DNA of 35,668 bases from the IMG/VR virus record IMGVR_UViG_3300032309_001048, positions 1 through 35,668 of that record, one strand, 5' to 3'. Below the pieces are notes generated by a model that did no database searches, was not told the origin of the DNA, and saw only the letters and a program-made list of their open reading frames with translations. The stretch's first letter is position 1. Each line of letters starts with the position of its first letter. Both the position numbers and the translations under genes were made by a program. This document shows, in pieces, positions 1-35,668 of this stretch. The DNA is from a virus.

Positions 1-12
1 AGATTGACAACC
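1..12. repeat. Terminal 12-base direct repeat, left copy
   Basis: The first 12 bases, AGATTGACAACC, are identical to the last 12 bases of the window. An exact 12-base match at both termini is unlikely by chance. It could be a cohesive-end (cos) overhang written at both ends, since lambda also has a 12-base overhang and this phage has a lambda gpA-type terminase. It could also be an assembly overlap or an attachment core. Confidence 0.6.
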
Positions 13-53
13 CGCGGAGTTGCAATGTTTTTGGGAGCCTTCTAATTTTTTGC

Positions 54-85
54 AAAAACTTTTTTCATTTTTTTATGAAAAGTCA
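54..85 (-). terminator. Possible weak terminator at end of leftward operon
   Basis: Read on the minus strand, the bases just after the stop codon of the last gene can form an A/T-rich hairpin (CTTTTCAT pairing with ATGAAAA, with a small bulge) followed by a run of five T. It is where the leftward transcript would be expected to end. The stem is A/T-only apart from a few pairs, so it is weaker than the terminator behind the capsid gene. Confidence 0.35.
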
Positions 86-613
86 TTCCAACTCGCGGTA
101 AAGTTTCACGATCGGCTCGAGCGCAACTCGGAGGTTTTCTTTCTCGTCCATGCGCCAATCGCTGAACGGTTTCGTCTTCACGAGATCGAGCAGGCTCTTG
201 TGCAGTTTGCCTGCGTGTGCGAGCCACAAGCGGCTCGGCCCTGGCGTGCGCTCAGGGTCGTTAGTCTCTCGGTTAGCAGAGCCAGGAGGTGGGAGCAACT
301 CGGCGAACTGGAGACCGACGCGAGCAACATCGGACGGCCAGAGATCGAGGAGCAACTGCTCGCGGTTGCGATAGAGGAACACTGCCTTATCGGCGTGATC
401 GAGAGGGATGCCGAGGGATAGTATCCACTCCGGGCGATTAACGACTTGCTCCTTGCCCAGCATGAGGAGAGACCCGCACTCTGCGAGGGCGGTGAGTGAC
501 TCTCGGGCTTGGTGTTTGGCTTGGCTGGCGAGGAGGAGAGCGTCGGCGTATCTGGCCTTGGCTGCGGTCTCGATGGTCTCGAGGTTAGTTGGTTGTGCGG
601 TTACGATTTCCAT
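83..613 (-). CDS. Hypothetical protein, last gene of the leftward operon
   Basis: A 176-residue soluble protein that I do not recognise. The first half is alanine- and leucine-rich and probably helical (residues 10-60), the middle contains a GIPLDHADKAVFLYRNREQ segment, and the C-terminal third is charged. There is no signal peptide or membrane segment. It starts at ATG 613 and overlaps the upstream helix-turn-helix gene by 29 bases, so the two are probably translated from one message. It is the last gene before the left terminus and is followed by a weak hairpin. Codon use resembles its neighbours. The reading frame is long and uninterrupted, so I am fairly sure it is a gene, but its role is unknown. 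Confidence 0.7.
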   Translation of the reverse strand: MEIVTAQPTNLETIETAAKARYADALLLASQAKHQARESLTALAECGSLLMLGKEQVVNRPEWILSLGIPLDHADKAVFLYRNREQLLLDLWPSDVARVGLQFAELLPPPGSANRETNDPERTPGPSRLWLAHAGKLHKSLLDLVKTKPFSDWRMDEKENLRVALEPIVKLYRELE

Positions 614-992
614 TGGTATGTTTGTATGTCTTTTTTGCTTGATCTGTCTTAAGTGCGGCTGACGGCGGGAGTCCCGTCTCGTTGAGGTAGTTCGTGGCGA
701 CCTTCGATATAGCCTGCTTGGTGCAGCCCAGATCGCGTGCTACTTCGAGCATGCTTCTGCCTGCGGTCATGGGATGCCCGAGCGCGAATGCCACGCCCCA
801 GAGCGTTCTGGAGCGCCAGTAGCCGTGCTCTGCGAAGAAGGTCAGAAAATGATTTAGCGTGTGCATCATTCGCTCCGCTGCGCGCCGGTGGTTGGTGATC
901 GGCTCGGCGGTCGGCGTGCCGTCACAGAATGCCGTGTAGTCTACGGTGTAGCTTGCTTCGTCGAACTCGGCTGCGTCTCGCTCGTCTTGCAT
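585..992 (-). CDS. Helix-turn-helix DNA-binding protein
   Basis: A 135-residue protein with a likely helix-turn-helix around residues 77-105: the segment SMLEVARDLGCTKQAISKV has the helix-turn-helix pattern of sigma-region-4 and repressor-type folds, with the recognition helix at CTKQAISKV. The N-terminal half (acidic start, then an HFLTFFAEHGYW segment) is not recognised. It lies directly downstream of the replicative helicase, separated by 47 bases, and overlaps the next gene. A role as a late regulator or DNA-binding accessory factor is an inference; a small packaging or replication protein with the same fold cannot be excluded. The basic, asparagine-rich tail (NGNRNRTTN) could contact DNA. 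Confidence 0.65.
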   Translation of the reverse strand: MQDERDAAEFDEASYTVDYTAFCDGTPTAEPITNHRRAAERMMHTLNHFLTFFAEHGYWRSRTLWGVAFALGHPMTAGRSMLEVARDLGCTKQAISKVATNYLNETGLPPSAALKTDQAKKTYKHTNGNRNRTTN

Positions 993-1039
993 TGATGGAA
1001 GTTGTCGCGCACCGGATGCGAGATTGCAAAAAGTATTTT

Positions 1040-2329
1040 TTACGCCTTCACCGACCTATCGACAAACCGCGATATGCTGCCCTGCATGATAACCGGAATG
1101 GACGCCCCTCGCTCTCCCTCTCGGTTTTTGTTTACCATGATAAATGCTCCTTCGTTCGTGTGGCTGATCATCCAGACATGATCGCTGTGGTGTCCGATTG
1201 CGCGGGATTCTCGAAGTTTGCCCTCGTCGTTGAGCTGTGAGGCTGTTGCTAGCGTGATGTTGAGTTGCAGGGCGAGGGCTTTGAGCCGTTTGGTGATTTC
1301 GCTTACATGTTGCTCTCTTGTCTCGTTTGAGTTGAGAGACCGGAGGTGGACGAGTTGGATGTAATCAACGACCGCGATGTCGCACTCTCCCTTGGACGTA
1401 AGTTCCCGCAAGCATCCGTCGATCGTTTCGAGTTCAGAATAACCACTCTCGACTTGGATTTTTGACGATTTGAGAGTTGCCATGGCGCGTTGGAATTTCG
1501 CCATTTTTTCGTTGGTAATATCCTCGCCCACATACTTGAGCGCCCGGATGTTGAACCCGCACATGGCAGATAGGATGCGCGAGAGCACCTGAGCCGCTGG
1601 CATTTCCAGAGAGAAAAACACCACCCGCTTGTTGGCCTTGATTGCCTCCAGCGCCAACTGCACCAGCAGGATCGACTTTCCGCCCGATGTCGGCGCCGCG
1701 ATGGTCACCAGCTCCCCGCGCTTGGGTCCGCCGCCCGTTACTTCGTCGAGGTATGCCAGCCCCGTCGAAAAGGCTTCCGCCGGTTCCTTATTCTCCAATT
1801 CGTCCACGATCTGCTCAAGGATGTCCTTCGTGCTCTTGCGTTGTGTCTCCCCTTGGGCCGCTGCGGTGGCCAATTCCAGCGAAAGCGCGGCAATATCTCC
1901 CTCCTGCCGAGAAAAATTCTCTTCAGCCCTCCGAACAGCCTCCAACGCCCTGCGGTAGCGTGCCGTTTTTACGAGTATGCCGTGGTGCCACGACACCGAC
2001 CCCGGATCTCCCGTGGGAAATGTCGTGCGTAGCTGCATGAGCGCGAAGTCGCCCCCTATGTCACCCAGCACGCCCTTTTGCTCCAACTTCGCCTGCACCG
2101 CGAAGAAATCCGTCTTCACTCCCGCCTCGTGGAGTTCCTGCACCGCTTGCAGGATGATCTTGTGCGCCTGGCTAAAAAATAGCTCCTCTGGCCATGCCAT
2201 CGCATTCAGTAGGTCGAAGTTCTGGAGCAACCCCGAAATCGCGCACCGCTCGCTCGATTCGTTCACCGGAACGGCCTTCGGCATCGGGATGATATTTTGG
2301 TTTTTTTCCATGATTGCGTTCATAGACAA
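1040..2329 (-). CDS. Replicative DNA helicase, DnaB-like
   Basis: A 429-residue DnaB-family hexameric helicase that would unwind phage DNA at the fork. Residues 25-105 match the DnaB N-terminal helical domain (ERCAISGLLQN, then FFSQAHKIILQAVQEL). The C-terminal RecA-like domain carries a Walker A at 212-219 (APTSGGKS), a Walker B at about 317-325 (CDIAVVDYI) and a later segment ATASQLNDEGKLRESRAIG, typical of DnaB motif 4. Length is near the usual 430-470. Its start overlaps the end of the replication-initiator gene by 10 bases, so initiator and helicase form one unit. A short hairpin (GGGGTC TTC GACCCC) sits 12-26 bases before its start codon and might affect translation. Confidence 0.93.
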   Translation of the reverse strand: MSMNAIMEKNQNIIPMPKAVPVNESSERCAISGLLQNFDLLNAMAWPEELFFSQAHKIILQAVQELHEAGVKTDFFAVQAKLEQKGVLGDIGGDFALMQLRTTFPTGDPGSVSWHHGILVKTARYRRALEAVRRAEENFSRQEGDIAALSLELATAAAQGETQRKSTKDILEQIVDELENKEPAEAFSTGLAYLDEVTGGGPKRGELVTIAAPTSGGKSILLVQLALEAIKANKRVVFFSLEMPAAQVLSRILSAMCGFNIRALKYVGEDITNEKMAKFQRAMATLKSSKIQVESGYSELETIDGCLRELTSKGECDIAVVDYIQLVHLRSLNSNETREQHVSEITKRLKALALQLNITLATASQLNDEGKLRESRAIGHHSDHVWMISHTNEGAFIMVNKNREGERGASIPVIMQGSISRFVDRSVKA

Positions 2330-2769
2330 GTCACCGGAGAGGGGTCGAAGACCCCGACTCTATTCTCTTCTCTTCTAGTCCCGTTTTGGTCACGCTTGGA
2401 GCGTGACATTTTCGTGACAACTTCGTTGGCTCGTTGCTTCCACTTTCTCTGCGTGGCAAGTGCTCGCTCTTTAGCTGTTTGCGAGTTGTGTCTGTCGAAG
2501 TTTGAGAAGCTTACTTTATCGCCTTTGATCGTGATCCACCCACAATTTGCCATGGCTTCGTCGAAGGTCTCACAGCGCGTGATTTCGCGGATAATTCGCA
2601 GTGATGCAATTCCTGTCACGCCGTCACCGTGACAATTCCGTGACGCCCACGACCACACTTTGCACAGCTTCCCGACCACCGCATCCGGGTCCAATCCGGT
2701 CAACTCGGCAATCGTTGCCACCTCCACCTTTTCGTGGATGTGGTGTTCAACTTTGATCCATTCACTCAT
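2320..2769 (-). CDS. Phage replication initiator / helicase loader-like protein
   Basis: A 149-residue protein whose first 110 residues look like the N-terminal winged-helix domain of phage replisome-organiser proteins: MSEWIKVEHH start, then a conserved LTGLDPDAVVGKLCKVWSWA segment and a later ANCGWITIKGDKVSFSNF strand pair. In related phages such proteins bind the origin and bring in the helicase, and here the next gene is the DnaB-like helicase, overlapping by 10 bases. The tail after residue 115 is basic and probably disordered. A GGAAG ribosome-binding site lies five bases before the ATG at 2769. Assignment rests on motif recognition and context; origin binding is inferred. Confidence 0.75.
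   Translation of the reverse strand: MSEWIKVEHHIHEKVEVATIAELTGLDPDAVVGKLCKVWSWASRNCHGDGVTGIASLRIIREITRCETFDEAMANCGWITIKGDKVSFSNFDRHNSQTAKERALATQRKWKQRANEVVTKMSRSKRDQNGTRREENRVGVFDPSPVTCL
2341..2355 (-). promoter_or_regulatory. Short hairpin before the helicase start
   Basis: GGGGTC and GACCCC are separated by three bases, giving a six-pair G/C-rich stem that ends 12 bases before the helicase ATG and lies inside the 3' end of the initiator gene. No T run follows it. It could slow translation of the helicase or stabilise the message, but could also be incidental. Confidence 0.3.
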
Positions 2770-3173
2770 AATTTCTTCCAGCGCTTGATCGCGTCAATGA
2801 CTCTCATGGTCTCTTTTTCGTGGGTCTCATTCGTTTTGGCTGGTGTGACCGCTAATAAAAACGAGAGATATTTAGAGGCAACGTCTGCCAGTTCACCAGC
2901 AACGGCCCTCGCCTCGTCTCGCTCTTTGATCAGGCGCTCGTAGTGGTTGATGGTCATTGTTGCAATGTCTCCGCTGGCTCGATCCATTAGCGCCGCGTCG
3001 CGCTCTTCGGCGAGTTTGTTGACTGCCAGCACATGCTCGGTTGCAAGGTCGTCGTATTGCTCCCTCGCCTCGTCTCGCTCGCGCTCTATAGCGCAAATCA
3101 TGCAATTTCCGGTCATGTCGAGACTGAGATCGCAAACATGACTCTTCGTTTCTGGTGTTTGTTGATTATCCAT
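2766..3173 (-). CDS. Coiled-coil protein with ERDEAR repeats (first of two)
   Basis: A hypothetical, probably 135-residue protein. After a short N-terminal stretch with three cysteines (CDLSLDMTGNCMIC, a possible metal-binding knuckle) it is almost all charged alpha helix with repeated RDEAR/KERDEAR blocks, predicting a coiled coil, and ends in a basic helix. I prefer ATG 3173 (MDNQQTPET), which leaves an 8-base overlap with the upstream gene; an in-frame ATG at 3227 would add 18 residues and overlap by 62 bases. It shares the ERDEAR repeat with the next gene upstream, so the two are probably duplicates. It precedes the replication initiator with a 4-base overlap. Function unknown. Confidence 0.7.
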   Translation of the reverse strand: MDNQQTPETKSHVCDLSLDMTGNCMICAIERERDEAREQYDDLATEHVLAVNKLAEERDAALMDRASGDIATMTINHYERLIKERDEARAVAGELADVASKYLSFLLAVTPAKTNETHEKETMRVIDAIKRWKKL

Positions 3174-3387
3174 TTTTAGAATTTCCGAACATCGCATTAT
3201 GCCATTTTGTTGTTTGTTCTTCATCAATTTGTGGGATGTATGCGTCAGCAGTTTGCCAAAGTTCTCGTAACGCTTCCCGCGCCTCGTCTCGCTCTCGCTC
3301 TGTTTTTTCTAACTCATCCCTGTGGATTTTGTGCATGATGTTTCCGTCTCGCCACATTTCCAATTCAGTCCGCGCCTCGTCGCGCTC
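2911..3387. repeat. Dispersed 14-base repeat GCCTCGTCTCGCTC, four copies
   Basis: Exact copies lie at 2911-2924, 3067-3080 and 3281-3294, and a copy with one mismatch at 3374-3387. All are in the same sense and encode the RDEAR blocks of two adjacent coiled-coil genes. The spacings (156, 214 and 93 bases) are irregular, which argues more for repeat expansion in coding sequence than for evenly spaced origin iterons. Confidence 0.6.
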
Positions 3388-3459
3388 AACCGCTGCTCTT
3401 GCGGCCATTTTTACAGCGCATTCCCATTTGTTTTTCCAAGCTGTTATTTCATCATTCAC
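3166..3459 (-). CDS. Coiled-coil protein with ERDEAR repeats (second of two)
   Basis: A 97-residue, highly charged, mostly helical protein. Blocks VERDEAR (about residues 24-30) and RERDEAREALREL (about 55-67) repeat the motif found in the neighbouring downstream gene, and a coiled coil is likely throughout residues 5-70. Such small coiled-coil proteins of unknown function are common in phage early regions. It starts at ATG 3459, overlapping the stop of the upstream gene by 4 bases, which supports the start. No catalytic motif is visible. Probable paralogue of its downstream neighbour, with repeat copy number as the main difference. Confidence 0.7.
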   Translation of the reverse strand: MNDEITAWKNKWECAVKMAARAAVERDEARTELEMWRDGNIMHKIHRDELEKTERERDEAREALRELWQTADAYIPQIDEEQTTKWHNAMFGNSKNG

Positions 3460-3683
3460 GACATTGCTTTCTGGCGGATTCGTTTTGATGGTATGTTAAA
3501 TCCGGATGCGTTCCCAAGGGCCGTGCAGAGTTGGCTGTAAAAGGTCGAGTTGAGAAATGCGATGGCACTCTTTTGGTTCATCTCGCGGTGCTCGTTCAAG
3601 CTTTTCGTCTCGTAGACGGTTTCGTTCTGCGCGTCGAGCACGGCCTGTTCGATCATCCCGCAGAGCAGGCTGCGAGTAAACAT
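3456..3683 (-). CDS. Small conserved phage protein of unknown function
   Basis: A 75-residue protein beginning MFTRSLLCGMIEQAVLDAQ, followed by a hydrophilic linker and an AIAFLNSTFYSQLCTALG helix. The pattern of a helical IEQAVLDA segment then AIAFL..S.....C..LG resembles small phage proteins found near DNA-replication genes, whose function is unknown. An in-frame ATG at 3725 would add 14 residues and overlap the zinc-ribbon gene by 31 bases. The frame stays open to ATG 3920, but the upstream part is arginine- and proline-rich and low in plausibility, because there the true coding frame is the zinc-ribbon gene at 3695-3874. I therefore trim it. Confidence 0.6.
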   Translation of the reverse strand: MFTRSLLCGMIEQAVLDAQNETVYETKSLNEHREMNQKSAIAFLNSTFYSQLCTALGNASGFNIPSKRIRQKAMS

Positions 3684-3694
3684 TAGCTCGTTGT

Positions 3695-3874
3695 CTATTT
3701 TTTGGTCAGGTGAAACTTGTGGCATATCGGGCAGGCATATCGCCTGATCGACTTCTTGCGGTTGCGCCGGGCAAGCCGCACCGCCGCGAGCTTGAGAGCG
3801 ACCGTGCGCTCGCTGGGGTATGCCTTTTTTGACAGGCACATGCTCCAGATTGTTTCGGGGTCGTAGTTGTTCAC
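3695..3874 (-). CDS. Small zinc-ribbon protein (CPIC...HLTKK type)
   Basis: A 59-residue gene in a different frame from the long open frame covering this stretch. From GTG 3874 it reads MNNYDPETIW, then SKKAYPSERTVALKLAAVRL, a basic linker RRNRKKSIRRY and ACPICHKFHLTKK before the stop. The C-terminal CPxCxxxHLT signature after a basic helical region is a common phage mini-protein, probably binding one zinc ion and contacting nucleic acid. A smaller in-frame ATG exists at 3841. An AGGA lies 10 bases before the GTG. The sense of this frame is far better than the arginine/proline-rich alternative, so I regard it as the real gene. Confidence 0.7.
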   Translation of the reverse strand: MNNYDPETIWSMCLSKKAYPSERTVALKLAAVRLARRNRKKSIRRYACPICHKFHLTKK

Positions 3875-3924
3875 TCATTTTTTTTCCTGCGCGTATCCCG
3901 CCGCGCCCCGGTCGCTGCATTTAG

Positions 3925-4377
3925 TTAAAACGGAATGTCATCGCCATCCGCATTGGTGTGGATTGTCACAGCTTTTGACGGGCCGCTGAGAATCGCCTTG
4001 GCCTCGGCCAGCTCCTTCGCCGACACCCAGCGGGCGACTTCGTGGTATCCGGTCTCTTCGTTGAACTCGACGATCACCGTGCCGCTGCGTCCGAGGAGGT
4101 CTTCCGGTTCCACGCTGGCGGTCTCGTCTGGCACGATGGCGAAGCCCAGCGCCTCGCGGACTTGGTCGATCTTCCATGCGGCCTTGGCGACGAACACCAT
4201 GTTGTCGTAGATCGTCCCTCCGTTGCTCCCGTCCGGTAGTTTCACCCGGCACTTCATTCGGATGTATTCGTTGCCGGTTTTGGGTGACACTTTCAATTCA
4301 GCTCCCTCGATCTCGACCTTGTGTTTTCCGGGCGCGATCTGTGGGGCTTGTGGTTCTTGTTGTTTGTAGGTTGGCAT
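3925..4377 (-). CDS. Single-stranded DNA-binding-like protein (DUF669-type)
   Basis: A 150-residue protein. Residues 12-110 look like an OB-type beta-rich domain of the phage DUF669 family: APGKHKVEIEGAE, then GNEYIRMKCRVKLPDG, then a IYDNMVF...AAWKIDQVREALG block. The last residues, NADGDDIPF, closely match the acidic DDDIPF tail of bacterial SSB proteins, which recruits partner enzymes. It would coat single-stranded DNA during replication or recombination. It sits four bases downstream of the exonuclease gene and near the Sak4-like ATPase, a classic recombination trio. Family assignment is by motif only; the tail is directly visible. Confidence 0.78.
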   Translation of the reverse strand: MPTYKQQEPQAPQIAPGKHKVEIEGAELKVSPKTGNEYIRMKCRVKLPDGSNGGTIYDNMVFVAKAAWKIDQVREALGFAIVPDETASVEPEDLLGRSGTVIVEFNEETGYHEVARWVSAKELAEAKAILSGPSKAVTIHTNADGDDIPF

Positions 4378-4380
4378 AGG

Positions 4381-5385
4381 TTATTTGATTTTGGTTTGGC
4401 GCAGGGTTTTGCTTCCGGCTCCCCGCTTGATGGCCGCTTCGTTCACTTCCACGCCGGAATCGGCACAGAATTGGCGAAATTTTTCACCGCTCATTGACCC
4501 ACCCATGGCAAGGATGAGGGTCTCGATAGAGGTATGCTTTGCGACCTCGGCGATGGCCTGAGTCTCGACATACTGCTCGCCGGCGGATTCCGTGACTTTC
4601 CAGCCTGGAATCTCCTCGCCAGCGTCAACGCGCTCTTTGAGGATTTTGAGCAGCGGCTTGGCGATTTCCTTTTCCGCGATCTTCCAGTTCTTGGCAAAGA
4701 TTGAAAACTCAATGGGATTGGCGAGCAACTTGGCTTTGATTTCCTCGATAGATGTCTCGGAGTGAACCAAAGCCAGCGCCTCGGAGGATTGGCGCACGAT
4801 GGCCTTGCAAGTGTTGTAATTGGCGCACCAGTCGCAATACTCGCAGGGAGTAGGTTGGGCGTCCTCGCTCGTGGCCTCGGCGATCCATCCCTGCGTAATC
4901 TGCTCGGCTTCTGAACGGGTAAAGTCGTAGGACCGCACTAGCCGCTGATCTATGTAGATCACATGCGCAGTCCACGACTCCGCAAAATGATCTTCCATGC
5001 AGGCAAGGGCGTAGGCGGCTAATTGCTGGCGGTAATTTCTAACCTGACCGCTTTTGATGTCTGCCACCCAGCGCTTGCGCTTGGAAAGAGCGTCAGAGGT
5101 GCCAAGCTTTGAGAGTCCCGGCACGGCCATGGCGAGATATTCCTCTCGGGTCTCGACATGCTCGCCACCGGAAAGGCGATTGAGCGTTTCAATGCCCCAA
5201 GCTGCGACATCCATATCGGCTCGTGAAAGTTGCGAAAGAGGAATTGGATCGCCATCCATCGCCAACCGAATCGCGCGGTCGATAGCCGTCCCGCGCTCTG
5301 CTGCCGCCGACGCACCGGATGCGCCGACGAATACGGCACATTCCGCGAGCTTTGGTGCCATGGAGGGTGTGAGTTCTTTACTCAT
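4381..5385 (-). CDS. PD-(D/E)XK exonuclease, RecB/Cas4-like (DUF2800-type)
   Basis: A 334-residue nuclease expected to resect DNA ends for recombination. The core signature is present: GTSDAL with D98, then a strand ending VADIKSG (D109, K111) and NYRQQLAAYA, which is the QxxxY motif IV. An N-terminal AAERGTAIDRAI segment matches the usual helix of this family. Cysteines at about 181, 184, 187 and 193 (CEYCDWC...TC) form a cluster like the iron-sulfur or zinc site of Cas4/AddB-type enzymes; Cys16 might contribute. A strong GGAGG lies six bases before ATG 5385. It is followed by the SSB-like gene and preceded, after one small gene, by the recombination ATPase. Confidence 0.85.
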   Translation of the reverse strand: MSKELTPSMAPKLAECAVFVGASGASAAAERGTAIDRAIRLAMDGDPIPLSQLSRADMDVAAWGIETLNRLSGGEHVETREEYLAMAVPGLSKLGTSDALSKRKRWVADIKSGQVRNYRQQLAAYALACMEDHFAESWTAHVIYIDQRLVRSYDFTRSEAEQITQGWIAEATSEDAQPTPCEYCDWCANYNTCKAIVRQSSEALALVHSETSIEEIKAKLLANPIEFSIFAKNWKIAEKEIAKPLLKILKERVDAGEEIPGWKVTESAGEQYVETQAIAEVAKHTSIETLILAMGGSMSGEKFRQFCADSGVEVNEAAIKRGAGSKTLRQTKIK

Positions 5386-5593
5386 TGCCCACCTCCGCTA
5401 TTTTGACGAAACTTAACTTGTTGTCATCGATCGCCATTCCGCAGTGATTGCGGCGAAAATAGAGTTCGATCTGGTCTGCAACTTTCTTGGCGTCGTATTC
5501 GTCCAAGTAAATCGAGATCAACCCAAGCGGAGTCAGTGCAAGCATTTCCTCTGTGTCCTCTGTGTCCTCTGTGTCCTCTGTGGTTAATCTCAT
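5378..5593 (-). CDS. Small protein whose N-terminus is built from a TED repeat
   Basis: A 71-residue protein with start MRLTTEDTEDTEDTEEMLAL, encoded by four 9-base repeats, followed by an ordinary soluble domain (YLDEYDAKKVADQIELYFRR, then a GMAIDDNKLSFVKIAE end). Start ATG 5593 overlaps the ATPase stop codon as ATGA and has a GGAGG four bases upstream, so the repeat is inside a translated gene. An internal ATG at residue 17 (MLALTPLG) would skip the repeat. The second half could be the original gene, with the repeat inserted at its 5' end. It overlaps the exonuclease start by 8 bases. Function unknown. Confidence 0.65.
   Translation of the reverse strand: MRLTTEDTEDTEDTEEMLALTPLGLISIYLDEYDAKKVADQIELYFRRNHCGMAIDDNKLSFVKIAEVGNE
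5547..5582. repeat. Four tandem copies of TCCTCTGTG (TED-coding repeat)
   Basis: Four perfect 9-base units run from 5547 to 5582. On the minus strand they read as CACAGAGGA units and encode TED. Repeats of this CACAGAGGACACAGAGG type, often beginning after AACCAC, are in my memory dispersed in genomes of Verrucomicrobiota, Planctomycetota and other environmental bacteria, so a chromosomal origin is possible. Confidence 0.85.
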
Positions 5594-6528
5594 GCCGCCT
5601 CCTTCAGTTCGGTAGCCTTAGCAATCAGCGCCTCGGGGCGATCCACAATGTTTGCGCGGAGTTTCTCCGAAACATCCCGCCAAGTTTGTCCTGGCTGAAT
5701 TGATTTGTTGGAGATAAGGAAGGCGTTGACCGCATCCTCGTTGGCCTCAAGCATCTCGAAGGCCCGCACATGCTCCGCACCGACCACGACCACCGCCGGT
5801 TCGGCTTTTGCCTTCGGTGTTGCGCTTGTGGCGAATAAATGCGCCACCGAATCCCACTCCAATGGCAGCTCCTCCGCCAGCCCACTGCGTGTCTTGGCGT
5901 CGTAGGCCGCGCTGTGTGTGGTAAGCATGACGCGCTCCTTGCCGCCAAGTCCTTTTCCGCGTCCTGTGTCGGTGGTCGAGACCTTGGTCTTAAATCTCAA
6001 GAACCAAAGTTCATCCGCGAACTCTTTAAGCAGCGGGGAACATTGCTTGCTCAGTTTTAACTCGTAACGGTCGTAAGGTGCCAAAGCATCGGGTGCCTCG
6101 AATTTAACGATCCTGGAGTGAGCTATCAGCACCACATGTTTTCCGGCGTCAATCAACGCATCGATGCTGGTCAGCATGCGGCTAATTCGCTCCGCGACCA
6201 TGACCCAGCCCTTTCCGTATCCGAAGTCTTCGATGCTGGTCTTTTTGCTGGTTGCCAGCAGGTCTTCGACGCACAGGCGCTCTGCCCAATCCGCGCTGTC
6301 GATGACGATCGTCTTGTAATCGGTTGCCTTAGCCTCGGCTAATGCTTCCGTGAGTTGCTTCCAGGTGTTGATGTCGCAGCGGTCAACGTCCAAGTGCGAT
6401 GTTCCTTGCTCAATGTCGAGGAATAGCGGTTTCGGGAACTGCGCTGCAAAGGTCGATTTTCCGACCGACTCAACGCCGTATAGAACTACGCGCTGTGCGC
6501 GTGTTTGTTTTCCTGTTGTTATTTTCAT
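5590..6528 (-). CDS. RecA-like ATPase, Sak4-type recombinase / AAA_24
   Basis: A 312-residue P-loop ATPase. Walker A lies at 18-25 (GVESVGKS) right after the first strand, and Walker B at about 71-79 (YKTIVIDSAD); a later VVLIAHSRI strand matches the sensor region. This layout is typical of phage Sak4-like single-strand-annealing or recombination ATPases, which work with a phage SSB. That partner is encoded three genes downstream, with the exonuclease between. I chose ATG 6528 (MKITTGKQTR) rather than 6597, because the longer version would overlap the RuvC-like gene by 58 bases and adds a low-complexity basic leader. Stop and next start overlap as ATGA. Confidence 0.82.
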   Translation of the reverse strand: MKITTGKQTRAQRVVLYGVESVGKSTFAAQFPKPLFLDIEQGTSHLDVDRCDINTWKQLTEALAEAKATDYKTIVIDSADWAERLCVEDLLATSKKTSIEDFGYGKGWVMVAERISRMLTSIDALIDAGKHVVLIAHSRIVKFEAPDALAPYDRYELKLSKQCSPLLKEFADELWFLRFKTKVSTTDTGRGKGLGGKERVMLTTHSAAYDAKTRSGLAEELPLEWDSVAHLFATSATPKAKAEPAVVVVGAEHVRAFEMLEANEDAVNAFLISNKSIQPGQTWRDVSEKLRANIVDRPEALIAKATELKEAA

Positions 6529-6539
6529 GATCTGTATTT

Positions 6540-6980
6540 CTATTTGTATTTTTCGTTTGTTTCGGCAGCGTAAACGGCCACTGCCAGTGCCGCCCATGTG
6601 TGGGACTTAATACCATAAGTCCCACCTGGGTTCTTCTTCGTGCCTTGCGGCCCGAAAATGTCAATGAGTCTCTGCCTTATGTTTCCGTCTTTGGCTCGCA
6701 TCGAGCCGCAGAGATACATTTTAACATCCTTGCGGTAGCAGAGCCGCACCGGCGTGCGTGCCACCTCGATGAATCGCCCTATCCATACGCAGGTCTCGAA
6801 GGTGCTTGCTCCCACCGCCATGCCGTAGCTGGCGATCATTTCGCAGGCTACAGAGTTGTATTCGCGACCAATCAGAATCTGGCGGATCTCCGCATTAGGT
6901 AGGTGGCCGTGGTCAACGATCAGGCCGCTATCAAACTGCACGAACGCGGTGTGGGTCGTGCCGGGGTCGAGAGCGATCAT
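6540..6980 (-). CDS. RuvC-like RNase H-fold resolvase
   Basis: A 146-residue protein with the RNase H-fold signature of RuvC: strand one with MIALDPGTTHTAF (Asp5), a second acidic strand SVACEMIASYG (Glu47) and a C-terminal helix SHTWAALAVAVYAAE. It would cut branched DNA left by replication or recombination, for example before packaging. In E. coli RuvC the last helix carries two catalytic aspartates; here that position reads SHTWAA, so no clear acid is left except Glu140 further on. It may use another residue or be a non-catalytic relative. It overlaps a small membrane-protein gene by 4 bases and lies next to the ATPase and nuclease genes. Confidence 0.75.
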   Translation of the reverse strand: MIALDPGTTHTAFVQFDSGLIVDHGHLPNAEIRQILIGREYNSVACEMIASYGMAVGASTFETCVWIGRFIEVARTPVRLCYRKDVKMYLCGSMRAKDGNIRQRLIDIFGPQGTKKNPGGTYGIKSHTWAALAVAVYAAETNEKYK

Positions 6981-7117
6981 TTGTTCTGACGGTTAAACCA
7001 CCACCGGCGGATGCGTTCGGATTCACTTTGCGCTTTGCTCCGGCCGATGAGATATCCGCCGGTAAACATGGCTATGCCGGCAATGCTGTAGGTGATTAGA
7101 AATTCAATGGTGCTCAT
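6977..7117 (-). CDS. Small single-span membrane protein
   Basis: A 46-residue gene starting at ATG 7117: MSTIEFLITYSIAGIAMF, then GGYLIGRSKAQ and a basic tail ending RRWWFNRQNK. Residues 5-25 form one hydrophobic segment, followed by positively charged residues, predicting an inner-membrane protein with the C-terminus in the cytoplasm. Its start overlaps the upstream stop as ATGA and its own stop overlaps the RuvC-like start as ATGA, which strongly supports translation. It is too short for a usual length cut-off. Role unknown; superinfection exclusion or membrane tethering are guesses only. Confidence 0.72.
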   Translation of the reverse strand: MSTIEFLITYSIAGIAMFTGGYLIGRSKAQSESERIRRWWFNRQNK

Positions 7118-7260
7118 AGTTTTTGGATTTGGGTGTGGAGGGAGGGGATGCCGAAGAATTTGAAGAATTTGGATTTAGCCTCGGTAATCGAGGCGGCGTA
7201 AACGAGGTCTCTGACTGGGCCGAAGAGAGGGCTGTAGCCCTCGCAGAGGTAGAGTTTCAT
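7114..7260 (-). CDS. Small hypothetical protein
   Basis: A 48-residue gene starting at ATG 7260: MKLYLCEGYSPLFGPVRDLV, then YAASITEAKSKFFKFFG and a short tail ending IQKL. The arrangement of a short strand, a V..A.S...A helix and aromatic residues resembles small phage proteins of unknown function. It ends CTATGAGC, so its TGA stop overlaps the ATG of the membrane-protein gene. The T-arm-like hairpin lies 23-46 bases before its start. A frame in the opposite register at 7175-7360 is proline/arginine-rich and rejected. Confidence 0.65.
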   Translation of the reverse strand: MKLYLCEGYSPLFGPVRDLVYAASITEAKSKFFKFFGIPSLHTQIQKL

Positions 7261-7282
7261 TTTTGGATTGGGCGGTTAAGGC

Positions 7283-7318
7283 TGGCGCGGGGATCGGACC
7301 CGCGCCGGGTGTGTTAGG
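7283..7318 (-). repeat. T-arm-like hairpin element, copy 1
   Basis: Perfect eight-pair stem GGCGCGGG/CCCGCGCC with a seven-base loop, at 7284-7306. On the minus strand the core reads GGGTCCGATCCCC, like the T arm of a tRNA with one change. A nearly identical copy is at 30996-31034. Both copies begin just after a TAA stop codon and end shortly before the next ATG. No T run follows, so it is not a standard terminator; RNA stability, processing or a mobile hairpin are options. Confidence 0.7.
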
Positions 7319-7538
7319 CGGCGAAGTGGGCTGGGCTAAAGGTAGCGTTTGAGCCGCCATGCTTGGCGTCGCGGGTGATTTTTAGCGATCCACGAACATT
7401 GTCTTTTCGGCGCAGCCATGCGGTGTGACTTGGCTCGTATTGGTCAAATGTGTAGCTACTGCTTTTAGTAATTACTGCGCCAGAATTCCCGTTGAAGTCG
7501 TAGGCGAAGAGGTTAGTGATGCGTTCTGCTTGGTTCAT
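7314..7538 (-). CDS. Small hypothetical protein
   Basis: A 74-residue protein that begins MNQAERITNLFAYDFNGNSG and continues through a polar, serine-rich middle to a tail ending ATFSPAHFAA. No known motif, membrane segment or signal peptide. It is the first gene after the AT-rich spacer at 7539-7707 and so may lead a transcript covering the DNA-metabolism module. The T-arm-like hairpin begins seven bases after its stop. Only a single-frame ATG at 7538 is available; there is no clear Shine-Dalgarno before it. Confidence 0.55.
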   Translation of the reverse strand: MNQAERITNLFAYDFNGNSGAVITKSSSYTFDQYEPSHTAWLRRKDNVRGSLKITRDAKHGGSNATFSPAHFAA

Positions 7539-7707
7539 TTTCTATTTCTATTTTGGTTTCTATCGTTCGGGTTCCTCCCGTTCGATGTGCAGACCTTCTT
7601 ATATCTGCGAAAAATGCAAAGATAATTCTTCAAAAAAAAGAAAAATAAATATTGCGAAAAAGCTTTACATGCCTTCGCAACCAATGCCAGCGCGGTTCTG
7701 CGGGCTT
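7539..7707 (-). promoter_or_regulatory. AT-rich intergenic spacer, possible promoter region
   Basis: One of the longest gaps inside the left half, 169 bases with A/T runs at 7619-7665. An imperfect dyad at 7561-7586 (ATCG..CGGG and CCCG..CGAT with a central TT/TT mismatch) lies upstream of the gene at 7538. I see no pair of good -35/-10 boxes at 16-18 base spacing, so this is a candidate promoter/operator region by position and composition only. Confidence 0.35.
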
Positions 7708-7989
7708 TTACGACTTAATAATCGGTCGGTAAAAATTCGCCAAAACAACTTTGCCGGAATCAAAAATTCTTGTTTTTTTGGATTCAAATCTACCAGATTC
7801 AACCGCAACCCTCATTGAGTTGCAGATTGTATGTTCCACCCTGCCGGTCTCTTTTGAAATGTCGCGAACGCTTTTCCACCCTTGTTCGCGCAGTGCATCT
7901 GCATCCTCGACGATGTTGCTGGCGAACGCCTGCGACCAAGCGTCGTCTATAGCGGCAATAGCCACGGATTTTGTTTTTTTCTCTCGCAT
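7708..7989 (-). CDS. Winged-helix-like DNA-binding protein
   Basis: A 93-residue protein. The second half has the layout of a winged helix: GWKSVRDISKETGRVEHTI (helix-turn-helix at about 37-55), then NSMRVAVESGRFESKKTRIF, where the last part would be the wing, and a terminal strand VVLANFYRPI. I chose ATG 7989 (MREKKTKSVAIAA) since the upstream frame to 8046 lies entirely inside the phosphoesterase gene. Even so, it overlaps that gene by 43 bases. A regulatory or ancillary DNA-binding role is inferred. It is the gene just before the AT-rich spacer. Confidence 0.65.
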   Translation of the reverse strand: MREKKTKSVAIAAIDDAWSQAFASNIVEDADALREQGWKSVRDISKETGRVEHTICNSMRVAVESGRFESKKTRIFDSGKVVLANFYRPIIKS

Positions 7990-8678
7990 AAATTTACCGT
8001 AATAGATGTGTCGGTGTAATGCCCGTAAGCAAAGCCCTGAGACCATGCAAGTGTCGCCCGGCGTTGGCTTGCGTAGTCCATATCAAATCGCGCCAGCATT
8101 CCGACGCAGTAGCCTGTCGCGCCGTCCAGCGTCCTCGCTCGCTCGCTGCCGACTCGGTGCAGGTGGGCCATCAGCATGTTGCCGTAGGTCTCTGCGTGGT
8201 CTCGTATAGCTTGGACATTGAACATGTAGCCGTGCAGGAATTTTGTCCCGCCGAGTTCTGCGTAGCTGCGGATGTTGTAGGGATACAAACGCGCCTTGAG
8301 CTTCTTCGCTGTCGCCTCAATAGCCTGGATGCTCAGAGTCGCTGCGTGCGCGGAGAGGGCGTTTGGCGAGGCGGCCAGTTTGTAAAGCCTGGCTTCATGA
8401 TTTCCGTATAAAATATGCTGGGGTCGAAGCTCGTGGAGAAAATCAAGTCCAGCGCTAAGATCCTCGCTGACGCTCGCGGCTCGGTCGGCTGAGTTGGGAT
8501 CGTTGACTGCGCCGCTTCGGAATGCGGCGAGGTCAAGAAAATCGCCGAGGTGGAATGTCGTGTCCGGTTTCCACCGCTCTTTGAATGTAAGAACCGCCCT
8601 GCGAGCTTCTGGGTCTACTTGATCGCCATGGGAGCACCCTACAGCCATCCATTTTTTCCACTTTTTGATCGGTGTCAT
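7947..8678 (-). CDS. Calcineurin-like metallophosphoesterase
   Basis: A 243-residue phosphoesterase. The metal-binding motifs appear in order: GCSHGD at 14-19 (in place of DxH), HLGDFLD at 43-49, YGNHE at 91-95, FLHGY near 148-151 and AHLHR at 171-175. It would hydrolyse a phosphomono- or diester with two bound metals; the substrate cannot be told from sequence. Phages often carry such enzymes near replication genes, with possible roles in nucleotide or nucleic-acid end processing. The start ATG 8678 follows the upstream stop by one base. An in-frame ATG at 8858 would add 60 residues inside the neighbouring gene and is rejected. Confidence 0.85.
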   Translation of the reverse strand: MTPIKKWKKWMAVGCSHGDQVDPEARRAVLTFKERWKPDTTFHLGDFLDLAAFRSGAVNDPNSADRAASVSEDLSAGLDFLHELRPQHILYGNHEARLYKLAASPNALSAHAATLSIQAIEATAKKLKARLYPYNIRSYAELGGTKFLHGYMFNVQAIRDHAETYGNMLMAHLHRVGSERARTLDGATGYCVGMLARFDMDYASQRRATLAWSQGFAYGHYTDTSITVNLCERKKQNPWLLPL

Positions 8679-8679
8679 A

Positions 8680-8937
8680 TTAAGGCAGGTCGGGAATTTC
8701 GTTGTCTTTGCGGAGTTCCCAAATGTAGCTGCGGACTTTTTCAAGCGTGTGCTCGCACCCTGTGCGTGTCTCGCCCTCTTCGTCGCGCCATTCGCGGAAC
8801 TCGCCAGAGCCGTGTTTAAGGAAGGAGCGGATTTCGCTGAGAAGGTCATCAATGACAAGTATGGCGTCCATGCCCTTTACCGCACAGATGTGCTCGCAGC
8901 GTTCTTCCGGCAAGGTAAATTCAAGGGTGGCCTTCAT
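8680..8937 (-). CDS. Conserved small phage protein of unknown function
   Basis: An 85-residue acidic protein: MKATLEFTLPEERCEHICAV, then a long helix around DAILVIDDLLSEIRSFLKHG and a second helix EHTLEKVRSYIWELRKDNE before IPDLP. The LEFTLPEE...H..A..G......L.D....R..LK.G pattern matches a small protein I have seen in many siphophage early regions, with no assigned function. It overlaps the downstream end of the acidic-tail gene by 4 bases and is followed directly by the phosphoesterase. No membrane or catalytic motif. Confidence 0.75.
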   Translation of the reverse strand: MKATLEFTLPEERCEHICAVKGMDAILVIDDLLSEIRSFLKHGSGEFREWRDEEGETRTGCEHTLEKVRSYIWELRKDNEIPDLP

Positions 8938-9179
8938 GCTTCAGCCTCCTCTTCCTCGTCGTCTTCATCTTCGAGCGGCCACAGGATGACCTCTGCATCA
9001 CCAGCGAGGCTTCGGCAGGCGTATTCATTGCCGTGCTTCATGTGCATGTGGTAGGTCTCCCCGCTGTCCTCCCAGCTCACAATGACAACTCCGCAGTCAA
9101 AGTGTTCGGCCAGTAACTGCCGCACCTGGAGCATGATTGTTTCGCGATTCGGCGGTGGTTTGATTTTTGTCGTTTTCAT
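8934..9179 (-). CDS. Small protein with polyacidic C-terminus
   Basis: An 81-residue protein from ATG 9179 (MKTTKIKPPPNRETI). The central part contains alternating hydrophobic strands (GVVIVSWEDSGETYHMHM) and the tail is almost all aspartate/glutamate (EDEDDEEEEAEA). Highly acidic tails are seen in DNA-mimic inhibitors and in SSB-type partner proteins, but nothing here shows which. An upstream ATG at 9299 would add 40 residues overlapping the endolysin and is rejected; ATG 9179 lies two bases after the endolysin stop. Function unknown. Confidence 0.65.
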   Translation of the reverse strand: MKTTKIKPPPNRETIMLQVRQLLAEHFDCGVVIVSWEDSGETYHMHMKHGNEYACRSLAGDAEVILWPLEDEDDEEEEAEA

Positions 9180-9181
9180 GG

Positions 9182-9757
9182 TCACTGGGTCATCTGAAAG
9201 TGCATGGCGTCGCGACCAATTGTCGCCCCAAGATTGATCCATCCGTGCTGCGCAAATACCTCGATGACTCGTAGCGGCATGTGTGATCGTGTAGGCCATG
9301 CCGTGTGCAGTCCGTTGCGGTCTGCGTCGAGATCAACCGCCGCTGCCCACGAGTGTTTGCTCGGCTCGCTGCCGCCTCGCTGTGTGCGGACGGCGTAAGA
9401 ACCAAAGAACCTGTCAATGCCTGCCTCTGCTCGGTTTGTTGGGGTTGGGTAGTAGTCAAACAAGGTCTCTAAAATAGACTGCAAACTCTCGTGACATTTT
9501 GCGTGGATCGCAATTCCGTCGATTGGTTTTGGTGTGTCGTAGAGAAACATCTGAAACGGAGGTTTGATCCGCACCAGCGGCACACTGCCGGGATCGCCGT
9601 AAAACGCCGTGCAAGCCGCTGTGCTGGGCTTTGGCGATGTTCCGGGGTGCATTGCCTTAAGATGCCTGTTAAGCGCACGAATGCTCTCCGGCCCCCACCA
9701 ACCGTCAGGCTTCGCTCCGATGCGAGCCTGCATGGACTCGATCTGCGCGCGGTTCAC
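9182..9757 (-). CDS. Endolysin, M15-family (VanY-like) peptidase
   Basis: A 191-residue lytic enzyme. An N-terminal segment MQARIGAKPDGWWGPESI resembles a peptidoglycan-binding module. The catalytic domain has the M15 pattern: SKHSWAAAVDLD with zinc ligands His135 and Asp142, and a final MHFQ with His186. It would cut peptide cross-links of the cell wall (L-Ala-D-Glu or D-Ala bonds) at the end of infection. No signal peptide, so it needs the holin. The start is GTG 9757, overlapping the stop of the holin-like gene, so both are translationally coupled. Neighbours are two small membrane proteins and a lipoprotein, which together form a lysis cassette. Confidence 0.87.
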   Translation of the reverse strand: MNRAQIESMQARIGAKPDGWWGPESIRALNRHLKAMHPGTSPKPSTAACTAFYGDPGSVPLVRIKPPFQMFLYDTPKPIDGIAIHAKCHESLQSILETLFDYYPTPTNRAEAGIDRFFGSYAVRTQRGGSEPSKHSWAAAVDLDADRNGLHTAWPTRSHMPLRVIEVFAQHGWINLGATIGRDAMHFQMTQ

Positions 9758-9930
9758 TTTTGCTCTTTGCGGATGATGTTTATCGCGCCGACGATTGCCA
9801 GACCCCCTGCCACGATGTGGTTCTGGAGTTCGGGTTCGAGCTGCACTCCGAGGGCGGTGGCTATCAAGATGAGACCGCGCCAGGTGCTTGATTCATTCAG
9901 TTTGTTAAGTGCAAGGATGAGGTATTTCAT
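9754..9930 (-). CDS. Holin-like small membrane protein
   Basis: A 58-residue gene from ATG 9930: MKYLILALNKLNESSTWRG, then a hydrophobic LILIATALGVQL, a short turn LEPELQNH and a second hydrophobic run IVAGGLAIVGAINII, ending RKEQK. A short TWRG..LL.TALGV....E....I...GLA..G.I.I.R.. pattern is typical of a phage holin-type family. Its TGA stop overlaps the GTG start of the endolysin and its start overlaps the lipoprotein stop by 4 bases. It would permeabilise the inner membrane or act as partner of the other membrane protein in this cassette. Missed by long-frame scans because of its size. Confidence 0.75.
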   Translation of the reverse strand: MKYLILALNKLNESSTWRGLILIATALGVQLEPELQNHIVAGGLAIVGAINIIRKEQK

Positions 9931-10130
9931 TTGTCGGTTAGGGTTTTGGAAAAAGACTCGAAAGCATACTGCATGCTCGGAGTCTTTTGCGTTGTGGTGT
10001 TGTTGGATTCGTAGACGATACTGACTCGCACAGAGCCGAGGGCGCCGACGTGCGAGCCTACTGGCGGGATTGGGATCGTGATGCAGCCCGGCAGTGCAAA
10101 TGCGGCGAGAGCGAGTAGGATAGGTTTCAT
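9927..10130 (-). CDS. Lysis-cassette lipoprotein, possible outer-membrane spanin
   Basis: A 67-residue lipoprotein starting at ATG 10130: MKPILLALAAFALPGC, giving a basic start, a hydrophobic core and a lipobox LPGC with the modified cysteine at residue 16. The mature part begins ITIPIPPVGSH, proline-rich like Rz1-type proteins, and ends in a short polar segment. Position between two membrane proteins and the endolysin suggests an o-spanin, which would help disrupt the outer membrane of a Gram-negative host. No separate Rz-like i-spanin is evident. The longer frame to 10208 runs into the upstream gene and is rejected. Confidence 0.7.
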   Translation of the reverse strand: MKPILLALAAFALPGCITIPIPPVGSHVGALGSVRVSIVYESNNTTTQKTPSMQYAFESFSKTLTDK

Positions 10131-10318
10131 TCTTTCGTGTAGGTTTTGTGCCAGAGCTTTAAACCGACGTAAATCGCGGTTAGGATTGCCGTCAAAAGAC
10201 CCACGCATGAGATGCCGAATTTGAGATAAATATCAAACTCCTGCACTTGATTTAGGACGAGCGATGACGCGGCAACGAGCGTTCCAAAAGTTCCGATGAT
10301 AGTTGTGTTGTCTGTCAT
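10127..10318 (-). CDS. Holin, two-span membrane protein
   Basis: A 63-residue protein with two hydrophobic segments, about residues 7-24 (IGTFGTLVAASSLVLN) and 34-55 (GISCVGLLTAILTAIYVGL), separated by a short polar loop QEFDIYLKF, and a basic tail KLWHKTYTKE. This size and layout fit class II/III holins that form holes for release of the endolysin. It overlaps the lipoprotein start by 4 bases and lies six bases downstream of the fibre gene. It is the first gene of the lysis cassette. Confidence 0.72.
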   Translation of the reverse strand: MTDNTTIIGTFGTLVAASSLVLNQVQEFDIYLKFGISCVGLLTAILTAIYVGLKLWHKTYTKE

Positions 10319-10324
10319 GCTTTG

Positions 10325-11941
10325 TTATGAGATACTTCCTGAGAGCACAAATGAATTTGATCCCAGATAAGTTAACGATCCGACCGAGTATTGACTCGCC
10401 AATCTGTCAGCACCTCCGGGCGCATTGATCGTAACGCCTGCACCGGCTGTGATGGCAACCGTGCCTGATGTATTTCGCAAAAGCTGAATTTGCGAACCTG
10501 TAGGCCACGCGAGCAAAGGCACGGTGATTGTCATTCCTGTCGTCGCTGAGAGCAGAGACTGAGCATCCGAAAGTGCGAGCGTGTAGGCTGTGACTGCAAC
10601 CGAGTTAATCGGAAGCTGGAATTGCGGCACGGGAGAAAATGCATTTGCATCGATTAGTTCTTCCGAGACCGAGCATTCGCTCAGGATGACGGTCTGACGT
10701 GTGCCGCTGTCCGTGAGTTCGATTTCGAGATCAAGATCGACCGCGTTGCTGCTGCCGACGAGATCGCGGAGTGCGAAGGTAGCGAAGTTCACGTCCGCAG
10801 TCTTGCCGGGCTTGGCCGTCAGTCCGCTCTGGATCGTGATTGTGGGCTGATCGCAGAAACCTTTATTTTCGCTAAACGTAATGTCGAAATATTCTCCATC
10901 AATACCGGCCACAGAGACCCCACCCGCGCCGATGCTGTCAAAAGCTTGCAGCGCGGTTGCAATATCAGCCGCTACGGCAGAGGCTGGCAGCGGGTCGCTC
11001 TGGCGTAGGAATGTTGCAATCGAACCGGCAGTCGTTGCTGCTGTGGCCGATGCAGTCGTAATTGTTGTGCCGCCTGCGGTAGTAGCGATAAGGAACGATG
11101 TAACCGAAGGGATTGAGTTTACAAACACCGTAGCTCCGCGAGTGAACCCGGTAATAGTCGTATCAAATCCAGTGATTGTGATCGGTTGATTAAGCGCAAG
11201 TCCGTGCGTGACGGTCGTGATGAAAGTGCCTGCCGTGACCGCAGTGCTGCTGGTCAATGCTATGTTTGGAAAAGTTAGGCGGAACGTGCCTGCGAAGGGT
11301 TTTTGCGAGAATGTCAGTCGCTGGATTTCGTTTTGCACTCCGCTGCCGGTGACGGTCGTTGCAATCGTAGCAGTGACGGTTGTAGATAGGTTTGTCCAGG
11401 TGGATTGAAATACAGCTGGTGTCAGGCGCAGCTGAATCTCTGCGACCTCTTTTGCCGTTGCGCTCCCGGCGAGCCTCTCGTCGATGACGGCTACGGTGTC
11501 GGGGATGACCTGAGAGACATCTGCCGTGAACGATCCGCGAGTTCCGGCGGTTGCAAATCGGATCGTGAAGTGGTCTTCGAGTGCGCCGGTGACGGTCACG
11601 CCTCCTGCGCTTGAGATCGATGTAAGCGCGTTGAGGGCGGTTGATATTTGTCCTGCTGTCGCAGCGGCTGGGATAGCCGATGTTGTGTTAGCCCCGAACG
11701 TGAGCGTGTAGTCTCCGGTCTCTGGTAGGCCGCTGCGAGATCCGATTCCGAGTTTGACGCTGGTCGTAGAGCGATCCACGACCGTAAAAGGTGCGTTGAT
11801 AATTCCGGTCGCTTGCAGGAAGTAGAGGTTGAAAGTGCCGTTGTCGCCTTTCGTGAAAACAGGCGGTGCAGCGGGTGCAAGGTTCGTCTCGCTCGCTGCG
11901 AGCCGGTTATTCGTTAGGTCAATAAATAAATCGCGTGCCAT
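10325..11941 (-). CDS. Tail fibre / tail-tip protein with internal duplication
   Basis: A 538-residue virion protein rich in Thr, Ser, Ala and Val with almost no cysteine, as in beta-structured phage fibres. Two homologous segments are visible: TAGQISTALNALTSISSAGG through VTGALEDHFTIRFA, and a later VAADIATALQAFDSIGAGG through VAGIDGEYFDITFS. A shared short helix plus strands suggests a repeated domain. The end, ITVPLLAWPTGSQIQLLRN through GAGVTINAPGG, is a pattern of phage side-tail or neck appendages. It probably contacts the host surface. Located just before the lysis genes, at the end of the tail block. Confidence 0.7.
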   Translation of the reverse strand: MARDLFIDLTNNRLAASETNLAPAAPPVFTKGDNGTFNLYFLQATGIINAPFTVVDRSTTSVKLGIGSRSGLPETGDYTLTFGANTTSAIPAAATAGQISTALNALTSISSAGGVTVTGALEDHFTIRFATAGTRGSFTADVSQVIPDTVAVIDERLAGSATAKEVAEIQLRLTPAVFQSTWTNLSTTVTATIATTVTGSGVQNEIQRLTFSQKPFAGTFRLTFPNIALTSSTAVTAGTFITTVTHGLALNQPITITGFDTTITGFTRGATVFVNSIPSVTSFLIATTAGGTTITTASATAATTAGSIATFLRQSDPLPASAVAADIATALQAFDSIGAGGVSVAGIDGEYFDITFSENKGFCDQPTITIQSGLTAKPGKTADVNFATFALRDLVGSSNAVDLDLEIELTDSGTRQTVILSECSVSEELIDANAFSPVPQFQLPINSVAVTAYTLALSDAQSLLSATTGMTITVPLLAWPTGSQIQLLRNTSGTVAITAGAGVTINAPGGADRLASQYSVGSLTYLGSNSFVLSGSIS

Positions 11942-11962
11942 TGTGTTGTGTTGGTGGGTTTG

Positions 11963-12193
11963 TCAAATGCGGTCGGTGTAGTTTCGTGCAGAGTCGCAAC
12001 ATCCTGAGATTTTACGCTGAGAGGAAGGGTGGGATTGTTCGGCTCTTGCTTTTAGTGCCTGCGCAAACTCAGGCGTGTTCTCGCCCTTTGCCATGCACTG
12101 CGCGCATGTGCCGTGGCTGGGCTTGCCGCCGTAGAGTCCGAGACCGCACGCGTTGTATTCGCGGGTGGTGGTGGTGATGTGCGGGCAGGTCAT
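11963..12193 (-). CDS. Small cysteine-rich protein
   Basis: A 76-residue protein with cysteines and histidines arranged in an apparent zinc-binding layout: MTCPH near the start, NACGLGLYGGKPSHGTCAQC in the centre, and CC near residue 65. Small proteins of the form C..H...C.L.L.GG.PS...C..C occur downstream of phage tail genes, with unknown role. It overlaps the upstream fibre-like gene as ATGA. The C-terminal third is polar and probably disordered. Confidence 0.6.
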   Translation of the reverse strand: MTCPHITTTTREYNACGLGLYGGKPSHGTCAQCMAKGENTPEFAQALKARAEQSHPSSQRKISGCCDSARNYTDRI

Positions 12194-12864
12194 GAGACGG
12201 TAAAAACTAAGTCTCCAAAATTATCTAAATAATTTCCGATAGGTGAGTTTTTTGGCCCATTTTTAAAAGCAAATTCAAAATAACCACCACAAACTGATTT
12301 GTTTATTTCACAAGACCAAAAAGGAGCATTATTCCCATCTGATCCAAGGGTCAATTTGGCAATCGCACCTACACACGGCTCGGGATATTCGTAAATCCAA
12401 TTACAGGCATCGATTCTCGTAACAGTTGCAGGAAAAAATGTGCCAGAGGATGTTATCAAGTAACTATCCGCAAATTCATCTATGGCAACTTCCCCTTCTG
12501 GTGGAAAAATACAAAAAAGACATTGTGGAATTTCTTGGTTTAATTCGACAGAGTCATCCTCTGATCCTACTTGGAAAAGACGCCATTCATAATTCCCTAA
12601 GAATAACTGAGCCTCAACCACAATTCCGTTACCTCGTGCAAAATAGTAACCGTTTCCAACTTTTGTAAAGATATCTCCATTCAAACTAAATCCTCCGTTG
12701 TAAACTTTTAACGTATCTGGCAAGTCCGCAGCTGTATAAGATCCATTCAAAATCCCGCTTGCTGTATACGGACAACATCCCTCTGGCGGAGCACAACACG
12801 TGCAAGCCACCTTGCCGTCCTTCAGCACCACCGCGCCGCTCGGCTGTAATTTGATCGTTGCCAT
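12190..12864 (-). CDS. Tail-tip/fibre-like protein with composite base composition
   Basis: A 224-residue protein. The start is compact and cysteine-rich (ATIKLQPSGAVVLKDG, then CTCCAPPEGCCPY), encoded by G/C-rich DNA, 40 of 60 bases G+C at 12781-12840. The rest, from about residue 33, is encoded by A/T-rich DNA, 22 of 60 at 12481-12540, and reads like a beta-sandwich with aromatic and cysteine residues (YNGGFSLNGDIFTKV; GYFEFAFKNG). This suggests a conserved anchor with a swapped distal domain, as in receptor-binding proteins. It follows a small tail-tip gene. Specific function not recognised. Confidence 0.6.
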   Translation of the reverse strand: MATIKLQPSGAVVLKDGKVACTCCAPPEGCCPYTASGILNGSYTAADLPDTLKVYNGGFSLNGDIFTKVGNGYYFARGNGIVVEAQLFLGNYEWRLFQVGSEDDSVELNQEIPQCLFCIFPPEGEVAIDEFADSYLITSSGTFFPATVTRIDACNWIYEYPEPCVGAIAKLTLGSDGNNAPFWSCEINKSVCGGYFEFAFKNGPKNSPIGNYLDNFGDLVFTVS

Positions 12865-13203
12865 CTAAGCGCACTCCTGCGTTGCGATCCATTGTATCGT
12901 GCCGTCGACGCACCCGAGGACATGGGTGCCGGAGCCGGGCGGAGCGGCAATAACCGTGATTCTATTCCCATCCCAAATGTAAATCTGGTTTGCCTCTGTG
13001 CCAGCCTTAATATTCAGCCTTCGCTGGCGGTGTCCGCCTGCTCCGCTTGTCTCTTCGTAGACTCCCTCGGCAATATCGAGAGTGGCAAAAACAAAATCCT
13101 GCATCAGGTCTCGGGCCTTGATCGCGTAGGGATAGTCCTTGCCTGTGGCGCCGGTGCTACCCTTGACTAAGCCTTCAAAATCAACTGGTGGGTTAGATGG
13201 CAT
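12865..13203 (-). CDS. Small tail-tip structural protein
   Basis: A 112-residue protein. A short disordered start (MPSNPPVDFEGLVKGSTGAT) leads to YPYAIKARDLMQDFVFATL, then a GHRQRRLNIKAGTEANQIYI strand region and WDGNRITVIAAPPGSGTH, ending IQWIATQECA. The last part has the feel of a small beta domain found in phage fibre or tip proteins. It sits between two mosaic tail genes but is itself of normal base composition. It probably belongs to the tail tip. No closer family recognised. Confidence 0.55.
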   Translation of the reverse strand: MPSNPPVDFEGLVKGSTGATGKDYPYAIKARDLMQDFVFATLDIAEGVYEETSGAGGHRQRRLNIKAGTEANQIYIWDGNRITVIAAPPGSGTHVLGCVDGTIQWIATQECA

Positions 13204-13974
13204 TTATTTTTTAATAAAGTTAACACTAAAATAAAAACGGTATACGATTGTGTATTCGCTCATCACCCCAAAATTCACTGATGTTATTTGCGATGCGCCT
13301 AAAAAAGAACGTCTTCGTTTAGAAGTAAACGGGCGGCTTGAAAAAAAACCAAAAGTAAATAATGTGAGTCCATTATATGACAACCCAGAAGACGATGGGC
13401 CGGTCATAAAATATTTTTCCCAAATCTCATAAGGGACCGCAATTTCAGCTGTTTCTATTTGCCCTTCTTGGACAGTGGTTGAATACATGTTCACGCTAAT
13501 TGGCAAAAAATCGCCATTAATTTGAAAAGAAAAATTAGAAATCTCAGAACTCTGTAAAACAATTTTCTGAGTATATGTTGGGACTATTGCGGTAACAAAG
13601 TTACGAGGGTTAGACTCTTGTGTTCCATCCGTTCGCAAGTCTTGTGTAGAAAAATTAAAACCACCAAAATCAAAACTGGTCTCAAATACTCCAGTTGCAG
13701 TTGTCCTGCCATACGCCGTCACGCGAAACTCTACAAATCCATCATCTCGCACAATTTCTTGCGGCTCTGGGAAAATAAAAAGCCCATCAAACGCGGGAGC
13801 GCCATCGTCCATCGGCATCCGTTCGTTAACCCTGATAGTGTTTCGATTTTTCGCAACATCCGCTTTGCGGCAAACAAACGACCGCTCAACTCGCACCAGT
13901 CCGCTGGGATAGGTCTGCACGGTTCGGTTCGGGAGTGCGATGAGATTTGAGGTTCCGCGGTAAGTGTATGCCAT
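13204..13974 (-). CDS. Tail-tip protein with AT-rich distal part
   Basis: A 256-residue protein immediately downstream of the tape measure, the usual place for distal tail or tail-tip proteins. Residues 1-110 are encoded by G/C-rich DNA (36 of 60 at 13861-13920) and contain GLVRVERSFVCRKADV and GFVEFRVTAYGRTTATG. The rest, rich in Ser, Asn, Phe and Ile, is encoded by strikingly A/T-rich DNA (17 of 60 at 13501-13560). The gene ends NFIKK. The break within one reading frame points to exchange of the distal domain. Precise role (distal tail, host binding) is not shown by motifs. Confidence 0.6.
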   Translation of the reverse strand: MAYTYRGTSNLIALPNRTVQTYPSGLVRVERSFVCRKADVAKNRNTIRVNERMPMDDGAPAFDGLFIFPEPQEIVRDDGFVEFRVTAYGRTTATGVFETSFDFGGFNFSTQDLRTDGTQESNPRNFVTAIVPTYTQKIVLQSSEISNFSFQINGDFLPISVNMYSTTVQEGQIETAEIAVPYEIWEKYFMTGPSSSGLSYNGLTLFTFGFFSSRPFTSKRRRSFLGASQITSVNFGVMSEYTIVYRFYFSVNFIKK

Positions 13975-13978
13975 AAAT

Positions 13979-16579
13979 TTATGCGAGTGCGGTCATTGGG
14001 AGTTTGCCTTCTATTTTTTCAACAAACCCCTTGATTGTATCGACCAGCCCTTTGATCTCTCCCATTATCCCCCCGCCAGCCCCGCCACCGACATCAATTG
14101 TGCCGATGCTCTTTTTGATCTGCTCAGGGTCAACCGTAAATGTAAGCGGGATGCCGGCCACTCCCTGCTCAATGGTGGCTCGGGTCGATGCGATGTTATT
14201 GTCGTCGGTTTGAGTGGTAATGTTTGAATTGATCAAGCCGACTTCTTGTTTGATCACCGCGGCTGCGTTGTCGGCAGCATTTTTGTCCGCAGTAGCCTCA
14301 ATGTTTGCGGTCGTTGTGCCGCCAAACTTGGTTTGGATATAGGTCTGGATCGCATCGATATTGTCCTGCACTCCGACCTTATCAACTTTTGGAGTGAGGT
14401 CAGCAGGGTCTGCGCCTTTCAAGATGTCGATTGCGCCTTTAATCGCGTCAAGTTGACCTGCAGAACCCTCGACTGAACTTGGATCAAGTCCGAGTTTTTT
14501 CATCGTATCGACAGGCGATCGGCCAGCAATATCCACATTAAGGATTTTAGATAGGCCACTTAAATCTGTCTGTGCGTCCTTGCTTTCTTTTGCTAAATTT
14601 CGGACGGGAGCGGAAATATCTTTCCCAGCTATTTTGTCAAGCATTTCCCCCAATGTTCCTACTTCGGTTTGTGTAGCAGTAGTGGCTTTTTTTGCTGCCA
14701 ACATATTCCACTCCGAACGAAATATCTCGTTGGCAAGTCTGGCGGCCTCGCCTACAGGCATGACCTTGGCATATTCTTCTGTGAGGGTCTTGATTCGCTC
14801 CGTCCCTTTTTCCGCTGCAATTATTGCCTCAAGCCGTGCCTGCTCTGCCGTGTTGCCGCTGGCAATTGCATCGTTGAGTTCAATCTGACGTTGCACTTCG
14901 TTCATCTTAGCCTCGGCAATGTCGGCAGCGGCTTCGAGTTTTGCTGTCTCGGCTTGCGTTGATGCATTTTGAGCCTCGATCAGATCGCGCATCTCTTGCG
15001 CTGCGTCTTTGATAAGTGCGGGATGTTTGCCTGTTGCCGTGTTGATTTCTTCTGTAACGGCTGCAACTATTTTAGCCTGCTCTGCCGTGTTGAAAAACTC
15101 TCCATTCGCGGCAGCAAGGTTGGCTTGGAAAGCACTTGGAACTTGACTTAATACACTGCCAACTTCTGCTGCGGCATTCGTTCCGTATTCCTTAAATTTT
15201 CTAAAATTGTTATACTGAGCCTGATCCATTTTATCCAAATTGGCCTGTAAATTTTCCCTGACCCCATCAAAAATTTTCATGTTTGGCAGAACGCTCAACA
15301 TGGCACTCGCAAATGCCATTGCAGCTTTTTGGCCTGCAATGAAAAAAGCGGAGTCTATAAATGTCATCGTTGCACTGCCCTGAGAAAAGAGCGCCCGAAT
15401 AACCTCCCCGGTTGTTTTGAATGCCGCGCTGAAAATGTTGATGATCGAATTTCCCGTCTCCATCGCCTGCAATTTTACGCTCTCGAAAATTGACTTGAGA
15501 GCAAGGCTGATGTTGCCTGCTTGGAAAGCATCAACCGCGCTCTGAAACCCCTTCATAGCCTCTCCTGCGCCTACGAATGCCGATCCTAAATCTTTTCCGA
15601 TCTGTGCTGCGTCGATCCGTGTGAGAGCAGTGACCACTGCCTCGATAGCCGGAGCCATCACGCTCATTAGCCCGGCGGCAAACTCGGTGAGTTTGCCCTG
15701 GGCGACCTTGATTCCGTCACCAATTGCGTCGAACGCATCCGAACTTTCGTTCATTACGCCAACCATCGATCCAAGCTGTTGATTTGCCGTGCGAGTTTCT
15801 CCGCTGAAATTTGTCATGAGCGGGAGAAGGTCTTTGCCCAATTTGCCGCCGAATAGATCGCTTGCGAGTGCACTTCGTTGCGTCTCGTTTGCAACGCCAG
15901 CCAACGCATTGCCAATTTTCTGAAATTGTTGCTCTGCGGGAAGGTTAATGAGTTCCGAAGCCGAGAGACCAAGTTGATCGAATGCCTTTGCCGCTGCTCC
16001 AGTGCCGCTTGTAGCGTCTACGATAGACGATGACATCTTTGCTATTGCCGGACTAACCTTCTCTGCCCCTGCGCCCGTGTTGTCGAATGATCGTTGCAAA
16101 ACTAAAAGCTCTCCGGCTGCAACTCCGGTCTGCGCGGAGAGGTCGGCAAGCTGCCCGCCTAAATTTAGAGCGTTGCCGAAGCTCGCTGCGACCGCCTGAA
16201 CCCCTGCCATCGCCGTGTTGAATACAGCCATGCCAGCAGCAAATGCTGCTCCTGCAACTCCGCTGGCCTTCGCAAGCTCGCCCAAGCTCATCCCGCCCTT
16301 GTCGCTGCCTGTCTTGATCTTGTCGCCCATCTCTATGCCGTCTTTGCCGAGCTTGTCCACCTGTGGCGATGCACCAGCTGCCGAGGCTCCGATACTCTGC
16401 AACTGCTGTGAGACCTTGTCAGCCTTCGCAAAGTCGCGCATCGCGGTTCTGAGTTGGTTAAACGACAACTCCCCGCTTTTGATCTCCGTATCGAGCCGCG
16501 ACATCTCGGCCTGCACGGTCTTCAGCGTGGCTTCCAGCCCGGTGTCCTTGGCTCCAAATTCTACTGATACGTCAGCCAT
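13979..16579 (-). CDS. Tail tape measure protein
   Basis: An 866-residue protein that would set tail length and pass into the host during DNA injection. It is alanine-, lysine- and glutamate-rich and mostly helical, starting MADVSVEFGAKDTGLEATLK. Around residues 90-160 is a long hydrophobic run (GVAGAAFAAGMAVFN, VAASFGNALNLG), followed by the LADLSAQTGVAAGELLVLQR block typical of siphophage tape measures. Long coiled-coil stretches follow (residues 500-640). An AAGGAG lies 10 bases before ATG 16579. It is the longest gene here, right after the tail chaperones and a minor tail gene, which is the canonical place. Its length would predict a tail of moderate length. Confidence 0.9.
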   Translation of the reverse strand: MADVSVEFGAKDTGLEATLKTVQAEMSRLDTEIKSGELSFNQLRTAMRDFAKADKVSQQLQSIGASAAGASPQVDKLGKDGIEMGDKIKTGSDKGGMSLGELAKASGVAGAAFAAGMAVFNTAMAGVQAVAASFGNALNLGGQLADLSAQTGVAAGELLVLQRSFDNTGAGAEKVSPAIAKMSSSIVDATSGTGAAAKAFDQLGLSASELINLPAEQQFQKIGNALAGVANETQRSALASDLFGGKLGKDLLPLMTNFSGETRTANQQLGSMVGVMNESSDAFDAIGDGIKVAQGKLTEFAAGLMSVMAPAIEAVVTALTRIDAAQIGKDLGSAFVGAGEAMKGFQSAVDAFQAGNISLALKSIFESVKLQAMETGNSIINIFSAAFKTTGEVIRALFSQGSATMTFIDSAFFIAGQKAAMAFASAMLSVLPNMKIFDGVRENLQANLDKMDQAQYNNFRKFKEYGTNAAAEVGSVLSQVPSAFQANLAAANGEFFNTAEQAKIVAAVTEEINTATGKHPALIKDAAQEMRDLIEAQNASTQAETAKLEAAADIAEAKMNEVQRQIELNDAIASGNTAEQARLEAIIAAEKGTERIKTLTEEYAKVMPVGEAARLANEIFRSEWNMLAAKKATTATQTEVGTLGEMLDKIAGKDISAPVRNLAKESKDAQTDLSGLSKILNVDIAGRSPVDTMKKLGLDPSSVEGSAGQLDAIKGAIDILKGADPADLTPKVDKVGVQDNIDAIQTYIQTKFGGTTTANIEATADKNAADNAAAVIKQEVGLINSNITTQTDDNNIASTRATIEQGVAGIPLTFTVDPEQIKKSIGTIDVGGGAGGGIMGEIKGLVDTIKGFVEKIEGKLPMTALA

Positions 16580-16580
16580 A

Positions 16581-17378
16581 TTAAGCGATCTCCTTTTCTC
16601 TGTATTTAAGGATGCGTTTCATTTGCTCAATCATTTTCGTGATGACGAGCGCCTTGGCTGAGGCTATCTCTTTCTCAGGGATAACTCGGGATGCCCAAGG
16701 TATTAAATTCGTAAGAACGACCGACGGGTTGTTAAGTTTGCGCGAGTTGTCTTGCACCGATCCGCTGGTTGAGTGGCGCGTGACCCATCTGGGGATGCCC
16801 CGAGTCATCGCCCCCTTAACAACCTGCGGGAGTTGTTTAGCGCACGATGCCCATCCAGCCTTGGACAAACCGACACGCTTAATCACGCCAGCAATGTAGG
16901 ATTCAAGGTCTCCCTGCTTTGCAATGTTAAGCTTATATCCTCTCGCTCTGGTGCGACCTGTGGTTGTGATTCTTGAAGCATTGTGAGTGCTTTTAATAGC
17001 TCCGCCAGAAATGATCTCCATGCCCCCCCATGTATTGAGGAATCCGATGTTGGTAAAGATTCTCTCCACAACATCAAACCTTCCGCCAGAGATCAGGAAT
17101 AACAATCTGTTGCGTATTTTTTCTGAATCAACCTCTAATGCCATATCTGTAAGCTGTTGTTCGGTCTTGATGATTTTGCCGATGTCCTTTTCCGTGCGAC
17201 CTTCCCCGGCTAATTTTGCTTTGTTATCATCCCCGAACGGCTGGGTGCGGCGTGCCAGCTCGACGCAGAGCAACCGTGCATTTGAAACGACTGCGTCAGG
17301 GATTGTTTGCTCTCTGATCTTTGCGTAATCGTCTAAAATGTTCTCTAATTTTGTCGCTGTAAATTTGAATTTAGGCAT
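16581..17378 (-). CDS. Minor tail / virion-associated protein
   Basis: A 265-residue basic, mostly soluble protein between tail chaperones and tape measure. It has a helical start (FKFTATKLENILDDYAKI), a middle with RIFTNIGFLNTWGGMEI and GRTRARGYKLNIAKQG, and a helical end MIEQMKRILKYREKEI. The N-terminal layout faintly resembles HK97-gp10-type proteins but is far longer. I chose ATG 17378 (MPKFKF), with an 8-base overlap with the upstream frame; ATG 17396 would add six residues. Function unknown beyond the tail context. Confidence 0.6.
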   Translation of the reverse strand: MPKFKFTATKLENILDDYAKIREQTIPDAVVSNARLLCVELARRTQPFGDDNKAKLAGEGRTEKDIGKIIKTEQQLTDMALEVDSEKIRNRLLFLISGGRFDVVERIFTNIGFLNTWGGMEIISGGAIKSTHNASRITTTGRTRARGYKLNIAKQGDLESYIAGVIKRVGLSKAGWASCAKQLPQVVKGAMTRGIPRWVTRHSTSGSVQDNSRKLNNPSVVLTNLIPWASRVIPEKEIASAKALVITKMIEQMKRILKYREKEIA

Positions 17379-17607
17379 AGCCTTTAAGTGCGGCATCGAG
17401 TGCCGCGTCTATTGAGGCGAGAGCGTCAACCGACGCTGTGGTGCGGTTGCGCGTCCATCTCGGTTTGCGTCCGGTCGCGAGCGAGTCGCAGAATAAAATC
17501 TGCAATCCTGCCGCAAACGGAACCTCTTCCATACATTCGCGAAAGCCCCAGCCGGTCGCCTTTGCAAGCCGATACACATAGCCTGCGAGCCAACCGGGGC
17601 CGCTTAG
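17371..17607 (-). CDS. Tail assembly chaperone, frameshift extension (T part of GT)
   Basis: A 78-codon frame one base back from the upstream chaperone. After slippage at 17607-17613 the frame reads LSGPGWLAGYVYRLAKATG, then WGFRECMEEVPFAAGLQILF, continuing to the stop at 17371. The GYVYR.A...GW.F.....PF..GLQ pattern is typical of the second part of tail chaperone fusions. It has a possible GTG at 17577 but no good ribosome-binding site, so it is probably made only as a fusion of about 206 residues. It would bind the tape measure during tail assembly, as lambda gpGT does. Confidence 0.8.
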   Translation of the reverse strand, partial: LSGPGWLAGYVYRLAKATGWGFRECMEEVPFAAGLQILFCDSLATGRKPRWTRNRTTASVDALASIDAALDAALKGYA

Positions 17608-17990
17608 TTTTTTGAGCCGTTTCCTGATGTCTCGCTCGACGCAGCGGCGTAGCGTTCAAAAGCCTTAGCCATGATGGATGCAATTGCATTCATTTCGCTG
17701 TGGTGTGCGACATTTTTATCCATCCAAGCATCTACGGCGTTTAGAAAATCTTCTCTGTCATTCACACTCTTCTGAATTTCTGCGCGTGGTGCGGAGTGCA
17801 GGAATGCAAATGCTGCTGATTTCCAGATCAGGTCTTTGTCGTCTGCAAAAACTTGGTTGCGCTGCATCCAACTCACGCTTAGTGCCGTGATAGGTCGCAG
17901 TTCGAGGTCGCCAAATTTCATCGGCCCTTCTGTCATTCCCTCTTCGCGGAGGATATCGTCGTCTTTTTCGAGGTCTCTATTTTTTTTCAT
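17604..17990 (-). CDS. Tail assembly chaperone (G part)
   Basis: A 128-residue, charged, helical protein: acidic start (MKKNRDLEKDDDILREEGM), then FGDLELRPITALSVSWMQRN, FLHSAPRAEIQKSVNDRE and AFERYAAASSE. Position between tail tube and tape measure, and the slippery site in its last codons, identify it as the lambda gpG-like tail chaperone. It overlaps the upstream gene by 4 bases. Normally translated product ends at TAA 17604; a fraction shifts to give the GT fusion. Confidence 0.78.
   Translation of the reverse strand: MKKNRDLEKDDDILREEGMTEGPMKFGDLELRPITALSVSWMQRNQVFADDKDLIWKSAAFAFLHSAPRAEIQKSVNDREDFLNAVDAWMDKNVAHHSEMNAIASIMAKAFERYAAASSETSGNGSKN
17607..17613 (-). promoter_or_regulatory. 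Programmed -1 frameshift site A AAA AAC
   Basis: On the minus strand the last codons of the chaperone are TCA AAA AAC TAA. The heptamer A AAA AAC is a perfect X XXY YYZ slippery site in the correct register. A -1 shift continues AAA AAA CTA AGC GGC into the downstream frame without a stop. G/C-rich sequence follows (GGCCCCGG) and could provide a stimulatory structure. Confidence 0.88.
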
Positions 17991-18397
17991 AATTTTGTAG
18001 CAAGATTCTTTTTGTCGGCATCTGTTGCGTCTTCGCGGATAGCAATGCGCTTGCCATTACGCTCAATGATGATGCGCCTTGGCGTGCTGTGGACGAGATC
18101 GACGAGCGTGTCACGGTTGAGCAATGCAGCGCGGATGTAATTGATCGGGTTCTCTGGGTCGGAGGCATCAAGCGCATCGGCTTCCTTGGTCATTCCCAGC
18201 ACGACATCGCGGGCCTTTGCGCCTGTCGTAGACAATTCGTCAAACCAAAAAACGGTGGACTCTTTTCCGTCTGGGCGAACCATTCGAGTGACTGGTTCTG
18301 GCTGCTTCATCGCAAACCCCATCGTTGCGAGAGCGGTTGCGACTTTGATATTCGCGGTGTAAAAATACGACTCTTTGTCGTTGTAGTTCTCAATCAT
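17987..18397 (-). CDS. Hypothetical tail-region protein
   Basis: A 136-residue soluble protein between tail tube and tail chaperone. Segments include SYFYTANIKVATALATMGFA, ARDVVLGMTKEADALDASD, PENPINYIRAALLNRDTLV and STPRRIIIERNGKRIAI. It overlaps the chaperone start by 4 bases. A gene in this position in siphophages often belongs to the chaperone or tail set, but I do not recognise a family. A TATAAAT-type sequence and a hairpin lie upstream, behind the tail-tube gene. Confidence 0.6.
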   Translation of the reverse strand: MIENYNDKESYFYTANIKVATALATMGFAMKQPEPVTRMVRPDGKESTVFWFDELSTTGAKARDVVLGMTKEADALDASDPENPINYIRAALLNRDTLVDLVHSTPRRIIIERNGKRIAIREDATDADKKNLATKL

Positions 18398-18416
18398 AAA
18401 TATTTATAAAATCTGT

Positions 18417-18442
18417 CTGGCAGGAATGAGCCGTCCTGCCAG
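18417..18442 (-). terminator. Hairpin behind the tail-tube gene
   Basis: A perfect nine-pair stem, CTGGCAGGA with TCCTGCCAG, and an eight-base loop, starts 12 bases after the stop of the presumed tail tube gene. It is followed on the minus strand by ACAGATTTTATAAAT, so the T run is weak. It may be a partial terminator or a 3' stabilising hairpin, as is common behind abundant structural genes. Confidence 0.6.
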
Positions 18443-18453
18443 CGGCACTTAAC

Positions 18454-18825
18454 TTAGAGCGAGGGATACTGCGTTGCCTCGATCGAGAGAGTCTTGAATG
18501 CGTCGGAGCCTTGCTCGGAGGAGACAGAATCTACAACGATCTTGCCGCCGGTCACACCGAACTCGGTGGTTGCGTTTGCAATCGTGAGTAGCGCGCCTAC
18601 TGCGGCAGTTGCAACTCCAGAAGATCCGTTGATTGCACCTGTCAGGGAGATAGTAGCAGTCCGTCCGTAGTAAGAAACTGCGACGATGTCGCCGTCTTCG
18701 TCCATAAGTTCAGCCTTTTGGGACTGCACGGAACGAGAAAAGGAGGAGAGGATGATGCCAGTTTCGGCGGTTGCGCCGAAGATAACACTCGCGGCGGAGG
18801 ATGATGTGATAACGGATGCGGCCAT
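18454..18825 (-). CDS. Probable major tail (tube) protein
   Basis: A 123-residue protein that is Ala-, Ser-, Thr- and Val-rich with alternating strands: AETGIILSSFSRSVQSQKAE, VAVSYYGRTATISLTGAIN, and VTGGKIVVDSVSSEQGSDAF. It follows the tail-terminator gene and precedes the tail chaperones, and a strong hairpin follows its stop, as expected for an abundantly made protein. It is shorter than many tube proteins, though small versions exist. Assigned by position and composition; no catalytic motif. Alternative: another small virion protein. Confidence 0.65.
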   Translation of the reverse strand: MAASVITSSSAASVIFGATAETGIILSSFSRSVQSQKAELMDEDGDIVAVSYYGRTATISLTGAINGSSGVATAAVGALLTIANATTEFGVTGGKIVVDSVSSEQGSDAFKTLSIEATQYPSL

Positions 18826-18845
18826 GACTTGGCCACGATGTCAAC

Positions 18846-19331
18846 TCATCCCATCAAACCAGCGTGGACGGTGAGCGATACCGACCGCTCAAAATGCCGC
18901 TCGCTCGTAGACTGCGACACGCCACCGTCCCGAAGGATGCCAAAGACAAAGCATCGCTGTGGGCGGATCGCGTTTATCCTGGGGATCAGAGTTTCGATGT
19001 TGTGTGTGACGCACAGCACCTGCGCGAAATAACTCTCCAAATCTTGAGCGGTCGAGTCGTCGGCCTGCACCAGCAAGGCGACTGCAACCTCAAATTGGAA
19101 AATAGCGGAGTTCGTGATGCTCTCGCGTTGCCGGGTTGCTTTGACGAAGACAGCAGGCAGCGTCATCGCGGAGAAGTTTTCCGCTGCGGTGATCGACACC
19201 GAGTTGCCCAGCTCGTGCTGCAAAGCCTGAATAAATGCGTCCGTGAGTGCCTTCTCGAGCGTCTGCGTAATGTTTGCTGGCGGCTTTTGCGGAGCCGGTG
19301 GCATGAGGATAGGCGGAAAGAACAGGCTCAT
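18846..19331 (-). CDS. Tail terminator-like protein
   Basis: A 161-residue protein. A proline-rich start (FFPPILMPPAPQKPP) is followed by helix TLEKALTDAFIQALQHELG, then strands TLPAVFVKATRQRESITNS and AIFQFEVAVALLVQADD, and a final RHFERSVSLTVHAGLMG strand. This alpha/beta layout matches tail-terminator or completion proteins that cap the tube (gpU-like). It overlaps the head-closure gene by 4 bases and lies just before the tube gene. Assignment is by fold impression plus position. Confidence 0.62.
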   Translation of the reverse strand: MSLFFPPILMPPAPQKPPANITQTLEKALTDAFIQALQHELGNSVSITAAENFSAMTLPAVFVKATRQRESITNSAIFQFEVAVALLVQADDSTAQDLESYFAQVLCVTHNIETLIPRINAIRPQRCFVFGILRDGGVSQSTSERHFERSVSLTVHAGLMG

Positions 19332-19639
19332 TTGTTTAAGTCTTCAAGTGAGAAATCGACCGATACGGCATCCTGCGAAAGCTCTGCCGACAGCACGCGA
19401 AATTTAGCTCCGTCAATAGTGAGAATGTCGCCGAGTTGGATCAATTGCGTGGTCGTATCATATGCGGTCGTGATCGACATTGAGACCGTGCTCATGAATC
19501 CACCGTCACCAAGGTTGTTCTCACGCCGGAACGCGGTGCGCGCGGCTTGGAATGTCTTGCCTTCGTGCGAGACCGTGATCGGTAGCTCTCCGACAATAGC
19601 AGAGAGATCGGATCGCATGAAATCGGCCAGCGTGCTCAT
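19328..19639 (-). CDS. Head-closure / head-tail joining protein
   Basis: A 103-residue protein. A short helix (FMRSDLSAIVGELPI) leads to beta strands VSHEGKTFQAARTAF, LIQLGDILTIDGAKFRVLS and VSVDFSLEDLN. The VGELP.TV...GK...A......GD.......I.G..FRV pattern resembles head-closure or stopper proteins in siphophages. It overlaps the third glycosyltransferase by 4 bases and is followed by the tail-terminator gene, consistent with the head-to-tail interface. Confidence 0.65.
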   Translation of the reverse strand: MSTLADFMRSDLSAIVGELPITVSHEGKTFQAARTAFRRENNLGDGGFMSTVSMSITTAYDTTTQLIQLGDILTIDGAKFRVLSAELSQDAVSVDFSLEDLNK

Positions 19640-20331
19640 ATTAGCTTGACGGACTTACAGAGCCGCTCGTATTCGCTGCCCTTCGTAGGCTTCTCTTTGC
19701 TCGTGTTGTGGGTTGCGTTGCTCCAGTGAATTATGTCGTAGCTCTGCGCTGCTGGGTGCGTGTAGGGAGATCCATCAATGCCGCCGCAGTCGTAGTAATT
19801 ACTGAAAGTGCGCGCCTCGATACCTTGGAAAACAAGCTGCCGAGACATTGCAACCATCGCTTCGTGCCAGTTCCGCCCAGCCATACCATCCACAAGCATC
19901 TGCTCGATGGTTTGCTGCATGCTGGCAGAGTATTCGCTGCCCTTCGGTAGCGACATAACCACCGGAGAGACCATCGAAAGCCACGGCGTGAATGTGTAGT
20001 CCTCGGCAACGATTGGCTTGGTGACGGCTGCATCCATCTGCACCCAGATTCCTCCGTGCTCGTGCAGGGTCTTGAATGCGAAATAGTCACTCCAATGTGC
20101 GAGCGATCCGATGCCACCATTAGGCAGATGGTGCAACGGATCGCCCGCGAAGCCGACGGGCGGCAGTGTGTCCGTGGGTAGCAGCTCAACAGTTACGCCT
20201 TGCGGGATGCCAGAGAGTTTGGATTGCACCCAGAGAACCGGCTCGTGGCCTGCGTCAAGCAAGAGTTGCAGGGTCAACTTTTCCATCAAGCCGAGCTTCG
20301 TCCCGATCCACACTGAATGCGTTCTACTCAT
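19636..20331 (-). CDS. Glycosyltransferase, sugar-binding DXD-type (OCH1-like)
   Basis: A 231-residue protein of the Gly_transf_sug type. A first strand (HSVWIGTKLGLMEKL) is followed by the key helix and motif: HWSDYFAFKTLHEHGG then IWVQMD around residues 79-100. Usually this reads as S-D....L...GGIY-D-x-D; here the first aspartate is replaced, leaving WVQMD, so metal binding could be altered. It would transfer a sugar from a nucleotide sugar. Start ATG 20331 overlaps the upstream stop as ATGA. It is the third of three glycosyltransferase genes placed between capsid and tail genes. Target (virion protein, cell surface or nucleic acid) is unknown. Confidence 0.75.
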   Translation of the reverse strand: MSRTHSVWIGTKLGLMEKLTLQLLLDAGHEPVLWVQSKLSGIPQGVTVELLPTDTLPPVGFAGDPLHHLPNGGIGSLAHWSDYFAFKTLHEHGGIWVQMDAAVTKPIVAEDYTFTPWLSMVSPVVMSLPKGSEYSASMQQTIEQMLVDGMAGRNWHEAMVAMSRQLVFQGIEARTFSNYYDCGGIDGSPYTHPAAQSYDIIHWSNATHNTSKEKPTKGSEYERLCKSVKLI

Positions 20332-21491
20332 CTCCTTGATAGAATTGTCAATCCGTTGCAGTTCTCGTAGTGCTCCGCAACTTGCCACTGAGAGTTATTC
20401 CCAAGCCAGTTGTGGATCGCTTCGTTGATGCCCCTACCGTTGTCTTCGCCAACAGCACCGAATGCAACAGTGTCGTGGAAAACAATATATTTGCTTGCTT
20501 GATTGCCGTGTTTTTGCAGCTCGCCTTTGACCTGTGCGTAGGTGTGCAAGGTGTCGATAAAGAGCAGGTCTGTCGGCTCGATGATCGGTATGTCCAGCGT
20601 CGATCCCTGCGTAAATGTCCAGTCTGTATCGAGTTGATCGTGGATCGCAAAGACATTGAAAAAGTCATGCAGGTCGTGGCTTCGCAGAGTGGCATTCGGA
20701 TTGTCGCTCAATCCGTGCAGGAATGAATATGTTGACATGCCGGTGCGGACTCCGAACTCGGTGATGTGGTCGCACTCTGCGGCCAGCTGTGCAAGGCGGA
20801 GCATGTGCTCGTTGATGTCTCCGACAATTCCCCGGCTCCGGTGAAAGATGTTAGAGATCGGCCACATCTTTGAAAACACTCGCGATCCAAAGTCGTAGGC
20901 ATGCCGGGAGTTTTGAATTTTCACGATGTCATCTTCTTCGCGGCTTCCATTGAGCGGGTGGTCGTGTTGCCATTGCAGTCCCTTGACCGAATAAATCGGC
21001 GCTTCGAGCATTGCCCGATTTGTAAAGTCGTTGTCGCAGAAAACTCCGTGGTATTTCGGACAAAAGACATATTCGAGATGCTCGTAGAGTGCGCGAGAGA
21101 GCACCGGGTGGCACATGAGACCGTCTTGCCGCACGGAGTCAGGAACATAGCAAGACCATTTTTTGGTAGGGTCTGGAAGTTTGCGTAGCTTGGTATCCCA
21201 TCCCTGTGGCGGCGTGAGGTCGTCGGCAATCACGACCAAGATATGTCCGGTCGAAAACTCCGCACAGATATTCCAGTTTGCCACGCTTGACGATGCCCAC
21301 GCTGGCGGTGGCGTTGTGCCCCACCAGTAGACTCCCGCATCGGTGAATGCCTTGATGCTCTCCATGTCGTCGCTCTGCACTCCGAAAATATGCTCGACTT
21401 GGGTGGCGTCGTCGGATCGGTCAAGCCATATCTTGCGTGTTGCGAGTGCTCGCTCTGGTGTGCCACGGGTAGCGTGAAGTAGTGAGATCAT
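20328..21491 (-). CDS. Fused glycosyltransferase and SAM methyltransferase
   Basis: A 387-residue two-domain protein. Residues 1-200 are a GT-A-like domain: MISLLHATRG, EHIFGVQSDD, and VVIADDLTPP with the DD motif at 90-91. Residues 222-387 are a class I methyltransferase of the Methyltransf_24 type: ITEFGVRTGMSTYSF is the SAM-binding loop (E245, G247), LLFIDTLHTYAQVKGEL the second strand and YIVFHDT the third. Such fusions add a sugar and then methylate it. The N-terminal domain is a duplicate of the second half of the preceding gene, and it overlaps that gene by 4 bases. Together the three genes form a sugar-modification cassette inside the structural operon. Confidence 0.78.
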   Translation of the reverse strand: MISLLHATRGTPERALATRKIWLDRSDDATQVEHIFGVQSDDMESIKAFTDAGVYWWGTTPPPAWASSSVANWNICAEFSTGHILVVIADDLTPPQGWDTKLRKLPDPTKKWSCYVPDSVRQDGLMCHPVLSRALYEHLEYVFCPKYHGVFCDNDFTNRAMLEAPIYSVKGLQWQHDHPLNGSREEDDIVKIQNSRHAYDFGSRVFSKMWPISNIFHRSRGIVGDINEHMLRLAQLAAECDHITEFGVRTGMSTYSFLHGLSDNPNATLRSHDLHDFFNVFAIHDQLDTDWTFTQGSTLDIPIIEPTDLLFIDTLHTYAQVKGELQKHGNQASKYIVFHDTVAFGAVGEDNGRGINEAIHNWLGNNSQWQVAEHYENCNGLTILSRR

Positions 21492-23191
21492 TTTGTTATT
21501 TCGTTTGTTATTTCGTTGAAGAGTTTTTCCGCACGCTCTCTCTCCACAGGGTCTGCCACCCTGCGATATGTAGCGTCGAGCGTGCGATTTTCAAAAACTG
21601 GATGATGATGAACGAAAGCAATGTCACGAGCATTAACGATCGCTCCAGCCTTCGCGGCACGAATGGTGAAGTCCGCATCACTGAATTGGTTTTTGAATCT
21701 GGAATCGAAGAGTCCGTTTTGCTCATAGTATTTTCGCGTGATGATTGCCATCGTGATCAGTTCGTCGGTTCGGTATCCATCGCTTGTTCGCAGAACCTGC
21801 GCTGCGCCTGTGTTTAAGCGGCTATCCACCATATCGTCCCAGCCGGGTGGCGGTTCGATATCGTCAGAAGATTGAATCATTATTTCTCCTGTGCTCTCTT
21901 GCGCTGCGAGATTCCACGCTCCGACAGAATATCCGCCGTCCGTCTGCACGACTCCACCAAATCGGTTGAGGGTTGCCGCTGTTTCATCGTCATGATCGAC
22001 GGCAAAGATGTGCTCAACTCGCTCGGGGTTGTTTGCCCGTTGCAGCCACATGGTCATGTTCTGGATTGCTGCGATTGGTCTCCCGCGAGTGGCGTGGAGC
22101 AGGGAGATTCGTGTGCCTTGTGCTTCGCTCAGGATCGCTTGATCGACCGCGAACGCACCTTTTGCATCTCCAAGCTCACGCAAGCACCATCCGCGCAGTC
22201 TGCGGGCCTTCCAGCCATACCATTCCTTCTTGTGCGTCCACTGCGGAAAAGATGGCACCGGTATTTTCTCCATTGCTTCGATGACTTCGAGAGCCGCTTC
22301 TGACTCTCCTAAGTCCAACAGGATCGACGCTTCTACGGCATAGGCTTCACGTCTGTTGAGGTCGAGTGCCTTGGCCCTGCGAGCGAGCTTGAGAGCAGGA
22401 TCGCCGTGACTCAGGTTGCTCAAGTTCAGCAAGACTTCGTAGCGGTGGACTGCGTCGAGATCACGCATCGCGAGAGATTCGGCGCCAAATCTCAAGGCGC
22501 TCTCGACGTCTCCGACAATCATCCTTTCGTAGTGTAGGTAAAATTTAAAATGTGACGACATCTTGTCGTGAAACGCGAGGATGCGCAGGTTACGGTCGTT
22601 GCTTGGTCTGCGTCCAAGAGCAGGCCGGTGCTCAATCTCAAGGTCTCGACGGAGAAGAATCTTGCGTGGTAGCGGTTCGCCATTTTCGCCGCTTGGTGGG
22701 TGTGCGTTTTCGTGAACGGGTCTCCACCACCAGGCTGAATCTTTGCGGAAAAATCTTTCCCGTGGTGCGCGTTTGCCTTGTTCAGTGATCACATAGTCGG
22801 TGAGAACCCAATGAACTTCGGGACTGACTTCGCGGAGCATCTTCAAGTGCGGCTCGGCCATGTGGTCGGCAAGGACATCGTCGCAGTCAGCCCACATTAC
22901 CCATTCGCCATTCTCGATCAGCGAATATGCAATTTGAAAAGCGTGATTTCTTGCTGCTGCAAAGTCATCCACATGCGGCCACGATGCGCAGAGCGGCGAG
23001 TTAAAATACTCGCTGACCCTGCACCCAAGCCCTTCAGCAATGTCTAAGGTTGCGTCCGGCTTTAGACTGCCGATGGCTCTGACAACGACGATCTCGTTGC
23101 AGATTTTTTGAAGCGATGTCACGCATCGCTCGATCCTCTCTTCTTCGTTGCCGCAAATCAGAGCGGCTACCAAACGCGGTTTTATGCTCAT
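21488..23191 (-). CDS. Double-domain GT2 glycosyltransferase with TPR-like middle
   Basis: A 567-residue protein. Residues 1-190 are a GT2 domain (RLVAALICGNEEERIERC start, MWADCDDVLAD at 99-109 with DCDD as the DXD motif, then a RFFRKDSAWWWRPVHE acceptor-loop region). Residues 215-350 look like TPR helices. Residues 361-567 are a second glycosyltransferase domain (RISLLHATRG, HIFAVDHDDETAA, IQSSDDIEPPPGW). The first domain resembles enzymes that work with TPR-bearing peptide partners. The gene follows the terminator behind the capsid gene, so it is probably expressed at a lower level than the capsid. Confidence 0.82.
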   Translation of the reverse strand: MSIKPRLVAALICGNEEERIERCVTSLQKICNEIVVVRAIGSLKPDATLDIAEGLGCRVSEYFNSPLCASWPHVDDFAAARNHAFQIAYSLIENGEWVMWADCDDVLADHMAEPHLKMLREVSPEVHWVLTDYVITEQGKRAPRERFFRKDSAWWWRPVHENAHPPSGENGEPLPRKILLRRDLEIEHRPALGRRPSNDRNLRILAFHDKMSSHFKFYLHYERMIVGDVESALRFGAESLAMRDLDAVHRYEVLLNLSNLSHGDPALKLARRAKALDLNRREAYAVEASILLDLGESEAALEVIEAMEKIPVPSFPQWTHKKEWYGWKARRLRGWCLRELGDAKGAFAVDQAILSEAQGTRISLLHATRGRPIAAIQNMTMWLQRANNPERVEHIFAVDHDDETAATLNRFGGVVQTDGGYSVGAWNLAAQESTGEIMIQSSDDIEPPPGWDDMVDSRLNTGAAQVLRTSDGYRTDELITMAIITRKYYEQNGLFDSRFKNQFSDADFTIRAAKAGAIVNARDIAFVHHHPVFENRTLDATYRRVADPVERERAEKLFNEITNEITK

Positions 23192-23231
23192 CTGCGTCGA
23201 GGATTATCAGCCGTCAAGATTATTTGCGAAA

Positions 23232-23260
23232 ACAAAAAAGCCGGGGATTGCTCCCCGGCT
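23232..23260 (-). terminator. Rho-independent terminator behind the major capsid gene
   Basis: A nine-pair perfect stem, AGCCGGGGA with TCCCCGGCT (23239-23247 and 23252-23260), four-base loop, then a T run on the minus strand (TTTTTTG). It begins 28 bases after the capsid stop codon and before the glycosyltransferases. The G/C-rich stem and U tail make it a textbook intrinsic terminator. Downstream genes must rely on read-through or another promoter. Confidence 0.92.
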
Positions 23261-23287
23261 ATTTGCTATGAAACCAAGCACCGAAAC

Positions 23288-24244
23288 TTAGAGTCCGGTC
23301 GTGATGCGGATCACGCTGGAACCGTCGATAACTTTCTCGGAGACGTGCTGGCGAACGCGCAGGACATTGCTGCGGCGAGCTTCGTCGCGATAGGTCTCTG
23401 CAACGAATGGCACTGGTGAATCGGCACCCCAGAGGATCGAGCGTCCGAATCCGCCGGCGGCGAACTCTCCACCGACCACATGAGCGAGGGCGATGTAGGT
23501 GTCAGCCCAGATGAACGATCCGGAGTAGGACTTGCCTTTTGCGGCAGAATTTTTAGGAGCGCGACCGACGAGGACTTGATCCACGCCGACTGCTTGAGCA
23601 ACTTCCTGCTCGGAGAGCAAGCGTGTGCTGTTGGTGGCCACAACGCCGAACATTTGGTTCTGAACTTTTGTTGAACGACGAACGCGCTCGAACAGAGTAG
23701 CAGAGAGAATGAGCGTGTTTGGAAGCACACCAACCTTGGCGAGTTCGAGTTTGCCAGCGGCTACGTCGGCAGGGAGATCGAAGCTGGTGATGTTGGCTTC
23801 GGTGTAGGCGGCAGTGGATCCAGCACCAGAGATGGCAGTGAGACCGTTAGCAGCAAATGCGGCGGCGGCAACGCGAGTCTCGTGACCGATTTGGATTTGG
23901 CTCAAGAGCATGTCAGCGATGGCAACTTCGACATCGAGGAAGCGAGCGAGATCGCGCTGGGTTTGGTCAGGAAGAATCTCTTCGAGACCGAACTCCGTGG
24001 TGGTGAATGTGTCGCTGACGAACTTGCGGGAAACGCGAGGATATGCGGAGCCGGGAGCGATCTTGGTCGCGTCGTCGTTGAGTGCCTCGGACTGACCGAG
24101 ATTGATTTTGAGATACTCGCCGGAGCGAACATCAGCAACGTAGATCGGCATGACTTGCGCGCCGATGAAGAGGTTGGCTTTGTTGCTGCGGCCTTCGTAA
24201 ACGGCCTGGGCGATGTCGCCGCGAATTGTGGTAGAGGATAGCAT
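23288..24244 (-). CDS. Major capsid protein
   Basis: A 318-residue protein likely forming the capsid shell. It has the feel of an HK97-fold subunit: N-arm (SSTTIRGDIAQAVYEG), then APGSAYPRVSRKFVSDTFT, a long spine-like helix (QTQRDLARFLDVEVAIADML), P-domain strands (NTLILSATLFERVRRSTK) and the A-domain end (RSILWGADSPVPFVAETYRD). It follows the decoration protein and the protease/scaffold, the canonical order. The strong terminator behind it supports high expression. No N-terminal scaffold is fused; scaffold function is in the protease gene. Confidence 0.85.
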   Translation of the reverse strand: MLSSTTIRGDIAQAVYEGRSNKANLFIGAQVMPIYVADVRSGEYLKINLGQSEALNDDATKIAPGSAYPRVSRKFVSDTFTTTEFGLEEILPDQTQRDLARFLDVEVAIADMLLSQIQIGHETRVAAAAFAANGLTAISGAGSTAAYTEANITSFDLPADVAAGKLELAKVGVLPNTLILSATLFERVRRSTKVQNQMFGVVATNSTRLLSEQEVAQAVGVDQVLVGRAPKNSAAKGKSYSGSFIWADTYIALAHVVGGEFAAGGFGRSILWGADSPVPFVAETYRDEARRSNVLRVRQHVSEKVIDGSSVIRITTGL

Positions 24245-24263
24245 TGTGGTAGGATTTTAAGGG

Positions 24264-24617
24264 TTACTTTTGAACGATGTATTCGACAACTTCACCGGTG
24301 GCTCCGTTTTCAACGGCGATGCCGAGTGTGAGGCCGGAGGTAACGAGAGTGCCGACGATTACTCCGGCAGTTGTGGCGAACACGTTTGCGCCTGCGGTGA
24401 CTGGGCCGGGCGAGACGATGCCGAATTGAGTTGGAGCGAAGAGCTTCACTGTTCCTGCTTCGCCAGCATCAGTGTCTTCCTGCACAACGCCGATGGCGAG
24501 TGAGGCTGTGACGAGCGCAGCGGCTGCATTGTCGCCGGTTACGGCTACGAGAGTGTTAGCAGAAATCGCGGTGGCGAATGTGAAACTGCGAAATGTATTG
24601 TCGATTTGAGTTGCCAT
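24264..24617 (-). CDS. Head decoration protein (DUF2190-like)
   Basis: A 117-residue Ala-, Thr- and Val-rich protein made of short strands: FTFATAISANTLVAVTGDN, SLAIGVVQEDTDAGEAGTV and GPVTAGANVFATTAGVI, ending GEVVEYIVQK. The DNAAA...A..A.GV...D...G..V.V pattern matches DUF2190/gpD-like decoration proteins that bind the capsid surface and stabilise it. It lies just before the major capsid gene. Confidence 0.8.
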   Translation of the reverse strand: MATQIDNTFRSFTFATAISANTLVAVTGDNAAAALVTASLAIGVVQEDTDAGEAGTVKLFAPTQFGIVSPGPVTAGANVFATTAGVIVGTLVTSGLTLGIAVENGATGEVVEYIVQK

Positions 24618-24629
24618 ATTAGTGGGTGA

Positions 24630-25484
24630 TTAAAAGTTGAGTTGGTTGGAGTCGCGGAGAGCGATGTATTCGGCTGCGTGATTGGTCATCGCGAATTTGA
24701 TGGCGGCGGTGCGGCTACCGAGTTCGCGGGTTTTGTTGTCGATGATTGCTTTGATTGAAAGCTTCTCGGCTTCGTTTGCGACCGTGCTGGCCTTGAGCGG
24801 AGCGGCTCCGAAGTTGGAGATGATTGTGTCGAGCTTTGCGGAGAGCTTGGACATTTCAGAATCCTTCTCGTCGTTCATGGGAGCGTCTTCCATTTTCTCT
24901 TCGTTCATGGGAGCCTCTTCCATTTTGTTCTTGTAATCGCCAAAAGCGGTTTCAAGTGCCGAGAGGCGTTCGATGATGTCAGCGATGGACACAGTGTCCT
25001 CGGCTCCGTCTTCCATTTTGTTTTTGTCGTCGATCATTTCTTTGGCGGAGGTGTCAACCGACTTGGCCGTAAAACTGAAAAGTCCGGTGGGATTTGCCGC
25101 TGGTGTTTGCACGAGATCGGCGCTGTAAAGTTCGGTGCAGGATGCGAAGGATCGGCCATCCCGCTCACGCACCGGGCCGCTGAATGCGATAGAGATTCCG
25201 AATGTGTCTGGCATGCGCGAAGCAATCTCGAGCACGTAGGCACTCTTCTCTGCGGTCTCGAGGAGGTTTAGATCGGCAACGAGTTTTTCACCTATGATGC
25301 GAAAATTGTCGCAGAATCCAACGATGTCTTTGATCCCTGCGCCGTGGTCGAGATTGACCTTTACGCCACCGGCGTAAGACTCCGCACACGCTTTCACTTC
25401 TTGCAAGGTTATGTCGTCCACGAAAAGCCCGTGGCCCTTTGCTTCTCCGACTGAAATGATTGAAACTCCTTCGATGATGTCCAT
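24630..25484 (-). CDS. Prohead protease fused to scaffold
   Basis: A 284-residue protein. The first 130 residues look like a capsid maturation protease: GLFVDDITLQEVKACAESY, VKVNLDHGAG with the histidine of the expected active site near residue 47, then a SRMPDTFGISIAFSG strand where serine is a likely nucleophile. Residues 165-230 are charged coiled coil with near repeats (KMEEAPMNEE and KMEDAPMNDE) and residues 235-284 finish the scaffold, ending MTNHAAEYIALRDSNQLNF. Fusion of protease and scaffold in one gene is known in siphophages. A small hairpin includes the start codon. Confidence 0.78.
   Translation of the reverse strand: MDIIEGVSIISVGEAKGHGLFVDDITLQEVKACAESYAGGVKVNLDHGAGIKDIVGFCDNFRIIGEKLVADLNLLETAEKSAYVLEIASRMPDTFGISIAFSGPVRERDGRSFASCTELYSADLVQTPAANPTGLFSFTAKSVDTSAKEMIDDKNKMEDGAEDTVSIADIIERLSALETAFGDYKNKMEEAPMNEEKMEDAPMNDEKDSEMSKLSAKLDTIISNFGAAPLKASTVANEAEKLSIKAIIDNKTRELGSRTAAIKFAMTNHAAEYIALRDSNQLNF
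24871..24926. repeat. Tandem 26-base repeat in the scaffold coding region
   Basis: 24871-24896 and 24901-24926 are the same except for one base, at 30-base period (TCGTTCATGGGAGC then TCTTCCATTTT). They encode KMEEAPMNEE/KMEDAPMNDE. The copies lie in the coiled-coil linker, where copy number could change without disturbing the frame. Confidence 0.8.
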
Positions 25485-25499
25485 GCCTTGGTCGGCATG
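25482..25499 (-). promoter_or_regulatory. Hairpin covering the protease start codon
   Basis: CATGCC and GGCATG are separated by six bases, and the ATG of the protease gene at 25484 is part of the stem. AAGG, the only Shine-Dalgarno-like bases, lie in the loop/stem. Start access could be reduced. Six pairs only, so a modest effect at most. Confidence 0.35.
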
Positions 25500-25521
25500 T
25501 CAACGGAGTGTCAACGGGCAG

Positions 25522-26007
25522 TCAGGCTTCGCGTGCGGCTCTGTTGCGGCGGAACTGCTTCAGTGCCTCTGTTGCGAGTGCGACAATTTTCCGTTGATCT
25601 TGTTCGATGCAGCCGACGAGTCGGAAGGATGTCGAGACCTGTGGCTTGAGGCGGGATGCGGAAAGATTGCTGGTGCATCCTACCAAGTCGGTGGTCGCAC
25701 CGAGATGGTAGGTCGGCTTTGTAGCGGTTGCTCTCAGCCTGGTGCTTCCGGTCTCAACCCTTGCCGAGATCGCAATCTCGACTGATGCGGTTGTAAAGTT
25801 GCCGACGACTCCGTTTGTTTTTACAACAACTGCCGGACTGTCGTATCTGCGGAAGTGCGTGTATGTGCCGCCCACTTCCGGCACGACGATAGGTGGCGGC
25901 GTAGGCGGTATCTCTCCCGTCTGCAAAAGTCCCTGCGAACCGATAGACAGCGGCGTAGGACTCGGCAACAAGCCCTGCGTTGCGATGAGCAGGGAGGTCA
26001 AGATCAT
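25522..26007 (-). CDS. Small structural protein with proline-rich linker
   Basis: A 161-residue protein. The N-terminus (MILTSLLIATQGLLPSPTPL) is repeated nearly as SIGSQGLLQTGEI, both ending in a proline stretch (PPTPPPIVVPEVGGTYTHFR). A later part is a beta-rich domain and the end is a basic helix, EALKQFRRNRAAREA. The (L.)SSQGLL.....PPPP pattern occurs in small phage virion proteins encoded next to fibre genes. Function unknown, likely attached to the fibre-like protein encoded two bases upstream. Confidence 0.55.
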   Translation of the reverse strand: MILTSLLIATQGLLPSPTPLSIGSQGLLQTGEIPPTPPPIVVPEVGGTYTHFRRYDSPAVVVKTNGVVGNFTTASVEIAISARVETGSTRLRATATKPTYHLGATTDLVGCTSNLSASRLKPQVSTSFRLVGCIEQDQRKIVALATEALKQFRRNRAAREA

Positions 26008-26008
26008 T

Positions 26009-27403
26009 TTAAGTGCGGGTTACGGTGGTGGTTGTCGTGCCGTCTCCGGTGATGCTCTGGCTGATCGCTCCTGCCGAGCGGCTGGACGGCGTGACCGTGA
26101 GTGCGCTGCCGCTTTTCAGCCCGTGGATCGCGTGGATCTCTTGCAATTCAGGCACAGCAAATGCGGTCAGCACGCTTGCATCGAAAGCGGATGCAGTGAT
26201 AACGGCAGTTTGAAATTGATGAACATTGGCTGCTGCGTGATTTTGCGCATTAATTTGCAATTCGTTGTTTGCGTTGGTCGCACGCACGACCCTTCCTCCG
26301 TATGTTCCGGATGCCGTGTGATCGCTAGTGGCTTCATCCCACACAGCATCTGCGATGCCTGCGGTGGTAGCGGTGCTTCGGCTTGAGATTGTGGCGTCGA
26401 TATTTGTTTTTAGAAGCGTGCCGATCGTGCTGCTTGTTGTGATGGCGGATAACGCATAATCCCACACGCCCTTGCTGATGTCTGAAATTGATGGCGTTAC
26501 GGTTTGCGAGAAGGTGCCGGTGAGTTCGCTAAAAGGCCCATATACAACCCCGCTCTTTACATTCGTCGCGGCAGGCATTCCAGTAACATTATCGGCGGTG
26601 ACAAGGTTGCGCTTGGCAAGAAGGTTGTTCGTCATCACCTCCAAATAAGTGGAGTTGGACGGCGAGGCGTTCCAACGCCATGCCGCACAGTAGACGGGGT
26701 TCACGCCGCGTGTTGTCTCGGTGATGAACGGGCCGGAGAGGATGGTCTGCTGAAGGACATTCGCGCCTGCGACGCCTGCGGCGGTTTGGCTGGCGGTGAC
26801 GGTGCCGATGATGGAGAGCGTTCCGGTGGAAAAATTGTGCGCTCCATTTGCACCGCTCCCAGTTCCGGCTTCAGAGTTTCCGGTGACATTTAATGTTCCG
26901 GTTGTATTATTGTATGCGCCGCAAAAATTAAGAACAGTTCCGCCAAAACAATTTCCGGTTATGTTTATTATTCCAGTGCTAACATTTTCAATTGCACCGT
27001 GAACAGTGGTACTTCCTCCGCTAGTTGTTCCTCCGTTTATGTTTCCGGTGACATTTAATGTTCCGGTTGTTGTGTTTTTTACGGAATGCGAACGAACTGC
27101 CGTTCCACCGGTTAAATTTCCCACGATAGAAGCGCTTGCGGGACTTGCCGTAGAAAACTCTAAACAGGTTGCACCAATAGTCGTTGATTTGTTGGTCACA
27201 TTCGCTGTGAGCGTGACTCCATCGTTGATGACGAATTTCCCCGTTCCCGCGTTGCTGATCTCGTCGCAAGTCGTATTGACATTAATCGTGACGGTGTGCC
27301 CCGTCGATGCGCGGGCCTCGTCTCCCGTGGTTGGAACGACGCCGCCTGTCCATGTCGCTCCCGCATTAAAATTGCCGCTCGCGGCAGAAGTGATGAGGGC
27401 CAT
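26009..27403 (-). CDS. Fibre-like beta-helix virion protein
   Basis: A 464-residue protein with a repeated beta-helix-like first half: NTTTGTLNVTGN, STGIINITGN, NNTTGTLNVTGNS and FSTGTLSIIGT occur at about 20-residue intervals from residue 110. The N-terminus (SGNFNAGATWTGGVVPTTGD) is a carbohydrate-binding-like or G8-type start. The second half contains PSNSTYLEVMTNNLLAKRN, DNVTGMPAATNVKSGVVYG and IADAVWDEATSDHTASGTYG, familiar from phage and prophage fibres. It sits among head genes rather than at the tail end, which is unusual and suggests a head fibre or a relocated appendage. Confidence 0.7.
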   Translation of the reverse strand: MALITSAASGNFNAGATWTGGVVPTTGDEARASTGHTVTINVNTTCDEISNAGTGKFVINDGVTLTANVTNKSTTIGATCLEFSTASPASASIVGNLTGGTAVRSHSVKNTTTGTLNVTGNINGGTTSGGSTTVHGAIENVSTGIINITGNCFGGTVLNFCGAYNNTTGTLNVTGNSEAGTGSGANGAHNFSTGTLSIIGTVTASQTAAGVAGANVLQQTILSGPFITETTRGVNPVYCAAWRWNASPSNSTYLEVMTNNLLAKRNLVTADNVTGMPAATNVKSGVVYGPFSELTGTFSQTVTPSISDISKGVWDYALSAITTSSTIGTLLKTNIDATISSRSTATTAGIADAVWDEATSDHTASGTYGGRVVRATNANNELQINAQNHAAANVHQFQTAVITASAFDASVLTAFAVPELQEIHAIHGLKSGSALTVTPSSRSAGAISQSITGDGTTTTTVTRT

Positions 27404-27405
27404 GA

Positions 27406-27687
27406 TCAGAGTCCTTTCGCTTGAAGGTAGGTCTGAAGGGCGGCTTGGATCGCGGAGACGGCGGTTTGCGTGGCCTGATCCGATCCGGCGAGCGTGCCGA
27501 GAGAGATACCAATCGCTTCAGCGTCGGCGGTTTCGACTGCCCCGTCTGCGATGCGAGTCGGGATCAAACGCATCGCTATCTGCGCGTCGCTGGTCTGGTC
27601 GGGTTTATATTTGCCCGTGATGGCGAGGTTGAGGCTGAAGCGGTCGTAGGTTTTGCCGTCGATGGTGATGGGATTTGTGGCGTTCAT
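27406..27687 (-). CDS. Small structural protein
   Basis: A 93-residue protein. It starts MNATNPITIDGKTYDRFSLN, then LAITGKYKPDQTSDAQIAMR, and a helical end SDQATQTAVSAIQAALQTYL. A DGK.YD..S...A..G........ ..A.RL.PTR.... pattern is seen in small phage virion proteins near fibres. It precedes the fibre-like gene by two bases and follows the structural gene at 27690-28103. Function not known. Confidence 0.6.
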   Translation of the reverse strand: MNATNPITIDGKTYDRFSLNLAITGKYKPDQTSDAQIAMRLIPTRIADGAVETADAEAIGISLGTLAGSDQATQTAVSAIQAALQTYLQAKGL

Positions 27688-27689
27688 AT

Positions 27690-28103
27690 TTAAGCGAATA
27701 AAATCAGTGCAGAATTCTCATTAGGTTGTGGGAAGCGAATCTCGAAAGCCCCGTCGAAAACAGGTCTGTCGTTGCCGAAGTTCAAAGTGCAGAGCACCGA
27801 GTTGTTTTTACTTGCGTTGTAAACAATCGCGCCGTGTGCCGTGAATGTTGCTCGGTCGATCTTAGCATCGTTAAACGTGATTGCCGCGTTCTTACCGACC
27901 ATCTCGGCCTTGAACCCGGTGAGCACTATCCCTCCGCGAGTGTATCCTTGACCACTGACTTCTCCTTCGTCGGTGTAGTGCGCGGTGGCTGGCCCGATGT
28001 TTGCGCGCTTCGTGTAGAGAGCTATCTTGTATGTGTCCGTCGGTTGGTGCATGCCAATCAAAAATTGGCGCTTTGCTTCGAGTGCGATGCCTTGTGCGAT
28101 CAT
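27690..28103 (-). CDS. Virion protein of unknown function
   Basis: A 137-residue mostly beta protein, with KIALYTKRANIGPATAHYTD, EGEVSGQGYTRGGIVLTGFK and a final FEIRFPQPNENSALILFA. The IALYT.......T..YT..GEV.G.GYT.GG pattern is found in small structural proteins of many phages, of unassigned role. It overlaps the portal by 4 bases. Belongs to the head/appendage block. Confidence 0.68.
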   Translation of the reverse strand: MIAQGIALEAKRQFLIGMHQPTDTYKIALYTKRANIGPATAHYTDEGEVSGQGYTRGGIVLTGFKAEMVGKNAAITFNDAKIDRATFTAHGAIVYNASKNNSVLCTLNFGNDRPVFDGAFEIRFPQPNENSALILFA

Positions 28104-30328
28104 ATATTTTTCCCTCTAAATTGAGTGTTGCAGACTGCGAGCCGTTGGTCGAAGTCGGGATATTCAGATTCCATCGTGGCATTGACCATGCAACGGTCGA
28201 TGAAGTCTTCCTCCTGCTCGCGTGGCCCCGGCTCTGGCATGACCATCGCAATCTCAGACTGCAAGGCTTGAAAACGCCCGTGAACATCGTTCACCACTAC
28301 AGCAAACTCTTTGACTTCTGGACGGGTCGCCAGACGGATCCCTTTCATCTTGTCCGCTGCCCAGACCTGTCCAGCGTCTCCGCCCCACAACGCCCATGCA
28401 ATGCGGCCTGCCGAGGGAAACCCGTCTTCGCCTTGTTGAAAACCCTCACCCTTTTTATCAACTTCGTGCCGTGAAAAAAACGAGTGCATTCGCTTGACGG
28501 TATCTTCCGACAGGTTCTTGCCGTTCGAGATGTCGCGAGCGCGAGCAACACCGATCGATGTTCCTCCTCGCTTGAATTTCTCGCGCCACTCCAACCCCTT
28601 TTCGGCCTCTGCGATCATGCCAGCCGTGGGTTTGAAGCTATCTTCAAATGCTGCCTTTGCCTGTGTTGGTGCGGGTGCAACCTGTTCCTTACTGGGTTGT
28701 GCGTCGATGATCTCTTGTGCCGCCACTTCGTCCATTCCGAACACCGTCTTGAGGATGATGGCGACTTGCTCTGGCGAGAGTTCGCCGCGTCCCATACTTG
28801 CGAGGATCGCTGCCAGTGCATCTGTGCCGCCGATACCGATGGAATCGATGAGCGGAGCCTCGATCTTCTTGCCTTCTTCCACAACATTGTCTCTGAGCAG
28901 GCCTGATGCGGAGTCGGAGATTCTGCCCGGCTCAATCTGTAGCTCGATGCCGAGGTCGCGAATCATCGCGGCTTCCTTAGCTCTTGATCGTAGTGCCTCT
29001 TCGTAATCTTCTCCGCCCTCAGAGTAGATTTGAGCGGCAGTCTTCAAACCTGCCTTCCACAAGTCGATGTCAGCGCGAGCTTCGCGCCCGTAGTCGATGC
29101 TTGCTTTGCGCGGCCAGCCCCAGCGCCCGTCAAGTAAATACTCATTGTCAGGAATCAAGCCGCGACTTGCCGCGTCGAGCAGAACGATATTCTTGATACG
29201 GTCGAGAAATTGAGTCTCGAGCAACCTGCGCCAGCGTGCAAATGTGCGATCTGCCATCTCAGCTTCCATCCGCGCCATCGGGCCGGACTTGTCAGCGTCG
29301 AACGAGAACCCGTAAGGCAACCCGACCGACATGCAGATGTGCGACTGCACGAGACGCACGAACTCTCCGAACGCTCCGGTCGGGCGGGTGTTCTCAAACA
29401 TCTCCATCTTCTCTCCTGGGGAGAGATAGTTCATCGTGCCGGGGTCAACGCTCTCGAGCTTCGCCCGTTGCCCGTAGTCGTTCGGTTGCGAGCTTGCAAA
29501 GTAGTCGCTGGCCTCGGCTGCACCGGTCTCGGACATTATGATTCCCGTCTGGTAGCTGGCAAACTTGATCGCTTGAATCTCTGCCTTTAGTGCTTCCTGT
29601 AGGTCGCGAGCGGCATTCAGCGCCGTGGCAAATGCCGATCGTCCACGGTATTCGTCGAGCCGTGTAGGATCGAAAAGGTGGATGAACTCTGCCGCAGGAA
29701 TCCGTGTTGGATCGATGTATTGGTTCGATATCGTCCGGACATAAAGTTCGTATTGATCGGGCCGTCCGTAGTCGTCGAGCACGATGCCGCCGATGTAATT
29801 GTCCGAGTCGATCAGCCGGTTGTAAGGCGAGCCGATGCGGTCGCTCTCAACGCTCTGAAGTCTTAGCTCCCCCTGATCGCGCACGATCACAAATCCGCAG
29901 TCGCCATCGCGCAAGACCGCCATCACGGCGAGTTGCAAGAGCGTGACAAAATCGTGCCGACGAAGGAAGTCGCACTTCGAGCACCAGTTCCGCCAGTAGC
30001 GTTCGATCTTCATGTCGAGATCGCGGTCTCCGGTGCGTGCTTGGTAGTTCAGCCGCCCGGCGACATACGTTGCAAACTTCAAAAGTAGCGAGCGGATGGG
30101 TGGAAAGTTGTCTGCGAGATCGCGAGCCGCTCGGATCAGCTTGTATCGCTCGGTCGTGCCTGCGGTGTCCTCAGCGCCAGACACATTACGGCTGATGCCG
30201 CGCTTCGTGCTGTCAAGCGCAGAATCGAATCGCCCGAAGTTGCGGAGCTTGGCCTGCGAGATCATTCGCGACATCGCGGCCTGCGGAGAAATAAAAGCAA
30301 TCGCTTGAGTGATGATGTCTTGTTTCAT
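28100..30328 (-). CDS. Portal protein, lambda gpB-like, with extra C-terminal domains
   Basis: A 742-residue portal, longer than the usual 450-550. Residues 1-490 match the lambda portal family: RAARDLADNFPPIRSLLLKF, AVMAVLRDGDCGFVIVRDQG, an ESDRIGSPYN loop, and DADKSGPMARMEAEMADRTF. It forms the DNA channel at one capsid vertex and docks the terminase. Residues about 565-660 form another domain (MIAEAEKGLEWREKFKRGG, RARDISNGKNLSEDTVKRMH, AGRIAWALWGGDAGQVWA), and the last 40 contain RCMVNATMESEYPDFDQR, another small module. Both are familiar to me from phage capsid or protease genes, and here are fused to the portal. Confidence 0.88.
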   Translation of the reverse strand: MKQDIITQAIAFISPQAAMSRMISQAKLRNFGRFDSALDSTKRGISRNVSGAEDTAGTTERYKLIRAARDLADNFPPIRSLLLKFATYVAGRLNYQARTGDRDLDMKIERYWRNWCSKCDFLRRHDFVTLLQLAVMAVLRDGDCGFVIVRDQGELRLQSVESDRIGSPYNRLIDSDNYIGGIVLDDYGRPDQYELYVRTISNQYIDPTRIPAAEFIHLFDPTRLDEYRGRSAFATALNAARDLQEALKAEIQAIKFASYQTGIIMSETGAAEASDYFASSQPNDYGQRAKLESVDPGTMNYLSPGEKMEMFENTRPTGAFGEFVRLVQSHICMSVGLPYGFSFDADKSGPMARMEAEMADRTFARWRRLLETQFLDRIKNIVLLDAASRGLIPDNEYLLDGRWGWPRKASIDYGREARADIDLWKAGLKTAAQIYSEGGEDYEEALRSRAKEAAMIRDLGIELQIEPGRISDSASGLLRDNVVEEGKKIEAPLIDSIGIGGTDALAAILASMGRGELSPEQVAIILKTVFGMDEVAAQEIIDAQPSKEQVAPAPTQAKAAFEDSFKPTAGMIAEAEKGLEWREKFKRGGTSIGVARARDISNGKNLSEDTVKRMHSFFSRHEVDKKGEGFQQGEDGFPSAGRIAWALWGGDAGQVWAADKMKGIRLATRPEVKEFAVVVNDVHGRFQALQSEIAMVMPEPGPREQEEDFIDRCMVNATMESEYPDFDQRLAVCNTQFRGKNI

Positions 30329-30577
30329 TTAAGGTAGCTGAGTCGGGAATGCGGAGACCGTGCGGCGGATACGTGTTCCGTTTGAGGAAGAGATCGCGGC
30401 GGTCAATTCTTTCACGACCTGCGAAACCTCGGCCAAATTGGCGCGGGTGAACGACCGCCCGGCTATGCTGTAGCTGGCTCCAGCAACGGCAATTGCTTCC
30501 AGACACTCGATGTATTTTGTCTGCAAACTTTGCAGGGTCGCAAGTGGCAAACCGAAAAATGCTTTGTTGAGTCCCAT
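30329..30577 (-). CDS. gpW-like head-tail joining protein
   Basis: An 82-residue protein: GLPLATLQSLQTKYIECLEA, IAVAGASYSIAGRSFTRAN and LAEVSQVVKELTAAIS. Helix, beta hairpin, helix with a GxS/Y hairpin and a final helix is the gpW fold. It directly precedes the portal with one-base spacing, the position of lambda W. It would join the portal to the head-closure parts. Confidence 0.75.
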   Translation of the reverse strand: MGLNKAFFGLPLATLQSLQTKYIECLEAIAVAGASYSIAGRSFTRANLAEVSQVVKELTAAISSSNGTRIRRTVSAFPTQLP

Positions 30578-30635
30578 TATTTAGCTGGTTGCGTCAACTC
30601 AAAGAAGAAATTTGTGGTCGTTTTTCTGACGAAAC

Positions 30636-30824
30636 TCAGAGCTTGCTCTCGATGAATTTGCCGCGCGACTGAGTGCCGCGCAGCCGGTCGAGCTTGACCC
30701 ATGATTCGGGCAGCATGGAGACGGAGCGCGTCACGGCTGTCCGGCCTTTGGCGTTGGCTGACTTCTTGCCTTGCGGGCGGCCAGCGCCTTTGCGCGGGCC
30801 GCCGTGGGTGGTGGGCTTACTCAT
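30636..30824 (-). CDS. Small basic RHH-like DNA-binding protein
   Basis: A 62-residue basic protein: MSKPTTHGGPRKGAGRPQGK has an AT-hook-like GRP core, followed by RTAVTRSVSMLPESWVKLDR, similar to a ribbon-helix-helix strand and helix, and SRGKFIESKL. The HGGPRKGAGRP start is common in small phage DNA-binding proteins, probably regulators. The start ATG 30824 overlaps the upstream gene by 8 bases. The longer frame to 30908 is rejected. Confidence 0.65.
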   Translation of the reverse strand: MSKPTTHGGPRKGAGRPQGKKSANAKGRTAVTRSVSMLPESWVKLDRLRGTQSRGKFIESKL

Positions 30825-30978
30825 GAGGGAATTCCATGGAGTCGTAAACTGACTCAATCGCGTTATCGATTTCTGATTCGCTGGCCTGTGGCAGTGCTTT
30901 GCAAACAAGAAGAGTGACGCTGTTTCCGTTTTCAGCCAGTCGGATGATCTGTTTGAGTTTGGATTTTGTGAGTTTCAT
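30817..30978 (-). CDS. Small helical protein
   Basis: A 53-residue gene at ATG 30978: MKLTKSKLKQIIRLAENGNS, then VTLLVCKALPQASESEIDNA, ending VYDSMEFPHE. Two helices with a basic start and an acidic end, with no clear family. It overlaps the RHH-like gene and follows the second T-arm-like hairpin by 17 bases. It is short but overlaps and context support translation. Confidence 0.6.
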   Translation of the reverse strand: MKLTKSKLKQIIRLAENGNSVTLLVCKALPQASESEIDNAIESVYDSMEFPHE

Positions 30979-30995
30979 TTTTTTGTGGTGTTTAG

Positions 30996-31034
30996 TGGCG
31001 CGGGGATCGAACCCGCGCCGGGTGGGGTTAGGCG
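30996..31034 (-). repeat. T-arm-like hairpin element, copy 2
   Basis: Eight-pair stem GGCGCGGG/CCCGCGCC (30997-31004 and 31012-31019) with a seven-base loop. On the minus strand the core GGGTTCGATCCCC matches the tRNA T arm, including the B-box. It is almost identical to the copy at 7283-7318, including the TTAGGCG that holds the stop codon of the upstream gene. Also placed between a stop and a start codon. Confidence 0.7.
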
Positions 31035-31318
31035 GGGATTGCTACGATCCCGCGTCCGCAACAATTAAAATATTTAATTCCAACCATTCCGTTTTCTTCA
31101 AATTTGCTGAAGTAATCGCGCCCGCCATTAACCAGCCAAATCCCTTTGATTCCCAAATTATGCTCGGGCCATTTTTCTGAATCTTGCATAGGTTCAAAAG
31201 AACCTCTGATTGATTCAACGCAATCAGTCGTTCCATCGAATTCTGCTTGTATCCAAACTTGCAGGTTTTTTTTGTTTTTTTTGATGAAGCTTTTGAAGGT
31301 TGTTTTGGTGATTTTCAT
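31028..31318 (-). CDS. Small conserved phage protein
   Basis: A 96-residue protein starting at ATG 31318 (MKITKTTFKSFIKKNKKNLQ). It continues VWIQAEFDGTTDCVESI and GIWLVNGGRDYFSKFE, and ends NCCGRGIVAIPA. The SFDGT.DCV......F and GIW.V...RDYF blocks are shared by small proteins I have seen in diverse phages; no function is known. The longer frame to 31384 adds a basic leader and is not needed. The AT-rich stretch upstream (31319-31440) with a TTGACG at 31398-31403 could hold a promoter, although no good -10 box is visible at 17 bases. Confidence 0.68.
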   Translation of the reverse strand: MKITKTTFKSFIKKNKKNLQVWIQAEFDGTTDCVESIRGSFEPMQDSEKWPEHNLGIKGIWLVNGGRDYFSKFEENGMVGIKYFNCCGRGIVAIPA

Positions 31319-31480
31319 TTTTTTGATTTGGTTTTTTGTTTTCGTCGTCGCCGTGGTGGCTTCGATCTGGAATGACTTTCTCACAATCTTGATTTCTCGT
31401 CAACAACTTTTTTTCAAAAAGATAAAAATATTTTTGGAGGCCCGCAGAGCCGCATAAACACTAGCGCGGCGGGTGAGGAT

Positions 31481-31504
31481 CATTTTCGTGACGTCACGAA
31501 AATG
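31481..31504. promoter_or_regulatory. 24-base perfect palindrome, probable operator
   Basis: CATTTTCGTGAC followed by its exact reverse complement, centred at 31492/31493 (core GTGACGTCAC). It lies just after the stop of the gene at 31507 and upstream of the gene at 31318, in an A/T-rich intergenic space. There is no T run, so a terminator is unlikely. A dimeric regulator binding site fits better. Confidence 0.7.
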
Positions 31505-31506
31505 GT

Positions 31507-31743
31507 CTAGATCAACTCAAAGATAGGTATTCCCCATCGTTCTTCCGCCTTGCGTGCGCATTCGTGCAGCGCATCCAGCTTCTCGGAAAATTCAAGGAAG
31601 TCGTAACTGACCCATGTTGGGATGTCTCTTGGATCGCGGCGTATTTCCCAAGTGACCGATGCGTGGATGCCGGTTCCCCACATGCCGCGCTGCAAAATAT
31701 ATCCTGCCGCTTCGATCCGTGCTCTGAGTGTCTCGTAGCTCAT
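31507..31743 (-). CDS. Small hypothetical protein behind TerL
   Basis: A 78-residue soluble protein from ATG 31743: MSYETLRARIEAAGYILQRG, then a HASVTWEIRRDPRDIPTWVS segment, LEFSEKLDALHECARKAEER and WGIPIFELI. It overlaps the stop of the large terminase as ATGA, so both are co-translated. The alpha/beta arrangement is plausible but unassigned. The longer frame to 31842 lies inside terminase and is rejected. Confidence 0.65.
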   Translation of the reverse strand: MSYETLRARIEAAGYILQRGMWGTGIHASVTWEIRRDPRDIPTWVSYDFLEFSEKLDALHECARKAEERWGIPIFELI

Positions 31744-33470
31744 ACGTCTCCTGTTGGTAATACGCCTGCCAGCATTGCTGCCGCGAGCGCGATGCACTCG
31801 CAGTCCCAAAGATGGTTCGGCCTGCCGCTGATGCGAACCCACCTCTGCTCGACTTGTTTTGTTTTTGCGTTAATCACGTCTTTTTTAATTTCTGAAAGCA
31901 TTTGTTTTCGGTATTCGTCGCTAACATCTCTCGGCACCTCCCACGCCACGGCGGTCTCGACCTGGCGTAATGAAGAGAGCTTATCCTTGACTCCTTCGTT
32001 TGCGAAAAAAAAGTAAGCGGCCTTCATCCCGTGCGATCCGGCCTGCGCTGCTTCGATCTTGGAGACGAACCGTCGCACCCTACGCTCCTGCGACTGATGC
32101 CAGAATCCATCCTGCCCCGATCCGTGCGAGGCCGTCCAGCCGCGCCGTGCGCACTGCTCGTAGACCACCGGAGTGTCATATCCAGCATCCACAACATTGC
32201 ACCGCGATGGCACCGCGTATTGCGCAGAGATCGCGTCGAGCGTCTCCCAAGTTAGCGGCCTGCTCTCGTGCAGGAGTCGCGACGATCCGTCAGCGCGGAA
32301 CGCCCGGACAACGCACCAGAAGTGATCACGTTGTTTGTCCACGGCCATGAAGCGATGCACCTCGCCGTCGAGTTTCTGGCCTTCGACGTATTCGCCTTTG
32401 CTGTAGTCTGCGCATGCGATCTCTGGCATGTCGCTTGTGACTTCTTCGACCCACACCTGAGCCTTGCGCTTCTGGACAAACTGCCGCAGCGGATCCGTGT
32501 TGCCGCTGTGTTTGGCTTCGTTTGCTTCCAGAAATTCTCGGACCAAGGAAAACCACGGTATCCACCAGACCGCGTAGGCAGGAATCTCAAATGAGCGAAT
32601 ACCCCGCACCGGATGCGGATTGAGCGGTCGGTAGCTGGCGGTGCTCGCAAGCGTGCGGCGTTCGCTCGCGGTGTCCTTATATTCGGCCTTGCAGTTCTCA
32701 CAGGTCAACCTGATCGAGTCTTGTAGCTGATCCCACAGCCACCCACCTTTTTCGTCCTTAGACTCGTTGTCCCAAGTGATCGCATCGAACAGGTATCTTT
32801 GCCAATGCTTACACGCTGGGCACTCCCAGCCGTAGACTTCCCGCGTGCCGCTGTCCCACTCTTCGCACGACTCGTGAGTTGAGTCCCAGCCCTGCGAGAC
32901 TAACACGGTCTTGCGGTTCCATCGGTCATGATGCCGAGCTTTTAGTTCTCGGATCATCCCGTTCTTCCACCGCCACACCTCGTCACCGATGCAGTAGCGC
33001 ATGGATTTTTCTTGGAGGTTTGTGATGTTGGCACCGCCCGCAAAGAGCACCATGTGTGGGAAAAGTATAGTCGTTTTTCTGAGAGAATGACGGTCTTCGG
33101 GGAAAAGCGCATGCACCGGCTCGCACTCGCGAAAGATCGGCAGTAGTCGCGACTCTGTCCAGTCCTTAACCATGTCGTCAGTCTGTCCGACGAACAGAGT
33201 CGGACCGGGCTTCTGAGCGACGATGAAGCACGCCAAGGTTTCCATGAATGTCGTCTTGCCTGCCCCTGTCGCAGCGCGGATAAATAGCTGCGTGGTCTCG
33301 TCGTCGGTCGCGGCAAGCAGCGGCTCGTTCATCCACGGTGCGACATTGCGGTCGAATCGTGATGCCCTGTCGCTGGCGGGAAATCTTACATTTGTCTCCG
33401 CCCAATCGAGCACCGTCCCGCTGTAGGCGAGCCTGATGCCCTGACAAATTCCTTGTGCAAGCGGGTTCAT
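31740..33470 (-). CDS. terL: Terminase large subunit, lambda gpA-like
   Basis: A 576-residue packaging motor and nuclease. The ATPase has Walker A at about 66-73 (AATGAGKT), and Walker B at about 159-164 (YCIGDEV). Two CxxC pairs (WECPACKHW and TCENCKAEY, at about 220 and 260) are typical of the gpA family. The C-terminal nuclease has acidic motifs MAVDKQRDHFW, NVVDAGYDTP and HLWDCECIALA. It cuts concatemers at the packaging site and translocates DNA into the prohead. gpA-type enzymes commonly make cohesive ends. Overlaps the upstream small gene by 4 bases. Confidence 0.93.
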   Translation of the reverse strand: MNPLAQGICQGIRLAYSGTVLDWAETNVRFPASDRASRFDRNVAPWMNEPLLAATDDETTQLFIRAATGAGKTTFMETLACFIVAQKPGPTLFVGQTDDMVKDWTESRLLPIFRECEPVHALFPEDRHSLRKTTILFPHMVLFAGGANITNLQEKSMRYCIGDEVWRWKNGMIRELKARHHDRWNRKTVLVSQGWDSTHESCEEWDSGTREVYGWECPACKHWQRYLFDAITWDNESKDEKGGWLWDQLQDSIRLTCENCKAEYKDTASERRTLASTASYRPLNPHPVRGIRSFEIPAYAVWWIPWFSLVREFLEANEAKHSGNTDPLRQFVQKRKAQVWVEEVTSDMPEIACADYSKGEYVEGQKLDGEVHRFMAVDKQRDHFWCVVRAFRADGSSRLLHESRPLTWETLDAISAQYAVPSRCNVVDAGYDTPVVYEQCARRGWTASHGSGQDGFWHQSQERRVRRFVSKIEAAQAGSHGMKAAYFFFANEGVKDKLSSLRQVETAVAWEVPRDVSDEYRKQMLSEIKKDVINAKTKQVEQRWVRISGRPNHLWDCECIALAAAMLAGVLPTGDV

Positions 33471-33676
33471 TTCATTCCAAAGATTGCTTTCAACGCGTCA
33501 ATGTTTCCAGACTGCGGAACCCGCTCAGGCGGTTCTTCCTCTCCGTCGTGAAAAGCAACATCCCAAGTCGTATCGAACAGCTTGCGCAGACCAGCGGCTG
33601 TCATCGTTACCGTTCCTTCACCGTCGAATGAAGGATTGCGCTTTGAGTAAATTTTCCACAGTTCTTTTTTAGTCAT
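33467..33676 (-). CDS. Small hypothetical protein between terminase subunits
   Basis: A 69-residue protein: MTKKELWKIYSKRNPSFDGE, VTMTAAGLRKLFDTTWDVAF, acidic EEEPPERVPQSGN and ALKAIFGMK. The TKKELW.IY..RNP.F......T..GLRKLF..TW pattern is one I associate with small phage proteins next to terminase genes. It overlaps the TerL start by 4 bases. Function unknown; a packaging accessory is possible. Confidence 0.68.
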   Translation of the reverse strand: MTKKELWKIYSKRNPSFDGEGTVTMTAAGLRKLFDTTWDVAFHDGEEEPPERVPQSGNIDALKAIFGMK

Positions 33677-33679
33677 AGC

Positions 33680-34282
33680 TCACATTTCATATAATTTTTC
33701 AATTTCTGATTTAACCTCTGCAATCATAAGCTGCATGCGCGGACGCATTTTTTTTAGGACATTTACTTCGTCCAACCCTGCCAATTCACCAGCTGAATCG
33801 TTTACAAATGCATCTCCTATAGCACTGAGCATAGCGCCGATTCGGATGCCAGCTTCTCGGACTTCGGCGTTCTTGGCGTATTCTCCGCGATCAACTGCAT
33901 TCGCAAACTCAATCTTCTCACACTCCAGCTTAAGCTTCCTCAGCCTTGCCTGCTGGATATTCTCCGGTGCGGTGTCACCTCGACCATGCGTTTCAAGCCA
34001 GTTTTTCCGCCACTCCGTAGCAGCCTCGATGCTGTCCATCGGCATGCCCTGCTTGACCATCTTGTGGATGTTCGGCTGCGTCATGCCCCATGCCGCTGCA
34101 AGCTCGGTTTGCGTCAACCCCTTGCCGTCCCGCTTGGCCGCAAATTCTGCCGCGATCTTCGACTCTCGCGCCGTCAGCGTCTTCCCATCCTTCAGCTTTT
34201 GCAGGATGTTTTTGAACTCAGCTTCGCGGATCTTCCCCTGGAGATCGGATGCTGGTTGCGGCGGCGGGGGTTTCTTTGGCAT
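33680..34282 (-). CDS. terS: Terminase small subunit, Nu1-like
   Basis: A 200-residue DNA-recognition subunit. A proline-rich start is followed by helices, and the helix-turn-helix at about 57-77 is LTQTELAAAWGMTQPNIHKM. The next segment, RLRKLKLECEKIEFANAVDR, then GEYAKNAEV, matches the oligomerisation region of Nu1-type small terminases. It should bind the packaging site near the right end and load TerL. Its start overlaps the glycosyltransferase stop by one base. Confidence 0.85.
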   Translation of the reverse strand: MPKKPPPPQPASDLQGKIREAEFKNILQKLKDGKTLTARESKIAAEFAAKRDGKGLTQTELAAAWGMTQPNIHKMVKQGMPMDSIEAATEWRKNWLETHGRGDTAPENIQQARLRKLKLECEKIEFANAVDRGEYAKNAEVREAGIRIGAMLSAIGDAFVNDSAGELAGLDEVNVLKKMRPRMQLMIAEVKSEIEKLYEM

Positions 34283-35001
34283 TAAAACTCTAAGCTAATT
34301 GAATAATTTGATCCGCCCCGAGTAATTTGCCTAATCATTCCGGGATATTTTTTTATCAACTTATTTATGCAATCTAATTCCATCATCCCACTCCGATAAT
34401 CCTTGCACCCTCCTTCATCCGTCCAATGACTATTCGTCCAGAAACAAAATCTCGCGGCCATAACTCCGCCAAAATCTTTTATATGCCTAAGCCCAATTTC
34501 GTAGTCTTCTTTTATGGGAAAAGATTCATCAAAGAGATAAGTTCCATCGTTCACGATCCCCATGAATGAAGCCGTGATGTAACTCCGAGTTAATATTGGC
34601 TTGAATGGGTAAACGCTTCTTGGCGCATTTTGCGTTGCGACCCCCCAAATCTTCCACCCTAAATCTTCCGTTGTCTCAAACAACCTTCTGCAAATTTTCA
34701 TCCAATCCTCCTCTCTTAGTTTTCTGTGCTTGCTTTTATCTGCCAGCATCTGCACTCATCCCTGCGCTTTTATGTCATCATCCACCATTACAATCCATCG
34801 ATCCTTCGCCTCTTTCAAAATAAAATTCCTCGTTTGCGTGATGCCTTTAACTTCCAACGGGACAGCAACAACCTGCGATCTTGGCATTGCTTTTTTATAT
34901 GACTCCGACTCATTCTCGGGCACATAAAAAACGGCATTGCTTAAGACTCCCTGTGTCTTCGTTCTTCCAGCGCGGCCTTTACTTGGTATTGCGAATTGCA
35001 T
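34282..35001 (-). pseudogene. TAGT-like glycosyltransferase interrupted by an in-frame TGA
   Basis: One frame of 240 codons, broken by a single TGA at 34756-34758 (codon 82), with GTG CAG ATG after it. Before the stop: MQFAIPSKGRAGRTKTQG, QTRNFILKEA, WIVMVDDDIKAQG (DDD at 74-76, a GT-A metal motif). After it: LADKSKHRKLREEDWMKIC, GWKIWGVATQN, SFMGIVNDGTYLFDES, FPIKEDYEIGLRHI. The whole matches a GT-A glycosyltransferase such as the TET-associated type (TAGT). It overlaps the ParB gene by 23 bases. The two halves could be a broken gene, two peptides, or a read-through product. TGA works as stop elsewhere (many ATGA overlaps), so recoding across the genome is unlikely. Confidence 0.7.
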
Positions 35002-35605
35002 CTTTTAATCTGTTGAATGTTATAGCTCGTTCAAATGACACTGCATCAAATGCGCTTCCTTCTTTGTAACCACCACGACGAACCTGCTTTAAACCAAGAA
35101 TGTTTTTTGCTTCCTCGTATTCACTCGGTTCGCAAATAATTACAATGAATTCTTTTGCCGGATCGAGTTGCACAGACTGCTCAAAAATCTTTTCTGAAAT
35201 TTCATTCTCCTTTTCCTCCTCTTCACTCCATCCTTCATCCCACCCAAGCCCAGCAATATCAACACCATCACCTAGCAAAGACGTTAGTTCATTCTTTAAC
35301 ATTTCCTCATCCCACCCACCTCCAACCTCCGCGAGGCGGTTGTCGGCAAGGATGTATGCTTTGCGTTGCGTGTCCGTAAGATGCCCAAGGCGAATGCAAG
35401 GCACGTCCTTCAGCTCCAACTTCTGCGCGGCCATCACGCGACCGTGACCGGCGATGATGCCGTTGTCTTTGTCGATCAAGACCGGATTGTTAAACCCGAA
35501 CTCGCGGATCGATCCGGCAATTTTTGAGACCTGCGCGGCGTCGTGTTTCTTCGCGTTTCTGGCGTAGGGGATGAGCTTGTCGGTGGGTATTTGTTCTATC
35601 TTCAT
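34979..35605 (-). CDS. ParB/Srx-domain protein with conserved C-terminal module
   Basis: A 208-residue protein. Residues 1-92 are a ParB/sulfiredoxin-like domain: QIPTDKLIPYARNAKKH, then GIIAGHGRVMAAQKLEL with the GHGR motif at 53-56, and TDTQRKAYILADNRLAE. A charged linker (EEEEKENE) leads to residues 148-208: KEFIVIICEPSEYEEAKNIL, GLKQVRRGGYKEGSAFDAV and FNRLKDAIRN. The KEFIV....E.....L....VRRGGYK.GSAFD module is one I associate with phage ParB-like DNA-modification proteins. ParB-like folds here bind nucleotides or DNA. It is the first gene from the right end and overlaps the glycosyltransferase. Confidence 0.8.
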   Translation of the reverse strand: MKIEQIPTDKLIPYARNAKKHDAAQVSKIAGSIREFGFNNPVLIDKDNGIIAGHGRVMAAQKLELKDVPCIRLGHLTDTQRKAYILADNRLAEVGGGWDEEMLKNELTSLLGDGVDIAGLGWDEGWSEEEEKENEISEKIFEQSVQLDPAKEFIVIICEPSEYEEAKNILGLKQVRRGGYKEGSAFDAVSFERAITFNRLKDAIRNTK

Positions 35606-35656
35606 TTGGTTTTCTATAACTCAAGTTTTTGACTCCATTCATACGAGACTTACGAG

Positions 35657-35668
35657 AGATTGACAACC
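35657..35668. repeat. Terminal 12-base direct repeat, right copy
   Basis: The last 12 bases equal the first 12. Just before them is a short near-repeat ACGAGACTTACGAGAGATT at 35643-35661, which might be part of a packaging site. The first gene starts 63 bases inside the window end. Confidence 0.6.

Follow-up and report, generated by a model that had tools for sequence, protein, structure and literature searches.

A phage gene for a TAGT-family glycosyltransferase is interrupted by a single in-frame TGA at codon 82, and we think it probable that this stop is a private, recent nonsense mutation that knocked out a previously functional gene. The gene lies in the window, by which we mean the whole 35,668-base stretch that was analysed, a phage contig (an IMG/VR virus record) that uses the standard genetic code and carries GpA-type terminase and lambda-type portal genes, both on the minus strand. 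The observation of the stop is real and well described, and its explanation is an ordinary one.

The preliminary description of this DNA reported a frame of 240 codons, without naming a strand, that was broken only by a TGA directly after VDDDIKAQG. Translation of the minus strand from 35001 to 34282 bears this out, giving 239 positions plus a terminal TAA with the TGA at codon 82 as the sole internal stop, and the plus strand of the same interval has stops all along. Under random composition, a run of 239 codons interrupted by no more than one stop has a probability of about 4e-7. Only the N-terminal 81 codons of the gene are normally translated. The features of the region are collected in Table 1. 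The ends of the window probably lie near each other on a circle, because a DnaB-like helicase gene and two small genes at the left end match genes just upstream of the ParB gene in a related locus (L002) and because 12 bases are common to both ends. The structural-gene region (20328-23191) encodes another GT2 glycosyltransferase of 567 aa, unrelated to the TAGT enzyme, and a Methyltransf_24 protein of 387 aa.

Table 1. Features of the interrupted glycosyltransferase gene and its neighbours in the window
Feature	Coordinates	Strand	Evidence
TAGT-family (PF20691) GT-A glycosyltransferase gene, 239 codons, broken at codon 82	34282..35001	-	translation, profiles, homologues, model
In-frame TGA, codon 82; aromatic sense codon in all relatives found	34756..34758	-	translation, relatives
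N-terminal 81 codons, nucleotide-sugar half, DDD at residues 74-76	34759..35001	-	translation, profile, model
C-terminal part, 157 codons, starting with GTG adjoining the stop; KEDYE (164-168), HW and GGC motifs	34282..34755	-	homologue alignment
ParB-like protein, 23-base overlap with the TAGT start	34979..35605	-	profile matches, relatives
Terminase small subunit, next downstream of TAGT; 1-base overlap with the TAGT stop codon	33680..34282	-	profile match
Terminase large subunit (GpA-type)	31740..33470	-	profile matches

Read through the stop, the protein belongs to the TAGT (TET-associated glycosyltransferase) family that the preliminary description had named. It matches Pfam profile PF20691 over residues 1-178 (1.1e-11, 45.5 bits against a cut-off of 27.5), with the N-terminal piece alone reaching 40.3 bits, and it matches PHROG 842 (T-even beta-glucosyl-HMC-alpha-glucosyltransferase) over residues 1-231 (5e-17). 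The PF20691 match recurs in 45 of 46 aligned proteins. AlphaFold2 run on a 46-sequence alignment gave a pLDDT of 90.7 for the full read-through protein and a GT-A glycosyltransferase fold, as had been proposed from the letters, and the best folds found by Foldseek in the PDB were the GT-A transferases TarP, TarS and RmlT (E down to 9e-8, TM about 0.5); a sequence search of solved structures returned no relative. The DDD motif is a DxD-type metal motif that is near-invariant across the family. Downstream of the stop, IWGV and KEDYE are both present as first noticed, and KEDYE is invariant or almost so in the family. Related GT2 enzymes have their catalytic base at the KEDYE site. On both sides of the stop the sequence aligns with intact proteins of equal length, gaplessly with the closest, which together with the profile matches settles that the frame is a real gene. 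An uninterrupted reading frame is expected of a TAGT gene; here it is broken by the TGA, which in the model falls inside beta strand 77-85 of a single domain, directly after DDD. The TAGT enzymes of T2 and T6 glycosylate a modified DNA base (PMC13216743). The window gene resembles them in its profile score above the cut-off, its GT-A fold and its DDD and KEDYE-type motifs, but it is TGA-interrupted and its neighbours are a ParB-like gene and terminase, not a T-even modification set. PF12851 (Tet_JBP) and PF00145 had no match in the window record, and PF12851 had none across 28 records; the control genomes for the TET search were equally silent, which leaves that search uninformative as to a TET/JBP dioxygenase partner.

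None of the 92 related loci, which amount to about 60 distinct sequences, has the stop. The set consists of 11 close relatives, 80 IMG/VR loci from an alignment search and 2 loci from bacterial assemblies with overlaps removed; some records still occur twice in it, and the scans may hide records near-identical to the window. Codon 82 is TGG in 53 of these loci, TAT in 28, TTC in 6, TAC in 3 and TTT in 2, so that each locus encodes an aromatic residue here (Trp, Tyr or Phe). It is Trp in the closest relative, L006 (95% amino acid and 90% nucleotide identity), and in the siblings L002-L005 (90% amino acid identity), which fits the earlier remark that one base change, for example to TGG, would restore the frame. 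When IMG/VR was scanned with a degenerate form of the motif plus TGA, 5 chance matches came up, all outside TAGT genes; an exact 30-mer pattern with GATATAAA fits neither the window nor L006 and was left out of the evidence on the stop. A search anchored on ParB, intended to be blind to the state of the TAGT gene, returned mainly other ParB-domain proteins through N-terminal matches, and the few adjoining TAGT genes were intact.

Selection on the gene bears on the age of the stop. The good coding character noted on both sides was confirmed by dN/dS values against L002 of 0.08 before the stop and 0.12 after it, and the value after the stop is 0.13 against L006. When changes were polarised with L002, the window branch carried 9 synonymous and 8 non-synonymous changes besides the stop, and the L006 branch carried 3 and 3. 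There is no clear non-synonymous excess on the window branch and thus no independent sign of lost function in these counts, a result to be expected of a very recent stop and just as much of one that is not real. Purifying selection on both sides therefore leaves a stop that is either recent or not real. An old pseudogene under relaxed selection was ruled out by the dN/dS of about 0.1.

Under the reading that we favour, a single base change at codon 82, which is Trp in the closest relatives, would have created the TGA. When intact, the enzyme would be a GT-A/GT2-like transferase produced beside a ParB-like partner, and it would probably add a sugar to a modified base of phage DNA, the DNA substrate being presumed. 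The stop would remove everything after the DDD motif, and the 81-residue product, which keeps DDD, should be inactive because it is without KEDYE, the site of the related catalytic base. We infer that the phage population really carries the mutation.

The main rival to this reading is that a sequencing or consensus error, or a join of strain variants in metagenome assembly, made the stop and that the phage gene is intact. We regard this as possible but rather unlikely. The stop is a private single-base difference in one contig, and the TAGT gene is part of a mosaic zone. The tract 35311-34832 differs from L002 by about 5% and the sequence outside it by 15% (LR 34, against a shuffle maximum of 20), and the support interval for the right edge of this low-divergence tract (TAGT nucleotides 146-251) includes the stop at nucleotides 244-246. 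Furthermore, the L006 contig starts at codon 74-75, so assembly broke here in that other sample too. A mosaic pattern is, however, also what normal phage recombination produces. When the contig was compared with L002 and the result read by eye, no coding-strand gene except TAGT had an internal stop; all remaining stops either sit in overlapping shadow ORFs or precede a start codon. Identity to L002 is 84% in the block from ParB through TAGT to terS (33766-35658) and about 70% in terL and portal, and G+C drops to 42-44% around TAGT; this raised identity and the drop in G+C suggest that the ParB-TAGT-terS module was recently exchanged.

The remaining explanations keep the gene working in spite of its stop. 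Read-through or recoding of UGA, by a suppressor tRNA or by TGA standing for Trp, would give the full-length enzyme, in line with selection that looks intact on both sides, but we consider it very unlikely. TGA is the commonest terminator in the genome, ending 23 of the 46 listed ORFs (TAA ends 20 and TAG 3), including terL, terS and portal, and no relative among the 92 loci or in the IMG/VR motif scan keeps an in-frame TGA. The window contig has no tRNA genes; RNA structure around and after the stop, SECIS-like elements included, is no better than in shuffled sequence (z = 0.23), and Rfam families gave no match to the window. An alternative code was ruled out, TGA being an ordinary terminator here. 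Extremely unlikely, in our estimation, is a gene that now makes two proteins which reassemble, translation of the C-terminal one restarting at GTG83, ATG85 or ATG101. In favour of this, AGGG lies 4 bases before GTG83 and 10 before ATG85, and AGGAGG lies 5 bases before ATG101, but L006 and other intact relatives also have GTG83 and its AGGG and use them purely as codons; ATG85 is an ordinary codon in intact relatives, Met101 is not conserved in L002, and the cut would fall inside a beta strand of one domain. Homologues naturally split at codon 82, which had been named in advance as a refutation of an interrupted gene, were found in none of the 92 loci. Recoding, read-through and a natural split are thus all unlikely given the absence of the stop in relatives, the use of TGA as the commonest terminator, the uninterrupted state of other core genes and the lack of RNA structure. 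Of the four options first offered, a recent nonsense mutation and a sequence error are the ones that stand, and read-through and restart at the adjacent GTG are unsupported (the stop is private, with no structure and no tRNA).

The surroundings of the gene are shared with its relatives. In 87 of the 92 loci a ParB match lies immediately upstream of TAGT, in many cases with an overlap, and several of the others are truncated contigs. In close relatives, the pair stands just before the terminase genes, and the C-terminal part of ParB has a conserved VRRGGYK.GS.FD motif. ParB-TAGT looks like a conserved two-gene DNA-modification module. Related slots hold DNA methyltransferases, as in phage records KP792622 (757-930) and PV036413; L006 has a methyltransferase-like ORF, judged by its DPPYG motif, between terS and terL (L006:1075-2328), and P8625 has a ParB-like domain within an annotated DNA methylase.

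A second disruption was found in phages unrelated to that of the window. L007 and L012 have 6.7 kb in common, differing by two substitutions and one 2-base deletion, and this sole indel, which is also the one difference within TAGT, falls at codons 82-83 of that gene (L012:6240-6250 versus L007:1046-1047), where it shifts the rest of the L012 gene out of frame; the L007 gene is intact. If this gene is hit by two disruptions, they have a chance of about 1% of lying within 4 bases of each other, and a single indel in 6.7 kb has a chance of about 0.1% of falling at codons 82-83; this coincidence is a lead only, since it was noticed post hoc and L012 may be an assembly error. The deletion beside the position of the window's stop may reflect chance or recurrent gene loss. 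A bolder proposal is that TAGT inactivation recurs just after DDD in unrelated phages, with host defences against sugar-modified DNA selecting against the enzyme and alleles toggling between working and broken, which we hold to be very improbable. Recurrent loss would have a plausible cause, in that single losses of phage DNA glucosyltransferases are reported to be tolerated and the host glycosylase Brig1 acts specifically on alpha-glucosylated cytosine (PMC13216743), and in that BrxU, a type IV enzyme, has a preference for glucosylated cytosine (PMC13390438). The T4 glucosyltransferase deletions and Brig1 escapers (PMC13216743) are a parallel among null mutants, in that loss of a phage glucosyltransferase may be tolerated, or favoured, under a sugar-directed host defence. 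As it stands, the finding carries little weight: a member of a known phage gene family is broken here, or was misread. Should the allele prove real and losses of this kind recur, it would document in nature how phages give up sugar modification of their DNA under defences like Brig1 or GmrSD.
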